Shown here: positions 1 to 64,000 of the stretch, piece after piece
Position numbering within the stretch: position 1 is the stretch's first letter
Layout of the letters: every line of letters starts with the position of its first letter
Assembly (NCBI GenBank): GCA_019873625.1
Contig: JAIOAW010000001.1
Coordinates: 62,001-126,000 of the forward strand
Reading direction: 5' to 3'
Origin: Chloroflexota bacterium
GTDB taxonomy: Bacteria; Chloroflexota; Anaerolineae; UBA1429
Length of the DNA stretch: 64,000 nt
Made by a program: the position numbers and the translations under genes
The notes under the pieces: generated by a model
Told to the model about the DNA's origin: nothing
The model's database searches: none
Seen by the model: only the letters and a program-made list of their open reading frames with translations

Positions 1-564
1 GAGTTCTTTGCCCAGGCGGCGATGGTCGCGCCGTTCGATTTCCTCGAGGTGCGCCAAATAGGCCAGGAGTTCCTCGCGGCTGGGCCAGAGGGTGCCGTAA
101 ATGCGCTGGAGCATAGGGCGCTTTTCATCGCCACGCCAATAGGCCGCCGCCGTGTTCAGGAGTTTGAAAGCATCCACCGGGATTTGGCCCGTGTGCTCTA
201 TATGAGGCCCACGGCAAAGATCTAGAAAATCACCATGGCGGTAGATGGTAATCACCTCGCCCTCGGGCATCTCGCGGATGAGTTCCAGTTTGTAGGGCTG
301 GTTGGCAAAGAGGGCCAAGGCCTCTTCGCGCGATACCTCCTGGCGGATGAAGGGATGGCGCGCCTTGATGCTTTCCACCATCAGGGCCGAAATCCGTTCG
401 AGATCCTCCGGCGTCAGGGCGCGCGGCAGGTCGAAATCGTAGTAAAACCCGTCCTCGATGGCCGGGCCGATGCCCAGTTTGGCCTCGGGGAAGAGTTTCA
501 GCACGGCCTCGGCCATCACGTGCGAGGCGGAATGACGCATCGTTTCCAAATCGGGTTGAGACAT
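1..564 (-). CDS. thrS: Threonyl-tRNA synthetase, N-terminal part (cut by window edge)
   Basis: Charges tRNA-Thr with threonine in the cytoplasm. The 188 visible codons read into the left edge. The product opens almost at once with the editing-domain HxxxH motif (HSASH, residues 11-15) and continues through GIGPAIEDGFYYDFD and DFLDLCRGPH, both hallmarks of the ThrS second additional domain. The usual N-terminal TGS domain is absent, because the protein starts about ten residues before HSASH. ATG 564 is preceded by an AAGGAGGT ribosome site at 571-578, which fixes the start. The T-box leader upstream supports the assignment. The catalytic core lies outside the window. Function is certain; full domain make-up cannot be seen. 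Confidence 0.96.
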   Translation of the reverse strand, partial: MSQPDLETMRHSASHVMAEAVLKLFPEAKLGIGPAIEDGFYYDFDLPRALTPEDLERISALMVESIKARHPFIRQEVSREEALALFANQPYKLELIREMPEGEVITIYRHGDFLDLCRGPHIEHTGQIPVDAFKLLNTAAAYWRGDEKRPMLQRIYGTLWPSREELLAYLAHLEEIERRDHRRLGKEL

Positions 565-839
565 CGAAATACCTCCTTCAAAATGGCCACCCAATGAAAC
601 AGCCCCTCACCCATGGGGCGAGAGGCTGTGCTCACGCGGTTCCACCCAATTTTCGCGGCGCCGTAGAGGCCGCGCTCTTGTGCCGATAACGGGGCCACCG
701 GGGCTTCATACTGGGCCAAGGGCCGTTCCGAAGCCGGCTCGCAGGGGGTTTTCTCCGCCCGCCCGTGAGGAGGGTTCCAGTCTATGCCCTCCACTCCCTG
801 GCACGGCCGAAGACGGGTACTCGTCCTGCTCAACGCCTT
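565..839 (-). promoter_or_regulatory. T-box leader of thrS
   Basis: Read on the minus strand, positions 647-635 give GGGTGGAACCGCG, the near-invariant T-box antiterminator bulge sequence that pairs with the acceptor end of uncharged tRNA. It lies directly upstream of a terminator hairpin and the thrS start. The leader runs about 275 nt from the promoter to the start codon. Threonine limitation should raise thrS expression by antitermination. I could not place the Stem I specifier codon with confidence. Confidence 0.93.
601..628 (-). terminator. T-box-controlled intrinsic terminator
   Basis: On the minus strand AGCCTCTCGCCC and GGGTGAGGGGCT form a 12-bp stem (with G-U pairs) followed by a short U-rich stretch (GTTTCATT). 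It lies just 3' of the T-box sequence, with the geometry expected of the terminator that competes with the antiterminator. Confidence 0.8.
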
Positions 840-845
840 TTATAT

Positions 846-875
846 AGTATACTACGGAAACGGCCTGAGATACAA
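846..875 (-). promoter_or_regulatory. thrS promoter
   Basis: Minus-strand boxes TTGTAT (875-870) and TATACT (851-846) have an 18-bp spacer. Transcription would start near 839 and generate the T-box leader. Confidence 0.65.
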
Positions 876-925
876 TTTGGCGAAAATGCCGAGTGTTGGT
901 CAAAGAATCAGCCCACTGCCCAACT

Positions 926-953
926 TTGACGTAGCCTCACGAGCGCCTATCAT
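926..953 (+). promoter_or_regulatory. Promoter for the HtrA-type protease
   Basis: TTGACG (926-931) and TATCAT (948-953) are separated by 16 bp, about 55 bp before the start codon. It is divergent from the thrS promoter about 50 bp away. Confidence 0.6.
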
Positions 954-1008
954 ATCAACAAGCCTTTTGTGATGCAGATCGAGAGTTCCTTTCGAAAGGC
1001 GGTGAACA

Positions 1009-2223
1009 ATGAAAAAACTGTACCTGTTTGGCCTTATCCTTGTTTTGAGCATCGCGTTGGCGGGGTGCTTGCCCGCTTGGCCACGGTGGGCCCCCTCGCC
1101 CACGCCGACGATCGCACCAGCCCCCACGGCCACCGCCGCGCCGCCTCAGCCGGTTCTAGCGCCCACCGCCCCAGCCCAACAGGCCAAGGCGCCCCTGAAC
1201 GTGGAGGAATCGGTCAGCGCCCTGGAGGCGCTCGTCGAAGGGGTGTATAACAGCGCCGCGCCCGCTGTGGTGAACATCACCAGCCGCACCGTGCTCTACA
1301 CCTATTTCAACCAACCCGTTCCCCAGGAGGGAACCGGTTCGGGCTTTTTCTATGACCGCGAAGGGCACATCGTAACGAACTATCACGTGGTGGCGGATGC
1401 GCAATCCCTCACCGTCACGCTCAAAGAGGGGCAAGTGTATCCCGCCACGCTCGTGGGCGCAGACCCCTCGACGGACCTCGCTGTGATCAAGATCGAGGCG
1501 ACGGACCTGCCCGACCCGCTCCCCTTGGCCGATTCGGCGCAATTGCGCGTAGGGCAGTTCGTCCTGGCCATCGGCAACCCCTTTGGCCTGGAGCAAACCC
1601 TGACGATGGGCGTGATCAGCGCTTTGGGCCGGGAGATCGAAAGCCCCGATGGGCGCTTTATCGGAGAGGCCATCCAGACGGACGCGGCCATCAACCCCGG
1701 CAACTCGGGCGGCCCCTTGCTGGACCTGCAAGGGCGCGTTATCGGGGTCAACTCGCAGATCATCAGCACAAGCCAATCCTTCGCGGGCATTGGGTTCGCC
1801 GTCTCCTCTAACACGGTGCGGCGCGTGGTGCCTCAACTCATCGCCCATGGGCGCTATCCGCACCCGTGGCTGGGCGTGCGCCTGCTGGATATCACCCCAG
1901 AACGGGCCGAGGTGCTCAAGCGTTACGGCGCGTCCGTGCCCGTAGATCAGGGCGTGATGATCATAGAGATCGTGCCGGGAAGCCCTGCCGATAAGGCAGG
2001 CCTGCGCGGCGCCGACCGCACGGTAACCATCGGGAATTCGCGCATCCCCGTAGGGGGCGATATCATCGTCGCGATGGATGGCAAGCCCATCCGCTCCACG
2101 CAGGATCTGACGGTGCAATTGGATACGGCCTACCAGGTGGGCGATACGGTAACCGTAACGATCAACCGCCAGGGCCAAGAGATGCAGGTGCCCGTTACCC
2201 TCGCCGAGCGGCAACCCCAATAA
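1009..2223 (+). CDS. HtrA/DegP-type S1C serine protease, lipoprotein
   Basis: Extracytoplasmic quality-control protease. Residues 1-20 are a lipoprotein signal ending in the lipobox LAGC (Cys20), followed by a long Pro/Ala/Thr-rich linker to about residue 62. The trypsin-like domain carries the triad His126 (TNYHVV), Asp156 (STDLAVI) and Ser233 (GNSGGP). One C-terminal PDZ domain follows from about residue 300 (GVMIIEIVPGSPADKAGLRG). The length of 404 aa with one PDZ is typical of DegS/HtrA-like proteins. It has its own promoter and is closed by a strong terminator, so it is monocistronic. Lipid anchoring on the outer face of the membrane is inferred from the lipobox. Confidence 0.93.
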   Translation: MKKLYLFGLILVLSIALAGCLPAWPRWAPSPTPTIAPAPTATAAPPQPVLAPTAPAQQAKAPLNVEESVSALEALVEGVYNSAAPAVVNITSRTVLYTYFNQPVPQEGTGSGFFYDREGHIVTNYHVVADAQSLTVTLKEGQVYPATLVGADPSTDLAVIKIEATDLPDPLPLADSAQLRVGQFVLAIGNPFGLEQTLTMGVISALGREIESPDGRFIGEAIQTDAAINPGNSGGPLLDLQGRVIGVNSQIISTSQSFAGIGFAVSSNTVRRVVPQLIAHGRYPHPWLGVRLLDITPERAEVLKRYGASVPVDQGVMIIEIVPGSPADKAGLRGADRTVTIGNSRIPVGGDIIVAMDGKPIRSTQDLTVQLDTAYQVGDTVTVTINRQGQEMQVPVTLAERQPQ

Positions 2224-2235
2224 GGGCCTACCCAA

Positions 2236-2277
2236 GGGGCCGGCCTGATGACCTCGTCACGGCCGGCCCCTCTTTTT
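2236..2277 (+). terminator. Intrinsic terminator after htrA-like gene
   Basis: GGGGCCGGCC (2236-2245) pairs perfectly with GGCCGGCCCC (2261-2270) and is followed by TCTTTTT. Confidence 0.9.
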
Positions 2278-2338
2278 GGAGCGCGGGAGTAAACCAAGTT
2301 TTGGTTGCGAGAATCTACCCATCCTAAGAAAGGTCCCT

Positions 2339-2614
2339 ATGAGCATTTTTGAGGCTCTGATGCTCCTCTGTTTTGGCCTGAGTTGGCCCATCTCCATCGC
2401 CAAGACGCTCCGCACCAAGCGCGTCGAGGGGAAAAGCCCCCTGTTTATGGCCGTCATCCTGGTTGGCTACCTGAGCGGCATCCTCCACAAACTCATCTAC
2501 TCGCGCGATTGGATCATCTTTTTATACCTATTCAACTTTACCGTCATTTCGATTGATCTCCGCCTCTATTACAAGTACCGCCCGCGCCCCGAAAAGCCCG
2601 CCCTACCCTCCTAA
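2339..2614 (+). CDS. Small membrane protein, PQ-loop/SemiSWEET-like
   Basis: A 91-residue hydrophobic protein with about three membrane segments. The stretch CFGLSWPISIAKTLRTK resembles the small bacterial PQ-loop-repeat proteins, in which a helix carrying a Pro is followed by a basic loop. ATG 2339 follows AAGAAAGG at a normal distance; an upstream in-frame TTG has no ribosome site. A transport role is possible but unproven. No obvious functional tie to its neighbours. Confidence 0.7.
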   Translation: MSIFEALMLLCFGLSWPISIAKTLRTKRVEGKSPLFMAVILVGYLSGILHKLIYSRDWIIFLYLFNFTVISIDLRLYYKYRPRPEKPALPS

Positions 2615-2690
2615 GGCGCCTTTCTAGACAAGCCCCTTCCCTTGGGCTATACTCCCCTTGCTAGGAACGACGCTTCATCGAGGAGAGACG

Positions 2691-3623
2691 ATGCCCTCTA
2701 TTGCGCCTTTTGGCACGGCTGGCTCTTGGTTCAAAGGCAACCTACACACGCACACGACCCAATCCGACGGGGAACTTAGCCCCGAAGAGGCCGTGGCCTG
2801 GTACCGCGCCCACGGCTATGACTTTATCGCGCTCACCGACCATTGGGTGTACACGCCTGGCCGGCGCATCAGTTCGGATTTCATCACCCTCAGCGGCGCG
2901 GAACTGCATGGCGAGGGATATCACCTCCTCGCCCTGGGGCTGATCTCCCTGCCCGACCGCGCCTTGGCCGACGATGTGCAGGCCACGGTGCGCGAGGTGT
3001 GCACGCGAGGGGGACTGGCCTTTTTCGCCCACCCTTACTGGACGGGTCAGCGCCCCTCGGAGATGGCCCCCATCCGGGGCCTGGCCGGCCTTGAAGTGTA
3101 CAACGCCGTCTGCGAAGAGATGCAGGGCCTGGGGTACGCGCGCGTCCATTGGGATGAACTCCTCGGGCGCGGCCGGCGTTTGCTGGGCCTGGCGGTGGAT
3201 GACGTCCACTGGCGCGCCGAACACAACGCCCAGGGCAAGGGGTTTGTTATGGTAAAGGCAGAACGATTAGAAGAAGGGTGCCTCCTCGAAAGCCTCGCCA
3301 AAGGGCAGTTTTACGCAAGCACCGGCCCCCGCCTGGAGGATTTGCGCCTAGAATGGGGCGAGGATGGGCAGGCGGTGTTGCACGCCTTCTGCAGCCCCTG
3401 CCGGCAGATCACCTTTTACGCCCACGGCCCCACAGGGCGGCGGTTCACGGCGCCGAAGGGGGAGTGGCTCGATCACGCCTGTTTGCCCATCAAAGAGGAA
3501 CAGGTCTTTTTGCGCGTGGAGTGCCAAGATGACCTCGGGCGCATCGCCTGGAGCAACCCCCTCTTTGTGGAGGACGTGCTTGGCGCGCCCAAGGCGCGGC
3601 ATCGTCCGCAGGAGAGTTCCTGA
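2691..3623 (+). CDS. PHP-domain metal-dependent phosphoesterase
   Basis: Probable cytoplasmic hydrolase of the polymerase-and-histidinol-phosphatase fold. The N-terminal HTHTTQSDG, the TDHW motif, the HPYW motif (central) and a later AVDDVH segment supply the usual metal-binding His/Asp residues. The C-terminal third looks like a beta-rich domain, as in CehA/McbA-type PHP proteins. Start ATG 2691 is preceded by AGGAGAG; an in-frame TTG further upstream is unsupported. Its stop overlaps the start of sppA by one base (TGATG), so the two are translationally coupled. The substrate is unknown. Confidence 0.85.
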   Translation: MPSIAPFGTAGSWFKGNLHTHTTQSDGELSPEEAVAWYRAHGYDFIALTDHWVYTPGRRISSDFITLSGAELHGEGYHLLALGLISLPDRALADDVQATVREVCTRGGLAFFAHPYWTGQRPSEMAPIRGLAGLEVYNAVCEEMQGLGYARVHWDELLGRGRRLLGLAVDDVHWRAEHNAQGKGFVMVKAERLEEGCLLESLAKGQFYASTGPRLEDLRLEWGEDGQAVLHAFCSPCRQITFYAHGPTGRRFTAPKGEWLDHACLPIKEEQVFLRVECQDDLGRIAWSNPLFVEDVLGAPKARHRPQESS

Positions 3624-4570
3624 TGAAACGGCATAAGCGCACCTGGGTCATCGCTCTTGTTGTTCTGGCCGCGTTAGGGCTATGCGGCATATGCGGCCTT
3701 ATCGCCCTCTTGGGCGCTCCGCGAGGCCCCCGGGTGCCCTTGGGCGCGCAGGGGGTGGCCATCATCCCCATCAAGGGCACCATCCTCGCCGGGAGCGGGG
3801 GGCTGCCTATGTCTACGCCATCCCTCGCTTACAGCGACCGCATCATTCAAGATATCCAGCGCGCTGAGGAGGACCCCGCCGTAGCCGCCATCGTCTTGGA
3901 AATCAACAGCCCCGGCGGGAGCGTAGTGGGGAGCGTGGATATCTATCACGCGGTGCGCGCGGCGCGCAAACCCGTCGTGGCCTCCATTGGCGAGATGGGC
4001 GCCTCGGGCGGTTACTACATCGCCTGCGGGGCCGATCGCATCGTGGTGCGGCCCGGGTCCATCACGGGGAGCATCGGCGTGATTATGGAGATGCTCGATG
4101 CCAGCCAACTCGCCTCGAAACTCGGCGTCACCTTGGAGGTCATCAAAACCGGCCCCTACAAAGACCAGGGGAGTTGGCACCGCCCGTTGACCGCCGAGGA
4201 ACGCGCGCTCTTGCAGGCGATGCTCGACGAGGCCTATGAGGATTTCATCCAAGCCGTTGTGCAGGGGCGCGGCCTGGCCGAGGATCAAGTGCGCGCCGTA
4301 GCCGATGGCCGCATCCTAAGCGGAAGGCAAGCGGTGCGCTTGGGCTTGGCCGACCGCGAGGGCGACCTGCAAGAGGCGGTAAACCTCGCCGCCGAACTGG
4401 CCGGCCTGAGCGGGGCGCCCGAAGAAATCCGTTATGAGCGCCAGCCGGGGGTCCTCGAACTCCTTTTGGGCAGCCTATGGCAGGCCCGCCAGACGGACCT
4501 CGCCCTCCTGCGGGAGATATTGACCGCCGGGCGCTCGCCCGTTATGCAGTACCTGTATATCGCCCCCTAA
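3623..4570 (+). CDS. sppA: Signal peptide peptidase SppA (family S49)
   Basis: Membrane-bound serine protease that degrades cleaved signal peptides. A single N-terminal membrane anchor (residues about 8-30) is followed by the S49 domain. The nucleophile is Ser128 in GEMGASGGYYIA and the general base is Lys180 in TGPYKDQGS. Their spacing of 52 residues matches the Bacillus Ser147/Lys199 pair. The short 315-aa form is the single-domain type. It overlaps the PHP gene by one base and is probably co-transcribed with it. Confidence 0.93.
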   Translation: MKRHKRTWVIALVVLAALGLCGICGLIALLGAPRGPRVPLGAQGVAIIPIKGTILAGSGGLPMSTPSLAYSDRIIQDIQRAEEDPAVAAIVLEINSPGGSVVGSVDIYHAVRAARKPVVASIGEMGASGGYYIACGADRIVVRPGSITGSIGVIMEMLDASQLASKLGVTLEVIKTGPYKDQGSWHRPLTAEERALLQAMLDEAYEDFIQAVVQGRGLAEDQVRAVADGRILSGRQAVRLGLADREGDLQEAVNLAAELAGLSGAPEEIRYERQPGVLELLLGSLWQARQTDLALLREILTAGRSPVMQYLYIAP

Positions 4571-4625
4571 TGGGCCAATCGGGGGCGCCATTCAGCGTTT
4601 ACACCGCACCAAAAAGAGGCGACCT

Positions 4626-5405
4626 ATGAAAGCGCCTATGACGCGCCGTGAGGTGCTTCGAGGGTTGGGGTTGATCGCCGGAGGGTTGTTCCTCGCGGCC
4701 TGCCGCCGCCAAGCCGCCCCGGTGGAAACAATCGGCAAGGAGGCGGCCACCATTACCAGCACACCGTTCGAAGGGAGGGAAGCGATGATCGAAGGCATCC
4801 ATTGGATTGGGCACGCGAGTTTTCGCATCGAAGCGAACGGCAAGGTCATCTATCTGGACCCCTGGAAGGTCAAACAGGCCAAGCCGGCCGATCTCATCCT
4901 CGTGACGCACGGCCACCATGACCATCTTTCCACAGAGGATATCGCCCGCATCGCCAAACCCGATACGGTCATCGTCATCGCCGCGCCTTATGCCAACCAG
5001 GTCCAGGGGGACGTGCGCCCCATCGCGGCGGGGCAAACGATGACCATCGGCGGCATCACCATCGAGGCAGTGCCCTCCTACAACACGAACAAACCCAACC
5101 ATCCCCGCAGCGCGGGGAACGTAGGGTATATTGTCGAAATCGGGGGGCGGCGCATTTACCACGCGGGGGATACAGACCTTATCCCCGAGATGAGCGCCTT
5201 CCGCTGCGATGTGGCCCTCTTGCCCATCGGCGGCAAATACACAATGGACGTCAAAGAGGCCGTCGAGGCTGTGGGGCGCATCAAGCCTAAGGTGGCCATC
5301 CCGATGCACTGGGGGGAGATTGTCGGCACTGCCAAAGACGCGGAGTATTTCCGCGGCCATATGCCCGAAGGCGTACAGGCCGTCATCCTGGAGCCGGAGG
5401 GCTGA
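4626..5405 (+). CDS. Metallo-beta-lactamase-fold hydrolase (UPF0173-like), exported lipoprotein
   Basis: The N-terminus combines a twin-arginine-like start (MTRREVLRGLG) with a lipobox-like LAAC, so export by Tat with lipid attachment is likely. The mature part has the metal motif THGHHDH, a GNVGYIVEIGG segment, HAGDTD and a final MHWGE, which is the pattern of the UPF0173/YtkL-like hydrolases. These proteins usually lack a signal sequence, so the exported form is a little unusual. The substrate is unknown. It ends 7 nt before rtcA. Confidence 0.85.
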   Translation: MKAPMTRREVLRGLGLIAGGLFLAACRRQAAPVETIGKEAATITSTPFEGREAMIEGIHWIGHASFRIEANGKVIYLDPWKVKQAKPADLILVTHGHHDHLSTEDIARIAKPDTVIVIAAPYANQVQGDVRPIAAGQTMTIGGITIEAVPSYNTNKPNHPRSAGNVGYIVEIGGRRIYHAGDTDLIPEMSAFRCDVALLPIGGKYTMDVKEAVEAVGRIKPKVAIPMHWGEIVGTAKDAEYFRGHMPEGVQAVILEPEG

Positions 5406-5412
5406 GCGGCGC

Positions 5413-6474
5413 GTGGGCGAGGCTATCCTTCTCGATGGTTCCTACGGCGAGGGCGGCGGGCAGATCATTCGCACGGCCCTCGCCCTCGCCGCCCTGACCG
5501 GTCGGCCCTTCCGCATCGAGAATATCCGCGCCGGGCGCGAGAACCCCGGCCTTCGCCCCCAACATTTGGCGGCCGTGCGCGCCGTAGCGCAGATGTGCGA
5601 CGCCGAAACCACGGGAGATGCGGTCAACTCCCGGGAGTTGACCTTTGCGCCCCGTTCGGCGCCCAGGGCGGGCGAATACACTGCCGATGTGAGCGCCATC
5701 GCCGGCGAAGGGAGCGCCGGTTCGGTGACGCTCCTGTTGCAGACCCTCTTTTTCCCTTTGGCCTTTGCGGCGGGAGATTCGAGGCTTACCCTACGGGGCG
5801 GCACGCACGTGCGCTGGAGCCCGCCCTATCATTATTTGGCCGAGGTTTGGCTGCCCTTGATGGAACGCATCGGCTTTTCGGGGCGGCTGGAACTGGGGCC
5901 TTGGGGATGGTACCCACGCGGCGGGGGAGAGATCGTCGCGCACATCCAAGGGGGCCTACGCCCAGAGGCGCTCAGGGGGCTGGAACTCTTTAATCGGGGG
6001 CGGCTCGTCAGCGTCTGGGGATTTTCAGCGGCCTCCAACCTCCCCGCCCACATCGCCGAACGCCAACGAGCGCAGGTGCTCGCGCGGCTGGCCTCGCGGC
6101 ACATCCGCGCCGAGATCGCCTGCTGGGCGCCCGCCTCGCCGGGGCCGGGCACGGCCGTCTTTCTCCTCGCGGAATATAAGGCCATCACCGCCGGGTTCAC
6201 GGGCTACGGCCGGCTGCGCTACCCTGCCGAAAAGGTGGCCGATGACGCCTTTGAGGCCTTTGACGAGCATCGCCGCAGCGGTATGGCGCTCGACCCTCAC
6301 CTGGCCGACCAGGCCATCTTGCCGCTCGCCTTAGCCCCTGGCCCCTCGCGGTTTACGACGAGCCGCATTACGGCGCACCTCACCACCGTGGCTTGGGTCG
6401 TAAGGCAATTCCTCCCGCGCGAAATCGCCATAGATGGCGCCGAAGGCGCGCCCGGCCAGGTAACCATCCGCTAG
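5413..6474 (+). CDS. rtcA: RNA 3'-terminal phosphate cyclase
   Basis: Converts RNA 3'-phosphate to a 2',3'-cyclic phosphate using ATP. The N-terminal [19 protein letters not shown] is the family signature. The nucleophile is His296 in DPHLADQ, and the total of 353 aa is normal. The GTG start at 5413 places the signature at the expected position; longer in-frame readings run through the preceding gene. No rtcB ligase or rtcR regulator is in the window, so the usual rtcBA pairing is absent. Its end overlaps the convergent AMMECR1 gene by four bases. Confidence 0.93.
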
Positions 6475-6986
6475 TGGTAACGCGTCACCCGAAAGCGGTA
6501 GAGGCGGTAGGGTTCGCTCGGGTGGATGCCCGCCTTGCTCAAGGCGATGGAGACCTGCTCTTCGGGCGTATCCACGCCTTCGAGATCGGGCAGGAGCAGG
6601 CCGCGCCGCATCCCCCGCTGGACGATGACGCCATACGTCTTGGGGTCGAGTTGCTCGATGGAGTCAATCGGTTCCGGCTCCTCGAGCACATCCACCGAGA
6701 TCTCCAAATCGGCCAATTCTTCAGGGCGGAGGGGGAGAAAACGCGGGTCTCGCGTGGCCGCGCTGATGGCGTTGGCGATAACCTCTTTGGCCACATTCGA
6801 CTGCATCGGCTCAATGGTGCCGATGCAACCGCGCAAATGCCCGTGCCGGTGGAGCGAGACAAAAGCGCCGGCCCGGCGTTTCATCTCCGGCGTCAGTTCC
6901 TCGGGCGGATCAATCACCTTCCCCTGTAGGATATACGTCTCGATCGTCTTCCGTGCCAATTGCACAAGCGGATGTTCCTCTGCCAT
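6471..6986 (-). CDS. amrA: AMMECR1-domain protein (AmrA-like)
   Basis: A 171-residue AMMECR1 protein with the signature [13 protein letters not shown] and the conserved [12 protein letters not shown] block. The family often accompanies a Memo-like protein and a radical SAM enzyme (AmmeMemoRadiSam system); neither is present here. ATG 6986 is chosen because AAAGGAG sits 8 nt upstream. An ATG at 7004 is possible but lacks a site. The start lies inside the 3' end of the dihydrouridine synthase gene, so the two are coupled. The biochemical role is unresolved. Confidence 0.85.
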
Positions 6987-7965
6987 CTCCTGCGCTCCTT
7001 TCATCCGCGCGCCAGCCTCGCAGAATCTCTAGCACCTGGCTCACTGCCGAGGCGGTGACCAAACGGGGCCTCAGGGCGCTTGCGCCCTCCAACCCCCGCA
7101 CATAGTGTACGGCATATTTGCGAAAGAGGATAACCCCCAGCCGCTCGCCATAGTAATCCACCATCATCCGCAGGTGCCGTTCCATCACGGCCAAGCGCTC
7201 TTCAAAGGGCACCTCATCGAGCGCGCGCCTCTGAAAAATCCAGGGGTTGCCGATGGCGCCCCGGCCGATCATCACGGCGTCGCAGCCCGTCACCCGGCGG
7301 ATGGCCGCGATATCTTCCGGCGTGCGCACATCCCCATTGGCAAAGACGGGCACCCGCACCGCCGCCTTGACCTCGGCGATGGCTTCCCAATCGGCCCTGC
7401 CGCGAAAGGCCTGAGAACGCGTGCGCCCGTGCACCGCGATGGCGCTCACGCCGCTCTCTTCCAGGATGCGCGCGACTTCGAGGTAGTTGCGCGAGGTTTC
7501 ATCCCAGCCCAGGCGGATTTTGGCCGTGACGGGCACCGCAGACACCTTCACCAGCGCTGAAACGAGCCGACCGATGAGAGGTGGGTTGCACAGGAGCGCC
7601 GCACCTCGCCCCCCGCCTGCCACGCGGCGGGCCGGGCAGCCCAGGTTCAGGTCGAGGATATCGGGCCGGCGTTGGAGGGCCTTTTGGGCGGCGCGCACCA
7701 GGCGCTCCTCCTCTTTGGCCAAAAGTTGGATCGCCACGGGGCGCTCTTCCTCGCGAAAGTCCAAGAGGCGCTCGTGATGGTGCCCCCTGGCCGCGAGGGC
7801 GTCATCGGGGATGCAAGGGGTGTAACTCAGGGCCGAACCCATCTCGCGGCACAAAAGGCGAAAGGGCACATCGGAATACCCCGCCATAGGCGCGAGGATT
7901 AGGTCGCCATAGATGGGCACAGTGCCGATGGAAAACGTGGGTGCAGCATCCTCTGGGCGGTGCAA
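6910..7965 (-). CDS. dus: tRNA-dihydrouridine synthase (DusB-like)
   Basis: Flavoenzyme reducing uridines in t[15 protein letters not shown] opens the TIM barrel. Cys110 in LNLGCPARR is the catalytic acid. [11 protein letters not shown] and [13 protein letters not shown] are the FMN-binding blocks. The start is a TTG at 7965, with AAAGG upstream and no better candidate. The last ~30 residues (RADERSAG onward) look unlike the family and are encoded across the 5' end of the next gene, so the family end is probably near EILRGW. Either the stop was lost and the frame reads on, or there is a small frameshift. Confidence 0.92.
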
Positions 7966-8188
7966 GGGGTAGCATCCTTTCGCAAAATCTCACCGCCCAG
8001 TGTAGGGGTTCTGGGGCGCTTAGTCAAACCTCGGGCCTGGGCAAGGGTGCGCCACCGCACGCCTCGCCCAGGTTTGGGCTAGCGACCTCACGCTCGCTAC
8101 GTGCACGGCGGCCCCTCGCCTTAAATCGAGCGGCGAGGGAAAAGGCGCACCATATGGTAGGCACCCGTCCTCATATAGGGCGGGTAGC
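7966..8188. other. Intergenic region with three consecutive hairpins
   Basis: No gene. Three inverted repeats follow one another. A 15-bp interrupted stem spans 8036-8072 (CCTGGGC at one end, GCCCAGG at the other, inner GTGCG/CGCAC around CCAC). A short AGCG/CGCT pair lies near 8081-8098. CCCTCGCC pairs with GGCGAGGG at about 8113-8139. None has a proper U-tract. They lie between the end of the SDR gene and the start of dus, both on the minus strand. Confidence 0.6.
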
Positions 8189-8929
8189 CTATCCTCGGCC
8201 CAGGTACTTTTGCTGGAGGGGAAGGACAATCGCCTCGAGCATATTCGCCTCGGGCGGCAAGGTGGCCATCAAAAGGGCGCACCGGGCGATGACCTCCGGC
8301 TCGAACATCGGCTCGATATCCTCGCGGCGCCCCTGCGCCTGGCCCGCGATGCGCCGCTCCACGAGCGTGTTGCCGGGGTGCAGGCAACTGACGGCGATGC
8401 CGTAATCGCGCCCTTCGAGCGCGGCGGCTTGCGTCAGCCCCCAGATGCCGAATTTGCTCGCCGTATAGGGCGCCATATTCTCGCGCGTGCGCTGCGCCGA
8501 GATGCTCCCGATATTGATGATCCGCCCCCCGCCGGCCGGCTTCATTATCTTGAAGGCCTCGCGGATGCAGAGAAAAGGCCCCGTCAAGTTCGCCCCGATG
8601 ACGTTATTCCAGGCCTCGAGCGAGAGCGTCTCTAAAGGGCCTCCGTCGAAGGCGCCCGAACTGTTCACGAGGATATCCAGCCTGCCAAAGTGGGCCATCG
8701 CCCTTTCAAAGAGGGCGATCACCTCGGCCTCGCGCGTGACATCGGTGGGCACCGCCAAAACGTCCGCCCCAAAGGCGCGCATCTCGTTTGCAGCGGCCTC
8801 CAAGCGCGCCGCGTTGCGCCCTGCGATCGCCAGCCCACAGCCCTCTCGCGCAAAGGCCAAGGCGATGGCTTTGCCGATGCCGCTGCCGCCGCCTGTGATG
8901 ATCGCCGCTTTCCCCTCCAACTGCCCCAT
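8189..8929 (-). CDS. Short-chain dehydrogenase/reductase
   Basis: Classical SDR of 246 residues. It has the NAD(P) motif TGGGSGIG (12-19), Asn114, the active-site serine near GSISAQ (142-144), and Tyr155-xxx-Lys159. The usual NNAG is NSSG here. The start ATG 8929 lies one base after the upstream iron-sulfur gene's stop, so the two form an operon. The substrate is unknown; 3-oxoacyl reductase- or sugar-dehydrogenase-type activities are both possible. Confidence 0.88.
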   Translation of the reverse strand: MGQLEGKAAIITGGGSGIGKAIALAFAREGCGLAIAGRNAARLEAAANEMRAFGADVLAVPTDVTREAEVIALFERAMAHFGRLDILVNSSGAFDGGPLETLSLEAWNNVIGANLTGPFLCIREAFKIMKPAGGGRIINIGSISAQRTRENMAPYTASKFGIWGLTQAAALEGRDYGIAVSCLHPGNTLVERRIAGQAQGRREDIEPMFEPEVIARCALLMATLPPEANMLEAIVLPLQQKYLGRG

Positions 8930-8930
8930 C

Positions 8931-9974
8931 TCAGCCCCCCTCCGGTAGGATTTCATCGAGCAACGACCACTGTTGCTTGGGGATAAACGTGGGGTCTTTG
9001 ACCTCCACAAGGGTAATCGCCCCCGCTGGGCACGTGGAGGCGCACAAACCGCACCCCATACAGAGCGCCGCATCCACCTGGGCCGGCCCCTCGCGGCGCC
9101 GGATGGCGCCGAAATGGCAGCGCTCTTCGCAGGTGCCGCAGGCAATGCAGGCCCCTTGGTCCACCACGGCCTGGAAGCGGCTTTCTTCCATCACGGCCTG
9201 TTTGCCGTGCACCGTGATGGCCCGCAAAAAGACGCAGCAGCACGAACAGCAGTTGCAAATGACCGTGGGGCGATCGGTATTTTCCGTGGTGTGCACCAGG
9301 CCCAGTTCTTCACAGCGCTTGAGGATATCGAGCGCCTCCTCCACGGTGACCTCGCGGCCCACGCCGCGCCGAATGTGGTATTCCGCCACGTGGTCGAAGG
9401 CAAAACAGGTCTCCAGCGGATTATCGCACGCCCGCTCGCGCACGCGGCAGGGGCACCTCTGCACCGAGATGCGCTCTGCCTGGCGCACCAACCCAGCCAC
9501 CTGTTCGAAGGGCAAGATGGAACGAGTATCTTCCACCTTCTCCACGATGGGGATGACGCGCCAAGGGCGCGCTTCGGGATCGGGGTGCTCGTAGGTATGC
9601 ACCAATTCCTTGTTGTAAAATTCGCGCCAGCGATCGAGAAAGGCCTCGCCGTAACGTTCCTCATAACGCGTGTCAAAGAGGATAAGGTCCATAAACCAAC
9701 CGGGGTTCTCGGTGGTTACATAGCGCGAGCCTTCAGGGGCTTCTTCGAGGAGCACAAGGCCCCGATCGTAGAGGTCGGCCAGGCCCTGGGCGACCTCGCC
9801 CTCATCTTGGCCCAGGCGTTCAGCCAGGTCGTGCGGCGTTCCGGGCAAATGGGCCATCCATTGCGCCTCGCGCTCGGAGAGCATCGTATCCAACAAGCCG
9901 ATGAGAATCTCCGAATTGGGGAAGCCTAGCCGCCCGGCGATCGTACGCAGGTAGTCTCGTTTGGCGTTCTCCAT
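8931..9974 (-). CDS. Winged-helix-like protein with two C-terminal 4Fe-4S clusters and a Cys-rich centre
   Basis: A 347-residue protein, probably a redox or electron-transfer factor. The C-terminus carries two full ferredoxin motifs (Cys276/279/282/286 and Cys305/308/311/315). In the middle lie Cys174/176/183/190 and a very dense Cys cluster at 240-247 (CNCCSCCC), suggesting extra metal sites. The N-terminal ~80 residues look like a helix-turn-helix, with a PGTPHDLAERLGQDEGEV segment. ATG 9974 follows GAAAGGGG. It is paired with the SDR gene. Similar multi-cluster proteins occur in anaerobes; I do not know a proven function. Confidence 0.75.
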   Translation of the reverse strand: MENAKRDYLRTIAGRLGFPNSEILIGLLDTMLSEREAQWMAHLPGTPHDLAERLGQDEGEVAQGLADLYDRGLVLLEEAPEGSRYVTTENPGWFMDLILFDTRYEERYGEAFLDRWREFYNKELVHTYEHPDPEARPWRVIPIVEKVEDTRSILPFEQVAGLVRQAERISVQRCPCRVRERACDNPLETCFAFDHVAEYHIRRGVGREVTVEEALDILKRCEELGLVHTTENTDRPTVICNCCSCCCVFLRAITVHGKQAVMEESRFQAVVDQGACIACGTCEERCHFGAIRRREGPAQVDAALCMGCGLCASTCPAGAITLVEVKDPTFIPKQQWSLLDEILPEGG

Positions 9975-10125
9975 AAGGCCCCTTTCAATCGTAAGGTGCC
10001 GGGATGATACCCAAGGGCGCATCACGCTGTCAACCCGACTTGGCCAAACGGCCCTGCTCAGCCCTTCCGCCGGATCACCCCATACCCCACGCCGGGAATC
10101 ATCCGACGCCTCCCAGCGTGGAAAG

Positions 10126-10153
10126 TTGACACCCGGCCCACAGGGCGTATACT
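10126..10153 (+). promoter_or_regulatory. Promoter of the thiamine operon
   Basis: TTGACA (10126-10131) and TATACT (10148-10153) with a 16-bp spacer, about 25 bp before the TPP riboswitch. Confidence 0.75.
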
Positions 10154-10176
10154 ATATAGCAAACCGCATACGTGCC

Positions 10177-10268
10177 TTGCTGGGGGAGCCCGCGGACGGG
10201 CTGAGAGGATGGGTGCAGCCCATCGACCCCTGGAACCTGATCTGGGTCATACCAGCGTAGGGAAGCAA
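10177..10268 (+). ncRNA. TPP riboswitch (THI element)
   Basis: The conserved blocks GGGCTGAGA (10198-10206), GACCCCTGGAACCTGATCT (10225-10243) and ATACCAGCGTAGGGAA (10249-10264) are all present. The closing stem pairs TTGCT with AGCAA. The element precedes thiN and a thiamine-type ABC importer. Binding of thiamine pyrophosphate should favour the downstream terminator. Confidence 0.97.
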
Positions 10269-10281
10269 CCGTGCCTCTTAT

Positions 10282-10316
10282 CGCCGCTGGTTTTGCCCAG
10301 CGGCGGTTTCGTTTTC
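10282..10316 (+). terminator. Riboswitch expression-platform terminator
   Basis: CGCCGCTGG (10282-10290) pairs with CCAGCGGCG (10297-10305) across a TTTTGC loop and is followed by GTTTCGTTTTC. It sits between the TPP aptamer and the thiN start. Confidence 0.88.
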
Positions 10317-10330
10317 AAAGCAGGTGAACT

Positions 10331-11011
10331 ATGGCCGAACGCACCGCACCGCACGTCGTGCTCGTTCTGAACGGGCCTTGGGCCTTCCCGGAGCGCCTCT
10401 TGGCGCTCTTGGCGGAGGCCGATTTCATCATCGCCGCAGATGGCGGGGCCGATCGCCTTGCCGAGCACGGCGTGTATCCCCACGTCCTCGTGGGAGATAT
10501 GGATTCCATCTCCCCCACCCTCCTCGAATCCCTGGAACATCGCGGCTGCCGCATTATGCGCTTCCGCCGCGAAAAGGATGAGACGGATGGCGAACTCGCC
10601 TTGCGCGAGGCGTTGACCTTCGGGCCACGGCGGTTGACCATCCTGGGCGCCCTGGGCGGGCGGATTGATCACGCCTTGGCCAATATCGCCCTTTTGGCTA
10701 TGCCCGGTTTGGATGGCTTGGAGGTCTCTTTGTTCGACGGCGTCTCTTGGGTTCGCCTCGCCCTCTGCGAGGCCGAGGTGCGCGGGCACCCGGGCGACCT
10801 CGTTTCGCTCATCCCCTGGGGAGGGGATGTCTTTGGCATCACCACGGAGGGCCTAGCCTACCCCCTGCGCGATGAACCGCTCTATGCCGGCGCGGTGCGC
10901 GGGGTGAGCAACGTCCTCCTGGGCGAGCGCGCCCGCATCACCCTCCGCGAGGGGAGGCTCTTGGTCATCCACACCCCTCAGGCCCATTTGGAGGCGCCCA
11001 ATGCCCCTTAG
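10331..11011 (+). CDS. thiN: Thiamine pyrophosphokinase
   Basis: Makes thiamine pyrophosphate from thiamine and ATP. The family motifs ADGGADRLAEHG, VGDMDS and DETDGELAL (acidic Mg-binding residues) and GALGGRIDHALAN are all present in a 226-residue protein of normal length. It is the first gene after the TPP riboswitch, as expected for a TPP-repressed salvage operon. The next gene starts 11 nt inside its 3' end. Confidence 0.95.
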   Translation: MAERTAPHVVLVLNGPWAFPERLLALLAEADFIIAADGGADRLAEHGVYPHVLVGDMDSISPTLLESLEHRGCRIMRFRREKDETDGELALREALTFGPRRLTILGALGGRIDHALANIALLAMPGLDGLEVSLFDGVSWVRLALCEAEVRGHPGDLVSLIPWGGDVFGITTEGLAYPLRDEPLYAGAVRGVSNVLLGERARITLREGRLLVIHTPQAHLEAPNAP

Positions 11012-11702
11012 CGCATATAATCCCTTTGCGGATCCCTCGCAAGCCGCCGCGTATGACGGCTGGTTCGAATCGCCCTTGGGCCGGCTCATCGGCCGTCTGC
11101 AAGGGGCACTCGTGGAACGCCTGGCCCAGCCGCGCCCCGGCGAGCGAGCGCTCGATGTGGGCACGGGCACGGGCCTTTACGCCGTGCGGCTGGACTCTCG
11201 CGGCCTGCGCGTGGTGGGGTGCGATGCCTCCGAGGCGATGCTCGCCGTCGCGGCGCGCAAGGGGACTGCCGTGAGATGGTGTTTAGCCGAGGCGGAGCAT
11301 TTGCCCTTTGCCGATAGCGCTTTCGACCTTGTCCTTTCGGTTACGATGCTCGAATTCGTGCCGGAACCGCGCCGCGCCCTGGAGGAGATGTATCGCGTCA
11401 CCGCGCCGGGCGGGCGGTTGGTGGTGGCCGTGCTGAACGCCGAAAGCGCCTGGGGGCGCTTCTACCGCGCCCAGGCCGAGCGCGAAGAGACGCCCTTCCG
11501 CTACGCCCACCTCTTTACGCCGGGGGAGTTCGTCAGCCTCCTTCGGGCCGTTCACCCCGGCGGGCGCCCTCCGCGGTGGTCTGGTTCCGTCTTTTTCGGG
11601 CCTTCAGGCCGTGCGGCTTGGGCCGGCACGTGTTTAGAGCGCCTTGGGCAATGGCTCTGGCCGGAGCGAGGGGCGCTCTTGGTGGGGAGGGTAGAAAAAT
11701 GA
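11001..11702 (+). CDS. Class I SAM-dependent methyltransferase
   Basis: A 233-residue methyltransferase of the Methyltransf_11 type. SAM motif I is LDVGTGTGLYAVRL (about residues 50-63), followed by GCDASEAML and the SFDLVLSVTMLEFV block. It overlaps thiN at the 5' end and shares an ATGA with the next gene, so it is firmly in the riboswitch operon. Its substrate is unknown; a link to thiamine metabolism is suggested only by position. Confidence 0.85.
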   Translation: MPLSAYNPFADPSQAAAYDGWFESPLGRLIGRLQGALVERLAQPRPGERALDVGTGTGLYAVRLDSRGLRVVGCDASEAMLAVAARKGTAVRWCLAEAEHLPFADSAFDLVLSVTMLEFVPEPRRALEEMYRVTAPGGRLVVAVLNAESAWGRFYRAQAEREETPFRYAHLFTPGEFVSLLRAVHPGGRPPRWSGSVFFGPSGRAAWAGTCLERLGQWLWPERGALLVGRVEK

Positions 11703-11977
11703 ACGGTCTCAGCGCGCAGATCAGCCTCTATCCCCTTGGGCAGGCCGATTTGGCCCCCGCCATCGGCGAAATTTGGGCGGCCTTGGAGGCCCACGGCGTG
11801 TCCTACCAGGTGGGCAGTATGAGCACCCTCGCCTACGGCGAGGAGGAACAGGTGTTCGCCGCCCTCCAAGAGGGCTGGCGCCGCGCAGCGGCCTATGGGC
11901 CAGCGGTGATGGTCATCACCCTGAGCAACGCCTGCCCGGCGCCCTCCTTCCCCCCCAAGGAGGAAGGTCATGGCTGA
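11699..11977 (+). CDS. Thiamine-binding protein (MTH1187/YkoF-like)
   Basis: A 92-residue protein starting at ATG 11699, which overlaps the previous stop. It has the pattern of the thiamine-binding YkoF/MTH1187 superfamily (QISLYPLGQADLAPAI, then VSYQVGSMSTLAYGE). In such proteins a ferredoxin-like fold binds thiamine or its pyrimidine part. Its position in a TPP-controlled operon next to an ABC importer fits. The last ~10 residues overlap the permease start. Confidence 0.85.
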   Translation: MNGLSAQISLYPLGQADLAPAIGEIWAALEAHGVSYQVGSMSTLAYGEEEQVFAALQEGWRRAAAYGPAVMVITLSNACPAPSFPPKEEGHG

Positions 11978-12827
11978 GTTCCCCGTTGCCGCTCGCCCTT
12001 CGTGGAGGCGCAGAGGGCGCCTGGCCTTGGCGCAATATCTGCCCGCCGCGGCCTTGGTGCTCACGCTCCTCGTCTTGTGGGAACTCGCCACCCATCTGTG
12101 GAAGATTCAGCCGTGGCTCCTGCCCGCCCCGAGCGCCATCTGGAAGGCAGGCCTGGCTGCCAAGGGGCTGCTTGGCCCGCACACCTGGCAGACGGCGCAG
12201 GAGACGCTCTGGGGATTCCTCCTCGCCCTCGGCGTGGGGTTGGGGTTGGGCCTCCTCATCGAGTTCTCGCCCTTGGTGCGCTACGCCCTCTACCCGCTTT
12301 TGGTCGTCTCGCAGACCATCCCCATCATCGCCATCGCACCGCTCCTCGTCATCTGGCTAGGGTACGGCATTTGGCCCAAGATCATCGTCGTGGGGCTGGT
12401 GTGCTTTTTCCCCATCGTGGTGAACACGGCAGATGGCCTGCGCAGCGCCGACCCCGAACTCATCGCCCTGTTGCGCACGATGGGCGCCTCGGAGGGGCAG
12501 ATCTTTCGGCTGGTGCGCTGGCCAGGGGCTTTGCCGATGATCTTTTCCGGCATCAAGATCGCCATCACCTACAGCGTGGTGGGGGCCATCCTCGGCGAGT
12601 GGGTAGGCGCAAGCCGAGGACTGGGCGTCTTTATGTTGCGCGCCACGAACTCCTTTCGCACCGATTGGGTCTTTGCGAGCATCGCCATTACGGCCATTTT
12701 GAGCGTATGCCTGTTCGGCCTGGTGAGCCTCGCCGAAAGGCTTGCCCTACGCTGGTACTATGCCGCCGGCCGCGGCGAACGTTGGGAGGAATTGAAACCG
12801 AGCCGCCTTCCTAAGGCGACCCGATGA
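11970..12827 (+). CDS. thiX: ABC transporter permease, ThiX-like
   Basis: Inner-membrane permease of the SsuC/TauC (BPD_transp_1) family with about six membrane helices. The EAA-like loop is LLRTMGASEGQIFRLVRWPGALP, ahead of the last helices. ATG 11970 lies 8 nt inside the preceding gene. The TPP riboswitch and the neighbouring thiamine-binding and NMT1-type proteins suggest import of thiamine or a pyrimidine precursor (HMP or formylaminopyrimidine) rather than sulfonates. Confidence 0.88.
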   Translation: MAEFPVAARPSWRRRGRLALAQYLPAAALVLTLLVLWELATHLWKIQPWLLPAPSAIWKAGLAAKGLLGPHTWQTAQETLWGFLLALGVGLGLGLLIEFSPLVRYALYPLLVVSQTIPIIAIAPLLVIWLGYGIWPKIIVVGLVCFFPIVVNTADGLRSADPELIALLRTMGASEGQIFRLVRWPGALPMIFSGIKIAITYSVVGAILGEWVGASRGLGVFMLRATNSFRTDWVFASIAITAILSVCLFGLVSLAERLALRWYYAAGRGERWEELKPSRLPKATR

Positions 12828-12846
12828 TGTGAAGGAGGTGAACAGG

Positions 12847-13824
12847 ATGAACCGATTCTTGCGCATCCTTTTGGCGGTGCTGTGGGTGGGCGCCCTCTTA
12901 GGGGCCGGGTGCGGCCGCCAGGCCAGCCCCACCAAAGCCGTCCTCTCGCTGGATTGGGTGCCCAACACGAACCATACCGGATTTTACGTGGCCCTAGAAA
13001 AGGGCTGGTACGCCGAGCAGGGCATTGATCTGGAGATTCAAATCCCCTCGGACCCCGCCGCCGCGCTCAAACAGGTGGCCGCCGGGAATACCGAGTTCGG
13101 CGTGAGTTTTCAGGAAGAGGTAACCATCGCCCGCGCCAACGACATCCCCGTGGTCTCCATCGCGGCCATCATCCAGCACAACACCTCGGCCTTTGCCTCG
13201 CTCGCCTCCTCGGGCATCCAGAGGCCGCGCGACTTTGAGGGCAAGCGCTACGCCTCCTACGGCCTGCCCATCGAGCGGCCCATCCTCGGCAGTTTGATGA
13301 AGTGCGACGGCGCCGATATCAACAAGGTCGAATTCGTAGACGTGGGGTTTGATGCCTTCCCCGCCCTCCTCGGCGGGCGCGTGGATATCGCCTGGATCTT
13401 TATGGCGTGGGATGGCGTGCAGGCGCAACTCAAAGGCGTGGAACTCAACACCGTGCCCCTTTACGGCAGTTGCGTGCCCGACTACTATACACCGGTCATC
13501 ATCGCCGGCGAGACGACCATCGCCAAGCGCGGAGACCTGGTGCGGCGCTTCTTGGCGGCCACGGCCAAAGGGTATGAGTACGCCATCGCCCACCCCGAGG
13601 AAGCCGCCGAGATTCTGCTGAAACACTCGCCGGAAAGCGACCCGGCCCTGGTGCGCGCCAGCCAACTCTGGCTCTCGCCGCGCTACCAAGATGACGCCCC
13701 GCGTTGGGGGGTGCAATCGGCCGAGGTATGGTCTCGCTTTGCGGAATGGCTCTACAGCGAGGGCTTGTTGCCCAAACGGATTGACCCCAACAAGGCCTTT
13801 ACGAACGATTTTCTGCCCAAATAG
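12847..13824 (+). CDS. thiY: ABC transporter substrate-binding lipoprotein, ThiY/NMT1-like
   Basis: Lipoprotein with signal sequence and Cys near residue 21 (GAGC). The mature part matches the NMT1/THI5-like fold: LDWVPNTNHTGFYVALEKGWY is the family signature, followed by FGVSFQEEV. ThiY binds the thiamine pyrimidine precursor in other bacteria. ATG 12847 is preceded by AAGGAGGTG (12832-12840), an unusually strong ribosome site, in keeping with the high copy needed for a binding protein. It is 19 nt after the permease. Confidence 0.92.
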   Translation: MNRFLRILLAVLWVGALLGAGCGRQASPTKAVLSLDWVPNTNHTGFYVALEKGWYAEQGIDLEIQIPSDPAAALKQVAAGNTEFGVSFQEEVTIARANDIPVVSIAAIIQHNTSAFASLASSGIQRPRDFEGKRYASYGLPIERPILGSLMKCDGADINKVEFVDVGFDAFPALLGGRVDIAWIFMAWDGVQAQLKGVELNTVPLYGSCVPDYYTPVIIAGETTIAKRGDLVRRFLAATAKGYEYAIAHPEEAAEILLKHSPESDPALVRASQLWLSPRYQDDAPRWGVQSAEVWSRFAEWLYSEGLLPKRIDPNKAFTNDFLPK

Positions 13825-13829
13825 GGGCT

Positions 13830-14609
13830 GTGGTGAACGCGACGAACGATTACCCCGTCATCCTAGAGCATATGAGCAAGGCCTTCCGCGTGGATGGCCG
13901 CCTCGTGAGCGCCCTGGAGGATGTCTCTCTCCAGGCGCGCGCTCAAGAGTTCGTCACACTCATCGGCCCTTCGGGCTGCGGCAAAAGCACGCTCCTCAAC
14001 ATCATCTGCGGCCTCCTCGAGCCGGATGAGGGCACGATCATCCTCCACGGTGAACGGAATGCGCCTCGGCTGGGGCGCGTGGGCTATATGCCCCAGAGGG
14101 ACCTCCTCCTCCCCTGGAAGCGCGTGCTGGATAACATCCTCCTCGGCCCGCAGATTATGGGGCGAGACCTGGCCGAGGCGCGCCGTGAGGCGCTGGACCT
14201 CTTGCCGCTTTTCGGGCTAGAGGGGTTCGAAAATCACTACCCGGCCACCCTCTCCGGCGGGATGCGCCAGCGCGCGGCCCTGATGCGCACCTTTATGTGC
14301 CACCACGATATCGTCCTTTTGGATGAGCCGTTCGGCGCCCTCGATGCCCTCACCCGCCGCACGATGCGCCGCTGGCTGCTCGACGTGTGGGCGCGCTTTC
14401 GCCAGACGATCCTTTTCGTCACCCACGATGTGGAAGAGGCCCTGTTCCTTTCGGATCGCATCTATGTCTTTTCGCCGCGGCCTGGGCGCATCATCTTAGA
14501 GATGGCCCTCGATCTCCCCGCAGACCGCCGCGAGCGCCAGGCCGCCGCACCGGAATTCGTCGCCTACCGCCAACGTCTTCTCCAAGCCCTGGGGCTGGAG
14601 GAAGGGTAA
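13830..14609 (+). CDS. thiZ: ABC transporter ATP-binding protein, ThiZ-like
   Basis: ATPase of the nitrate/sulfonate/ThiZ class. Walker A is GPSGCGKST, the signature LSGGMRQRAAL, Walker B DIVLLDEPFGALD, and the switch His is in THDVEEAL. The GTG start at 13830 (a second GTG is adjacent) lies just after the ThiY stop. Completes the ThiXYZ importer. Confidence 0.92.
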   Translation: MVNATNDYPVILEHMSKAFRVDGRLVSALEDVSLQARAQEFVTLIGPSGCGKSTLLNIICGLLEPDEGTIILHGERNAPRLGRVGYMPQRDLLLPWKRVLDNILLGPQIMGRDLAEARREALDLLPLFGLEGFENHYPATLSGGMRQRAALMRTFMCHHDIVLLDEPFGALDALTRRTMRRWLLDVWARFRQTILFVTHDVEEALFLSDRIYVFSPRPGRIILEMALDLPADRRERQAAAPEFVAYRQRLLQALGLEEG

Positions 14610-14618
14610 AGGAGCGCG

Positions 14619-15074
14619 ATGCACGTCATCAAAGAAGGCCCTGGCGATCGCCCGCCGTATACCTATGAGGGAGAAGTGGCCTACCGGAATGGAGATGTCC
14701 TCGTCTTGCGTTGCATCTGGGCGGCCATCAAGCCCTTTGCGGTGGAGGATTTCCGCCTCCAAGAGGGCGACGTGATGATCGAATGCTACTACCCGGCCGA
14801 GTGGTTCAACATCTTTGCCGTCTATACCCGCGAGGGCGATTTAAAGGGGTGGTACTGCAACATCACCGAGCCGCCCATCCTCACCGAAGAGGAGGTGCGC
14901 TGGAAAGACCTCGCCTTGGATCTCCTCATCCTGCCGGATGGGCGCGAAATCCTCTTGGATGAAGACGAGTTCGAGGCTCTCGCGCTCGATGCCGAGAGCC
15001 GCCGGCAAGCCTTAGAGGCGCTGGCAAAGATCCGCCAATGGCATGCGGAAGGGCGCTTCCCCTTCAACGGTTAG
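14619..15074 (+). CDS. DUF402-family protein (possible nucleotide phosphohydrolase)
   Basis: A 151-residue protein of the DUF402 family (relatives: FomD and the Staphylococcus/Bacillus nucleotide phosphatases). It shows the conserved YYPAEWFNIFAVY...GWYCNI segment and the later DLALDLLILPDG...LLDEDEFE acidic stretch that holds metal in relatives. It follows the ThiZ-like gene by 9 nt and is probably the last gene of the thiamine operon. In this setting a thiamine-phosphate or nucleotide hydrolase is conceivable, but this is only inference. Confidence 0.78.
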   Translation: MHVIKEGPGDRPPYTYEGEVAYRNGDVLVLRCIWAAIKPFAVEDFRLQEGDVMIECYYPAEWFNIFAVYTREGDLKGWYCNITEPPILTEEEVRWKDLALDLLILPDGREILLDEDEFEALALDAESRRQALEALAKIRQWHAEGRFPFNG

Positions 15075-15079
15075 GGGGC

Positions 15080-16474
15080 CTATATCGTCAGGCGGTCTCC
15101 CAGATTGGGGACGATGACTTCCTGCATCCCCAGCGCCTCCAAGGCCGGCTGAAGCGCCAAGGAGGCCTCTTCATCCCCGTGGACGAGAAAGGCCTTGCGG
15201 ATGCGTTGGGGGCCGATCTCGCGCATATAGGCCAAAATCTCTTCGCGATCCGCATGGGCGCTGTAGCCGTCAATACTCTCGATATGCGCCCGCACGGGGT
15301 ACTCTTCCCCAAAGATGGGCACCCGCTCCTGCCCTTCGACGATGCGCCGCCCCAAGGTATGCGCCGCCTGGAACCCCACAAAGAGGATGGTGTTCCGCTC
15401 CTCACCGATGTTGTGCTTGAGATGGTGCAGGATGCGCCCAGCCTCGCACATCCCCGAGGCGCTGATGATGATGAGCGGATCGGTGCGGTCGTTGAGGGCC
15501 TTGCTCTCTTCCACATCGCGGACGTAGTGGAGTTGGCTAAAGCCAAAGGGATCTTCGCGGTCGAGCACGAATTGCAGGGCCTCGGCATCGTAATATTCGG
15601 GGTGCAGGCGAAAGATATCGGTGGCGTTGATGGCCAGGGGTGAATCCACATAGATGGGCAGGGCCGGGATTTGGCCGGCCTTGATCAGGCGGTTCAACGC
15701 GTACACGATTTCTTGCGTGCGCCCCACCGAAAAGGCGGGGATAATCACCTTGCCGCCGCGCGAATACGTATCGCGGATGACCTGGGCCAGTTTCGCCTCG
15801 GCCTCTTCGGGCGTGCCGTGGGTGCGCGCACCGTAGGTGCTTTCGCTGATGAGGTAATCTACACCCGGCACCACCTGGGGGTCCCGCAAGATGGGCATAT
15901 CTTTGCGGCCCAGGTCCCCCGTAAAGAGCAAACGGTAGGTGCGGCCGTCCTCTTGGATGTCGAGCGCGCAAAGCGCTGAGCCGAGGATATGCCCAGCATC
16001 GTAAAAGGTCAGCCGAACGCCCGGCGCGATGAGCATCGGGCGTTCGTAATCCATACTCACGAAATAGCGCAGGCTCTCCGTGGCCTCGGCCACCGTGTAA
16101 ATCGGCTCGATGGGCGGTTCGCCCTGTTCGGTATGCTTTTTGTTCAGGTAGGCGGCGTCCGCCTCCATAATGTGCGCCGTATCGCGGAGCATAATGCTGC
16201 ACAGGTCGCGCGTGGCGTAGGTGCAAAAGATGGCTCCTCGAAAGCCCGATTTGACCAAGTTCGGGATGTTCCCGCTGTGGTCAATGTGCGCATGCGAAAG
16301 GACCATCGCCTCCACCTGGGTCGCGTCAAAGGGCAAGTTCCGGTTGCGCTCAAAGGCCTCCTGCCGGTGGCCCTGAAACAGGCCGCATTCGAGGAGGACG
16401 CGCGCGCCGTTCACGTGCAAAAGGTGCATCGAGCCGGTCACGTTGCGCACGGCGCCGAGGAATTCGATTTCCAT
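15080..16474 (-). CDS. Beta-CASP metallo-beta-lactamase ribonuclease
   Basis: A 464-residue RNA-processing nuclease of the YSH1/CPSF-73-like bacterial group. The metal motif is SHAHIDHSG, with a GHILGSA block, FTGDLGR, the beta-CASP insertion (SVGRTQEIVYALN; SASGMCEAGR) and the final HADREE plus VHGDEEAS. Most likely an endo/exonuclease in mRNA turnover. Start ATG 16474 follows AAAGGGGG. It ends 5 nt from the convergent DUF402 gene, with no terminator between. Confidence 0.9.
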   Translation of the reverse strand: MEIEFLGAVRNVTGSMHLLHVNGARVLLECGLFQGHRQEAFERNRNLPFDATQVEAMVLSHAHIDHSGNIPNLVKSGFRGAIFCTYATRDLCSIMLRDTAHIMEADAAYLNKKHTEQGEPPIEPIYTVAEATESLRYFVSMDYERPMLIAPGVRLTFYDAGHILGSALCALDIQEDGRTYRLLFTGDLGRKDMPILRDPQVVPGVDYLISESTYGARTHGTPEEAEAKLAQVIRDTYSRGGKVIIPAFSVGRTQEIVYALNRLIKAGQIPALPIYVDSPLAINATDIFRLHPEYYDAEALQFVLDREDPFGFSQLHYVRDVEESKALNDRTDPLIIISASGMCEAGRILHHLKHNIGEERNTILFVGFQAAHTLGRRIVEGQERVPIFGEEYPVRAHIESIDGYSAHADREEILAYMREIGPQRIRKAFLVHGDEEASLALQPALEALGMQEVIVPNLGDRLTI

Positions 16475-16620
16475 AAAGCCACCCCCTTTAAGTCTTGGGC
16501 AGATTAGCCCCAGGCAGCATCCCTGTCAAAAACTGCCTGGCGAATTGGAACTCGCGCTCAAACTCCAGGTGGTGTACGCGCAAGTAGCCTCAAGCGAGCG
16601 CCCCATCTCCCTCTTCCTGC

Positions 16621-16647
16621 GAGGGGCTGCCGATGAGGCAGCCCCTC
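16621..16647. repeat. Perfect 11-bp inverted repeat
   Basis: GAGGGGCTGCC (16621-16631), loop GATGA, GGCAGCCCCTC (16637-16647). It lies just beyond the 3' end of the fRMsr gene. It lacks a U-tract on either strand, so a terminator or 3'-end stabiliser role is tentative. The rest of the 177-bp gap shows nothing. Confidence 0.6.
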
Positions 16648-16651
16648 GGAT

Positions 16652-17119
16652 TCACACATAGGGGTTCAGGAGCGCCAGGATGCGTTCGAGCGGGGCGATG
16701 TCATCTTGATCAAACTGGGCGAGTTTGTCGGAATCAATATCCAGCACGGCCACCACCCGCCCTTCTTTGATGAGGGGGAGGCAGATCTCGCTCTTGGAAC
16801 GGCTGTCGCAGGCGATGTGGCCGGGGAATTCCTCCACATTGGGCACCACCACGGGCTGGGCCGTGCGCACGCAGTGCAGGCACACGCCGCGCCCCTCCAG
16901 CACCTGGCAGGCCACCGCCCCCTGATATGGCCCCACGGTGAGCGAGTTTTCATCGCGCACGAAATAGAACCCCGTCCAGAAATGGTGGGGCATCTTGTGG
17001 TGGAGGACGGCGCAAATCGTCGCCATCGCCGCGATGAGGTTCGGCGAGCGGCCCTCGATGAGGCCGCGGAGTTGGGCATAAATGCGCTCATAGCGCCCGG
17101 GGCGTCTCGGGTCAATCAT
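16652..17119 (-). CDS. msrC: Free methionine-R-sulfoxide reductase (GAF type)
   Basis: Reduces free L-methionine-R-sulfoxide. It is a 155-residue GAF-domain protein with the full Cys set: Cys71 (VACQVLEG), Cys80 (GRGVC) and the catalytic Cys104 in FPGHIACDSRSKSE. The E. coli relative uses Cys84, Cys94 and Cys118. Starts 9 nt after the PHP gene, so it is the last gene of the rbsK-lpd-PHP run. Confidence 0.92.
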   Translation of the reverse strand: MIDPRRPGRYERIYAQLRGLIEGRSPNLIAAMATICAVLHHKMPHHFWTGFYFVRDENSLTVGPYQGAVACQVLEGRGVCLHCVRTAQPVVVPNVEEFPGHIACDSRSKSEICLPLIKEGRVVAVLDIDSDKLAQFDQDDIAPLERILALLNPYV

Positions 17120-17128
17120 CTTTTCCCC

Positions 17129-17968
17129 TCACAACAAACCCTTTTTCGCGAGGAACTCGCGCGTGGTGAGAAAATCGGCGGCCTCTAGGCCCGCCTGGGC
17201 GAACCACGCCTCGTTTTCGGGCGAGGTGCCGAGCATCCCGAGGGTGTGGGCATCGGAGCCGAAGGTGAAGCGCACCCCCAAGGCCTTGGCCTGCTGAACG
17301 ACGGGCAGGAACATCTCTGGGTAATGGGGGCGCGCCGGAGAATTGATAGCCGAGCCGTTCACTTCGAGCGCCACGCCCTTTTCGGCGGCCAAACCGAGGA
17401 CCTCCTCCAGATGGCGTTTATCCATCGCCTCATAGATGCGGCGCAAATCTCCCACCAGAGATTCGCGCTCATCAAAGGGGTGAGCGATGGCATCCACCCA
17501 GCCCAAGCGCACCACCGATTCCAACATCATCAGCATATGGTCGGCCACGTCCTGTGGAGAGAAACTGAGCGGCTGGGGCACGCCCGCCAGGTGATAATGC
17601 GTGGTGGGCACGAGCACTAAGGCGAGTTTTTCGGCCAATGCTCGGCTGATGGCCGGGCGGCCGGGGGCGAGCGTCTCCGTCTCACAGCCGATGTAGAGGG
17701 CCAGGTCATCGGGCACCTCTAGGCGGTTCAACTCGGTGCGCAGATCTCGTAAGATGGCCGGGCCGGACCCCTTGTAAAACTGCACAATCATCTCCGGCGC
17801 AGAGGGATCCTCCACAAAGTGGTCGGTAAAGATAAGGGTTTTCAGGCCCAATGCCACCGCGCGCTCGATGTAGCGCTCCGGCGATGCCACAGGCTGGCCT
17901 TTGGCATCTTCTTTGCGGGCACAGGGGCTGTAATAGGTGTGTACGTGCTGATCTTCTAGCAGGCGCAT
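17129..17968 (-). CDS. PHP hydrolase, histidinol-phosphatase-like
   Basis: A 279-residue PHP-family enzyme. DQHVHTYYSPCA and FTDHFVE provide the first metal ligands, with later AIAHP, NGSAIN and FGSDAH motifs. The layout matches HisK-type histidinol phosphatases, yet no other his genes are nearby, so a different phosphoester substrate is equally possible. ATG 17968 follows GGAGAGG; an in-frame TTG four codons earlier overlaps that site. It begins 16 nt after lpd. Confidence 0.82.
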   Translation of the reverse strand: MRLLEDQHVHTYYSPCARKEDAKGQPVASPERYIERAVALGLKTLIFTDHFVEDPSAPEMIVQFYKGSGPAILRDLRTELNRLEVPDDLALYIGCETETLAPGRPAISRALAEKLALVLVPTTHYHLAGVPQPLSFSPQDVADHMLMMLESVVRLGWVDAIAHPFDERESLVGDLRRIYEAMDKRHLEEVLGLAAEKGVALEVNGSAINSPARPHYPEMFLPVVQQAKALGVRFTFGSDAHTLGMLGTSPENEAWFAQAGLEAADFLTTREFLAKKGLL

Positions 17969-17984
17969 CGTCCTCTCCAACGGT

Positions 17985-19385
17985 CTAGTTTTGTTTGGGC
18001 ACGTGCAGGGCGCGCCCCTGCGCGGCGAGCACCGCCTCCGCCACGGCCTCGCTCAAGGCGGGGTGCGGATGCATCGTCCGCTCCAGTTCCTTCCACGTCG
18101 CCTCCAGCCCTACGGCAAGGGCGCCCTCCATAATCAGGTCGCTGGCGTGCGGCCCCACGATGTGCACGCCCAAAATGGCGCCATATTTCGCCTCGGCCAC
18201 CACCTTCACGAACCCATCCGTCTCGCCCATCGCAGCGGCTTTGCCATTATTGGCCAAGGCAAACACGCCCACGCGCACCTCATAGCCGGCGCTACGGGCC
18301 TGCTCCTCGGTAAGGCCCACGCTCGCCGCCTCGGGGAGCGAATAGATGCAACTGGGCACGGCGCGGTAATCCATCTGCGAGCCGAGGCCCAAGGCGTGCT
18401 CCACGGCCACCGCGCCTTGGTGCATCGCCACGTGGGCGAGCATCGGCCCTTCGGCGGCCACATCGCCGATGGCATAGACGCCCGGCACCGCCGTGCGCAT
18501 CGCATCATCCACGCGGATGCCCTGCCGCGTCGGTCGGAGGCCGATGGCCTCCAAGCCGAGGTTCTCAACGTTCGGCGCTCGGCCAATCGCCGAAAGGACC
18601 TTTTCCGCCTCCAAACGCGCCTCGCCGCTCGGCCCCTCCACGTAGACGAGATACCCCCCGGCGATGCGTTCCACGCGTGTAACCCGCGTCGAGGTGCGCA
18701 CCTCCACCCCTTGGTTCGAGAGGCTCCAGGCCAACCCCTCGCCGATGGAGGCGTCCATCTGGGGCACGAGGCGGGGCATCATCTCGATGAGCGTTACGCG
18801 CACCCCCAAGGTGGCAAACAAACTGGCGAACTCGGTGCCGATGGCCCCACTCCCGATGATGCACAGGCTTTGGGGGAGCGCTTCCAAGGCCAGGGCAGAC
18901 GTCGAATCGAGGATGCCGGGGTCCTCCAGGCCGGGGATGGGCACCTGGAGCGGGCGCGACCCCGTGGCGATGATCACCGTCTCGGCAGAGACGGTCTCGC
19001 GCCCGTCGGGCAGCCGCACTTCTAGGGCGTTCGCGCGCAAAAAGCGCGCCTCGCCGCGCAGGACTTCCACTCCGGCCCGCACAAGGAGTTTTTCCACCCC
19101 GCCCGTCATCTGGGCCACCACGCGCTCTTTGTGAGATTGCGCGGCGCCCCAATCGAAGGAGGCCTCGCCCACGCGCACCCCAAAGCGCGAGGCGCGCTCC
19201 ACCTCGCGCCACACCTCGGCGCACCGCAAAAGCGCCTTGGTGGGGATGCACCCCCAATTGAGGCACACCCCTCCCAGGCGATCCTTTTCGATGCAGAGGA
19301 CCTTGGCGCCCAGTTGCGCACCGCGCAGGGCCGCCACATAGCCGCCCGGCCCCGCGCCGATGATGGCGATATCGGCCTGTCTCAT
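17985..19385 (-). CDS. lpdA: Dihydrolipoyl dehydrogenase
   Basis: FAD/NAD enzyme that reoxidises dihydrolipoamide. N-terminal GAGPGGYVAAL binds FAD. The redox disulfide is Cys41/Cys46 in GGVCLNWGCIPTK. The C-terminal MHPHPALSEA supplies the His-Glu pair. At 466 aa it is full length. No pyruvate or 2-oxoacid dehydrogenase, glycine-cleavage or lipoyl genes are near; it is an orphan copy between rbsK and a PHP gene. Confidence 0.93.
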   Translation of the reverse strand: MRQADIAIIGAGPGGYVAALRGAQLGAKVLCIEKDRLGGVCLNWGCIPTKALLRCAEVWREVERASRFGVRVGEASFDWGAAQSHKERVVAQMTGGVEKLLVRAGVEVLRGEARFLRANALEVRLPDGRETVSAETVIIATGSRPLQVPIPGLEDPGILDSTSALALEALPQSLCIIGSGAIGTEFASLFATLGVRVTLIEMMPRLVPQMDASIGEGLAWSLSNQGVEVRTSTRVTRVERIAGGYLVYVEGPSGEARLEAEKVLSAIGRAPNVENLGLEAIGLRPTRQGIRVDDAMRTAVPGVYAIGDVAAEGPMLAHVAMHQGAVAVEHALGLGSQMDYRAVPSCIYSLPEAASVGLTEEQARSAGYEVRVGVFALANNGKAAAMGETDGFVKVVAEAKYGAILGVHIVGPHASDLIMEGALAVGLEATWKELERTMHPHPALSEAVAEAVLAAQGRALHVPKQN

Positions 19386-19411
19386 CCTTTCCTCCTCTGG
19401 GTACCGAATAA

Positions 19412-20335
19412 TCAGGGGCGCCCCTCGCGGAAAAAGGCCTCCACACGCGCCGCATCAGGCAAAGAGGTCTGCGCGCCGAGCACCGTGGTGGCCAGAGTCC
19501 CCGCGCAGGTGGCATAGCGCACGGCCTCGGGCCAGGGCATCCCTTTGAGCAGGGCGGCGACCAATCCGCCGATGAAGGCGTCGCCGGCGGCGGTCGTATC
19601 CACCACCTCGACCTTACGCGCCGGCACGTGGAGATCGCCCTCCTCGGTAGAGAGCAGCGCCCCCTCGGCCCCTAGGGTGACAATCGCCACGGGCACGCCC
19701 ATCTGCCGCAGGGCCTGGCCGGCCCGCGCGGCCGCCTCCAGCGATCGGACGGCGAGGCCCGTAAGGATCTCCGCCTCCGTCTCGTTGGCCACTAGGCAAT
19801 ACACGCCCTGGAAGAAATCCGGCCGGACGGCCTGGGCCGGCGCGGGGTTGAGGATGACCCGCACCCCCCACCGAGAGGCCAGGCCGATGGCGGCGCGCAC
19901 GGTGGGCAGGGGCACCTCGAACTGCATCAGGAGGAACTGCGCCTGCTTTATGACGTCCTCAGCGCCCTCTACATCCTCCACCGAAACGCGCCCATTCGCC
20001 CCCGGCGCCACGACGATGGCGTTTTCGCCCCGCTCATCCACCGTGATGAGGGCGATGCCACTTGGGTTGGCGTGGTCACGGCGCACGTGCGCAGTGCCCA
20101 CGCCCTGCGCGTACAAATTGGCGAGCATCGCCTCGCCAAAGGCGTCGGCGCCTACACGTCCTAGCATCTCCACGCGCACGCCCAGCCGGGCCGCCGCCGC
20201 GGCCTGGTTGGCCCCCTTGCCCCCCGGCACGGTAACAAAATCGCGCCCGAGCACCGTCTCACCGGGGCGAGGGATATGCCCCACGCGCACGACGAGGTCC
20301 ATATTCATACTGCCCAATACGACGACGTCGCTCAC
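19412..20335 (-). CDS. rbsK: Ribokinase (PfkB family)
   Basis: ATP-dependent D-ribose kinase. The N-terminal GSMNMDLVVRVGHIPRPGET and PGGKGANQAAAAARLG are ribokinase signatures. The C-terminal TTAAGDAFIGG holds the catalytic Asp. At 307 aa it is typical. No ribose ABC genes are present. It probably heads the operon rbsK-lpd-PHP-msrC (gaps of 26, 16 and 9 nt). Confidence 0.92.
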   Translation of the reverse strand: MSDVVVLGSMNMDLVVRVGHIPRPGETVLGRDFVTVPGGKGANQAAAAARLGVRVEMLGRVGADAFGEAMLANLYAQGVGTAHVRRDHANPSGIALITVDERGENAIVVAPGANGRVSVEDVEGAEDVIKQAQFLLMQFEVPLPTVRAAIGLASRWGVRVILNPAPAQAVRPDFFQGVYCLVANETEAEILTGLAVRSLEAAARAGQALRQMGVPVAIVTLGAEGALLSTEEGDLHVPARKVEVVDTTAAGDAFIGGLVAALLKGMPWPEAVRYATCAGTLATTVLGAQTSLPDAARVEAFFREGRP

Positions 20336-20409
20336 AGCGAGGCTCCTTTCCTATAGGCTGTGGGGCGCATTCTATGGCGAGGGGCCTGCCGCGTCAAAGG
20401 CAAGGCCAT

Positions 20410-20439
20410 AAAAAAGGGGCCAGGCACTGACCTGGCCCC
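20410..20439 (-). terminator. Intrinsic terminator of ftsH
   Basis: On the minus strand GGGGCCAGG and CCTGGCCCC (20439-20416) enclose a six-base loop and are followed by TTTTTT at 20415-20410, about 20 nt after the ftsH stop. Confidence 0.92.
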
Positions 20440-20458
20440 CACGAGACATTGCCTAGGC

Positions 20459-22351
<1,893 letters not shown>

Positions 22352-22429
22352 AAATCAATCCTTTCTCGGCGGCGCACTGGGCACCGAGAATGCATCGGAA
22401 CTGCGCCGCAAGGCGCCTTACCATAACAC

Positions 22430-22457
22430 ATTGTAACACAAAGTGGGCAGTGGGCAA
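22430..22457 (-). promoter_or_regulatory. ftsH promoter
   Basis: Minus-strand TTGCCC (22457-22452) and TACAAT (22435-22430) with a 16-bp spacer, about 80 nt before the start codon. Confidence 0.55.
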
Positions 22458-22506
22458 GTCAGGCCTTCTTCAAGAAAACAAACGGTAAAGAACCTGCGAA
22501 GTGAAC

Positions 22507-22535
22507 TTGACTTTTCTACCCCGCCGCGCTAAGAT
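22507..22535 (+). promoter_or_regulatory. Promoter of the 22.7-kb lipoprotein gene
   Basis: TTGACT (22507-22512) and TAAGAT (22530-22535) with a 17-bp spacer, giving a ~185-nt untranslated leader. Confidence 0.65.
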
Positions 22536-22727
22536 GGCGCAGATTCCGGAGTGAGAAAAGCGCTCTCGATGGGCACCTGGCTTGATTGGACCCTGCCTTT
22601 TTTCTGTGATCTGGCTCCCCCTCGGTCGCTGAGCCTTCCGCCTGTGCCTTTTTGTCGGTGCGTAACCTTGCGAGCCTGCCAAGATCGCCCAAACGCTCGC
22701 CTGTAACCTGCAAAAAGGAGCCACCCT

Positions 22728-23747
22728 ATGAAGCGAACCCTTTTTCTTTTTGTGGCCTGTTTGATCATCCTGAGCGGCTGCGCCCCATCCAAAGGCCCGG
22801 CCGCCACGCCCACGCCGCCGGCCGCTAAGCAGGCCGTCGGCGCCACCTCGGCGCCCGCATCGCCTACCCCAGCGCCTAAAGCGGCCCCGAGCACCGACCT
22901 GATGCCCCCATACCCCGGCGCTACCCCAGGCACCGTCAACCCAGAAGATCAAAAGCAACTCGGCCCGCTCAAATCTCCCGAACTGCGCGCCTACGGCACG
23001 GATGACAAGCCCGCCCAAGTCATCGCCTTTTATAAAGACGAGATGAAAAAGCGCGGCTGGAACCTCGCCTTCGATATGTCGAGCGAAAAGGGCGGCCTCA
23101 TCCAATGGAAAAAGGATAATTTGGAGGCGGCCATCCTCATCGGTCAAAAGGAGGGCAAGACGGTGATGCTCTTGGGCTGGGGCGAACGCGGCCCCGCCGA
23201 GACGCCCACGCCCAAAGTCTATTCGCTCACGGAGGCCTTGGCCCTAGCCCAAGCCAAGGCGGCCGCCTGGCAAGCGGATGCCTACATAGCCGAGTTCGAG
23301 GCGGGCGCGGCCTTTGCCAAAGGGAGTTTGCTCACCCCGGAGGGGCGCGGGCCTTTCTGGCACCTCCGCTTTTACTCGCCCAGCGCCAAGCAAAGCCGTT
23401 ACGTCAATGTGGATGGCCGCTCCGGCGCCGAGGCGGTGGATTATGCCGGCGAGGCCTATGCCGGGGGTGAGGCGCCTCCTTTGGAAGGCATCCTCGATAG
23501 CACCGCGGCCTGTGAAAAGGCCGCCGCGCTCGGCGGGAAGGAGGTGCTGGCCAAATATCCGGATGCGCACCTTTTTGCCTCCGCCTACGCGGATGAGCAG
23601 GGCATTCACTTCTTTGTGCAGTACTATTCCGAAACGGCCAAAGAAAAGGATGGCATCCCGCTCGGTTACATCCTCGGTATGGAACTCGACGGAAAGACGG
23701 GCGCACTCGTCAAGTACCAGCAAAAAGATGGCAAACCCGTGCCATAA
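22728..23747 (+). CDS. Lipoprotein of unknown function
   Basis: A 339-residue exported protein. The signal sequence ends in the lipobox LSGC (Cys18), followed by a Pro/Ala/Thr-rich linker to about residue 60. A first domain (about 75-145; VIAFYKDEMKKRGWNLA) resembles the short domain that occurs in many Chloroflexota surface lipoproteins. The second half (from about 160) has two similar segments starting SLTEALALAQAKAAAW and STAACEKAAALGGKEV, perhaps a duplicated PepSY-like fold. No catalytic motif is visible. ATG follows AAAGGAG. Confidence 0.7.
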   Translation: MKRTLFLFVACLIILSGCAPSKGPAATPTPPAAKQAVGATSAPASPTPAPKAAPSTDLMPPYPGATPGTVNPEDQKQLGPLKSPELRAYGTDDKPAQVIAFYKDEMKKRGWNLAFDMSSEKGGLIQWKKDNLEAAILIGQKEGKTVMLLGWGERGPAETPTPKVYSLTEALALAQAKAAAWQADAYIAEFEAGAAFAKGSLLTPEGRGPFWHLRFYSPSAKQSRYVNVDGRSGAEAVDYAGEAYAGGEAPPLEGILDSTAACEKAAALGGKEVLAKYPDAHLFASAYADEQGIHFFVQYYSETAKEKDGIPLGYILGMELDGKTGALVKYQQKDGKPVP

Positions 23748-23771
23748 TGCGGCTCGCCCTCGCCCTTACTT

Positions 23772-23804
23772 CCCCTCTCCCACGCGTAAAACGTGGGAGA
23801 GGGG
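23772..23804. repeat. 13-bp perfect inverted repeat
   Basis: CCCCTCTCCCACG (23772-23784) and CGTGGGAGAGGGG (23792-23804) around a CGTAAAA loop. It lies between the convergent lipoprotein and selA genes. The sequence has the look of the dispersed GC-rich palindromes found in many genomes. It could also end both transcripts. Confidence 0.7.
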
Positions 23805-23834
23805 CCAAGGGTGAAGGCTGAAGCGTACTCTCCG

Positions 23835-25208
23835 TTACTCCCCAATGACCTCCCGCACCCGCCGGGCCAGAGCGGGTTCCTCTCTGGGGAGGACGGTGCG
23901 CAAATCGAGCACGACGCGTCCCTCCGCAATCCGCGTGACCACCGCCGGTTGGCCCAGGCGGAGCGCCCGCGCCTGCGCCTCGGCCTCCCCGGCCGGCAAG
24001 GCGATGAGCGTCGTGGGCAGGCTCTCTTCGGGGAGCGATCCCCCGCCGACCATAGAGCACCCCGGCCAAAGGTCGCACCGCGCCCCCGCTGGGCCAAGGG
24101 CGCGCACCAAGGCCTTGGCCCGCTCTTCAATCGCTTCCGGCGAGAGGGAGAGCATCTGCCAAATGGGGATTTTCTGAAGGGCCTCTCCTTTGAGATAATG
24201 GAGGAGATTCGCCTGGATGCCGGCCAGGGTCGTCTTATCCACCCGCAAGGCGCGCGTCAGGGGGAAGCGCCGCAAGCGTTCGATGAGGTCGCGCCTGCCC
24301 AAAATGAATCCGGCCTGCGGCCCGCCGAGGAGTTTATCTCCGCTGAAGGTTACGATATCGGTCCCTGCCTCCACGCTTTCTTGCACCATCGGCTCGTGGG
24401 CCAGGCCCAAAGGGGCCGTATCGAGCAAGGTGCCGCTCCCCAAATCGTCAAAAAGCCACAGGCCCCGTTGATGGGCCAGGGCCACGAGTTCCCCCAGGGC
24501 CGGCTGGGCTACGAACCCGCTCAGCCGAAAATTGCTGGTGTGGACGCGCATCAGCGCGGCGGTACGCTCCGAAAGGGCGGCCTCGTAATCTCGCACGTAG
24601 GTGCGGTTCGTGGTGCCCACTTCCACCAGGCGTGCCCCGCTCTGCGCCATCACCTCGGGGATGCGGAACCCCCCGCCGATTTCGACGAGTTGCCCCCGCG
24701 AGATGATCACCTCGCGCCCGGCGGCCAGCGCCGCCAAGGTAAGGAGCACGGCGCCGGCGTTGTTATTGACCACCAGGGCGGCCTCGGCGCCCGTCAAACG
24801 GCAGAGGAGCGCCTCGGCATGGACGTAGCGAGACCCCCTCCGCCCCTCGGCGAGGTCGAACTCCAAATTCGAATAGCCCTCGCCCACGGCGCGCATCGCC
24901 TCAAGCACCTCGTCGCTCAAGGGCGCGCGCCCCAGGTTCGTGTGAAGCACCACCCCCGTGGCGTTGATGACCGGCCGCAGCGTGGGCTGGATGTACGCCT
25001 CGAGGCGCCCCTCGGCATACGCGAGCGCGGCGGCCTCCAAGTCGGCCATCGGCTCCCCCCGCAAGATCGCCTCGCGCAGCGCCCCTTGGGCGGCGCGCAG
25101 CGCCTCTAACACGAGGTCCCGCCCGTAAAGGCCAACCCACTTTTGGGCCGCCTCGGTGGCGAGCAGGCGATCTATGCTAGGCACGTGGCGCAAAGGGCTG
25201 GCTTCCAT
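23835..25208 (-). CDS. selA: L-seryl-tRNA(Sec) selenium transferase
   Basis: PLP enzyme converting Ser-tRNA(Sec) to Sec-tRNA(Sec) with selenophosphate. It has 457 residues with the family N-terminus LRHVPSIDRLL, NATGVVLHTNLGRAPLS, and the PLP lysine Lys292 in FSGDKLLGGPQAG. ATG 25208 starts 4 nt after the ferredoxin-subunit stop, so it is co-transcribed with the Mo/W oxidoreductase pair. No selB, selD or tRNA-Sec lies in the window and none of the neighbours shows an in-frame UGA, so the user of selenocysteine is elsewhere. Confidence 0.94.
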   Translation of the reverse strand: MEASPLRHVPSIDRLLATEAAQKWVGLYGRDLVLEALRAAQGALREAILRGEPMADLEAAALAYAEGRLEAYIQPTLRPVINATGVVLHTNLGRAPLSDEVLEAMRAVGEGYSNLEFDLAEGRRGSRYVHAEALLCRLTGAEAALVVNNNAGAVLLTLAALAAGREVIISRGQLVEIGGGFRIPEVMAQSGARLVEVGTTNRTYVRDYEAALSERTAALMRVHTSNFRLSGFVAQPALGELVALAHQRGLWLFDDLGSGTLLDTAPLGLAHEPMVQESVEAGTDIVTFSGDKLLGGPQAGFILGRRDLIERLRRFPLTRALRVDKTTLAGIQANLLHYLKGEALQKIPIWQMLSLSPEAIEERAKALVRALGPAGARCDLWPGCSMVGGGSLPEESLPTTLIALPAGEAEAQARALRLGQPAVVTRIAEGRVVLDLRTVLPREEPALARRVREVIGE

Positions 25209-25212
25209 CCCT

Positions 25213-25755
25213 TCATCCCCCTTCAGCCCCTGGCCTTTTGAGGTAGCGCACCGCCGGGCCGACGGCTTGCGGGCCAAAAGATTCATCCAGCACCCGCCGG
25301 GGCGGCGGCGCCCACGCTGGCTCCTCCACGTAGCGCAGGGCACGCATCGGGCAGGCGCGGACACAGGTCGGCTCCCAGCCTTGGGCGAGTTCATCGGCAC
25401 AGCCATCGCACTTGGTGGCGGGGCCTTCATCGCCCAAGGCAATGGCGCCAAAGGGGCAGGCCTCCACACAGGCCCCACAGCGCACGCAACGCTCGCCCAC
25501 CACCTGCACAAGCCCCAACGCATCGCGCACGAGGGCCTCCGTAGGGCAGGCCGCGATGCAGGGGGCCTGGGCGCAGTGGAAACAGTGTACCACGCGGTGC
25601 ACCACGCGCGGGTGGGGATATTGGCCGGCCTCCGTCGTCTCCACGCGCAACCAAGCAAGGCCCTCGCCCAGGTGCGCTCGGTCTCGGCAGGCAACCTCGC
25701 ACGTTCGGCAGCCCGTGCAGCGCCCAAGGTCTATCACATAGAGGTGCGGCGTCAT
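25213..25755 (-). CDS. Four-cluster ferredoxin subunit (DmsB/HycB-like)
   Basis: Electron-transfer partner of the molybdopterin subunit encoded just upstream. The 180 residues hold four 4Fe-4S motifs: CTGCRTCEVAC, CFHCAQAPCIAACP, CVRCGACVEACP and CDGCADEL...CVRACP. This is the DmsB/NrfC architecture. ATG 25755 overlaps the stop of the catalytic subunit. No signal sequence and no membrane-anchor gene are adjacent. Confidence 0.92.
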   Translation of the reverse strand: MTPHLYVIDLGRCTGCRTCEVACRDRAHLGEGLAWLRVETTEAGQYPHPRVVHRVVHCFHCAQAPCIAACPTEALVRDALGLVQVVGERCVRCGACVEACPFGAIALGDEGPATKCDGCADELAQGWEPTCVRACPMRALRYVEEPAWAPPPRRVLDESFGPQAVGPAVRYLKRPGAEGG

Positions 25756-27851
25756 CGGGCGCTCCTTTTCACCTCCACCCAGGCCGTATGGGTGGCCACC
25801 CCGCCCGTGGGCGTGGTTTGGAGCGAGGTCAGGACGTTGGCACAGCCCCCCTCATCCACCCCATCGGCCCCGGGGCGGAACCAGGCCCCTTCGGGCAGGC
25901 ACACCACCCCTGGCATAATCCGCTCGGTGACCTTGGCGCGGACGCGCACCGTGCCCGTGGGGCTTGTTACCTCCACCCAATCGCGCGGCGAGATGCCGCG
26001 CGCCTCGGCGTCAAGGCGGTTGATCCAAATCTCTTGCGGCTCCACCTCCTGGAGCCAGGGGTTCGCGGCCAGGCAGGAATTCGAACGCACCTCGCTGTGC
26101 GGCGTGATGAGTTGCAGAGGGTAGCGCCCCCCAGCGGGCGGGGCGATGGGCACATATTCGGCCACGATGGGCAGGCCGTAAAGCGTTGCCTGAGGGTTGG
26201 CCAGTTCGATGCGCCCCGAAGGCGTATCGAGAGGGTGAGCCTGCGGGTCAGCGCGAAAATCCGCGAGTTCCACGCGCGGCTCCCCTTCCCACCGCAAAAG
26301 GCCCTCGCGCTTGAGGGCCTCCCGATCGAACGCCGTCTGGGCCAAAAGGGCATCCACCCAGGTGGCCTCATCTCGCCCCTGCGTGTAGGCGCGGCCAAAC
26401 CCCAGGCGCTCGGCCAAACGGCTGAAAATCCAATAATCCGTCTGCGCCTCGTCGGGCGGGGAGATGGCCTGCGCGCTATAAAAGAGGTGCTGGTCGTGCC
26501 CCCATGAGGTTACGAGGTCCGTGCGCTCCAAATCGGTGCGGATGGGGAGGACGAGATCGGCATAGAGGGCCGTCGGCGTCAGGTAGGGATCATGGACGAC
26601 CACGTAGCCGATGCGTTCCAGAGCGGCGATGTTCGCCAAGGTATTCGGCGTGCGGTTAATGACGTTCGAGGCCACGATGTAGGCCATCTCCAAGGGCGGG
26701 CGCACGCGCCCCGCCAGGACCTCCGCCGCCCAAGAGACGGCCGAAAGGCTCCTGGCCGGCCCCCAGGGGCCGCGCGGCAACCCTGCTAGCGACGGGCCGC
26801 CTCGCATCCCCACGCTGGCCACGCCCCCGCCCCGCAGGCCCACGTTCCCGCTCATACAGGCCAGCGTGATAAAGGCCCGCGCCGCCTGCTCGCCATAGAG
26901 GGTGCGCTGAGGCCCCCACCCCGGCAAAAGGCAGGCCGGCTTGACGGTGGCATATTCGCGCGCGAGGCGAGTGGTCGTCTCCGCTGAGACGCCCGTAATC
27001 GCCTCGGCCCATTGGGGCGTTTTGGGCTGGCCATCTCGCGCGCCAAGGAGATAGTCTCGGTAGGGTGCATACCCCAGGGTATGCGTCTCTAGGAAGGCCC
27101 GATCCACCAGGCCCTCCGTCTCCATCACGTAGGCCATAGCCGCCGCGAGGGCCGCATCGGTGCCCGGGCGGATGGGCACCCACTCATCAGCCAGGATGGC
27201 GCTATCCGTATAGCGCGGGTCTATGAGGATGACGCGCGCTCCCCGATCGCGCGCCCCCGCGATAAAGTGCGCCGTATTCGGGGCCATATGCGTCTCGGCA
27301 GGATTATTGCCCCACAGGAGGATTAGCCGCGCGTCGAGCAGGGTCGCGCGGTCGCTGGAGGGCACCTGGCCGCCCAACATCCACTGGGCCGCCACGCCCG
27401 CACAGTGGTTGCTCATATTCCCCACCGTTACGGTAACCGGCCCCCAAAAGGAAAAGAAGCGGTGCGAGGCCGAGGCGCCGCTGAAACCGCGCCCGCTGAT
27501 GGCCCCCGCCCCCGTGATGTGCAAAAGGGCGCGGTGGGCCTGGCGCGTGGCGAGTTCTTGCAGGCGGCCGGCGATCTCATCGAGGGCCTCTTCCCAAGGG
27601 ATGGGCGCGAACCGGCCGCTCCCCCTGGGGCCGATGCGTTTGAGGGGGGTGCCCACGCGTTCGCGGGCGTTGACCAGGGCGCGATGCGCCCGCCCCCGCA
27701 CGCAAGGGATGAGCCTCGGCCGTTCGGGGCTATCCTCTCGCGGGGGGGTATCTATCCGTACCAGGCGGCCATCTTCCACCACGGCCACGAGTTCACAGCG
27801 GGAGCCGCAATCCAGCGTGCACGTAAAGGGGATGCGTTCGATGGGAGACAA
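25752..27851 (-). CDS. Molybdopterin oxidoreductase catalytic subunit (DMSO reductase family)
   Basis: Mo- or W-bis-pterin enzyme of 699 residues. An N-terminal 4Fe-4S site uses Cys11, Cys15, Cys19 and Cys50. The body shows SNHCAGVAAQWMLGG near the metal site, LILLWGNNPAETHMAPNTAHF, and the C-terminal pterin-binding domain (LQLITPHSEVRSNSCLAANP; GVVCLPEGAWFRPGADGVD). Closest in style to DmsA/polysulfide/DMSO reductases. A TTG start at 27851 is preferred since AAGGAGG lies 6 nt upstream; an earlier TTG overlaps that site. There is no Tat signal, so it is probably cytosolic. The substrate is unknown. Confidence 0.88.
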   Translation of the reverse strand: MSPIERIPFTCTLDCGSRCELVAVVEDGRLVRIDTPPREDSPERPRLIPCVRGRAHRALVNARERVGTPLKRIGPRGSGRFAPIPWEEALDEIAGRLQELATRQAHRALLHITGAGAISGRGFSGASASHRFFSFWGPVTVTVGNMSNHCAGVAAQWMLGGQVPSSDRATLLDARLILLWGNNPAETHMAPNTAHFIAGARDRGARVILIDPRYTDSAILADEWVPIRPGTDAALAAAMAYVMETEGLVDRAFLETHTLGYAPYRDYLLGARDGQPKTPQWAEAITGVSAETTTRLAREYATVKPACLLPGWGPQRTLYGEQAARAFITLACMSGNVGLRGGGVASVGMRGGPSLAGLPRGPWGPARSLSAVSWAAEVLAGRVRPPLEMAYIVASNVINRTPNTLANIAALERIGYVVVHDPYLTPTALYADLVLPIRTDLERTDLVTSWGHDQHLFYSAQAISPPDEAQTDYWIFSRLAERLGFGRAYTQGRDEATWVDALLAQTAFDREALKREGLLRWEGEPRVELADFRADPQAHPLDTPSGRIELANPQATLYGLPIVAEYVPIAPPAGGRYPLQLITPHSEVRSNSCLAANPWLQEVEPQEIWINRLDAEARGISPRDWVEVTSPTGTVRVRAKVTERIMPGVVCLPEGAWFRPGADGVDEGGCANVLTSLQTTPTGGVATHTAWVEVKRSAR

Positions 27852-27887
27852 AGCGTCCTCCTTCAATCGGGCGGCCCTAGCCGCGCG

Positions 27888-28196
27888 TCAGATGCCTTCC
27901 CAACGATAGCGGGCCAAATCCAAGCGCCCCGAACGGTCAAAGCGGATGCCCTCGCTCTCCAGCAGGGCGCGCTGAAGGGGCACTGTCTCGGGGGCATCGT
28001 GCAGGCTGATGCCCCCTTGCGCGTTGACCACACGGTGCCATGGCAAATTCGCCGGGCAGCGGCGCATCGCCCAGCCCACCACCCTCGCCCCGCGTTCTAG
28101 GCCGATGGCCCTGGCGATTTGCCCATAGGTTACCACCCGGCCATAAGGCACCTGCGCCACGAGGGCATAGACGCGCGCAAAGATGTCCTCACCCAT
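27888..28196 (-). CDS. atl: Alkyltransferase-like protein (Atl), non-enzymatic MGMT relative
   Basis: A 102-residue protein with the MGMT C-terminal DNA-binding fold (VPYGRVVTYGQIARAIG, then GWAMRRCPANLPWHRVVN). The catalytic PCHR motif of MGMT reads PWHR here (residues 52-55). Trp at this position is the hallmark of Atl proteins, which flip O6-alkylguanine and hand the lesion to nucleotide-excision repair. ATG 28196 starts 4 nt after tsaD. Confidence 0.92.
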   Translation of the reverse strand: MGEDIFARVYALVAQVPYGRVVTYGQIARAIGLERGARVVGWAMRRCPANLPWHRVVNAQGGISLHDAPETVPLQRALLESEGIRFDRSGRLDLARYRWEGI

Positions 28197-28200
28197 AGGG

Positions 28201-29283
28201 TTACACCAAGGCGAGGCTGGGCACCACGTCCAAATCCAACCCCGAACGAAGGCCCGCGATGTAGCGATAGTACCCGGCGGCGCCCACCATCGCCGCGTTA
28301 TCGGTGCAATAGCGAATGGGCGGGTAACGCACGGGCACGCGAATCCGCTCAGAGACGGCCTGGCGCAAGGCCTTGTTCGCTGCCACCCCTCCGGCCAAAA
28401 GGAACTCCACCGCGCCGTAGGCCTCGATGGCCGCCACGCTCTTTTCGATGAGCGTCTCGACCACGGCGGCCTGAAAACTCGCCGCAATATCGGCGATGGG
28501 AAGCGCAGCGCTCTCCTCCGCGCTCAGCGAGGCCTCAGCCAGGCGGATGCCCCGCTCATCCACAACCTGGCCTTGGGCGCGGCGCAGGTCCTGCACGAGC
28601 CGCAAAACGGCCGTCTTGAGGCCGCTGAACGAGAAATCGTAGGGGCCGATATGCTGCGCGCGCGGCAGTTCGAAAGCCTTCGGGTCGCCCCCCACGGCTG
28701 CCCGTTCGATGGCCGGCCCGCCGGGGTAACCGAGGTTCAGAAGGCGCGCCACTTTATCAAAGGCCTCGCCGGCGGCGTCATCCACCGTGCCGCCCAAGCG
28801 AGTGTAGGTGTGATGTTCCGTCATCAAGACGAGTTCCGTATGCCCCCCGGAAACGATCAGGCATACGAGCGGAAAGGCCGGTGGCGTAAAGGGGGTGCGG
28901 CGATCTTCGCGCGCATCCAGCCAGTTGGCATAGATGTGCGCCTCGATATGGTTGACGCCCACCAGCGGTTTATTCTGCGTGAGCGCCAAGGTCTTGGCCA
29001 CGTTCACCCCCACCAAGAGCGACCCGGCCAGCCCCGGCCCATGCACCACCGCGATGGCGTCTATCTCCCCCCAGCCGACGCCCGCGCGTTCCATCGCCTC
29101 GCGGATGACCGGCGTGATGGCGACCATATGCTGGCGCGAGGCCATCTCGGGGAAGACGCCCCCATACTGGCGGTGCAGTTCGATCTGCGATTGGACGACG
29201 TTAGAGAGCACCAGGCAGCCATCCTGGACGACCGCCGCCGAGGTCTCGTCGCACGAAGTTTCGATGGCTAACAAGATCGTCAT
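28201..29283 (-). CDS. tsaD: tRNA N6-adenosine threonylcarbamoyltransferase
   Basis: Catalytic ASKHA subunit for t6A37 tRNA modification. It has the family ETSCDETSAAVV, MASRQHMVAI, the HIEAH metal motif, VSGGHTELV and LAGGVAANKAL. At 360 aa it is full length. Operon member, 13 nt after the PP2C-like gene. Other t6A genes (tsaB, tsaC, tsaE) are not in the window. Confidence 0.96.
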   Translation of the reverse strand: MTILLAIETSCDETSAAVVQDGCLVLSNVVQSQIELHRQYGGVFPEMASRQHMVAITPVIREAMERAGVGWGEIDAIAVVHGPGLAGSLLVGVNVAKTLALTQNKPLVGVNHIEAHIYANWLDAREDRRTPFTPPAFPLVCLIVSGGHTELVLMTEHHTYTRLGGTVDDAAGEAFDKVARLLNLGYPGGPAIERAAVGGDPKAFELPRAQHIGPYDFSFSGLKTAVLRLVQDLRRAQGQVVDERGIRLAEASLSAEESAALPIADIAASFQAAVVETLIEKSVAAIEAYGAVEFLLAGGVAANKALRQAVSERIRVPVRYPPIRYCTDNAAMVGAAGYYRYIAGLRSGLDLDVVPSLALV

Positions 29284-29296
29284 CGTTCGCCCTTTA

Positions 29297-31639
29297 TCAG
29301 CGCCCTTGTAGGCGGGGAAAGTTGGTGATCCACAACGTGTTGCCGCTCAACACGAACAGGCGCGCATCCTCTTCGTTCACATAGATGCCGCGCAGTTTCT
29401 GAAAATACGGCTCACCGACCTTGGTTCGGAACTGCCGCAGGAAGATGCCCTGTTTATCGAATTCGACGATTCGCTCGTTCCCCGCATCCACCACATAAAC
29501 GTAGCCCTCGGCCTCCGGCTCGGGCCTGCCCGAAACAAAGATGCTCGTCGGCCCGCGCATCGGCGAAGGCAGGCCGAGCATCGAGAAGGGTTTCTCCTCG
29601 CCGTTGAAGAACTTGCGCACTCGCCCATCGGCATACAGGATGTAGACATTCCCGTCAATCGCCATATCCACGGCGCCGGTCAGGTCCACATCCTGGTTGG
29701 GCTTGAGGTAATCCACCGGCGGGGTGGTATAGATGTTATTGGAGGGCATATATTTAAAGATGCGCCCCAAGAGGGGATCGAGCACATACAAATTGCCCAA
29801 ATAGGCGCCCATCGCCACGGGTTTGAGCCACAGGTCGCTGTTAGCCACCGGCACCGCGCGGATGCCCAGCGCCGGATCATACGTAAAGAGCGACCCCGCG
29901 CGATCCAACGCGGCGAACACGCCCACCGTGCGGTCTCCGCCCTGCGCCAGCCAGCCCACATCCACCAGGTCATTGGCCAGGGTGCCGTCGTAGGTCTCTC
30001 CCTTGCGCAGGAGCAGGGGGTTCGAGGCCACCGACTGCAAGGCATCGCCCACGTCATTGAGGAAAAAGCGATACAGCCGGCCGCTCCCTCGGTTCAGAAG
30101 GAGCAGGTCTTTGCCGACGATGACGATGCGCGAGGAATCGGAAGGAGAGGTCGGCTCATCCTCCAACACGGTAAGGCGCGTGAAATAGTAAAGGCGCTCG
30201 ACGCGATCCACCACATCCAGGCGGTGCAAGGCGCGGTTGCGCAGGTCCACGAGAGACGGCTCATCGGGGATGACGGCCAACCCCTCCTCGATGGCCTCGA
30301 GGCAGTCAGACAGGCCCTGGCGCACCAGAGAGGTATCCTGCGCCTTGAGGGCGGCATCGCAGCGCGCCTCGGCCTTTTGGCGCACGGCCATAATCTGCTC
30401 GCGGTTGATGCGGTCATACTGCACGCGCGTCATCACCACCAAAAAGAGCACCAAAAGCGGGAGGATAAGGGCGATGCCCACGAGCGCCTTGCCACCTAAC
30501 GAGACCTCCTCGCCGCGCGCGGGGCGTTCGGGCGGGCGTTCCGGGGGTTCGCTAGGAAGGACGCGCAGGAGCACTTCTTCCGTCTCACGGCGCACCCGTT
30601 CGGCCCCCTCGCTCAACGTCTCGCGCAAACGCCCCCCAGAGCGGCCGCCCGGCGGCGCGGCGGCCGGGCGAGGGCGTGCCTTGGGCGAAGGGGGCACGAT
30701 CTCTTCCGCAGCAGGTTCCCCGGCCGTGGGCGGCGGAAGGTAGATGCGCTCGGCCTGGGCAGGCGTTTCGCCTGAGGGTGTGGGCGCCGCCCCCTCAGCC
30801 GGCCGTGGCGAACGCGGAGGGGGTTCGGGCTTAGGCGTTTCGGGTGCGGCCGTGGGACGAGTGGTTTGAAGGCGCACGGGGCGCGCCGCAGGCCCCGCCG
30901 CAGCGCCGCCCGGCCACTGGATAATCAAAACGCTCGCGTTGCGGCCGTTGACGAGCGCCTCGAGGTTATCTCGGGCGGATTCTTTGCCGATGTAGGTTAC
31001 CGCATCGGCAATCTCTTCGACGCGGGTGAGATGGTGGAGATCGGTCGAGGCCAGGAGGAGCGTATCTCCCGGCTCGATGTCGAGGCGGTAGAGGGTCGGC
31101 TCCACCTCGCGGCGCAACCCCAAGGGCGGCTCGCGGTTCATCTCGGCCAGGCTCGGCGCCTGCGGCCTGAGCCAGATCGAATCGGCTGGGAAGCGTTGGG
31201 CCACCCCTTTGCGGATGAAGTAGGCAAGCGCCGGCCCCAACTGCCCCAGATAGGCCTCGCCCTCGTCGATGACGGCGCAACCCAAGCCCGCCAAGGTGCG
31301 GTGCAAACTATCGGCGCGCAGGTTCTCTTCAAAAAGCCAAGCATTGGCCGCCAAGAGCGCCTCGCGCAGGGCGCGGGTGATGCTGCCGGGCGTTTGGTAA
31401 TAGGTCTCGGCGAGGGCGCGCACCAAACCATCGCACACGTCTCGCTCTACCGGGCGGCCTCGCGAAGGCTCGATGAGGATGCACACATCGCCCCGATCGC
31501 GTTCGCCTTTGATAGCCCCCTCGCGCACGATGCGCAGGTGCGGCGGCTCCTGCTGCCAAAGTCCCTCGCGAATGCTGAACTGGTCATACAGCGGTTCGAT
31601 CTCCTTGGGAGATTTGCGGCTTGGCGTTTTGGGCATCAT
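29297..31639 (-). CDS. PP2C-like / transmembrane / NHL beta-propeller fusion protein
   Basis: A 780-residue membrane protein in three parts. Residues about 1-240 look like a PP2C (SpoIIE-type) phosphatase fold (GDVCILIEP, ALLAANAWLFEENL, LAGLGCAVIDEGEAYLGQLGPA), but the usual metal-binding DGxG residues are not clear, so it may be inactive. A Pro/Ala-rich stretch (about 245-345) leads to one membrane helix near 395-417. The extracytoplasmic-type C-terminus resembles an NHL/beta-propeller (YVYVVDAGNERIVEFDKQG). ATG 31639 follows AAGGATAGG. It may be a sensor; the function is unknown. Confidence 0.72.
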   Translation of the reverse strand: MMPKTPSRKSPKEIEPLYDQFSIREGLWQQEPPHLRIVREGAIKGERDRGDVCILIEPSRGRPVERDVCDGLVRALAETYYQTPGSITRALREALLAANAWLFEENLRADSLHRTLAGLGCAVIDEGEAYLGQLGPALAYFIRKGVAQRFPADSIWLRPQAPSLAEMNREPPLGLRREVEPTLYRLDIEPGDTLLLASTDLHHLTRVEEIADAVTYIGKESARDNLEALVNGRNASVLIIQWPGGAAAGPAARPVRLQTTRPTAAPETPKPEPPPRSPRPAEGAAPTPSGETPAQAERIYLPPPTAGEPAAEEIVPPSPKARPRPAAAPPGGRSGGRLRETLSEGAERVRRETEEVLLRVLPSEPPERPPERPARGEEVSLGGKALVGIALILPLLVLFLVVMTRVQYDRINREQIMAVRQKAEARCDAALKAQDTSLVRQGLSDCLEAIEEGLAVIPDEPSLVDLRNRALHRLDVVDRVERLYYFTRLTVLEDEPTSPSDSSRIVIVGKDLLLLNRGSGRLYRFFLNDVGDALQSVASNPLLLRKGETYDGTLANDLVDVGWLAQGGDRTVGVFAALDRAGSLFTYDPALGIRAVPVANSDLWLKPVAMGAYLGNLYVLDPLLGRIFKYMPSNNIYTTPPVDYLKPNQDVDLTGAVDMAIDGNVYILYADGRVRKFFNGEEKPFSMLGLPSPMRGPTSIFVSGRPEPEAEGYVYVVDAGNERIVEFDKQGIFLRQFRTKVGEPYFQKLRGIYVNEEDARLFVLSGNTLWITNFPRLQGR

Positions 31640-31680
31640 GCCGTTGCACCTATCCTTCTCGTGCAGATGCGCCGGCGGGG

Positions 31681-33255
31681 CTATTCCCACTCGATGGTCG
31701 CCGGGGGTTTGCTCGAAATATCATAGACGACGCGGTTGATCTCGGGAACCTCATTCACGATGCGGTTCGAGATGCGCGCCAGCACCTCATAGGGGATGCG
31801 TGCCCAATCGGCCGTCATCCCATCTTCGCTCGTTACGGCGCGCACCGCGGCCATATGGGCGTAGGTGCGGCTATCGCCCATCACGCCCACGCTGCGCACC
31901 GGCGTGAGCACCGCAAAGTACTGCCAAATCTCGCGGTGCAGGCCGGCCCGGATGATCTCCTCGCGGACGATGGCATCTGCCGCCTGGAGCACGCGCACCC
32001 GTTCCGGCGTCACCTCGCCGATGATGCGCACGGCTAGCCCCGGCCCGGGGAAGGGCTGGCGATAAACCACCTCCTCCGGCAAACCCAAGGCTAGGCCCAC
32101 CTGGCGCACCTCGTCTTTGAAGAGGTAACGCAGGGGTTCGATGAGCCGCAACCTCATCGTCTCCGGCAGGCCGCCCACGTTATGGTGCGTCTTGATCTTG
32201 GCGGCCGATTTGGCCGTGGTGGCGCTCTCGATCACGTCGGGGTAGAGCGTCCCTTGGGCGAGGAAATCCACCCGGCCCACGCGGCGGGCCTCCTCCTCGA
32301 ACACGGCGATGAACTCGCGCCCGATGCGCACACGTTTTTCTTCGGGGTCCGTTACCCCGCGCAAGCGGGCAAAGAACCGCTCTTGCGCATCCACATAGAC
32401 GATGCTGCCCCCCAAGTGCTGGTGAAAGAGATCCATATTCTCCTCCACCTCATCTTGGCGAAGGAGGCCCGTATTCACGAACACGGCCGTGAGTTGGTCT
32501 CCCACGGCGCGCCGCACCAAGGTGGCGACCACGGTCGAATCCACCCCGCCGGAGATGGCGCAGATGACGTGCCCATCGCCCACCTCTCGGCGGATGGCCT
32601 CGATGCTTTCCTCGATAAAAGAGCCGGGCGTCCAATCTCCCCGGCAGCCGCAAATGGCGTGGCAAAAGGCGCCGATGATCTCCCGCCCCCGTTCGGTGTG
32701 AGCCACTTCGGGGTGAAATTGCAGCCCATACAGGCGGCGTGCCTCATCGGCCATGGCGGCGATGGGGGAATTGGGCGAGCGCGCCAAGGCCACAAACCCG
32801 GGCGGCAGGGCCTCGATGCGGTCGCCGTGGCTCATCCACACGCGCCCCCGCTCGCCCAAAGGGGCAAGGAGCGGCGAGGAGGGGTCAAGCACGGTGATTT
32901 CGGCCAGGCCGTATTCGCGCGCCGGTGCCCTGGCCACGCGCCCGCCCAGCGTGTGCGCCAGGAGTTGCATCCCATAGCAAATGCCCAAGATCGGCACGCC
33001 ATATTCCAAGATGTGCCGCTGGAGCGTGGGCGCGCCCTCATCATAGACGCTGCTCGGCCCCCCGGAAAGGATAATGCCGCGCGGCGCGAGGCGTTCCAGG
33101 GCTTCGGGCGGCGCATCCCAAGGGATCAACTCAGCATACACTTGGCACTCGCGCACGCGCCGTACAATGAGTTGCGCATATTGCGAACCGTAATCAATCA
33201 CGGCGATCGTCTCCCGCTGGGGAGAGCGCGCCGGCTGAACCTCCTCTTGCCTCAC
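31681..33255 (-). CDS. guaA: GMP synthase (glutamine-hydrolysing)
   Basis: Converts XMP to GMP. The class I amidotransferase domain has the nucleophile Cys93 in GICYGMQ and FHPEVAHTE. The ATP pyrophosphatase loop is SGGVDST. The C-terminal dimerisation domain ends IEWE, as in all GuaA. The GTG start at 33255 follows AAGAAGGG; 524 aa matches the family. It heads a likely seven-gene minus operon down to selA. Confidence 0.97.
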
Positions 33256-33286
33256 AAGACATCCCTTCTTACAATAGATTGGCCTG

Positions 33287-33315
33287 ATTATAACGGCTGG
33301 GGCTGGGGCGCGCAA
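33287..33315 (-). promoter_or_regulatory. guaA operon promoter
   Basis: Minus-strand TTGCGC (33315-33310), 17-bp spacer and perfect TATAAT (33292-33287), about 30 nt before the GTG start. Confidence 0.75.
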
Positions 33316-33355
33316 GTGAACGTGTGCAGCCCCCTGGCCCGTGGGAGAGGAGACG

Positions 33356-34372
33356 ATGGCACCCATCACCCCGCGCGAACGCGTCTTGATGGCGCTTCGC
33401 CACGAACAGCCCGACGTCTGCCCCTGGCAGATCAACCTCACGCAAGATGCCCAAGCCAAGACGGCTGCGTACCTCGGCGACCCCGATTTTGAGCGCAAGA
33501 TCGGCAATCACCTGGCCGCCTATGAGGATGGCTGGTTCGTCGAGGTGCGCCCCAACTTTTGGCAAGATCAATTCGGCATCGTCTGGAACCGCACGATAGA
33601 CAAAGATATCGGCAACGTGGCCGAATACCTCCTGCCCGAAGCGGACCTTTCCCGTTACACCTTCCCCCAGCCCGATTTCGCCCGCAACGCTGCCGGGATG
33701 GAGTGCCTCCTCCGCGAACACCCCGACCGTTTTACGGCCGGCGCGCTGGGGTTCTCGCTCTTTGAGCGCGCCTGGACCCTGCGCGGTATGGAAAACCTCC
33801 TGATGGATATGGTGCTCAACCCCTCGTTTGTGGAGGCGCTCCTCGACCGCATTCTGGAGTACAACCTCGCCGTCATTGATCAAATGGTGCAGTACCCCGT
33901 GGATGCGATCTATTTTGGCGATGATTGGGGCCAACAGCGCGGCCTCATTATGGGGCCTAAGCATTGGCGCCGTTTCATCAAGCCTCGCTTGGCCCAGATG
34001 TATGCCCGCGTCAAGGCGGCCGGCAAGTACATCATCCAGCATTCCTGCGGCGCCATCCAAGAACTCTTTCCCGACCTCATCGAGTTGGGGTTGGATGTGT
34101 TCAACACCTTCCAGCCCGAGGTGATGGATGTGGATTGGGTCAAGCGCGAATACGGCGCACACCTCACCTTCTACGGCGGCATCAGCACCCAGCAAGCCCT
34201 CCCCTGGATGGACGTGCCCACCCTCAAAGCGCACATCCGCGAGATGATCCGGCGCATCGGCCAGGGCGGGGGATACATCGTCGCCCCGACGCATGCCATC
34301 CCGCGCGATGTGCCGCCCGAGAACATCGTCGCCTTCATCGAGGTGGTGCGCGACGAACAGCCCTTTTGGTGA
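33356..34372 (+). CDS. Uroporphyrinogen decarboxylase-family protein
   Basis: A 338-residue URO-D-like TIM-barrel protein. It begins [17 protein letters not shown] and has the later [42 protein letters not shown] and [11 protein letters not shown] blocks typical of the group of URO-D homologues that act as methyltransferases or are uncharacterised. No haem genes are nearby, so true haem synthesis is unlikely. ATG 33356 follows GGAGAGGAG. Confidence 0.85.
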
Positions 34373-34384
34373 GCCGCGCGAACG

Positions 34385-34930
34385 ATGCCCAACCCGGCTG
34401 ATTCCGAACTCACCCTCTCCGTCTGCCCTGGAGGCGCCCTTTCGCCGGCCCTGCGGCGCGAGATCCTCGCCCTTTGCTCGCGCGCCTTCGAGATAGACTA
34501 TGCCCCCTATCTGGCCACCTTCGCCGAGCCGACGCACGTCTTGGCCTTCCTCCAAGGGCGCCTGGTGAGCCACGCCCTTTGGATCACGCGCTGGCTCCAG
34601 CAGGGCGAAGGGCCGCTCTTGCGCACGGCCTATGTGGAGGGAATGGTTACCGAGCCGACGCTCCAAGGGCGGGGATATGGCACGGCGGTGATGCGCCGTC
34701 TCGCCCAAGAGATTCAGGGGTATGATTTGGGCGCGCTTTCCACCTCCAGCGTGGGGTTCTACGCCCGCCTGGGCTGGGAACTCTGGAGAGGGCCACTCTT
34801 TGTGCGCACCGCACAGGGGCTGAAGCCCTGCCCCGAGGATCGCGCGATGATCCTGCGCCTCCCCCGCACGCCCCTGCTCGATATCGAGGGGCCGCTTTCC
34901 GTCGAGTGGCGCCCGCTCGAGGTCTGGTGA
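34385..34930 (+). CDS. GNAT acetyltransferase resembling AAC(2')-I
   Basis: A 181-residue N-acetyltransferase. Acetyl-CoA motif is QGRGYGTA (94-101) after YVEGMVTEPT (83-91). The later LGALSTSSVGFYARLGWELW and the C-terminal EWRPLEVW closely recall the mycobacterial/Providencia aminoglycoside 2'-N-acetyltransferases (LGALSSS, YVEG and DWRxGDVW in those proteins, from memory). The native substrate is unknown; it may be a housekeeping enzyme. It lies 12 nt after the URO-D-like gene. Confidence 0.8.
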   Translation: MPNPADSELTLSVCPGGALSPALRREILALCSRAFEIDYAPYLATFAEPTHVLAFLQGRLVSHALWITRWLQQGEGPLLRTAYVEGMVTEPTLQGRGYGTAVMRRLAQEIQGYDLGALSTSSVGFYARLGWELWRGPLFVRTAQGLKPCPEDRAMILRLPRTPLLDIEGPLSVEWRPLEVW

Positions 34931-34934
34931 ACGG

Positions 34935-36161
34935 TTACCGCGAAGAACCCCCTGGAGAAGCGCGCGACTTGGGGCGCTTGCTCCGCTTGGTAGCGGCGAG
35001 CACGCGGTACAACGAGGTCTGGGCGAGCACCTCGGCCTCGCCAAAGGTCGCTTCCATCGCGCGGTGATAGGGTAAAAAGCGGTTCGCCACGAGGATGAGC
35101 CGCCCGCGCACCTCCAGCGCCTCAAAGGCCTCGGCCACAAAGGAATGGGCGATATCGAGCGTGACCTCGTGGCCGGCATGGAAGGGCGGGTTGCTCACGA
35201 TGAGCGAGAAGCGCTCGCCGCGCAAGGCTTGGGGGCCATCTCCCAGCACCACGCGCACCGCCTCGGCCAAGCCGTTGCGCCGCAACGATTCGCGGGCGCA
35301 CTCCACGGCCAGGAGATCGGCATCTACCATCGTCACCGAGGCGGAGGGGCGGCGCGCCGCCGCCACCATGCCGATAATCCCGTAGCCGCAGCCCACGTCG
35401 AGCACCCGATCATCGGGGTACACGGTCAGCGCGTCCAAGAGAAGGCGAGTTCCCTCGTCCAACCCGCGCCGTGCAAACACGCCCGGGAGCGCCGCCAGAT
35501 GATAGACTTGCCCATCCACCTCGGCCTCGAGCGACTCGAACTCCCCCTCGCGCACGCCGGCCACGGCGAAATCGGCCGGCAGGCTGGGCTGCCCCTCCGG
35601 CCGATAAAAGAGCGCCACGCGGCTGCCGCCCTTGTAGGCGAGCGTCAGCCCTTCGCCATAGAGGGCCGCAGCATCGGCAATGGCCGGCTTGATGCCGCCG
35701 CGGTTCGGCCCCGCGAGATAGAGCCGCCCGCCGGGGCGCAGGGCCTCCCAAAGGCGCAAGAGGTAAAGGCGCGTCAGATCGCGCCCCTTGGGGAGAAGAA
35801 GGCAGGCCACGTCCACCGGGCCTTGGTCCGCGCCGGGTAAAGCCACCTCGACGGTCGCGCCCGCATAACCATTGGCCTGGAGGGTGGCGCGCGCTGCCTC
35901 CACGGCCAAGATGTTCGTATCGCACTCGCGGACTAGGCGCGGGAACGTCTCTCCGCAGGCCCACGCGCCCAAGGCGCCGTGCCCACAGGGGCAAATGAGC
36001 ACGCTCTCGCCCGGAGAGAGGCGCGCCTGGGCGGCAATCAGCGCATTGGGCGCCTCTACCTCCTCCCAGGAAGGGAGGCCCGGCCGCGTCGCCACGCGAA
36101 GGTCTCGGCCCCCAAGGCCAGTTGTGATGTATTGCCAAAGCGTTTCCATCCCAGTTGCCAT
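34935..36161 (-). CDS. RsmC/RlmG-like rRNA guanine-N2 methyltransferase
   Basis: A 408-residue protein with two methyltransferase-like halves. The N-terminal half (LICPCGHGALGAWA) is degenerate. The C-terminal half has motif I LDVGCGYG (254-261), the catalytic NPPFH (324-328) and the preceding LPGVFARRGLDEGTRLLLD segment, all as in RsmC (m2G1207 of 16S rRNA). The C-terminus is basic (KRSKRPKSR). ATG 36161 lies just 7 nt after a TATAAT box, so translation appears leaderless. Whether it is RsmC or RlmG cannot be decided here. Confidence 0.85.
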   Translation of the reverse strand: MATGMETLWQYITTGLGGRDLRVATRPGLPSWEEVEAPNALIAAQARLSPGESVLICPCGHGALGAWACGETFPRLVRECDTNILAVEAARATLQANGYAGATVEVALPGADQGPVDVACLLLPKGRDLTRLYLLRLWEALRPGGRLYLAGPNRGGIKPAIADAAALYGEGLTLAYKGGSRVALFYRPEGQPSLPADFAVAGVREGEFESLEAEVDGQVYHLAALPGVFARRGLDEGTRLLLDALTVYPDDRVLDVGCGYGIIGMVAAARRPSASVTMVDADLLAVECARESLRRNGLAEAVRVVLGDGPQALRGERFSLIVSNPPFHAGHEVTLDIAHSFVAEAFEALEVRGRLILVANRFLPYHRAMEATFGEAEVLAQTSLYRVLAATKRSKRPKSRASPGGSSR

Positions 36162-36168
36162 ATTTTCT

Positions 36169-36197
36169 ATTATAGGGGCTTCGGCAAGGGGCACCAA
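36169..36197 (-). promoter_or_regulatory. Leaderless promoter of the RsmC-like gene
   Basis: Minus-strand TTGGTG (36197-36192), 17-bp spacer and perfect TATAAT (36174-36169). Seven bases separate the -10 box from the ATG, so the transcript should begin at or next to the start codon. Confidence 0.6.
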
Positions 36198-36353
36198 GTT
36201 CGCCCCTCCCCGGAGGTAAAGCCTTTGGCAGTTCACGCCATACCCCCGCTCCGGTGGGGCATTCCCCACGCTATCTCCCGCGAGGGGTTGATGGCGCGCT
36301 CTTGTGCGAGTAAAATGGAAGTGGTTTCACTACTTTTTGCGGAGGAACGTGCG

Positions 36354-37412
36354 ATGGACCCCTTGAATGCGTTTAGCCTTGGCCTTGGGAATATCCACCT
36401 CCTTTCGGATGCGGTAACGCGCTCCATCTCGGCAGAAAACCCCACGGGGGCCGTGGGCGGCGGCGCCCGCGAGGTCCCCACAGAGGATTCCGCCGCCTCC
36501 CTCTTGGGGCAGGGTTGGAAGGTGCGGCCTTGCATCACGTTGGAGCCGGGCAGCGTCACCACGTTGGCCGATATCGAAGGCCCCGGCGTCATCCAACACA
36601 TCTGGATCACCGTGCGGCCGGAGGCCTACCGTTCCTGCATCCTGCGCTTCTATTGGGATGACGAACCTACCCCCTCCATCGAAGTGCCCCTCGGAGACTT
36701 TTTCGCCAACGTCTTGGGTTTGCGCTATGAGGTAACCTCCCTGCCGGTGGCGGTCAACCCCTCGGGTGGGTTCAACTCGTATTGGCCGATGCCCTTCCGC
36801 AAGCGGGCGCGCATCACCATCCAAAGCGACTACTGGGAGCCGATTCGCGGCTTTTTCTACCAGATCACCTATGCCCTTCAGCCCATTCCGGAGGGGAGCG
36901 CTTACTTCCATGCCCAGTGGCGCCGCAGTATGACAACGCGCACCTACCCCGAGCACGTCATCTTGGATGGCGTTCGGGGGCAAGGGCACTATGTGGGGAC
37001 GGTGCTCGGCTGGTACCAATTCTCGAACGGTTGGTGGGGCGAGGGCGAAATCAAATTCTATATGGATGGCGATAAGGAATTCCCCACCATCTGCGGCACC
37101 GGCACAGAGGATTACTTCGGCGGCGCCTGGGGGTTTGGCGGGCGCACGTTTTCCACGGCGTTTCTGGGATATCCCCTCTACCGCAAGGAGCCAGGCGAGG
37201 TGCCCTGCCACGGGCTTTACCGCTGGCACATTATGGACCCCATCCGCTTCAAAAAGGACCTCAAAGTAACCATCCAGGCCTTGGGGTGGTGGCTCAACCA
37301 CAAGTTCGAGCCGCTCACCGACGATATCTCTTCGGTGGCCTATTGGTACCAAGCGGAGCCGCACGCGCCCTTCCCCGCGATGCCCGATCTGGCAGGCCGC
37401 TGGGTGCGCTAG
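36354..37412 (+). CDS. DUF2961 / GH172-family protein
   Basis: A 352-residue protein with the DUF2961 hallmarks: ADIEGPGVIQHIWIT, RFYWDDEPTPSIEVPLGDFF, the central NSYWPMPFRKRARITIQ and TICGTGTEDYFGGAWGFG (a conserved acidic residue of the active site). This family is GH172, whose known members hydrolyse fructofuranosides or arabinans. There is no signal peptide, so it is probably cytoplasmic. ATG 36354 follows GGAGGAAC. It is monocistronic and ends at a strong terminator. Confidence 0.85.
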   Translation: MDPLNAFSLGLGNIHLLSDAVTRSISAENPTGAVGGGAREVPTEDSAASLLGQGWKVRPCITLEPGSVTTLADIEGPGVIQHIWITVRPEAYRSCILRFYWDDEPTPSIEVPLGDFFANVLGLRYEVTSLPVAVNPSGGFNSYWPMPFRKRARITIQSDYWEPIRGFFYQITYALQPIPEGSAYFHAQWRRSMTTRTYPEHVILDGVRGQGHYVGTVLGWYQFSNGWWGEGEIKFYMDGDKEFPTICGTGTEDYFGGAWGFGGRTFSTAFLGYPLYRKEPGEVPCHGLYRWHIMDPIRFKKDLKVTIQALGWWLNHKFEPLTDDISSVAYWYQAEPHAPFPAMPDLAGRWVR

Positions 37413-37433
37413 GAGAAACCGTTCACACAACAC

Positions 37434-37464
37434 AAGGCCGGGCCTCGTGCGGAGGCCCGGCCTT
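37434..37464. terminator. Bidirectional intrinsic terminator
   Basis: AAGGCCGGGCCTC (37434-37446) and GAGGCCCGGCCTT (37452-37464) around GTGCG, between two convergent genes, followed on the plus strand by a T-rich stretch. Confidence 0.85.
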
Positions 37465-37481
37465 GCCTTCTTTGAGAGCCT

Positions 37482-38948
37482 TTACTGCTTCGCCTTGACG
37501 ATGGGCACGAGGAGAGGCAGTTCATCCGTCAGGTCAAAACTCGCCCACTCCCCTTGCCGATCGCCCACGTTGAATACCGCAAACCCGATGACATAAGGGT
37601 CGCGGCGGAGTTCGTCATCATACCAAGAGAGTTGCGCAAGGTAATCATCCAGCGTCAAAGGCTGCATCCCCGCACCCAGGCGCTCCACCGAGCGAAAATC
37701 TCGCCAGCCGCCCAACGTAACCCCTTGGGAGCGCAAGACGCCCCCATCAATCCCCGCCTCGCTAATGACAAGCGGGATCACGAGGTCGTTGGCCTGCAAG
37801 TAATGGTCATACCAGTAGCGGTAGCGCAGGGTCAGCGCGCCGTAATGCTCTTTGCCCTCCAGGCCGGGGAGGCCAGCCCCTAGGCCTGATTGCATCGTAG
37901 GGGCCGAATACTCGTGCAGAGCCAAGATGCCCCCATACTGTTTGGCCGCTTTGATGGCCGGCAAGAACTCGAGAAAGCGTTCAGGCTCTGGCGTGCCCGT
38001 CGAAAAGTTCCCGATGGCCACCTTGAGGCCCAATTCGGCCATCGCAACGGCGCGCTCCTCCTCAAAGGAGGCATACCAAGCCATCTGCCACGGCTGGCTG
38101 ACATCCGGCTCGTTCCAACCGAGCCAATAATCGGCGCCGGGGTTCGCGAGGTATTGCCCGGCGTTCGCCAGCACGAACTCGCGCGCTTTTTCGCGCGGGT
38201 CGCCCGTCATACTTTGATCGCCCTGCAAAAGCCGCCCCAAGGTCACCGTGTTCGGCGAGACGCGCTTGATCTCTGCCAACAGCCCCAAATCTCCCACCAC
38301 GACGATCACAGCCGGCTTGGCCGCCTCGATGAACTCCATAATGCGCGGCGAGGTGCTGCCCGTTACATGCAGGCCCAACTTGCTCGGGCCGGTGGGTTCT
38401 GCGGCCGTCAGCGAGGGCTGAGGAGGATAGACGGCCATCTCGGCACTCAGGGGAATCTCCCAAATGGTCGTCGCCGGAGGGGCGCTGCAATCCATCAGGA
38501 TGGCGCTCCACCCCTCTGACCAGCGCATCTCAATCTGGTGGCAGGCTTGGTCAAACGATCCCTCGGGCACGTTCACCACAAAAGAGGCCGCCTGACCCGC
38601 CTCGAGGCGGCCCAAAGGCCACTCCGTGGCCTGTTCCTCGCTCAGCGGATCATCCGGAAAGTAACGATCCAACAGGTATATGCTATCTAACGGCCAGGGC
38701 GAGGCATTGGCTAACGTGAGGATATAATGATACGTTTCGCCCGCCCACGAGGTGCCCTGCACCAAGAGCACTGCCGATTCCCCTTGGGGCGGAGAAATGG
38801 GCGAGGAAATGAGGACATCCGGCTCTATGAGGATGGGGTCATCTAGCCCGGCTTGAAGCGTGCGCGGAGAAAGGAAACAGGCCACCACAACCGTTAGGAA
38901 GAAGGCTGCCCGTAGGATGCGAAACGATGCGCCGACGCGAGAATGCAT
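37482..38948 (-). CDS. Secreted glycoside-hydrolase-like protein (clan A)
   Basis: A 488-residue exported protein. The N-terminal signal peptide probably ends at LQA (31-33). A beta-rich region (about 40-175; QGTSWAGETYHYILTLANAS) precedes a TIM-barrel with the putative acid/base Glu280 in WLGWNEPD and nucleophile Glu397 in ISEAGIDGG, the clan GH-A pattern. The substrate is unknown. ATG 38948 is downstream of an excellent promoter. Confidence 0.75.
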   Translation of the reverse strand: MHSRVGASFRILRAAFFLTVVVACFLSPRTLQAGLDDPILIEPDVLISSPISPPQGESAVLLVQGTSWAGETYHYILTLANASPWPLDSIYLLDRYFPDDPLSEEQATEWPLGRLEAGQAASFVVNVPEGSFDQACHQIEMRWSEGWSAILMDCSAPPATTIWEIPLSAEMAVYPPQPSLTAAEPTGPSKLGLHVTGSTSPRIMEFIEAAKPAVIVVVGDLGLLAEIKRVSPNTVTLGRLLQGDQSMTGDPREKAREFVLANAGQYLANPGADYWLGWNEPDVSQPWQMAWYASFEEERAVAMAELGLKVAIGNFSTGTPEPERFLEFLPAIKAAKQYGGILALHEYSAPTMQSGLGAGLPGLEGKEHYGALTLRYRYWYDHYLQANDLVIPLVISEAGIDGGVLRSQGVTLGGWRDFRSVERLGAGMQPLTLDDYLAQLSWYDDELRRDPYVIGFAVFNVGDRQGEWASFDLTDELPLLVPIVKAKQ

Positions 38949-38997
38949 ACCGCGCCTCCGTTCAACCGGCGACGATACATCCAACCTTCACAATGCC

Positions 38998-39026
38998 ATT
39001 ATACACGAGGAAAAAGATTTTTGCAA
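38998..39026 (-). promoter_or_regulatory. Promoter of the secreted glycosidase-like gene
   Basis: Minus-strand TTGCAA (39026-39021), 17-bp spacer and perfect TATAAT (39003-38998). Confidence 0.8.
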
Positions 39027-39034
39027 GGGATTTT

Positions 39035-39062
39035 TTGACACACTTGCCCTTTTTGATAGGAT
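39035..39062 (+). promoter_or_regulatory. Promoter of the DUF6062-like gene
   Basis: Perfect TTGACA (39035-39040), 16-bp spacer and TAGGAT (39057-39062). It is back-to-back with the minus-strand promoter, only 8 bp between the two -35 boxes, in an AT-rich patch. Confidence 0.7.
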
Positions 39063-39215
39063 AAATTTACGCAACTCTAGGCGATGAGGCTCGCCTTGCG
39101 GGTTCCCGCAAACTGTCCGCGCCGCTTCATATGCGGCGCGCGAATGATAGCCTCTACTCAAGCGGCCCCGGCTTGCGTAGGGGCGTTTTCTATCTCTTGC
39201 TTTCGGGGAGGATGG

Positions 39216-39947
39216 ATGAACAAGACGCAAAGTTACTACGATCTCTTGGAGGCGTTGGCCCTGCCGGGCTGCCCTATTTGCCGGCTGCTGGCCACCTTTA
39301 CCGATCGTTTGCTCGATGGCCTCATCTACGAACAGATCAACGACGGCGGCCTGCGGGCGCGCATCCGCCAAGCGCGTGGATTCTGCCCAGAGCACGCGCG
39401 GCAGTTGGTGCGCCACGGGGCGGCCCTGGGCGTGGCCATTATGATGCGCGATGTGCTGAACGCCCTCTTGGAGGCCCTGGAAGGCGCGCGCTTTCGCCCC
39501 GTCTCGCGGCTTTCTCGGGAGGGCCTGCGGGCTGCCTTGACCTCCGCCCCCAGCCCCGCCACGGCGGAGGCGGTGGCGCGGCTTGGCGCGCAAAAACCGT
39601 GCCCCGTGTGCGAGCGCACGCGCGAGGTGGAGGAGATGCTCCTGCACGTCTTGGTCGAGAGGCTGAACGACCCCGAACTCGCCGCCAAGTTTCGCGCCTC
39701 GGAGGGGTTGTGCCTCCCCCATCTGCGGGGCACCCTGCGCCTCATCACCCGCGAGGAAGATTATGAGACGCTGGTGCGCGCCCAAGGCGCCATCTGGCGA
39801 GACTTGCTCGCGCAATTGAGCGAGGCCATCCGCAAGAGCGATTACCGCTTCTTGGATGAAGGCCTGGGCGAGGAGGGCAAGGCCTGGCTGCGCGCCCTTG
39901 GCGTTATCGCGGGCGCGCAAGAGGACCTGCGCACCCGCCGAGGGTGA
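39216..39947 (+). CDS. DUF6062-like protein with duplicated Cys3His modules
   Basis: A 243-residue soluble protein with two similar halves, each carrying a CPxC pair followed by a CxxH: CPICRLL ... FCPEHARQL in the N-terminal half and CPVCERT ... LCLPHLRGT in the C-terminal half. This looks like a duplicated zinc- or iron-sulfur-binding module joined by helices, as in DUF6062 proteins. ATG 39216 follows GGGGAGG; the 146-nt leader is long. The function is unknown. Confidence 0.8.
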   Translation: MNKTQSYYDLLEALALPGCPICRLLATFTDRLLDGLIYEQINDGGLRARIRQARGFCPEHARQLVRHGAALGVAIMMRDVLNALLEALEGARFRPVSRLSREGLRAALTSAPSPATAEAVARLGAQKPCPVCERTREVEEMLLHVLVERLNDPELAAKFRASEGLCLPHLRGTLRLITREEDYETLVRAQGAIWRDLLAQLSEAIRKSDYRFLDEGLGEEGKAWLRALGVIAGAQEDLRTRRG

Positions 39948-39977
39948 TCCTCAAGATTCCCCTTCCCTTGGAACCCC

Positions 39978-40607
39978 TCATTCCTTTGGCAAGCCCTTAC
40001 GCCGGGGGCGGTAGCGGGCCACGTAGAACCCCCTCAGCGGCTCGCCCGTCGCCTCCCGCAGGGCTTCGCCGGGCGAGGAGGCGCCCCGGTGAATCTCAAT
40101 AGCCTTTTCTTCCCCTGGGAAGTTGGGGTCATATAGGCGAATCGTGGCAACCTGGGCCTGCTCGTCCTCTTCTAGGGCTGTGGCCACCACCTGGTGGTTC
40201 TCAGTAAGGGAGGTAAGCCTGGCCTTGCGCACCAAGATGAGCACAGTCGGCTCTCCACGCCTGAGGTTCGCGCGGAGCCGTTCGAGTTCGCGCCCCAGGG
40301 ACCACGTCATCAAGCGCTCATCGCGCCCTAGCACCCACCACAGGATGCGCACGGCCCCCCAAGGGAGCGAGAGGCTATCTATCTGCCGGCGGACGAGGTA
40401 GGCCCAGAGGGCGCCCCTTTGCGGTGCCTCTCGCCCGCCGGGGATGGGCACGCCGGCACGCCAATAATCGAGGGCGGCAAAACACATCCCCCCGCACAGG
40501 CCGTAGGCTAGGCGCCAACGCCCGCCCGGCCCGAAGGCCCGCTCGAACCAATTCGGGAAGGCAAAACCATGCTGAACGGGGTCGAAGGAGGTAACGAGGG
40601 TTGCCAT
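39978..40607 (-). CDS. Possible papain-like cysteine peptidase fold protein
   Basis: A 209-residue protein that I do not recognise as a named family. It has YGLCGGMCFAALDYW (Cys38, Cys42) near the N-terminus, ENHQVVAT (His138) and LYDPNFPG (Asp160/Asn162). The order Cys, His, Asp/Asn and their local sequence are what a papain- or C39-like protease would show. There is no signal peptide. Gene order (Gfo/Idh upstream, terminator between) gives no functional hint. Confidence 0.6.
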   Translation of the reverse strand: MATLVTSFDPVQHGFAFPNWFERAFGPGGRWRLAYGLCGGMCFAALDYWRAGVPIPGGREAPQRGALWAYLVRRQIDSLSLPWGAVRILWWVLGRDERLMTWSLGRELERLRANLRRGEPTVLILVRKARLTSLTENHQVVATALEEDEQAQVATIRLYDPNFPGEEKAIEIHRGASSPGEALREATGEPLRGFYVARYRPRRKGLPKE

Positions 40608-40620
40608 AGGGCCTCAAGAG

Positions 40621-40652
40621 AAAGGGCCTGCCCATTCGAGGGCAGGCCCTTT
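40621..40652 (-). terminator. Intrinsic terminator after the Gfo/Idh/MocA gene
   Basis: AAAGGGCCTGCCC (40621-40633) and GGGCAGGCCCTTT (40640-40652) form a 13-bp perfect stem with a six-base loop, directly after the stop; CTCTT follows on the minus strand. Confidence 0.85.
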
Positions 40653-40657
40653 TCGCT

Positions 40658-41704
40658 CTATCGCTCGACGAGGACCTCGCGCCCCGTCTCGGCGGATTTG
40701 TAGATGGCATCGAGGATCGCTTGCACGTCCAACACCTCTTCGGGTTTGACCATGCATTCCGCCTCGCCGCGCACCACCGCGATAAAGTGCTCAATCTCTT
40801 TGGTATGGGTCTGTACTTTGGGTAGGCCCGCCGGCGTGATGTTCACCATCGTGCCGTGCATATCCTTAAAGATCTTGAGCGGAGACATCACGGCCCCGCC
40901 GTGGGTGCCCAAGATGCGCGTCTCGGTGAAGGAATCTTCGATATGGCCATCCCACGAGGCCTTGAGGATGAGCGTGGCGCCGTTCTCAAAGCGCACCATA
41001 GCCACGCCCATATCATCCACGTTAAAGCGCTCGGCGTCCCACATCCCGCTGGGGGTGGCGAGGTCGGTGCGCTTGCCAAAGTTCGCATAGGTAGCGCCCA
41101 TCACGGCCACGGGCTTGGGGTTGCCCATAAACCAGAGGGTACGATCCAGCACGTGCACGCCGATGTCAATCAACGCGCCGCCGCCCTGAAGTTCCTTTTG
41201 GGTGAACACCCCCCAGGTGGGAATGCCCCGCCGCCGCAGATAGACGGCCTCTCCGTAATAGATTTCGCCGAATTCGCCCGCCTCAGCAAAGCGCTTGATG
41301 GTGAGCGATTCGGGATGGAAGCGGTTGTTCAGGCCCACTTGCAACGTCTTGCCCGCCTTGCGCGCTGCCTCCACCATCTCTTTGCCCTCTTGGAGGTTCA
41401 TCGCGATGGGCTTTTCGCACAAAACGTGGCAACCCGCCTCCAAAGCGGCGATGGTCGCCTCTTTGTGGGCAAAGTTGGGCGTGCAGACAGATACGGCATC
41501 GAGTTGCTCTTTGGCGAGCATCTCGCGGTAATCCGTATAGGCCTTGGGCACGCCAAATTCCTTGGCAGCCGCCTCGGCCCGGCCGGGCACGACATCACAA
41601 AAGGCCACGATTTCGACATCGGGCTGGGCCTTGTAGCCAGGGATGTGGGCAAAGCGGGCAATGCCGCCTGTGCCGATGATACCGACGCGCACGAGTTTTG
41701 CCAT
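40658..41704 (-). CDS. Gfo/Idh/MocA-family oxidoreductase
   Basis: NAD(P)-dependent dehydrogenase or isomerase of sugars or cyclitols. The Rossmann N-terminus is VGIIGTGGIARFAHIPGY, followed by the EKP motif (CEKPIAMN) and the GGGALIDIGVHVLDRTLWFMG catalytic block. 348 residues. ATG 41704 follows TAGGAGC. A cupin gene lies upstream; the substrate is unknown. Confidence 0.9.
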   Translation of the reverse strand: MAKLVRVGIIGTGGIARFAHIPGYKAQPDVEIVAFCDVVPGRAEAAAKEFGVPKAYTDYREMLAKEQLDAVSVCTPNFAHKEATIAALEAGCHVLCEKPIAMNLQEGKEMVEAARKAGKTLQVGLNNRFHPESLTIKRFAEAGEFGEIYYGEAVYLRRRGIPTWGVFTQKELQGGGALIDIGVHVLDRTLWFMGNPKPVAVMGATYANFGKRTDLATPSGMWDAERFNVDDMGVAMVRFENGATLILKASWDGHIEDSFTETRILGTHGGAVMSPLKIFKDMHGTMVNITPAGLPKVQTHTKEIEHFIAVVRGEAECMVKPEEVLDVQAILDAIYKSAETGREVLVER

Positions 41705-41840
41705 GATCTTGCTCCTAACCGGTGATTTCGCAAAGGAACGTCCCTCGCAATGGCGCAATATCAGGCCACCCTGAGGGACGCCATAAGCCAAACGTTAGCA
41801 TAAAAAGGGCCAGGCCCCAAATCGGCAGGGCGCGCTGGGC

Positions 41841-42176
41841 TTATTCCGGTTTGGGGATCACGCAGATGAAGCGCAGCAGGCCCTTGCCCGCGTTGAGGAA
41901 CTGATGCCACTCGTTGGGCGCCACATAGACGCACGTGCCCGGCCCGGCGAGGACCTCACCATTTGCGCTACGCACCGTGGCCTGCCCTTCGAGGATGAAC
42001 ACCTCGTGCTCCCAAGGGTGCTGATGGTAGGCCGTCGAGGCCTCGGGTTGAATCTCGATGACGCGCAGGATAAAGTGGGGCGCATTCACGTTTTGGCCGA
42101 TGGCCCAACGGATGGCGACGCCCTCTCGGCCCTCAGCGGGCTCTGCGGGAACGGCGGTGTAATGAAAGGCTTGCAT
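41841..42176 (-). CDS. Cupin-domain protein
   Basis: A 111-residue single-domain beta-barrel. AYHQHPWEHEVFILEGQ supplies the first cupin motif (two His and a Glu). VAPNEWHQFLNAG is the second, with His. It may bind a metal and act as an isomerase or dioxygenase; the role is unknown. It starts 8 nt after endonuclease IV. Confidence 0.85.
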   Translation of the reverse strand: MQAFHYTAVPAEPAEGREGVAIRWAIGQNVNAPHFILRVIEIQPEASTAYHQHPWEHEVFILEGQATVRSANGEVLAGPGTCVYVAPNEWHQFLNAGKGLLRFICVIPKPE

Positions 42177-42184
42177 CGGTCACC

Positions 42185-43066
42185 TCATTCTGGGGTTGTC
42201 GCATTCGGAGGCGTCTCTACCAGGCTGCGCAAGAGCGCCAGATTGCGGATATCTTCTTCCATCTCGGGGCCTTTGGGCGTCTCCAAGATCATCGGGAGAG
42301 GCCAAAGGCTGCGGTCGTTCACCAAGAGGCGAAAGGCCTCCAGCCCCACGCACCCTTGGCCGATGTGCTCATGGCGATCTACCTGGCTGCCCAGGTCGCG
42401 TTTGGAATCGTTCACATGGATGACGCGGAGCGCCTCTCGGCCCAAGAGGCGATCAAACTCCGCCCAAAAGGCGGCATACGCGGCCGCATAGCGAAACTCA
42501 TAGCCCGCCGCGAGGAGGTGGGCCGTATCCACGCAGATGCCCAGCCTCTCACGAGGGGCCACGTGATGCAGCAAAAAGGCCAAATGCTCCAGCCGGCACC
42601 CCAAGATATCCCCTTGGCCGGCCGTCGTCTCTAAGACGATGATCGGCCCGTCCTCGGCGGTGGCCTCTAACGCCCGCGTCAATGCCTCCTGCACGCGGCT
42701 GAGGCCTTTCTCCACCCCCTCGCCCCGGTGCGAACCGGGGTGAAGGACATATTCTCGGATGCCGAGCGCCGCACAGCGTTCGAGTTCGATGATCAGCGCC
42801 CGATAGGATTTTTCCCACAGGTCTGGATCGGGCGAGGCGAGGTTGATGAGGTACGAACTGTGCGCCACGATGGGTGCAATGCCCGTCTCCGCGCGCGCCC
42901 GTTCGAACTCGGCGATCTCCTCCGGCGTGAGGTCCCGCGAGACCCAACGGTTGGCCGGCCGGGTGAAGATCTGGATCGTATCGCACCCAATCGCCTTGCC
43001 TCGCCGCAGAGCCTCGGCTGGGCCGCCGGCGATGGACATATGAGCGCCAAAACGAGGGCCTTCCAT
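42185..43066 (-). CDS. nfo: Endonuclease IV
   Basis: AP endonuclease of base-excision repair, a Zn3 TIM barrel. FGAHMSIAGGPAEALRR opens the family. LHPGSHRGEG, VLETTAGQG, GICVDTAHLLAAGY, VIHVNDSK and RHEHIGQG supply the zinc ligands. ATG 43066 is selected because the family motif begins at residue 5; 293 aa is normal. Confidence 0.94.
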   Translation of the reverse strand: MEGPRFGAHMSIAGGPAEALRRGKAIGCDTIQIFTRPANRWVSRDLTPEEIAEFERARAETGIAPIVAHSSYLINLASPDPDLWEKSYRALIIELERCAALGIREYVLHPGSHRGEGVEKGLSRVQEALTRALEATAEDGPIIVLETTAGQGDILGCRLEHLAFLLHHVAPRERLGICVDTAHLLAAGYEFRYAAAYAAFWAEFDRLLGREALRVIHVNDSKRDLGSQVDRHEHIGQGCVGLEAFRLLVNDRSLWPLPMILETPKGPEMEEDIRNLALLRSLVETPPNATTPE

Positions 43067-43087
43067 GCTGCCGCCTCTTTTGGGCAG

Positions 43088-43116
43088 ATTGTAAGGGCGC
43101 TGAAAAAAGGCGTCAA
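43088..43116 (-). promoter_or_regulatory. nfo promoter
   Basis: Minus-strand TTGACG (43116-43111), 17-bp spacer and TACAAT (43093-43088). The -10 box is only 21 nt before the ATG, so the leader is very short. Confidence 0.7.
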
Positions 43117-43153
43117 ATAGGGCGATGGAGGATTTGTTATCCTGCAAAAGGGC

Positions 43154-43182
43154 TACACAAAATGGTTGATCTTTTGTATAAT
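43154..43182 (+). promoter_or_regulatory. Promoter of the Yip1-like gene
   Basis: TACACA (43154-43159), 17-bp spacer and perfect TATAAT (43177-43182). Divergent from nfo. Confidence 0.6.
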
Positions 43183-43282
43183 CTCTATGCAAGGCCGAAA
43201 CGGCCTTGAGGTCGGTCGCTTTACACCGCCCATCCGGCTCGGGGAAAGGCCGGACCATCTCTTGAAAGGATAGGAGGATGCT

Positions 43283-43789
43283 ATGTTCGAACAGATCGTC
43301 GCTCGCCTTACCCGCATGGTCAAGTTCGACTTTACCGTCTTCCCCGAGATAGAACACGATGAAAACGCTACCGCCGAGGCGGCGATCATCGTGCTCGTGG
43401 CTTCCCTCGTCGGGGCCTTGGGTTCGGTGGGGGCCGGCTTCGGGCGGTTCTTGTTGGCCTTCATCATCTCGGTGGCCGTAGGCTGGCTCTTGTGGAGTTA
43501 CCTCACCATGCTCATCGGCACGCGCCTCTTTGGTGGAGATGCCACCTTTTGGGGCATGGCCCGTGCCCTAGGCTACGCCAGCGCGCCCGGAATCTTGCGC
43601 CTCTTGGGGTTCATCCCCCTCATCGACTGGATCTTTTCCTTGGCGGCTTGGGTTCTCTCGCTCGTGTTGGGCTTTTTTGCCGTGCGCGAGACGCTCGAGT
43701 TAACGACCGAGAAGGCCATCCTCACCGTGCTCATTGGCTGGGTGGTGATGGTCATCATCAACGTCATCCTCTTTTTCGTGATCTTTTAG
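43283..43789 (+). CDS. Yip1-family membrane protein
   Basis: A 168-residue integral membrane protein with about five helices and a short acidic N-terminal soluble segment. The pattern GGDATFWGMARALGYASAPGILRLLGFIPL is characteristic of the bacterial Yip1/YIF1 group. The function is unknown. ATG 43283 follows AAAGGATAGGAGG. Confidence 0.8.
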   Translation: MFEQIVARLTRMVKFDFTVFPEIEHDENATAEAAIIVLVASLVGALGSVGAGFGRFLLAFIISVAVGWLLWSYLTMLIGTRLFGGDATFWGMARALGYASAPGILRLLGFIPLIDWIFSLAAWVLSLVLGFFAVRETLELTTEKAILTVLIGWVVMVIINVILFFVIF

Positions 43790-43815
43790 GCCCAATCGAA
43801 CGGCCTTGCCACCGC

Positions 43816-43855
43816 AAAGGGTGGGGAGTAGGGTCAACCCCTGCCCCCACCCTTT
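43816..43855. terminator. Shared terminator between convergent genes
   Basis: AAAGGGTGGGG (43816-43826) and CCCCACCCTTT (43845-43855) form an 11-bp stem with a long internal loop, between the Yip1-like and helicase genes. Confidence 0.65.
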
Positions 43856-43897
43856 CAGAGTTTGACCATCCTTCGGGGGCAAGATGCTTCGCCGCGC

Positions 43898-46207
43898 CTA
43901 GCGCTTCTGAAGTTTGGCATACTGCTGCATAAGGCGCTTGACGCCTTGGTTGGCAAAGGCCACCGTGACCTCTTCGTCATCTCCCACCCATCGGCTGGAG
44001 ATGACGGTGCCCTCGCCAAAGAGGGGATGGGTAACCACCTCCCCCGGTTTGAAGGAAGGCCCCCCTGCCGAAGGCGCGGCCCGCTCCCCATCCTTTTGGC
44101 GGGATGAGGCCCCCGCAAGAGACCGCGCCTCCGTAAGGGCCTGCTGGGTGCGCAGGCGCGCACGGGTAGCCTCCACCGCGGCGCGGCGCTCCTCGACGAG
44201 GGCGCGGTTGCCCCGGCCTGGGGGGCCAGCGGCCTGCTGGGGCGACCCATTGGGGCGCGTGACTACGTTCCCCCGCACGCAGTGAGGGGGCAAATCGGCC
44301 AAGAAGCGGCTGGGTTCGCGCACCTCGGCGCTGCCGAACAGCGTGCGGCGAAAGGCCCGCACCAGGTAAAGACGCTTGCGGGCACGCGTTACCCCCACAT
44401 AGCACAAGCGCCGTTCCTCCTCCATACTCGCGGGGTCATCCATCGCGCGGGCATGCGGGCAAATGCCCTCCTCCATCCCCACGAGAAAGACGGTGTCGAA
44501 CTCCAGCCCTTTGGCGGTGTGCAGGGTCATCAAGGTGATGGCATCGTTCTGGCCGCTCAGGCCATCCACATCGGAGACGAGCGCCACCTCCTCCAGGAAG
44601 GCGGGCAGGGCCTCCGCAGATGAAAACCCCGCATACCGTTCCACCGCCGTAAAGAGTTCGCGCACGTTGCTCACGCGCTCCTCGCCCTCTTCGGTGCCAT
44701 CGCGCAGGGTGCTCAGGTACTCGGTGCGTTCCAAAAGCGCCTGGAGGAGTTCGGTCAGGCCTTTTTCGGCGCGCACCTGGCGCAGGCCACTCAACAGGTG
44801 CGCAAAGCGCACGAGCCGCGCCCCGCTCACGGCCGAAAAGGGCAAAGTGCCCGGCGCCCCATCCGCGGGCGCCATCTCGGCCAGGCGCAGGAGCGCTCGG
44901 CCCGGCGTCAGCCCTTGCCGGGCGGCCCAGGCCCGCAAATCGGCGATCGTCTTTTCGCCGATGCCCCGTGGGGGCACGTTGATGATGCGCAAGAGGCTCA
45001 CCTCATCATCTGGGTTTTCGATGACGCGCAGATAGGCCAGGATGTCTTTGATTTCGCGCCGCTGGTAAAAGCGCACGGCCCCCACCAACTGATAAGGGAT
45101 GCCGTGGCGGATTAAGGCATCCTCCAACGCGCGAGATTGGGCGTTGGTGCGGTACATCACGGCGCAATCGCCATATCGGCAAATCCCTTGGGCCACCAGG
45201 CGCTGGGCTTCCGAGGCGACATATTCGGCCTCTTCGCGCTCGTCATAGGCCTCGAACAGTTGCACGGGCGGGCCGCTCTCGTTCTCCGTCCACAAGGCCT
45301 TATCTACCCGCAAGGCGTTGCGCGAGATGATGGTGCGCGCTACGGTGAGGATCGTCTTTGTGGAGCGATAGTTCTGTTCGAGGAGGATGGTGCGCGCATC
45401 GGGGAAGTCGCTGCGGAAGCGCATCACGTTGCGAAAGTCGGCCCCGCGCCAACTGTAAATGCTCTGATCCTCATCGCCCACCACAAAGATGTTGCGGCGC
45501 CCCGCCACCAAGTGGCGCACGATCTCATATTGGGCCTTGTTCGTATCTTGGAACTCGTCCACCAAAATGTAGGGGTAACGCCGCTGGTAGCGCGCCCTCA
45601 CTTCTTCCTGTTCGCGGAAGAGTTGCTCCACCTTCAAAAGGAGGTCGTCGAAATCGAGGCCGTTGTTCGCCTCTTTCAAGGCTTCATAGCGCTCGAACAC
45701 GCGCGCCACGGCCTCATGCCAATAGGTTGGGGGGCGGTACATCTGCGCCGTGATGAGATCGTTCTTGGCCCGCGAAATCGCGCTTTGCACGGCGCTGGGA
45801 CGGTATTGCTTCGTATCGAGGTTGAGTTCTTTGAGCACCTGCGCGATGAGGCGCTGCTGATCGTCCTCGTCATAGATCACAAAATGAGGGCCGATCCCCA
45901 AATGGGGCGCCTCGCGGCGCAAGATGCGCGCGCAGACGGCGTGAAAGGTGCCCACGGTGAGTTGGGAGGCTTCTTGCCCCACGAGGGTTTGGAGGCGCGT
46001 GAGCATCTCGCGGGCGGCCTTGTTCGTAAAGGTTACCGCCAAAATCTGGTACGGCCGCACGCCCTGCACGCCGATGAGGTAGGCGATGCGGTAAGTCAAA
46101 ACGCGCGTTTTGCCCGACCCCGGCCCGGCCAAGACGAGCACTGGCCCCTCCGGCGCCTGCACGGCCTCGGCCTGGGCGGGGTTCAGCCCATCGAGAAGTT
46201 CGCTCAA
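43898..46207 (-). CDS. pcrA: ATP-dependent DNA helicase PcrA/UvrD
   Basis: SF1A 3'-5' helicase in repair and replication. LNPAQAEAVQAPEGPVLVLA and Walker A GPGSGKT (28-34) open the protein; VDEFQDTNKAQYEIV, GDEDQSIYSWRGAD, and TLHTAKGLEFDTVFLVGMEEG are SF1 motifs. The C-terminus (GEVVTHPLFGEGTVIS) is the PcrA-type RNA-polymerase-binding domain. A TTG start at 46207 (MSELLDGLNP) is chosen because AAGGTGG sits just upstream and the family starts here; an in-frame TTG nine codons earlier is an alternative. 769 aa. Confidence 0.95.
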   Translation of the reverse strand: MSELLDGLNPAQAEAVQAPEGPVLVLAGPGSGKTRVLTYRIAYLIGVQGVRPYQILAVTFTNKAAREMLTRLQTLVGQEASQLTVGTFHAVCARILRREAPHLGIGPHFVIYDEDDQQRLIAQVLKELNLDTKQYRPSAVQSAISRAKNDLITAQMYRPPTYWHEAVARVFERYEALKEANNGLDFDDLLLKVEQLFREQEEVRARYQRRYPYILVDEFQDTNKAQYEIVRHLVAGRRNIFVVGDEDQSIYSWRGADFRNVMRFRSDFPDARTILLEQNYRSTKTILTVARTIISRNALRVDKALWTENESGPPVQLFEAYDEREEAEYVASEAQRLVAQGICRYGDCAVMYRTNAQSRALEDALIRHGIPYQLVGAVRFYQRREIKDILAYLRVIENPDDEVSLLRIINVPPRGIGEKTIADLRAWAARQGLTPGRALLRLAEMAPADGAPGTLPFSAVSGARLVRFAHLLSGLRQVRAEKGLTELLQALLERTEYLSTLRDGTEEGEERVSNVRELFTAVERYAGFSSAEALPAFLEEVALVSDVDGLSGQNDAITLMTLHTAKGLEFDTVFLVGMEEGICPHARAMDDPASMEEERRLCYVGVTRARKRLYLVRAFRRTLFGSAEVREPSRFLADLPPHCVRGNVVTRPNGSPQQAAGPPGRGNRALVEERRAAVEATRARLRTQQALTEARSLAGASSRQKDGERAAPSAGGPSFKPGEVVTHPLFGEGTVISSRWVGDDEEVTVAFANQGVKRLMQQYAKLQKR

Positions 46208-46376
46208 AATAGCCACCTTGCTCAAAAAGTCCAAGGGGGAGTTCTCGCCGCCGCACTATGCGCGGCTGCCGTAGCGGCTATCATAGCATGGGCCGGGTGG
46301 TGCGTCAAAGGTGTACGGGTACCGCGCGCTGAAAAGCGCCTTACGGTGTAGAAACAAGATTCCCCGGCGCGTGCGC

Positions 46377-46405
46377 TTGCAGTGGCTTGAGGGGCGTGGT
46401 ATACT
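46377..46405 (+). promoter_or_regulatory. Promoter of the HEAT-MutL operon
   Basis: TTGCAG (46377-46382), 17-bp spacer and TATACT (46400-46405), about 50 nt before the first gene. Confidence 0.7.
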
Positions 46406-46463
46406 GCGGCCGTTGTTCACCCCTGAGCAACGGGCGATATGAACAAAGAAGGTGGAACGCTCA

Positions 46464-47432
46464 TTGACTCTAGAACGGGATCTTGCCGCGCCCAGCGCCT
46501 TCGGAGAGGCCCCGCAAGCGATCCTCGCCCGGTGTCAAGAGGCCGCGGCGCTGGCCGGTAAAGCCCAACGCGAAGCGGTTTGGCAACTTTTGGAGATGTT
46601 GGGCGACCCGCATCCCCTCGTGCGTTGGGAAGCCTGCCGAGCCCTGGCCGTAACGGCAGGGCTGTATTCCGAGAGGCCGCGCCTGGGCACATCGCTTGCC
46701 GTCAGGCCTGCGAAGACGGTCAGTTTTTCGGAATTGCTGGGGGCTGTGGCCGCCAAATTGCACAGCCCGGAGCCTTTTGTGCGCGCCGCGGCGGCGGAGG
46801 CCCTGGGCCTCTGGCGGCAGACGCGCGTTATGGGGATGTTGACGGAAGCCCTCCACGATGAGGACGCCACCGTGCGCTCAAGCGCGGCCACGGCCCTGGG
46901 GCATATCGGAGACCAAGAGGCGCTCAAACCACTGATCGTCGCCCTAAAAGATCCCTCGTTGTGGGTGAGGCGGGCCGCCGCGGAGGCCCTAGGGCGCATC
47001 GGCGATGCGCAGGCCGTGAGCGCCCTGTGCGCCTTGCTTCAGGGCGAGCCGCCTTTGGTGCGCGCGGCTGCGGCGGCCGCCTTGGGGCACTTGACAACAG
47101 GCCCCGCTCGCCGGGCGCTCATCGCCTGCCTAAAAGATGAATCGCCCGAGGTGCGGTGGCAAGCCGTGCGGAGCCTGGAGCAGATAGGCGACCTCAAAGC
47201 GCTGGGGGCGCTGGAGGCCCTTGAGCACGACGAGACTCTCATCCTCGGGGAGCCGCTTGGCGTATGGGCCAAACGGGCGGCTTTGGCCATCGAGCGGCGC
47301 GAAGTGGGCCTGTGGAATGCCCTCCGCAAGGCCCTGCACGCGGCGAGCCGCCGCGTACGCGAGGCGTGGGCGCGCCGCCGAACGCCCAAAGAGGGAGAGG
47401 GGCGCGAAGCCCTATTGGGAGAGAGCGAATGA
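46464..47432 (+). CDS. HEAT-repeat (PBS lyase-type) protein
   Basis: First gene of the eight-gene operon. The 322 residues contain at least five helical repeats of the type DPSLWVRRAAAEALGRIGDAQA spaced about 31 residues apart, the PBS-lyase-HEAT pattern used for protein-protein contact. A basic tail (RRVREAWARRRTP) follows. TTG 46464 is preferred, with AAGAAGG at 12-nt distance; a GTG four codons earlier overlaps that site. It probably acts as a scaffold for the membrane proteins that follow. No enzymatic motif. Confidence 0.8.
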   Translation: MTLERDLAAPSAFGEAPQAILARCQEAAALAGKAQREAVWQLLEMLGDPHPLVRWEACRALAVTAGLYSERPRLGTSLAVRPAKTVSFSELLGAVAAKLHSPEPFVRAAAAEALGLWRQTRVMGMLTEALHDEDATVRSSAATALGHIGDQEALKPLIVALKDPSLWVRRAAAEALGRIGDAQAVSALCALLQGEPPLVRAAAAAALGHLTTGPARRALIACLKDESPEVRWQAVRSLEQIGDLKALGALEALEHDETLILGEPLGVWAKRAALAIERREVGLWNALRKALHAASRRVREAWARRRTPKEGEGREALLGESE

Positions 47433-47716
47433 AAGCCCAAGAAGCGCTGAGCGCCGAGGAGGCAGGGCGAATTTCCGAGGTGGCCCGCGAGGTGGCGGCA
47501 CGGGGTTTGGCGGTGCCGGCTATCGTGGCGTTGGAACTGCTCAAACCGTGGAGTTTCGTCGGGGGCCAATTGATGTGGCTCGCCGAACCTTTTTTGGGGC
47601 CGCGCGCGCGGCGTTACGCCGCCTTTTTGGAGGATCGCCGGCGCCTTGAGGCCTTGCTCAAGGCCCTCGCCTCACCCTCACAGGCGGGGGAAGGCGAAAG
47701 GGGAAATCGGCTATGA
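47429..47716 (+). CDS. Small protein of unknown function
   Basis: A 95-residue protein joined to both neighbours by ATGA overlaps. One possible amphipathic or membrane-associated stretch (GLAVPAIVALELLKPWSFVGGQLMWLAEPFLG) is followed by a charged helix. The C-terminal ~12 residues (PSQAGEGERGN) are encoded by a GC-rich tract that looks like a fragment of a dispersed repeat. No family recognised. Confidence 0.7.
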   Translation: MKAQEALSAEEAGRISEVAREVAARGLAVPAIVALELLKPWSFVGGQLMWLAEPFLGPRARRYAAFLEDRRRLEALLKALASPSQAGEGERGNRL

Positions 47717-48480
47717 TCCAAGCCTTGGGCCTTGGGAGCGACGTGTTAGCCGTCTTGGCGATGCTCCTCGCCGTGGCGGGCATTTTGGCCTTTTTGACCC
47801 TGCGCTATGCAGCCCGCCCTTCGGCGCCGCTGCGCCGCATCGAGGCCTGGGAGCGCCTTAAAGAATTGGCCAACAGGGCCGCCGAGACGGCGCAGCCTAT
47901 CCACGTGGCCTTGGGTGCGGGGCCTTGGGAGGGCCTGCCCATCGCCGAGGCGCTGATGGGTTGGGTAGCCCTGGGCTACGTCGCCCGGCGCGCCGCTGCC
48001 TGCGCCCAAGAGGCCCTCGTTACGGCGGGAGATGGCGTCCTTTGGGCCGGGGCGCAAGGCATCTTGAACGAGGCGCGCCGCCAAGCGGGGATCATCGTGC
48101 CCACGGCCCTGCCGGAAGTGCGCTTCTCCGGCCCAGACCCCATGGCCTACGCCGTGGGCGCCGTCGAAACGGCGCGCGACCGGCCGTGCACGGCCCACCT
48201 TTTGGCAGGGCATTTCGGCCCAGAGGGGCTGTGGCTCGCCCAGGCCGCTGCTCAAACCGGGGCACCGCGTCTCGGCGGCACGGCTGACGCCCTCACGGGC
48301 GCCCTGCTGTATGCCTCGTTGGATGAGGCCGTCTTCGGCGAAGACCTCTTTGCCGCCGGCGCCTATCTGGATCAGCCCCATCACCTGGGCAGCCTGTTCA
48401 CGCAGGACCTTTTGCGTTCGGTGATCATCGTGCTCATCCTCGGCGGGACTGTTTTGGCCTCTTTGGGCCTGTGGGGGTAA
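47713..48480 (+). CDS. DUF6754-like membrane protein
   Basis: A 255-residue protein with a membrane helix at each end (about 10-32 and 232-254) and a soluble middle. The middle has HVALGAGPWEGLP and the later GGTADALTGALLYASLDEAVFGEDLFAAGAYL. This matches the DUF6754 type that I know from Chloroflexota. Operon position: third; ATGA overlap with the previous gene. The function is unknown. Confidence 0.75.
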   Translation: MIQALGLGSDVLAVLAMLLAVAGILAFLTLRYAARPSAPLRRIEAWERLKELANRAAETAQPIHVALGAGPWEGLPIAEALMGWVALGYVARRAAACAQEALVTAGDGVLWAGAQGILNEARRQAGIIVPTALPEVRFSGPDPMAYAVGAVETARDRPCTAHLLAGHFGPEGLWLAQAAAQTGAPRLGGTADALTGALLYASLDEAVFGEDLFAAGAYLDQPHHLGSLFTQDLLRSVIIVLILGGTVLASLGLWG

Positions 48481-48486
48481 GCGGGT

Positions 48487-49098
48487 GTGAAACGGATTCT
48501 CCCCATCATCTTGGCGAGCGGTTGCGGCCTTTTGGCCTTGCTCGATTACCTCATCGCCTCGCCGGGCATAGATGCCATCGGCGGGGCGTTGAGCGAGGGG
48601 GTGATCATCCTCGCCGCCTTTGCGCTGATCCTCGGCGTGCTAAACCTGGCCAGCGTGCACGGCCGCCGTTTGGCCGCCCAAGGGGAACGGCGCGTCCTTT
48701 CGGGCCTCCTGCTCGTGGCCCTGGTGGGGACCTTGGCCTTGGGCGTGGTGCCTGGGCCAGGCCAAGCCCTGGCTTGGATCTTCAATTACCTCTATATGCC
48801 CCTCCAAGCGACCCTGACGGCGCTCCTGGCCTTCTTTTTGATGATCGCCGTGTACCGCGCCTTTCGCCTGAAAAATAGCGATGCGGCCATCCTGCTGGGG
48901 GTGAGCCTTTTCCTCTTTTTGGCCCAACTGCCGCTCAGCGGGGCCATCTCGCCGTATCTCCCCGCCCTGGGAGAGTGGCTTTTGGCCGTGCCCGTTACGG
49001 CAGGGATGCGCGGCTTGCTCTTGGGGGTAGCCTTGGGCACGATGGTGACGGCCCTGCGCGTTTTGCTCGCCATTGACCAACCGTTTCGCGGAGAGTAG
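48487..49098 (+). CDS. Multi-pass membrane protein, unknown
   Basis: 203 residues with six or so membrane helices and short loops; no catalytic motif. A GTG start at 48487 lies 6 nt after the DUF6754-like gene. It is co-transcribed. No family recognised with certainty. Confidence 0.75.
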   Translation: MKRILPIILASGCGLLALLDYLIASPGIDAIGGALSEGVIILAAFALILGVLNLASVHGRRLAAQGERRVLSGLLLVALVGTLALGVVPGPGQALAWIFNYLYMPLQATLTALLAFFLMIAVYRAFRLKNSDAAILLGVSLFLFLAQLPLSGAISPYLPALGEWLLAVPVTAGMRGLLLGVALGTMVTALRVLLAIDQPFRGE

Positions 49099-49113
49099 GA
49101 GCGTTCAACGCCG

Positions 49114-50427
49114 ATGATCGTTTGCCCGGCCTGTGGACATCATAATGCCGAAGGCCGAACGCGCTGCGAAATTTGCGGCGCCTCGCTTGAGCATTTTCTA
49201 TACCGCGTTTGCCCCGCCTGCGGCGCCTTGAACGCGGCCGACCGCACGTTTTGCCTGCGCTGTTTGACGAACCTCCTCCAAGCCGAGGAGGAAGATATCG
49301 CCCAAGGCCAGGCCATTGCGGGGGGGCCTACCGCGCCCCCGCCCCCGGCAGAAAGCGCTCCGCCTGTCGAAGCGCCCCTGCCCCCAGCGCAGGCCCCCTC
49401 TTCTTCTCTCCCCGCCACGTGGGAAGAGACGCTCTCCGCCCTTTCTGACCTATTGCCAGCGGGCGCAGCCCAGGCCCTCGCGGGCCGCAAAGGCGCGCCC
49501 CCTCCGCCAATGCCCTCCGAAGAGGAGCGCGCCGAGGCCGCGCTCTTTCAGCGCGTGGCCAAGGAGGGCACCACAGGGCGCGTGCCGCCGATTTCACCCG
49601 CGCCCTCCGCCGTGCCGGATATCCTCGCCAAGGGGAGGGTGCTCTTTGCCCTGCTCCTCATCGCGGCGGCCTTGGTGCCCTTGTGGTTCGCCCCATGGGG
49701 CGAAGGGCGTTTGGCCCCCACCTCTGGGGCGCGCACCTGGCTGGAGGCGCTCGGCCCGCACGATGCGGTGCTCGTCGTCTTTGCCTATTCTCCGGCCTAT
49801 GCCGGCGAGTTGCAGCCCTTGGCCGAGGCCTTTTTACACACCCTGGCCGAACGCTCGGTGCGTTCCATCGCCATCGCCAGCCAGCCGGCCGGCGTAGGGT
49901 TGGCCAAGGAGGCCTATCGCGCCGTGGAGGAGGCCGTGCCGGCCTACGCCTACGGCGAGCGTTACGCCATCCTCGGCTACCTCCCCGGCCAAGAGGCCGG
50001 CCTAAACGCCCTCTTGCGGGGCCTAGAGCAAACCTTCGCGCGAGATGCCTTGCTCCAGCGCCCCACGGCTGAATTGCCCGCCCTGCAAGGCTTGAGCCAA
50101 GTGGCCGCCTTTCAGGGCATCCTCATCTTGAGCGATGAAGACACGCCGGTGCGCCAATGGGTGGAACAGGTGCATTCGCGCACCGGCCTTCCGCTAATCG
50201 CCGGCGTCGCCGCGCGGGCCGCGCCGCTCTTGGCGCCTTATCAGCATGCCGGGCAACTCCGCTACCTCGTGGCCGGCCCGAGCGGCCTCATCGAGATGAC
50301 CCCCGGCCAGGTTGATCGCAGGCTCGTGGCGCGCGCCAACGGCTTGGTGATCTATTTCGCCATCTGGTGCGCGGTGGCCGTCGTATCGAACATCCTTTAC
50401 TGGAGAGAGCGCCGCAGGGAGGGATAA
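49114..50427 (+). CDS. Membrane protein with N-terminal double zinc ribbon
   Basis: 437 residues. Two CxxC...CxxC zinc ribbons (Cys4/7/18/21 and Cys33/36/47/50) begin the protein. A Pro-rich linker, a membrane helix near 175-192, a soluble domain of about 200 residues (HDAVLVVFAYSPAYAGELQPLAEAF), and a final membrane helix near 410-428 follow. Possibly a bacterial cousin of membrane-assembly or regulatory proteins. The function is unknown. RBS and stop overlap the next gene by one base. Confidence 0.75.
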   Translation: MIVCPACGHHNAEGRTRCEICGASLEHFLYRVCPACGALNAADRTFCLRCLTNLLQAEEEDIAQGQAIAGGPTAPPPPAESAPPVEAPLPPAQAPSSSLPATWEETLSALSDLLPAGAAQALAGRKGAPPPPMPSEEERAEAALFQRVAKEGTTGRVPPISPAPSAVPDILAKGRVLFALLLIAAALVPLWFAPWGEGRLAPTSGARTWLEALGPHDAVLVVFAYSPAYAGELQPLAEAFLHTLAERSVRSIAIASQPAGVGLAKEAYRAVEEAVPAYAYGERYAILGYLPGQEAGLNALLRGLEQTFARDALLQRPTAELPALQGLSQVAAFQGILILSDEDTPVRQWVEQVHSRTGLPLIAGVAARAAPLLAPYQHAGQLRYLVAGPSGLIEMTPGQVDRRLVARANGLVIYFAIWCAVAVVSNILYWRERRREG

Positions 50428-51152
50428 TGCCCGCTTCGCCCGCAGGCCCGTTTGCCATCTTTGCAACGCCGGGCGCCCAGGTGGTGGGCACCTGGGTGGC
50501 TGCCTTGCTAACCCTGGCCGTATTGAGTTACCTCCTGGGCGATAACATCCTTTTTCGCCTGGCTGAACACCTCCTGGTAGGGGTCGCCGCGGGCTACGCC
50601 GTGGCCGTGGCCTGGCGCGATGTGCTTTGGCCGCGCCTGGTTACCCTGTGGCAAGACCCCCTCGGCCACTGGTATGATGGCCTTTTCTTCCTCCTCGGCC
50701 TGATGCTCTTGGGGCGCGGCGTGCGCCGCCTTTCGAGCCTGGGGAATATCCCCCTGGCCATCCTCGTGGGGGCTGGCGCGGGGTTCGCCCTGGGGGGCGC
50801 TTTCTTGGGCACGCTCCTCCCCCAGGTGCGCGATACGATCGCCCCCATAACGCCCCAGCCGTACGGCGGGGGATGGAGCGGCTGGGCGCGCGCTGTGGAT
50901 GCGATTTTGCTCATCCTGGGCACCGTCGCGGCGCTTACCTTCTTTACCTATCATCGCGAGGCCCAGGGCAAGGGTGGGCGCTTCAGCCAGGGGGTAATCC
51001 GCTTTTGGGGGAGCGCAGGGCGCAAGGTTATGATGGTGGCCTTTGGGGCCTTGCTGGCGGGCGCAGCGGCAACCTTTTTCGCACTCTTGCAGAGCCGCCT
51101 CTTTTTCCTCATCTATGATTGGCTGTCTCTCCTCGGCGTTAGGGGGCCGTAA
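50427..51152 (+). CDS. Multi-pass membrane protein, unknown
   Basis: 241 residues, six or so membrane helices, with a GRGVRRLSSLGNIPLAILVGAGAGFALGGAF segment. ATG 50427 overlaps the previous stop by one base. Together with the three other membrane proteins it suggests a membrane complex. No known family recognised. Confidence 0.75.
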   Translation: MPASPAGPFAIFATPGAQVVGTWVAALLTLAVLSYLLGDNILFRLAEHLLVGVAAGYAVAVAWRDVLWPRLVTLWQDPLGHWYDGLFFLLGLMLLGRGVRRLSSLGNIPLAILVGAGAGFALGGAFLGTLLPQVRDTIAPITPQPYGGGWSGWARAVDAILLILGTVAALTFFTYHREAQGKGGRFSQGVIRFWGSAGRKVMMVAFGALLAGAAATFFALLQSRLFFLIYDWLSLLGVRGP

Positions 51153-51155
51153 GCG

Positions 51156-52898
51156 ATGAGCGCAGGAACGGCCATCGAATCTATCCTTGCGGTGGATGTG
51201 GGGAGCACGTTTACCCACGCCTGCCTGTTAGATCGCGTCGAGGGCGTGTACCGCCTGGTGGCCACGGTGGAGGTTCCCACAACCCTGGGCGGCCCCCAGG
51301 ATGACCTTTCGCTGGGCGTGCAGCAGGCCCTCGCCGAGTTGGAACCGATCATCCAGCGGCGCCTCCTGGATGATGCCCAAGAGGTCATCCTCCCCGAGCG
51401 CCCTTCCGGCGAGGGGGTGGATGCCTTTCTGGCCACCTGCAGCGCGGCCTCGCCTTTGCGCTGCGCGCTCCTCGGCTTGACGGATGATTTGAGCCTTCAC
51501 AGCGCGCGGCGCGCCTGTTCCGCGGCGCATACCGTCATCATCCAAGAGGTGGCGCTGGGCGGAACTCCCCGTTCGGAGCGGCACCGCGCCCTTGCCGCAC
51601 TCCGCAGGGCGTCGCTCGACGTCCTCCTGATGGTAGGCGGGGTAGATAGCGGGCCGACGGCCCTATTGGAGGGCACGGCGCGCTTCCTTGCGGCCCTTTA
51701 TGCCGGCCTGCCTCAGGCGAAGCGGCCCGTCCTCCTCTTTGCGGGGAACCAAGAGGCGCGCCGGTCCATCGCCGAAAGCGTGCGCGGCGTGCTCGATTAC
51801 CGCGTGGTCGAAAATGTGCGCCCCGCACTTCACGTAGAAAACCTCGCCGAACTTGGCCAAGAGTTGGCGCTCCTCTATCAAGAGAAAAAACTGTTCACCC
51901 TGCCCGGCTATGAGCGCTTGGGGCGGTGGAGCACTGCCCCCATTATGGCCACGCATGAGGCCCTCAGCGCGATGCTCCAATTCGTGGCCCAACAGCGCCG
52001 CCTTCCCCAGGGCATTTTGTGCCTGGACGTGGGGGGCAACAATACCTTGCTCCTGGCCAGCCGCGAGGGGGCCTTGCATCGCGCGGTAGGCGCTCATCTG
52101 GGCACGGCCCAAGGGAGCCGCCGCCTCGTCGAACTGGGGGGCATCGCCGATATCCGCCAATGGTTGCCCATAGCGCTTTCCGCCGAAGAGGCCTATGCCT
52201 ACCTAGAGAACGCCTCGTTGCGGCCGCACGGGGTTCCACAAACGCCGGAGGATCTCTACCTCACTTATGCCGTGGTGCGCCAAGCCGTTCGCCTTCACCT
52301 GGAGGCCCTGCGGCGCGGTTGGCCGGACGAAGGGACCTCTCCTATGGTTTTTGACGTCATCGCCGGGCGCGGCGGCGCCCTGGCCCACGCCCCCCAAGAG
52401 GGGCTGGCCGCCCTAACCCTGCTCGACGCCGCCCAGCCTGTGGGGCTGGCGCGCTTGGTGCTCGATTGGGCCTCGATGTGGCCCCAACTGGGGGCGGTGG
52501 CTCGCGTGGCGCCCTTGGCAGCCACCCAGGTATTGGAACGGGATGGCTTTTGCGAACTAGGCGTGGCGCTCTCCCCCATCGGGAATGTGCCCGAGGGCAC
52601 CCCGGCGCTCGAGATCACGCTTCGCTATGAGGATGGGCGAGTTACCGAGGCCACTGTGCCGGCCGGCGCCATCGCACGCTTCCCTCTGGGCGCGCAAGAA
52701 CGCGCCACGCTGGAGGTTCGCCCCCACCGCGATCTCGACATCGGCCTGGGCCGCCCTGGCCAAGGGGGGCGCACAGAAATCCGGGGGGGGCGGCTGGGCC
52801 TCCTCGTAGATGCGCGGGGCCGTCCGCTCCGCCTGCCCGAGGATGCCGAGGCGCGTCGCCAAAAGATCGCCGCTTGGCTGAGGAGCCTGTGCTTATGA
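51156..52898 (+). CDS. MutL/GlmL-family ASKHA ATPase (orphan)
   Basis: 580-residue protein of the glutamate mutase accessory MutL/GlmL family (actin-like ATPases). Phosphate 1 is VDVGST (13-18), a GGVDSGPTALL segment lies at 161-171, phosphate 2 is LDVGGNNTLL (290-299), and an adenosine-type AGRGGALAH follows near 415. The C-terminal ~110 residues are an additional beta-rich extension compared with clostridial GlmL (about 460 aa). No glutamate mutase (mutS/mutE) or any B12 mutase is present. The nucleotide-cycling role is inferred from family; its client is unknown. Confidence 0.82.
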   Translation: MSAGTAIESILAVDVGSTFTHACLLDRVEGVYRLVATVEVPTTLGGPQDDLSLGVQQALAELEPIIQRRLLDDAQEVILPERPSGEGVDAFLATCSAASPLRCALLGLTDDLSLHSARRACSAAHTVIIQEVALGGTPRSERHRALAALRRASLDVLLMVGGVDSGPTALLEGTARFLAALYAGLPQAKRPVLLFAGNQEARRSIAESVRGVLDYRVVENVRPALHVENLAELGQELALLYQEKKLFTLPGYERLGRWSTAPIMATHEALSAMLQFVAQQRRLPQGILCLDVGGNNTLLLASREGALHRAVGAHLGTAQGSRRLVELGGIADIRQWLPIALSAEEAYAYLENASLRPHGVPQTPEDLYLTYAVVRQAVRLHLEALRRGWPDEGTSPMVFDVIAGRGGALAHAPQEGLAALTLLDAAQPVGLARLVLDWASMWPQLGAVARVAPLAATQVLERDGFCELGVALSPIGNVPEGTPALEITLRYEDGRVTEATVPAGAIARFPLGAQERATLEVRPHRDLDIGLGRPGQGGRTEIRGGRLGLLVDARGRPLRLPEDAEARRQKIAAWLRSLCL

Positions 52899-53950
52899 TG
52901 CCCTATGAGGCCCGCTTTTCACCCTTGACCCAGATCGTGCGCCGCCACCTGCTCCCCGAGCCTGGGCGAGTGCTCGTGCAGGTGGGAGATCGTGTCCAGC
53001 CCGATGACGTCATCGCCGAAGCGATCCTCCCTGGCGAGGTGGCCCTTTTCGATTTGGCCGAGGCCCTCGGCGTGGACGCCCTTTCGGCGGGGCGCGCCCT
53101 GCGCGTGCGCCCAGGGCAAGAGGTGCCACCTCAAGGCCTCTTGGCCAGCCGGCGGCGATTTCTCTGGCTCAAGCGAGAGGTGCGCGCCCCAGCGGCGGGG
53201 GTGGTCCGCGGGGTGTATGAGGGGAGCCTCCTCTTTGAGGCCAAAGAGCGCCTTTTGCGCCTGCGGGCTTATTTGCCGGGGGAGATCATCGAGATATACC
53301 CCGAGCGAGGGGCGGCCGTCCGCGCAACGGGCGCTTTGGCTTACGGCGCTTGGGGCCACGGCGGCGAGGGCCGGGGGAGGCTCGTTCTCGCCGTCGAGGA
53401 GCCATCTCAACCCCTAGGGTGGCCCAACGTGCGCCTGGCGCATCGCGGCGCCATCCTCGTGGGCGGCACCCTCAACGACCACCGCGCGATCTTTCGGGCC
53501 AAGCAGTTCCGCGTGGCCGGCTTGGTGGTGGGGAGCATCCACCCCAACCTGCGGCCCCTATGCGAACGCCTGCCCCTCCCCATCCTCGTAACCGAGGGCA
53601 TCGGCTCGGCGCCTATGATGACGGCGCTCTTCGAATGCCTCCAACGCTGCGAAGGGCGCTGGGCATTCCTAGCGGGGCGCGCGCCCGGCCCTTATGGGCA
53701 CCCTGAACTCGTCATCCCGCTCTCGGCCCCCGTCGAAAGCACGGCCTTGACCGTGCCGCGCCCCCTCCAAGAGGGCCTCCTCGTGCGGCTCACGCGGCCC
53801 CCCTACCTGGGCCTCGTCGGCCGGGTGGTCAGTTTGCCCTCGGCCCCTCAAAAGACAGCCATCGGCACCTGGGCCAAAGGGGCCTATGTGCGCCTGAGCG
53901 ATGGCGAGACGCTCTTTGTGCCCCTGACGAACCTCGAGGTCATCGGCTAG
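52895..53950 (+). CDS. Barrel-sandwich-hybrid protein of the MutL operon
   Basis: 351 residues, all soluble, no helix-rich membrane segments. VQVGDRVQPDDVIAEAILPG and VRAPAAGVVRGVYEGSLLF resemble lipoyl/barrel-sandwich hybrid halves. The C-terminal LVGRVVSLPSAP...AYVRLSDGETLFVPLTNLEVIG resembles a KOW/SH3-like barrel. No lipoylation Lys is evident. ATG 52895 overlaps the MutL stop (ATGA) and the last four bases overlap the convergent hydrolase gene. It was presumably co-translated with MutL and may be its partner. Confidence 0.7.
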   Translation: MMPYEARFSPLTQIVRRHLLPEPGRVLVQVGDRVQPDDVIAEAILPGEVALFDLAEALGVDALSAGRALRVRPGQEVPPQGLLASRRRFLWLKREVRAPAAGVVRGVYEGSLLFEAKERLLRLRAYLPGEIIEIYPERGAAVRATGALAYGAWGHGGEGRGRLVLAVEEPSQPLGWPNVRLAHRGAILVGGTLNDHRAIFRAKQFRVAGLVVGSIHPNLRPLCERLPLPILVTEGIGSAPMMTALFECLQRCEGRWAFLAGRAPGPYGHPELVIPLSAPVESTALTVPRPLQEGLLVRLTRPPYLGLVGRVVSLPSAPQKTAIGTWAKGAYVRLSDGETLFVPLTNLEVIG

Positions 53951-55887
53951 CCGCCGGCCTTGGCCCCACAGGGGCACATCAAGGCATCCCACGGTTCAAG
54001 CACCGTAACACGCCCCTCGAGCGCCCGTAGGCAATCGTCCACATCAAAGTGAAGCAGGGCCTCGCGGATGAAACAGGCCGAGGGCCAGGCGACGAGGGGC
54101 GCCTCCGCCCAGGCGCGGAACGACGTAGGGCCGTTCTTGAGCGTGATCCACCGCAGAGAGGGGTCAAGCACCCCCACCAAGAGCGCCAACAACGCCCCTT
54201 GCCCCCTGCCGTAAAGGTCTATATCGCGCGCGCCTTCCTGGCGCAAGAGGGCCAGTGTGCAGAGCACGTCATAGACGCGCCGGCCCAGGTAACTTTCTCC
54301 CAAGAGGAGATAGTACCCATGGGCCATATAATCCATCCCATAGGGCTGCCAAAAGTCGCCTTCCTCATCGGGCGCCGATTCCCCCAGCCCCCGCACATCG
54401 AGGGCATAGAGGGCGCCCTCGCCCTGCAAGCGCCGCGCAAGAGGGTCCTGCGCCAAATCCTCCTCGCTGGAAAAGTGCGGAAGGTAAAGGCGCACGTCGG
54501 GTTCCACGTCAAGCGAGTGGGCGCGATCGGGATCATCCATCTTTTTGCGTAGGATCGCGCGAACCTCGCCCTCCGTTTCCACGGCATAGCGGGCATAGGT
54601 TACGCCTGAGTGAGCCTCCGGCCGAAGGTTGCGATGGTATACCCTTTGGGGCACGGCCGGCAGATGGAGGAGGCGCGTGAGCACGCCGGCCAGGGCCTCC
54701 CGTGAGAGGGGTGGGCGCCGGCTGGCGACCTCTTGGGCGCGCTCGGCGATGAAGGCAAAGGCCGGCTTAGCCCCCTCGAGGATGACCTCCCCTTTCGGGG
54801 TGGCCCAAAGGGCCTCATCCGGCAGGACCTCCGTCTCTTCGACGTCCTCCGGCGCGCCCAGCCCGGCGTGATGCGCAAAGAACCGCACCATCCTCTTTTG
54901 ATCTTCGGGCCAGTATCCGTGCGTCTGCCAGCCGCGAAAGCAGGCCACCCGATCTTCCGGCGCGCCCAAAAGGCGGTAGAACCGCTGAATATCCTCAAAG
55001 GCCTCTTGGTGGCCCCGGCGGTCGAAATAGTCATAATGCTCGCCGAGGAGCAAAATCGGCTTTGGCGCGGCGGCGATGAGGAAATCGGCCATCTCCAACC
55101 CCGCGCCCAGCACGCCGGGCGGATACTGCTCGCTATCGGCGGGCAATTCGTTCTCCAAGTTGTGGAGGAAGGTGGTCACAAAGCAATCCGGCGCGGCCAT
55201 CGTAAAGCGGTCATCCAGCGCCCAGAGCCAGGTGGTCATCGTGCCACCGCCCGAGTTCCCCGTCAGCCCCACGCGGGTGGGGTCCACCTCGGGCCGCGAG
55301 AGGAGATAGTCCAGGGCACGGATGCCATCCCAGGCGCGCCACGCGCCAAAGAAATCTCCTAGCAGTTCGAGTTGTTTGCCCATCATATTGTGGGCGCGGG
55401 TGCAAACATCCACCATCTCTCGCTTGGGCAGGCCGAAATACTGGTCGCGTTCCCCCTGGCTGATGGGGTCAAAGATGAGCGTAACAAACCCGGCCCGCGC
55501 CAGCCTCTGGCAGAATCCCTGGTAGAGGGTGCTCGCCTTGCCGTTCGCGCTATGGCCACACACGCCAAGCACGGCCGGCGCAGGCGTTTTGAGATCGCGC
55601 GGCAGGTAGACGTTCGCCGTAACCAGAAAACCAGGGCGGCTCTCAAAGAGGACCTTCTCAATGCGGTGCGTGGGCCGTTCTAGGCACCCCGTGATGCGGG
55701 CATTCAAGGGCGTCCGCTCTGGCCAAGGGCCAAAGGCCCGGCGGATCACCGCACGCACCGCATCTTGGTAGGCTAGGGCCTCCTCGCGCGTGCTGAGGGC
55801 CGCCAGCCGTGCCGCGCGTTCCGCGTGCAAGGCGCGCACGCGGCGCACCAAATCATCGTGCACCATATGGGCATATCCATTTCGCAT
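53947..55887 (-). CDS. Tandem alpha/beta hydrolase (acetyl-xylan-esterase-like)
   Basis: 646 residues. The first hydrolase domain has GVCGHSANGK, a PISQGERDQY block and the nucleophile Ser212 in GLTGNSGGGT, in a layout resembling acetyl-xylan esterases/Abhydrolase_7. A second hydrolase-like domain in the C-terminal third (about 430-640) has GRGQGALL where a nucleophile elbow would be, Gly replacing Ser, so it is likely inactive. No signal peptide. ATG 55887 follows GGGAGGTGG. Substrate unknown. Confidence 0.8.
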   Translation of the reverse strand: MRNGYAHMVHDDLVRRVRALHAERAARLAALSTREEALAYQDAVRAVIRRAFGPWPERTPLNARITGCLERPTHRIEKVLFESRPGFLVTANVYLPRDLKTPAPAVLGVCGHSANGKASTLYQGFCQRLARAGFVTLIFDPISQGERDQYFGLPKREMVDVCTRAHNMMGKQLELLGDFFGAWRAWDGIRALDYLLSRPEVDPTRVGLTGNSGGGTMTTWLWALDDRFTMAAPDCFVTTFLHNLENELPADSEQYPPGVLGAGLEMADFLIAAAPKPILLLGEHYDYFDRRGHQEAFEDIQRFYRLLGAPEDRVACFRGWQTHGYWPEDQKRMVRFFAHHAGLGAPEDVEETEVLPDEALWATPKGEVILEGAKPAFAFIAERAQEVASRRPPLSREALAGVLTRLLHLPAVPQRVYHRNLRPEAHSGVTYARYAVETEGEVRAILRKKMDDPDRAHSLDVEPDVRLYLPHFSSEEDLAQDPLARRLQGEGALYALDVRGLGESAPDEEGDFWQPYGMDYMAHGYYLLLGESYLGRRVYDVLCTLALLRQEGARDIDLYGRGQGALLALLVGVLDPSLRWITLKNGPTSFRAWAEAPLVAWPSACFIREALLHFDVDDCLRALEGRVTVLEPWDALMCPCGAKAGG

Positions 55888-56029
55888 AGGCCACCTCCCG
55901 TTGAGAGGATACGCCCAAAGGGAACCTCCTTGCAACCCCTTTGGGCGCCGCCTGCCTCCGGCCCGCACGCGAGGCGGAAGCCTTGCGCTCCACAACAATG
56001 TAGGGAGGCACGTTGCAATACACCTTTAG

Positions 56030-56752
56030 TTATTGGAACAACGCGCAGAAAGCGGCCACCTCGTCATCGGCGGGATGGGCCTTGATCTCCTCGATCTGCC
56101 CAATTTGGCGCAGTTGGCCCTCCATCAAGATGGCGACGCGGTCGGCGAGGAAGGCCGCTTCCTGCAAATAGTGGGTAACGAACACGGCTGTGCGATGATT
56201 TTCCCTCAAGAGCGCCTTGGATTCCGCAAGCAACTTCAGGCGCGTGGGGGGATCCAGCGAGGCAAAAGGTTCATCCAACAGAAGAAGTTGTGGGTCCAGC
56301 ACAAAGGCACGGGCTAGGCTGGCGCGTTGGGCCTCTCCAGCGGAGACCTGCCCGGCGCGGCGCTTGGCCAGGTGAGCGATGCCCAACCGTTCCAGCCAGT
56401 ATCTCGCCCGCCGGTGCGCCTCGCCTTTGGGCAGGCCGCGAAAATGCAGCCCCAACATCGCGTTCTCGAGGAGCGTGGCGTTCATCAGCAGGGGCTCTTC
56501 AAAGATGATGGCAATTCGGCGGCGGTATTCTAGCTCGTTCCACTCGGCAAGGGGACGCCCTTGGAAGAGAATTTCTCCATTGATGGGCTGTAAGAGACGC
56601 GCCAAGGTTAGGAGCAGGGTGCTCTTGCCAGCACCGTTCGGCCCCACCACGGCGAGCGTCTCTCCCTGGTAGAGATCGAGCGCTTTCAGCCGCAGAGCCT
56701 GATGGTCGCCGCGCCACACTTGAAGATCGCGGATTTGGATTAGCGGTTCCAC
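56030..56752 (-). CDS. tupC: ABC transporter ATP-binding protein, tungstate type
   Basis: 240-residue ATPase. Walker A GPNGAGKST, signature VSAGEAQRASLARAF, Walker B LLLLDEPFASLD and switch TH in FVTHYL. The GTG start at 56752 overlaps the 3' end of the permease gene. Energises import by TupAB. Confidence 0.9.
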   Translation of the reverse strand: MEPLIQIRDLQVWRGDHQALRLKALDLYQGETLAVVGPNGAGKSTLLLTLARLLQPINGEILFQGRPLAEWNELEYRRRIAIIFEEPLLMNATLLENAMLGLHFRGLPKGEAHRRARYWLERLGIAHLAKRRAGQVSAGEAQRASLARAFVLDPQLLLLDEPFASLDPPTRLKLLAESKALLRENHRTAVFVTHYLQEAAFLADRVAILMEGQLRQIGQIEEIKAHPADDEVAAFCALFQ

Positions 56753-57402
56753 GTCTTTTTGCCTTGATGCTGTATCCACGTCAATGCCAAATTGATGAGA
56801 TAGGTGATCAGGAGCAGTAGAAAACCCAAACCCAGAGCCGTGCGAAATTCCCCTTTGCTCGTCTCCAAAACGATAGCCGTGGTGAGCACCCGCGTTTGGC
56901 CTCGGATGTTGCCGCCCACCATCATCGAGGCGCCCACCTCCGAAATTACGCTTCCGAACCCAGCCATAAGCGCGGCGAGCAGCGGGAGGCGCGCCTCTCG
57001 CCAAAGCCACCAGATCATCTGCCACCTTGAGGCGCCCAGCCCCAAGAGTTGAAGCCGCAAACGCGGATCAAGCGATTCTAGGGCGGCAGCGGTTAGGCCA
57101 GTAACGACCGGCACGGCGATAACCGTCTGGGCGATGATGATCGCCGTGGGCGTATAGATTAGCCGCAGATCGCCGAGCGGGCCAGAGCGCCACAGGAGCA
57201 TTGCGACGACTAACCCCACCACCACAGGCGGCAGGGCCATCCCCGTGTTGATGAAACTCAAGATGAGGGCACGGAAGCGAAACCGCCCCAAGGCCAGCCA
57301 CGTCCCCAAAGGCAGACCGATGGCCAGGCTCAACATCGTGGCCGTGAACGATACCTGTAGCGAGAGGCAAGTGATTTGCCAGATCTCTGCGTTGAACCAC
57401 AT
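56740..57402 (-). CDS. tupB: ABC transporter permease, tungstate type
   Basis: 220-residue permease with about five or six helices. GLGASRWQMIWWLWREARLPLL is the EAA loop, and GFGSVISEVGASMMVGGNI is a conserved block of TupB/WtpB permeases. It is 31 nt downstream of tupA and forms the channel of the importer. Confidence 0.9.
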   Translation of the reverse strand: MWFNAEIWQITCLSLQVSFTATMLSLAIGLPLGTWLALGRFRFRALILSFINTGMALPPVVVGLVVAMLLWRSGPLGDLRLIYTPTAIIIAQTVIAVPVVTGLTAAALESLDPRLRLQLLGLGASRWQMIWWLWREARLPLLAALMAGFGSVISEVGASMMVGGNIRGQTRVLTTAIVLETSKGEFRTALGLGFLLLLITYLINLALTWIQHQGKKTWNR

Positions 57403-57433
57403 AAGCCCTAGGTTTCTTTAGTTTACATAAATC

Positions 57434-58357
57434 TTAAAGCCCTAAATCGGCATCCGTTTTGTCGGCGTCGGGCGTGAAGAGAGGTTGGCCGTATTTATCT
57501 ACGCCGAACTTGCCGATTATTTGCTGAGTGGAAGGAGCCGTCATAAAGCGAAGAAAGGCCATAGCGCCGTCATAGTTCACATTAGGGTGCCTTGCCGGGT
57601 TCACGGTGATGACATGGTACACGTTAAGGAGGAGTTTATCCCCTTCGACGAGAATCTCCAATTGGAGGGCCTTGCGGTTGGCAAGGTATGTCGCCCGATC
57701 GGTGAGCGTATAGGCACCTTTTTCGGAGGCGATGGTCAATGTGGCGCCCATCCCTTGGCCGCTCTCGAGGTACCAAGGCTGCCCTGCCGGGTCGAGCGAG
57801 AGGCTCTTCCAGAGGCCCAGTTCCATTTTGTGCGTGCCGGAATCGTCCCCACGCGAGATAAAAAGTACGCCGGAGGTCGCAATGGCCCGGAGCGCCTCTC
57901 CGATGGAAAGGCCTTTCACCTTGGCCGGGTCAGCGGCCGGGCCGACGAGGATAAAATCGTTGTGCATCACCAGGGCGCGTTCCTTACCAAACCCGCCTTC
58001 CATAAAGGCCTTTTCTGCAGCAGGCGCATGGACGAGCAATACATCGGCATTGCCTTCCTCGCCCATCTTGAGCGCCTGCCCCGTACCCACGGCGACCGTC
58101 TTGACCGTATAGCCCGATTCCTGCTCAAACAGAGGGATGAGCACATCGAGAAGGCCAGAATCTTGCGTAGAGGTAGTAGTAGCCAAAATCAGCGCAGCGG
58201 ATGCCTTGACCGGCGGCAAGGTAAGGGTGGGGGAAGCGGCCGATTCGGCTGGCCTTGGGGTCGGCGTGGGGGATACTGCGGGTGCGCGGCAGGCCACAAG
58301 CGCCCCCACGACAGCGGCCAACACGGCGATACTCAACCAACGATCTTTGCGCACCAT
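57434..58357 (-). CDS. tupA: Tungstate-binding lipoprotein
   Basis: 307-residue solute-binding lipoprotein. Signal ends in VAC (Cys23) with a Pro/Thr-rich linker. The binding motif TTTSTQDSGLLD, the VGTGQALKMGEEGNADVLLVHAP block and the DDSGTHK segment are those of TupA (which selects tungstate over molybdate). It feeds the Mo/W-pterin enzymes such as the one in this window, by inference. Confidence 0.93.
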   Translation of the reverse strand: MVRKDRWLSIAVLAAVVGALVACRAPAVSPTPTPRPAESAASPTLTLPPVKASAALILATTTSTQDSGLLDVLIPLFEQESGYTVKTVAVGTGQALKMGEEGNADVLLVHAPAAEKAFMEGGFGKERALVMHNDFILVGPAADPAKVKGLSIGEALRAIATSGVLFISRGDDSGTHKMELGLWKSLSLDPAGQPWYLESGQGMGATLTIASEKGAYTLTDRATYLANRKALQLEILVEGDKLLLNVYHVITVNPARHPNVNYDGAMAFLRFMTAPSTQQIIGKFGVDKYGQPLFTPDADKTDADLGL

Positions 58358-58369
58358 CGAACTCCTTTC

Positions 58370-59347
58370 TTATGCCAGTAATAATTCTTCCCCACTGTGG
58401 GTGGGGTCGTAGCCGGCCAAAGAGCGCACTTGCTCACGAAAGGCTACACTCTGTAGGGCATCGCCGAAGGGGGCCAAAAGCCCCTCTTGTTCACGCAACA
58501 TAACCACGCCATACCGTTCCTCAAAAAGGGGAATGAACTCCAGCCCATGCCGATAGGCTGCAGCCTGTAGGCCGAGGGCAACATCTGCTTGCCCGCTGGC
58601 AACGAGCAAGGCGGCCTCAGTATGGGTAGAGGTATCGTGCCCACAGATGCAGAGGCACTCTGGCGAGATGCCCTGGCGTTTGAGTTCCCGTTCCAGCCAA
58701 AGGCGCGTGCCGGAGCCTCGGTTGCGATTGGCAATACGCACATCGGGGCGGGCTAGGTCGGCCACCTCGCGAAGGCCCTTCGGGTTGCCCGGCGCGACCA
58801 TCAATCCCTGTGTGCGGTAGGCCAAGGTGATGAGAGCAACGGGACGGTCTGGGAAGAGATGCCGCACGGTCGAGACGTTGTACTCGCCGTTTTCTTCACA
58901 AATATGCACGCCGGCAATCTGACATAGCCCTTGACGCAAATAGGCCAAGCCATTCAGCGAGCCTACGGGCAAATAGAGAAAATGGACGTACCGCCCCAAA
59001 CGTTCTGCGAGGAACTCTAGGGCTAGGTCGTCGCTCCCCACAAAGACGAGAGGGGGTTTATCGCTTGCGGGCAAAAGGAGATGCCGAACCAAAAACGCGC
59101 CGGCGGTAGCGCGATAGTACCGTTCGGTTACCTTGCCGCTCTTGCATACAGCGCTCAGAACCACCAGGCCGGCCGCTTCCAGCGCCTTGAGGTGATGGCG
59201 CACCCAGGCGGGAGATTGGCCAAGTCGGGATGCAAGTTGCGTCAAGGTGGCAGGGGAGGCCATCAGGAGCCGCAGAATCTCAGCGCGGCGGCCGTCGGCC
59301 ATCAATTTGATTTGTGGAGATGATTCGACGAGAGTAAGGCGATGCAT
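58370..59347 (-). CDS. Transcriptional regulator: ArsR-type HTH with periplasmic-binding-like domain
   Basis: 325 residues. The N-terminal ~85 residues form an ArsR-like winged helix (ILRLLMASPATLTQLASRLG then HHLKALEAAGLV). The rest resembles the PBP-like domain (PF12727) found in molybdate/tungstate-sensing regulators (NRNRGSGTRLWLERELK; QADVALGLQAAA). It lies 12 nt upstream of tupA in the same orientation and probably controls the tup genes in response to oxyanion. It differs from ModE-type regulators, which use a LysR-like HTH. ATG 59347. Confidence 0.85.
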   Translation of the reverse strand: MHRLTLVESSPQIKLMADGRRAEILRLLMASPATLTQLASRLGQSPAWVRHHLKALEAAGLVVLSAVCKSGKVTERYYRATAGAFLVRHLLLPASDKPPLVFVGSDDLALEFLAERLGRYVHFLYLPVGSLNGLAYLRQGLCQIAGVHICEENGEYNVSTVRHLFPDRPVALITLAYRTQGLMVAPGNPKGLREVADLARPDVRIANRNRGSGTRLWLERELKRQGISPECLCICGHDTSTHTEAALLVASGQADVALGLQAAAYRHGLEFIPLFEERYGVVMLREQEGLLAPFGDALQSVAFREQVRSLAGYDPTHSGEELLLA

Positions 59348-59376
59348 CGCCTTCGAGTTAGGAAAAATTTAATTGT

Positions 59377-59404
59377 ATTATATGACAGAAAAATCAGGAG
59401 TCAA
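59377..59404 (-). promoter_or_regulatory. Promoter of the regulator-tupABC operon
   Basis: Minus-strand TTGACT (59404-59399), 16-bp spacer and perfect TATAAT (59382-59377), in an unusually AT-rich stretch about 30 nt before the start codon. An autoregulatory operator may overlap it. Confidence 0.8.
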
Positions 59405-59554
59405 AATATGAAAATGGAGAGAGTGAGATTATCCTCAGTATTCTGTAGTCAAAACGCCATCCTCCTGGCCCGCAGCGCGAGGCTCCTGCCCCGCGCTGCA
59501 CCCATATGGAGCACCCCAAAAGGGATAACCCTTTTGAGCAATGCGCCGAATTCG

Positions 59555-59560
59555 TATAGA
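59555..59560 (+). promoter_or_regulatory. -10 element of the 59.6-kb PHP gene
   Basis: TATAGA lies 34 nt before ATG 59595. A TTTTGA (about 59532-59537) at 17-bp distance is a weak -35 candidate. Confidence 0.45.
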
Positions 59561-59594
59561 ATGCCGCCATCACACCTACCGAGGAGTCCCTCCT

Positions 59595-61082
59595 ATGCCC
59601 ATTTATTGGGGAGACCTGCACAATCACTGCGGCATCAGTTACGGCTACGGCAGCCTGGCCAATGCCCTCGAGGCGGCGCGCGGCCAACTCGATTTCTGCG
59701 CTGTCACCGGCCATGCGATGTGGCCCGATATGCCCCCGCGCCAACCGGGGTTCGAGTTCGTGGTGGATTTCCACGAGCGCGGCTTTGCCAAACTCGCCGC
59801 CCACTGGGAGGAAGTGCTCTCCCAAGTTAACGCGGCGAATAGAGAAGGGGAATTCGTAACCTTTCAGAGTTACGAGATGCACTCGCGCACATACGGCGAT
59901 CATCACATTCTCTCGCTATCGCCCGATTTGCCGCTCGTCTATGCCGATTCCCCCGCCGCGCTCCTCGCGGCGCTCGGCGGGCGGCCGGCTATCGCCATTC
60001 CCCATCACGTGGCCTATGTGCCCGACTATCGGGGCATCATCTGGGAACGGTTCGACGGGGCCACCAGCCCCCTGGTGGAGGTCTATAGCAAGCACGGCTG
60101 CGGTATGAGCGATCAGGCCCCCTACCCCTATTTGCACACCATGGGGCCACGCGATGGGCGCACGACGGTGCGCCGGGGCTTGGCCTTGGGGCACCGCTTC
60201 GGCTACACCGCCTCGACGGATCATCACGCGGGTTACCCCGGCTCCTATGGGGATGGGCGCGTGGCCGTGCTCGCTGAGGCCAAAACGCGCCAGGCCCTCT
60301 GGCAGGCGCTCCTCGAGCGGCGCACCTACGCCGTAACGGGAGACAAGATCGCCTGCCGTTTCGAGGTGAACGGCTTCCCCTTGGGGAGCGAACTCGGGGC
60401 CACGCGCCGCGAGGTAATGCTCGATATCCGCGCCTGCGATGCGCTGGATCGCATCACCCTCTACAAAAATAACGTCCCCTGGCGCATCATCGAAGGGCCG
60501 TCCCTCGCGCCCCGCCCCGCTGAGACCTACAAGGTGCGCTTGGAAATGGGCTGGGGCTGGGCGCCGAGCGGCTACCTGTGGGAGGGGGACCTGCGCCTTT
60601 CCGATGGCGAACTCGTAGGCGTGGAGACGTGCTTCCGGGGCCGAAGCGTCCTCGCCCCCTCAGAGGAGACGGCAGAGGATGAAGCCATCAACGCCTTAGA
60701 GAACCGATTGCTCGCCCCATCGCGAGACCACCTCGCGTGGCGCTGTACGTCCTTTCAGAACTATACGACGCTCCACCCGGCCACGGCAGCGCTCATCCTA
60801 GAAATTCGCGGCGACGCGCGGACGACCCTGCAAGCCACCCTGAACGGCGTGCGCGCCGAGGTTTCCCTCGGCGAACTCTTGGAGGCGGCGCGGGGTGTGC
60901 ACCTCAAGCCCTACAATGCGGAGGCCTTTTTGCTGCACCGCGCCGTGCCCGAGTGGGCCTATACCTTCCACGGCGAATGGGTGGACGAGGCCCCTCAACA
61001 AGAGGTAGATGTTTACGATGCCGAAGTGCGCCAGGTAAACGGCCAGTACGCCTGGCTTTCGCCCATCTTTGTCGAAAAGTAA
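59595..61082 (+). CDS. PHP-fold protein of the DUF3604-like type
   Basis: 495 residues. It begins IYWGDLHNHCGISYG, the first metal-binding motif of the DUF3604/PHP-like family. AVTGHAMWPD, IAIPHHVAYVPD and TASTDHHAGYPGSYGDG complete the metal site. The C-terminal half is beta-rich. ATG 59595 follows AGGAG. The role may be hydrolysis of a phosphoester or other substrate; none is known. Followed 21 nt later by the YhhN-like gene. Confidence 0.82.
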   Translation: MPIYWGDLHNHCGISYGYGSLANALEAARGQLDFCAVTGHAMWPDMPPRQPGFEFVVDFHERGFAKLAAHWEEVLSQVNAANREGEFVTFQSYEMHSRTYGDHHILSLSPDLPLVYADSPAALLAALGGRPAIAIPHHVAYVPDYRGIIWERFDGATSPLVEVYSKHGCGMSDQAPYPYLHTMGPRDGRTTVRRGLALGHRFGYTASTDHHAGYPGSYGDGRVAVLAEAKTRQALWQALLERRTYAVTGDKIACRFEVNGFPLGSELGATRREVMLDIRACDALDRITLYKNNVPWRIIEGPSLAPRPAETYKVRLEMGWGWAPSGYLWEGDLRLSDGELVGVETCFRGRSVLAPSEETAEDEAINALENRLLAPSRDHLAWRCTSFQNYTTLHPATAALILEIRGDARTTLQATLNGVRAEVSLGELLEAARGVHLKPYNAEAFLLHRAVPEWAYTFHGEWVDEAPQQEVDVYDAEVRQVNGQYAWLSPIFVEK

Positions 61083-61103
61083 CCCTGCGGCCAAAAGGAA
61101 AAG

Positions 61104-61745
61104 ATGGCTCTGCGCATAACCCTTTCGATTCTCATCCTCTTCACAGGGGCGCTCGATATCGCAGCGGACCTGCGCGGGCGGCGCAGGTGGGTGTACCTCC
61201 TCAAACCGCTCACCATGATCTGGGTGCTCGGCCTGGCCTTTGCCGGCGCGCTCAGGGCGCCCGGAGCCTATGGGGCGTTTATCCTGGCGGGGCTGGCCCT
61301 CTCGCTCGTGGGCGATGTGCTCCTGATGCTGCCAAAAGATCGCTTTCTGGGGGGCCTGGCCGCCTTTTTGGCCGCGCACATCGCTTACATCGCGGCCTTT
61401 GCCCAAGGGGCGCCGACGTGGGGGCCTTTTTACGCCGCCGTGCCCTTTGTCCTCGTCCTGATCGGGGTGCTCTGGCTCTTGTGGCCGCATACCGGCGCGA
61501 TGCGCTTGCCCGTGGCCCTCTATGCCGTGGTCATCGTGACGATGGGCTGGCGCGCCTGGGTCCGCTGGGGCGTTTTGGGCGGTTCAGGGGCGCTTTGGGC
61601 TGCGTTGGGCGCGGCGCTCTTTATCGCGTCGGATTCCTTTTTGGCCTATAATCGCTTCGTACGGCCCCTGCCGGCTGCGCCGGTGTGGGTGTTAGGCACC
61701 TATTTCACCGCCCAGTGGCTCATCGCCCTTTCGACGTGGGGATGA
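61104..61745 (+). CDS. YhhN/TMEM86-like membrane protein
   Basis: 213 residues, about eight membrane helices. LSLVGDVLLMLP and FIASDSFLAYNRF are the YhhN/TMEM86 signatures; animal TMEM86B is a lysoplasmalogenase. A hydrolase activity on an ether-lipid-like substrate is possible but not shown for bacteria here. Confidence 0.85.
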   Translation: MALRITLSILILFTGALDIAADLRGRRRWVYLLKPLTMIWVLGLAFAGALRAPGAYGAFILAGLALSLVGDVLLMLPKDRFLGGLAAFLAAHIAYIAAFAQGAPTWGPFYAAVPFVLVLIGVLWLLWPHTGAMRLPVALYAVVIVTMGWRAWVRWGVLGGSGALWAALGAALFIASDSFLAYNRFVRPLPAAPVWVLGTYFTAQWLIALSTWG

Positions 61746-61772
61746 TCTTCTAAAGGAGGGTTGGGCACGCCT

Positions 61773-62747
61773 ATGACGCAGACATTCGGTTGGGGTATCC
61801 TAGGGCCGGGGCGCATCGCGGCGCGTTTCGCCACAGATTTAGCCCGCCTGCCGCAAGCGCGGCGCGTGGCCGTGGGGTCTCGAGACGCTTCGAGGGCACA
61901 GGCCTTTGCCGCCGAGCACGGCTTCGAGCGGGCCTACGGCTCGTATGAGGCGCTCGTGAGCGACCCGGAAGTTCAAGCCGTGTATGTGGCCACGCCGCAT
62001 CCCTTCCATGCTGAGCACACCCGCCTGTGCTTGGAACACGGCAAAGCCGTGCTCTGCGAAAAGCCGATGGCCGTGAACGCCCGCCAGGCGCGCGAGATGG
62101 CCGCTTGCGCCCGCGCCAACGGCGCCTTTTTGATGGAGGCGATGTGGTCGCGCTTTAACCCGGTGATGGCCGAGGTGCGCCGCTGGCTTCACCAAGGCGC
62201 CATCGGCGAGGTGCGCCTCGTCACGGCGGATTTCGGCTTTCGCACCGCCTGGAACCCCCAAGGGCGCCTGCTCGACCTCAACCTGGCCGGGGGCGCCCTG
62301 CTCGATGTGGGCGTCTATGTAGCCTCGCTCGCCTCGATGGTTTACGGCCAGCAACCCAAAACGCTCTCGGCCTCTGCCCATCTGGGCGAGACGGGCGTGG
62401 ACGAGCAAACGGCGATGCTCTTCACCTACCCCAATGGGGCGCTCGCCCAGCTCTTTTGCGCCATCCGCACGGCGACCGTCGGCGAGGCGCGCCTTTACGG
62501 CACGGAGGGGCATATCCACATCCCCGAGTTCTGGCGCGCCACCCAAGCCACGCTCTACCGCCCCGGCCAAGAGCCGCAGCGCATTACGGGCGAGGCCGGC
62601 TACCATTTTGAGGCGGCGGAGGTGATGGCCTGCGTGCAAAGGGGCGAGCGCGAAAGCGCCGTGATGCCGCTTGATGAATCGGTCGCCATCCTCGAGACGA
62701 TGGATCGGGTGCGGAGCCTCATCGGCCTCACTTACCCGATGGATTGA
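61773..62747 (+). CDS. Gfo/Idh/MocA-family dehydrogenase
   Basis: 324 residues. WGILGPGRIAARFATDL is the Rossmann loop, CEKPMAVN the EKP motif and GGALLDVGVYVASLASMVYG the catalytic-His-region block. Resembles the dimeric dihydrodiol/xylose-dehydrogenase subgroup. ATG 61773 is preferred, 12 nt from AGGAGGG. 23 nt before the aldo/keto reductase gene, so the pair may act together on sugars. Confidence 0.9.
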   Translation: MTQTFGWGILGPGRIAARFATDLARLPQARRVAVGSRDASRAQAFAAEHGFERAYGSYEALVSDPEVQAVYVATPHPFHAEHTRLCLEHGKAVLCEKPMAVNARQAREMAACARANGAFLMEAMWSRFNPVMAEVRRWLHQGAIGEVRLVTADFGFRTAWNPQGRLLDLNLAGGALLDVGVYVASLASMVYGQQPKTLSASAHLGETGVDEQTAMLFTYPNGALAQLFCAIRTATVGEARLYGTEGHIHIPEFWRATQATLYRPGQEPQRITGEAGYHFEAAEVMACVQRGERESAVMPLDESVAILETMDRVRSLIGLTYPMD

Positions 62748-62770
62748 CCCTTCTTATGGAAGGAGCACCT

Positions 62771-63745
62771 ATGATGGAATATGGCACCATCCCCGGCGTG
62801 AACAAGCCTGTAGCCCGCTTGGTGCTAGGCTCGATGTTCGTGGGCACGCTGGATCGCGCGCGCTGTTTCGCCCTGCTCGACGACATCTTTGCCCTGGGCG
62901 GGAATACCTTTGATACGGCGCACGTCTACGCAGGGGGCAACAGCGAGCGCCTTTTGGGCGAGTGGATGGAGGCGCGCGGCAACCGAGAGCAGGTGGTCAT
63001 CCTCACCAAGGGGTGCCACCATAACGCCGACCGCCGCCGCGTCACGCCCTTCGATTTGGCCTCGGACCTGTTCGATTCGCTGGCCCGCCTGCGCACCGAT
63101 TACGTGGATATCTATGTCCTGCATCGCGATGACCCCTCCGTGCCCGTGGGGCCGATTGTCGAGGCGTTGAACGAGCATCACGCCGCCGGGCGCATCCATG
63201 CCTTCGGTGGGTCCAACTGGACCCATCAGCGCATCGCCGAGGCGAACGCCTATGCCGAGGCGCACGGCCTGGTGCCCTTTACCGTATCCAGCCCCAATTA
63301 CGGCCTGGCTGACCAAATCGAGGACCCGTGGGGCGGCGGCTGTGTTACCCTCAGCGGTCCGGCGAACACCGAGGCGCGCGCCTGGTACGTCCGGACCCAA
63401 ATGCCCGTATTCGCCTATTCCAGCCTGGCCAGGGGCCTCTTTTCGGGGCGCATCACGCGCGAAAATTTTGCCGAGATGCGCGCCACGTTGGATAATGCCT
63501 GCCTCAAGGCCTATTGCCACGAGCCAAACTTCAAGCGGTTAGACCGCGCCTTCACTCTGGCGCGAGAAAAGGGCCTCACCGTGCCGCAGGTGGCGCTGGC
63601 ATTCATCCTGCGGTCGCCGTTGAACGTCTTCCCGCTTGTGGGGGCCGTCTCAAAAGAAGAGTTTGCCGAAAACATCACCGCTCTGCACGTTCCCCTCACG
63701 CCGGAGGAGCGCGCTTGGCTTGACCTGGAAACCGACTCGCGCTGA
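62771..63745 (+). CDS. Aldo/keto reductase
   Basis: 324-residue NAD(P)H-dependent TIM barrel. NTFDTAHVYAGGNSERLLGEW supplies the catalytic Asp/Tyr, ILTKGCHH the Lys, and VDIYVLHRDDPS the His. FGGSNWTHQRI follows. ATG 62771 (a second ATG follows directly) is preceded by AAGGAG. Probably in an operon with the upstream Gfo/Idh/MocA gene. Confidence 0.92.
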   Translation: MMEYGTIPGVNKPVARLVLGSMFVGTLDRARCFALLDDIFALGGNTFDTAHVYAGGNSERLLGEWMEARGNREQVVILTKGCHHNADRRRVTPFDLASDLFDSLARLRTDYVDIYVLHRDDPSVPVGPIVEALNEHHAAGRIHAFGGSNWTHQRIAEANAYAEAHGLVPFTVSSPNYGLADQIEDPWGGGCVTLSGPANTEARAWYVRTQMPVFAYSSLARGLFSGRITRENFAEMRATLDNACLKAYCHEPNFKRLDRAFTLAREKGLTVPQVALAFILRSPLNVFPLVGAVSKEEFAENITALHVPLTPEERAWLDLETDSR

Positions 63746-63762
63746 GGGAGGCGCCCTTTCGC

Positions 63763-63791
63763 TCGACAGCGGCACGGCTTGCGGGTATAAT
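63763..63791 (+). promoter_or_regulatory. Promoter of the CBS-domain gene
   Basis: TCGACA (63763-63768), 17-bp spacer and perfect TATAAT (63786-63791), about 45 nt before the start codon. Confidence 0.7.
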
Positions 63792-63844
63792 CTCGCTAGG
63801 CTCCGAGGGAACGAACGGCTCAAAGACGAGTCAGGAGGTGCACG

Positions 63845-64000
63845 ATGTTGGTCAAAGATCGGATGTCTCGCCACCCCATCACCATCCGCCCCGATGTATC
63901 GCTTCACGATGCCTTGCGCATTATGCGCGAAGAAAAGGTGCGGCGCCTGCCCGTGGTGGATAAGAACAACAAACTCATCGGCATTGTGGCCGAAAAGGAT
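63845..64000 (+). CDS. CBS-domain protein, N-terminal part (cut by window edge)
   Basis: Only 52 codons are visible: MLVKDRMSRHPITIRPD, then ALRIMREEKVRRLPVVD and KLIGIVAEKD. This is a typical first CBS domain, a nucleotide-binding sensory module. ATG 63845 follows CAGGAGGTG. Whether further CBS or other domains follow is not visible. Confidence 0.92.
   Translation, partial: MLVKDRMSRHPITIRPDVSLHDALRIMREEKVRRLPVVDKNNKLIGIVAEKD

Follow-up and report, generated by a model that had tools for sequence, protein, structure and literature searches.

What does a MutL/GlmL-family ATPase do when it is encoded among membrane proteins instead of beside a mutase? GlmL, or MutL, is the accessory ATPase of AdoCbl-dependent mutases, and the question is raised by eight densely packed genes, all on the + strand, at 46452-53950 of the window (the whole 64,000 nt stretch of Chloroflexota DNA that we analysed), which include one ATPase of this family. 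The initial annotation took them for an undescribed membrane machine built on a repurposed mutase chaperone, and we asked how far this reading is borne out by the proteins themselves, by the wider distribution of the genes, and by the absence or presence of mutases.

Organisation of the eight-gene locus

The genes run 5' to 3' in the order HEAT, s, D, 1, Z, 2, M and K. The first (46452..47432, +, starting at either the GTG at 46452 or the TTG at 46464) encodes a HEAT-repeat protein (HEAT_2, 2e-50) and shares an ATGA overlap (47429-47432) with s (47429..47716, +), a small amphipathic protein and core member which is kept with the operon in all phyla examined. This overlaps by 4 nt with D (47713..48480, +), a DUF6754 protein (Pfam 6e-24) with a Rossmann-like domain between two TM helices, which is followed after 6 nt by 1 (48487..49098, +), a six-TM membrane protein, and after a further 15 nt by Z (49114..50427, +; Pfam 9e-8), where a double zinc ribbon, a linker and a TM precede an alpha/beta core (49741-50286) and another TM. 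Z overlaps by 1 nt (TAATG) with 2 (50427..51152, +), a polytopic membrane protein with six to seven TM helices, and a 3 nt gap separates this from M (51156..52898, +), the MutL/GlmL-family ASKHA ATPase (MutL Pfam 1e-60). M in turn shares an ATGA overlap (52895-52898) with K (52895..53950, +), a soluble protein. The gene order and tight coupling described earlier are thus correct, with every overlap or gap being 15 nt or less, and it should be noted that a Pfam search of the eight proteins found no confident family for s, 1, 2 or K.

The locus is flanked by a divergent UvrD/PcrA-type helicase gene on the 5' side and a convergent hydrolase-like gene on the 3' side (both read from the sequence). 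A putative sigma-70-type promoter with an extended -10 can be read upstream of HEAT (TTGCAG, 17 nt, TGGTATACT; 46377..46405, +), and a single promoter for the whole operon, as was originally claimed, is plausible on the strength of this site, although it scores under the threshold of a stricter consensus scan.

M is distinct from the B12-mutase chaperones

M matches PF13941 over almost the entire profile (positions 1-448 of 450; 1.2e-60, 206 bits), and its nucleotide-site residues are retained in a set of 47 sequences (a near-invariant D/G/T near the N-terminus, GG at 161-162 and D291/G293). The phosphate-1, phosphate-2 and adenosine motifs of the ASKHA superfamily, which we assigned by inspection, are all found in M. 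While M shares the full-length ASKHA domain and these residues with the GlmL/MutL proteins (PF13941; NF040745, NF040744, TIGR01319), it scores far below the cut-offs of the curated NCBIfam models, with 76.2 bits against 475 for GlmL, 59.8 against 600 for Or-4, and 47.9 against 204 for the GlmL family. M also differs in having a C-terminal extension of about 110 residues (approximately residues 463-580), which had been noticed at the outset and proves to be conserved among the operon MutLs; it carries a D.RGRP-type motif and has a weak match to an uncharacterised protein (E 0.0035). In an unrooted tree of 37 MutLs, the 30 operon MutLs from all phyla formed one clade (100/100 support) and the seven mutase-linked or fused MutLs fell outside it.

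The claim that this MutL has no mutase partner was upheld both in the neighbourhood and in the assembly, which is 97.6% complete and has no match to PF06368 (glutamate mutase E) or PF01642 (methylmalonyl-CoA mutase); the B12-binding matches that it does contain read, on inspection of their sequences, as a corrinoid protein of the methyltransferase type and radical-SAM proteins of the B12 type. We then compared 60 kin genomes picked by kinship alone and not by gene content, so that counts made among them are not circular. PF06368 was clearly present in one of these and the operon MutL in 40, and the suggested check on co-occurrence therefore shows that MutL and glutamate mutase are not tied. 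Where a genome does have a mutase, it also has a further MutL that is either canonical or fused, as in a relative from the same class (G053) with a true GlmE beside its own canonical GlmL, separate from the operon MutL. On the grounds of score, tree, synteny and co-occurrence we rejected M as a mutase chaperone. The idea of a repurposed chaperone survives in part: the set of ATPase and membrane genes does look like an undescribed system, but the direction of change cannot be read from an unrooted tree, and M could equally represent an older relative of the mutase chaperones.

Some of the other MutLs are of separate interest. One gene (L269:768-6121) lies near an octopine-dehydrogenase-like gene (PF02317) and a neighbour whose product has B12-binding and weak methylaspartate-mutase-E matches, and this is possibly an undescribed mutase cluster. 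Several class relatives have fused proteins with the MutL domain at the C-terminal end (L270:4233-8024 and L071-L074); that of L270 (1264 aa), which adjoins another octopine-dehydrogenase-like gene and has a sub-threshold B12-binding match at its start, reads as a putative B12-binding domain, mutase-like barrel and MutL in a single chain.

A seven-gene core is conserved in Chloroflexota

Seven of the genes (s, D, 1, Z, 2, M and K) constitute a core which excludes HEAT, and the core order s-D-1-Z-2-M-K is collinear throughout Chloroflexota. DUF6754 was found in 38 of the 60 kin genomes, and a search of the neighbourhoods of DUF6754-bearing genomes with profiles grown from the window proteins recovered the same order in the loci of the class as far as the contigs extend, with M or K on another contig in one or two cases. 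In the phylum DUF6754 is present in 67 of 301 genomes, and further classes keep the same gene order, except that K is missing from the operon end in Chloroflexia. As the order recurs in dozens of genera, the arrangement must be more than chance, and the synteny with relatives that was at issue extends far beyond the genome itself, with the core genes recurring and co-occurring in Chloroflexota and in other phyla. HEAT, which occurs in 18 class loci (in the family of this genome and in a minority of the rest), is an optional, lineage-specific accessory. The length of Z ranges from 437 to about 1450 residues, mostly through variation in the linker.

Co-occurrence gives a similar picture. Of the 60 kin genomes, 35 have all four of the markers D, K, 2 and M and 14 have none of them, so that the system is dispensable, and D, K and 2 are each associated with M (Fisher p of 1e-9 for D, 4e-11 for K and 4e-10 for gene 2, with shared ancestry ignored). 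The 11 partial genomes include several explained by contig ends or divergent copies, but two (G031 at L265 and G047 at L280) are true reductions which lack D, 1 and 2 and retain M and K together with a short zinc-ribbon TM protein, and a further two (G001 and G008) have M and membrane genes with no K detected. In these reduced sets the two modules proposed below come apart, which counts against that proposal. K had one full-length match in each of 15 genomes tested, including Chloroflexia where it lies outside the operon (one of the 15 had a second, very weak match), and when 13 genomes were picked for having M, D was found in 12 of them.

We note that the flanking genes point to no one pathway, and none is conserved beyond a ninth gene in Anaerolineae and a two-TM neighbour in Armatimonadota. 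In about 65 Chloroflexota loci (e.g. L058:2341-2922 and L123:16981-17628) the ninth gene follows K directly, and encodes a two-TM protein with a Thr/Pro-rich stretch and often an LPxTG-like motif before the last TM; it is absent from the window, and no conservation of it was found beyond Chloroflexota. In part of Chloroflexia (L239, L240, L242, L247 and L248), K lies on the upstream side of the F1Fo ATP synthase operon, separated from it by response-regulator-like genes. We considered this as a clue to energetics and dropped it, as it is confined to that part of the class.

Rearrangement and block duplication of the core beyond Chloroflexota

Searching 84,980 species genomes for the signature of the C-terminal extension of MutL gave at least 552 loci that encode relatives, and the best 80 of these included records titled Armatimonadota, Fimbriimonadales, Chthonomonas, Latescibacterota, Zipacnadia and Planctomycetota. 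In Latescibacterota, Zipacnadia and Planctomycetota the genes are found in a different order, s-M-K-D-1-Z-2, and in Armatimonadota s-D-1-Z-2 form one cluster with M and K elsewhere or as a pair. A small two-TM protein without a Pfam match is conserved upstream of s in the Armatimonadota cluster (L249-L257). DUF6754 is present in 76 of 294 genomes of the phylum of the Planctomycetota record, and 11 of the 20 DUF6754 loci that we fetched from this phylum have the full s-M-K-D-1-Z-2 set. It should be noted that the signature set, the 13 genomes chosen by M, and these DUF6754 loci were each chosen by one gene and so test the others.

Three Planctomycetota loci (L287, L297 and L298) have a tandem duplication of D-1-Z-2 beside a single s-M-K, and a fourth (L286) has the duplicated D-1-Z-2 without s-M-K in view. 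The duplication of D-1-Z-2 as a block beside one s-M-K marks out two units within the set, one probably cytosolic and the other in the membrane.

Structural features of D, Z and K

D is a member of DUF6754 by score (PF20539; 85 bits against a gathering cut-off of 27, profile positions 13-248 of 257) and is constantly accompanied by the six other core genes, and its Planctomycetota and Latescibacterota relatives match the family at e-117 to e-126. Its arrangement of TM, Rossmann-like domain and TM is seen in an AlphaFold model (pLDDT 89.9), for which no solved homologue was found by sequence and no significant match by fold in the PDB (E values were all above 0.001, with TM scores of about 0.3); RCK domains are among the non-significant likenesses. 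A profile search of the PDB with the Z core domain likewise found no match, and a shared ancestry of the D and Z domains was rejected because they have no profile similarity (hhalign probability 1.6%). The charge distribution suggests that the Rossmann-like domain of D is cytosolic and that the Z core is extracytoplasmic, and the SH3_3 domain between the core and last TM of a Z relative (L062) agrees with this outside position. Proteins 1 and 2 have many conserved helix glycines.

The barrel-sandwich call made for K was confirmed. In this protein, which was modelled with a pLDDT of 92.8, N-terminal barrel-sandwich domains and a middle alpha/beta domain, with a weak likeness to protease-associated domains, are followed by a C-terminal KOW/SH3 domain that had not been noticed earlier. 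K therefore has domain types known from NusG/SPT5 (KOW) and RnfC (barrel-sandwich), but the combination and its context are unlike either: the match to RnfC_N is only E 0.04, and K has no recognisable NGN domain and neither an Fe-S nor a flavin motif that could be recognised.

A proposed two-module envelope machine

The reading that we favour, and consider somewhat more likely than not, is that the locus encodes an ATP-driven cell-envelope machine in two modules, with s-M-K driving D-1-Z-2. The first module would be cytosolic, with M as an actin/Hsp70-fold ATPase, K as a multi-domain adaptor and s as a small amphipathic docking protein. The second would lie in the membrane, where 1 and 2 might together make up a path or a mobile core, D would present its Rossmann-like domain towards the first module, and Z would place a domain outside the membrane. 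The accepted view of GlmL-type factors is that they force a shape change in their partner by ATP binding and hydrolysis. M most likely works in the same way, but on the membrane module rather than on a B12 enzyme; s-M-K would then dock on D-1-Z-2 and drive cycles of shape change through ATP binding and hydrolysis. We infer a physical complex, ATPase activity of M, coupling of M to the membrane module, and the topology. The likeliest use of such a complex would be to move or load something across or into the envelope, a guess which we place slightly short of even. The fullest version of this proposal is more doubtful again, namely that a GlmL-type ASKHA ATPase with K powers a four-protein translocating membrane complex, that this forms an unrecognised class in at least Chloroflexota, Armatimonadota, Planctomycetota and Latescibacterota, and that the mutase chaperones are a sister branch of the ATPase family.

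PilM/GspL, FtsA and MreB are actin-fold ATPases that serve membrane machines, and the operon likewise codes for a soluble actin/Hsp70-fold ATPase with membrane proteins. Its proteins, however, have no Pfam or NCBIfam match to the pilus, type II secretion or division families, and no secretion ATPase, pilin or inner-membrane platform was found among the eight using these databases. We found no paper naming DUF6754 or dealing with the seven-gene system in a library of 5.39 million open-licence papers. A seven-gene set that is conserved across several phyla, and most of whose proteins belong to no named functional family, represents a sizeable gap in the knowledge of bacterial membranes. If M does drive the membrane module, then the MutL/GlmL ATPases would play a further role that has nothing to do with vitamin B12, and an undescribed envelope process would be powered by an actin/Hsp70-fold ATPase. 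Such a machine is directly testable, given its modular duplications and its presence in finished Planctomycetota and Chloroflexia genomes.

Alternative explanations

The best of the alternatives, which we nonetheless think unlikely, is an envelope sensor or signalling complex in which the cytosolic Rossmann-like domain of D and the outer domain of Z sense a ligand or membrane state and M-K act as an ATP-dependent switch to the cytosol, with the KOW domain of K working in a NusG/SPT5-like manner. RCK domains, to which D has its faint likeness, are ligand sensors of channels, K carries a KOW domain of transcription-factor type, and Z has zinc ribbons and, in Chloroflexota, long linkers; but the core has no recognisable DNA-binding, kinase or cyclic-nucleotide domain, and two polytopic proteins rich in conserved helix glycines point to something beyond a sensor. 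Slightly less likely still is a role in the insertion, folding or export of envelope proteins or in the assembly of a surface structure, with M as an Hsp70-fold chaperone. M is in the Hsp70/actin fold class, many Anaerolineae have the ninth gene with its often LPxTG-like tail, and secG and ftsY were seen by eye to adjoin the locus, but the latter are one case each, no client gene is conserved across phyla, and the ninth gene is limited in the way described above.

It is improbable that these are unrelated housekeeping genes left in an old shared operon. The flanks do vary and the modules can separate, as this would allow, but the genes have become linked again in two or more different orders, one module has been duplicated as a block, and the genes co-occur even when unlinked. 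An orphan B12-mutase chaperone serving a mutase encoded elsewhere is largely refuted and the least credible of all, as beside the PF13941 match stand the sub-cut-off scores of M, the separate operon clade, an assembly with neither mutase, and the second MutL of mutase-bearing genomes.

Two further possibilities were rejected. For anti-phage defence, PADLOC models gave only generic HEAT-repeat matches, and these fall on the optional HEAT gene, while a phage or plasmid origin found no meaningful PHROG match and no plasmid match for D. Elsewhere in the window, there is a TPP riboswitch at 10172-10280 (+) (Rfam RF00059, 79 bits).
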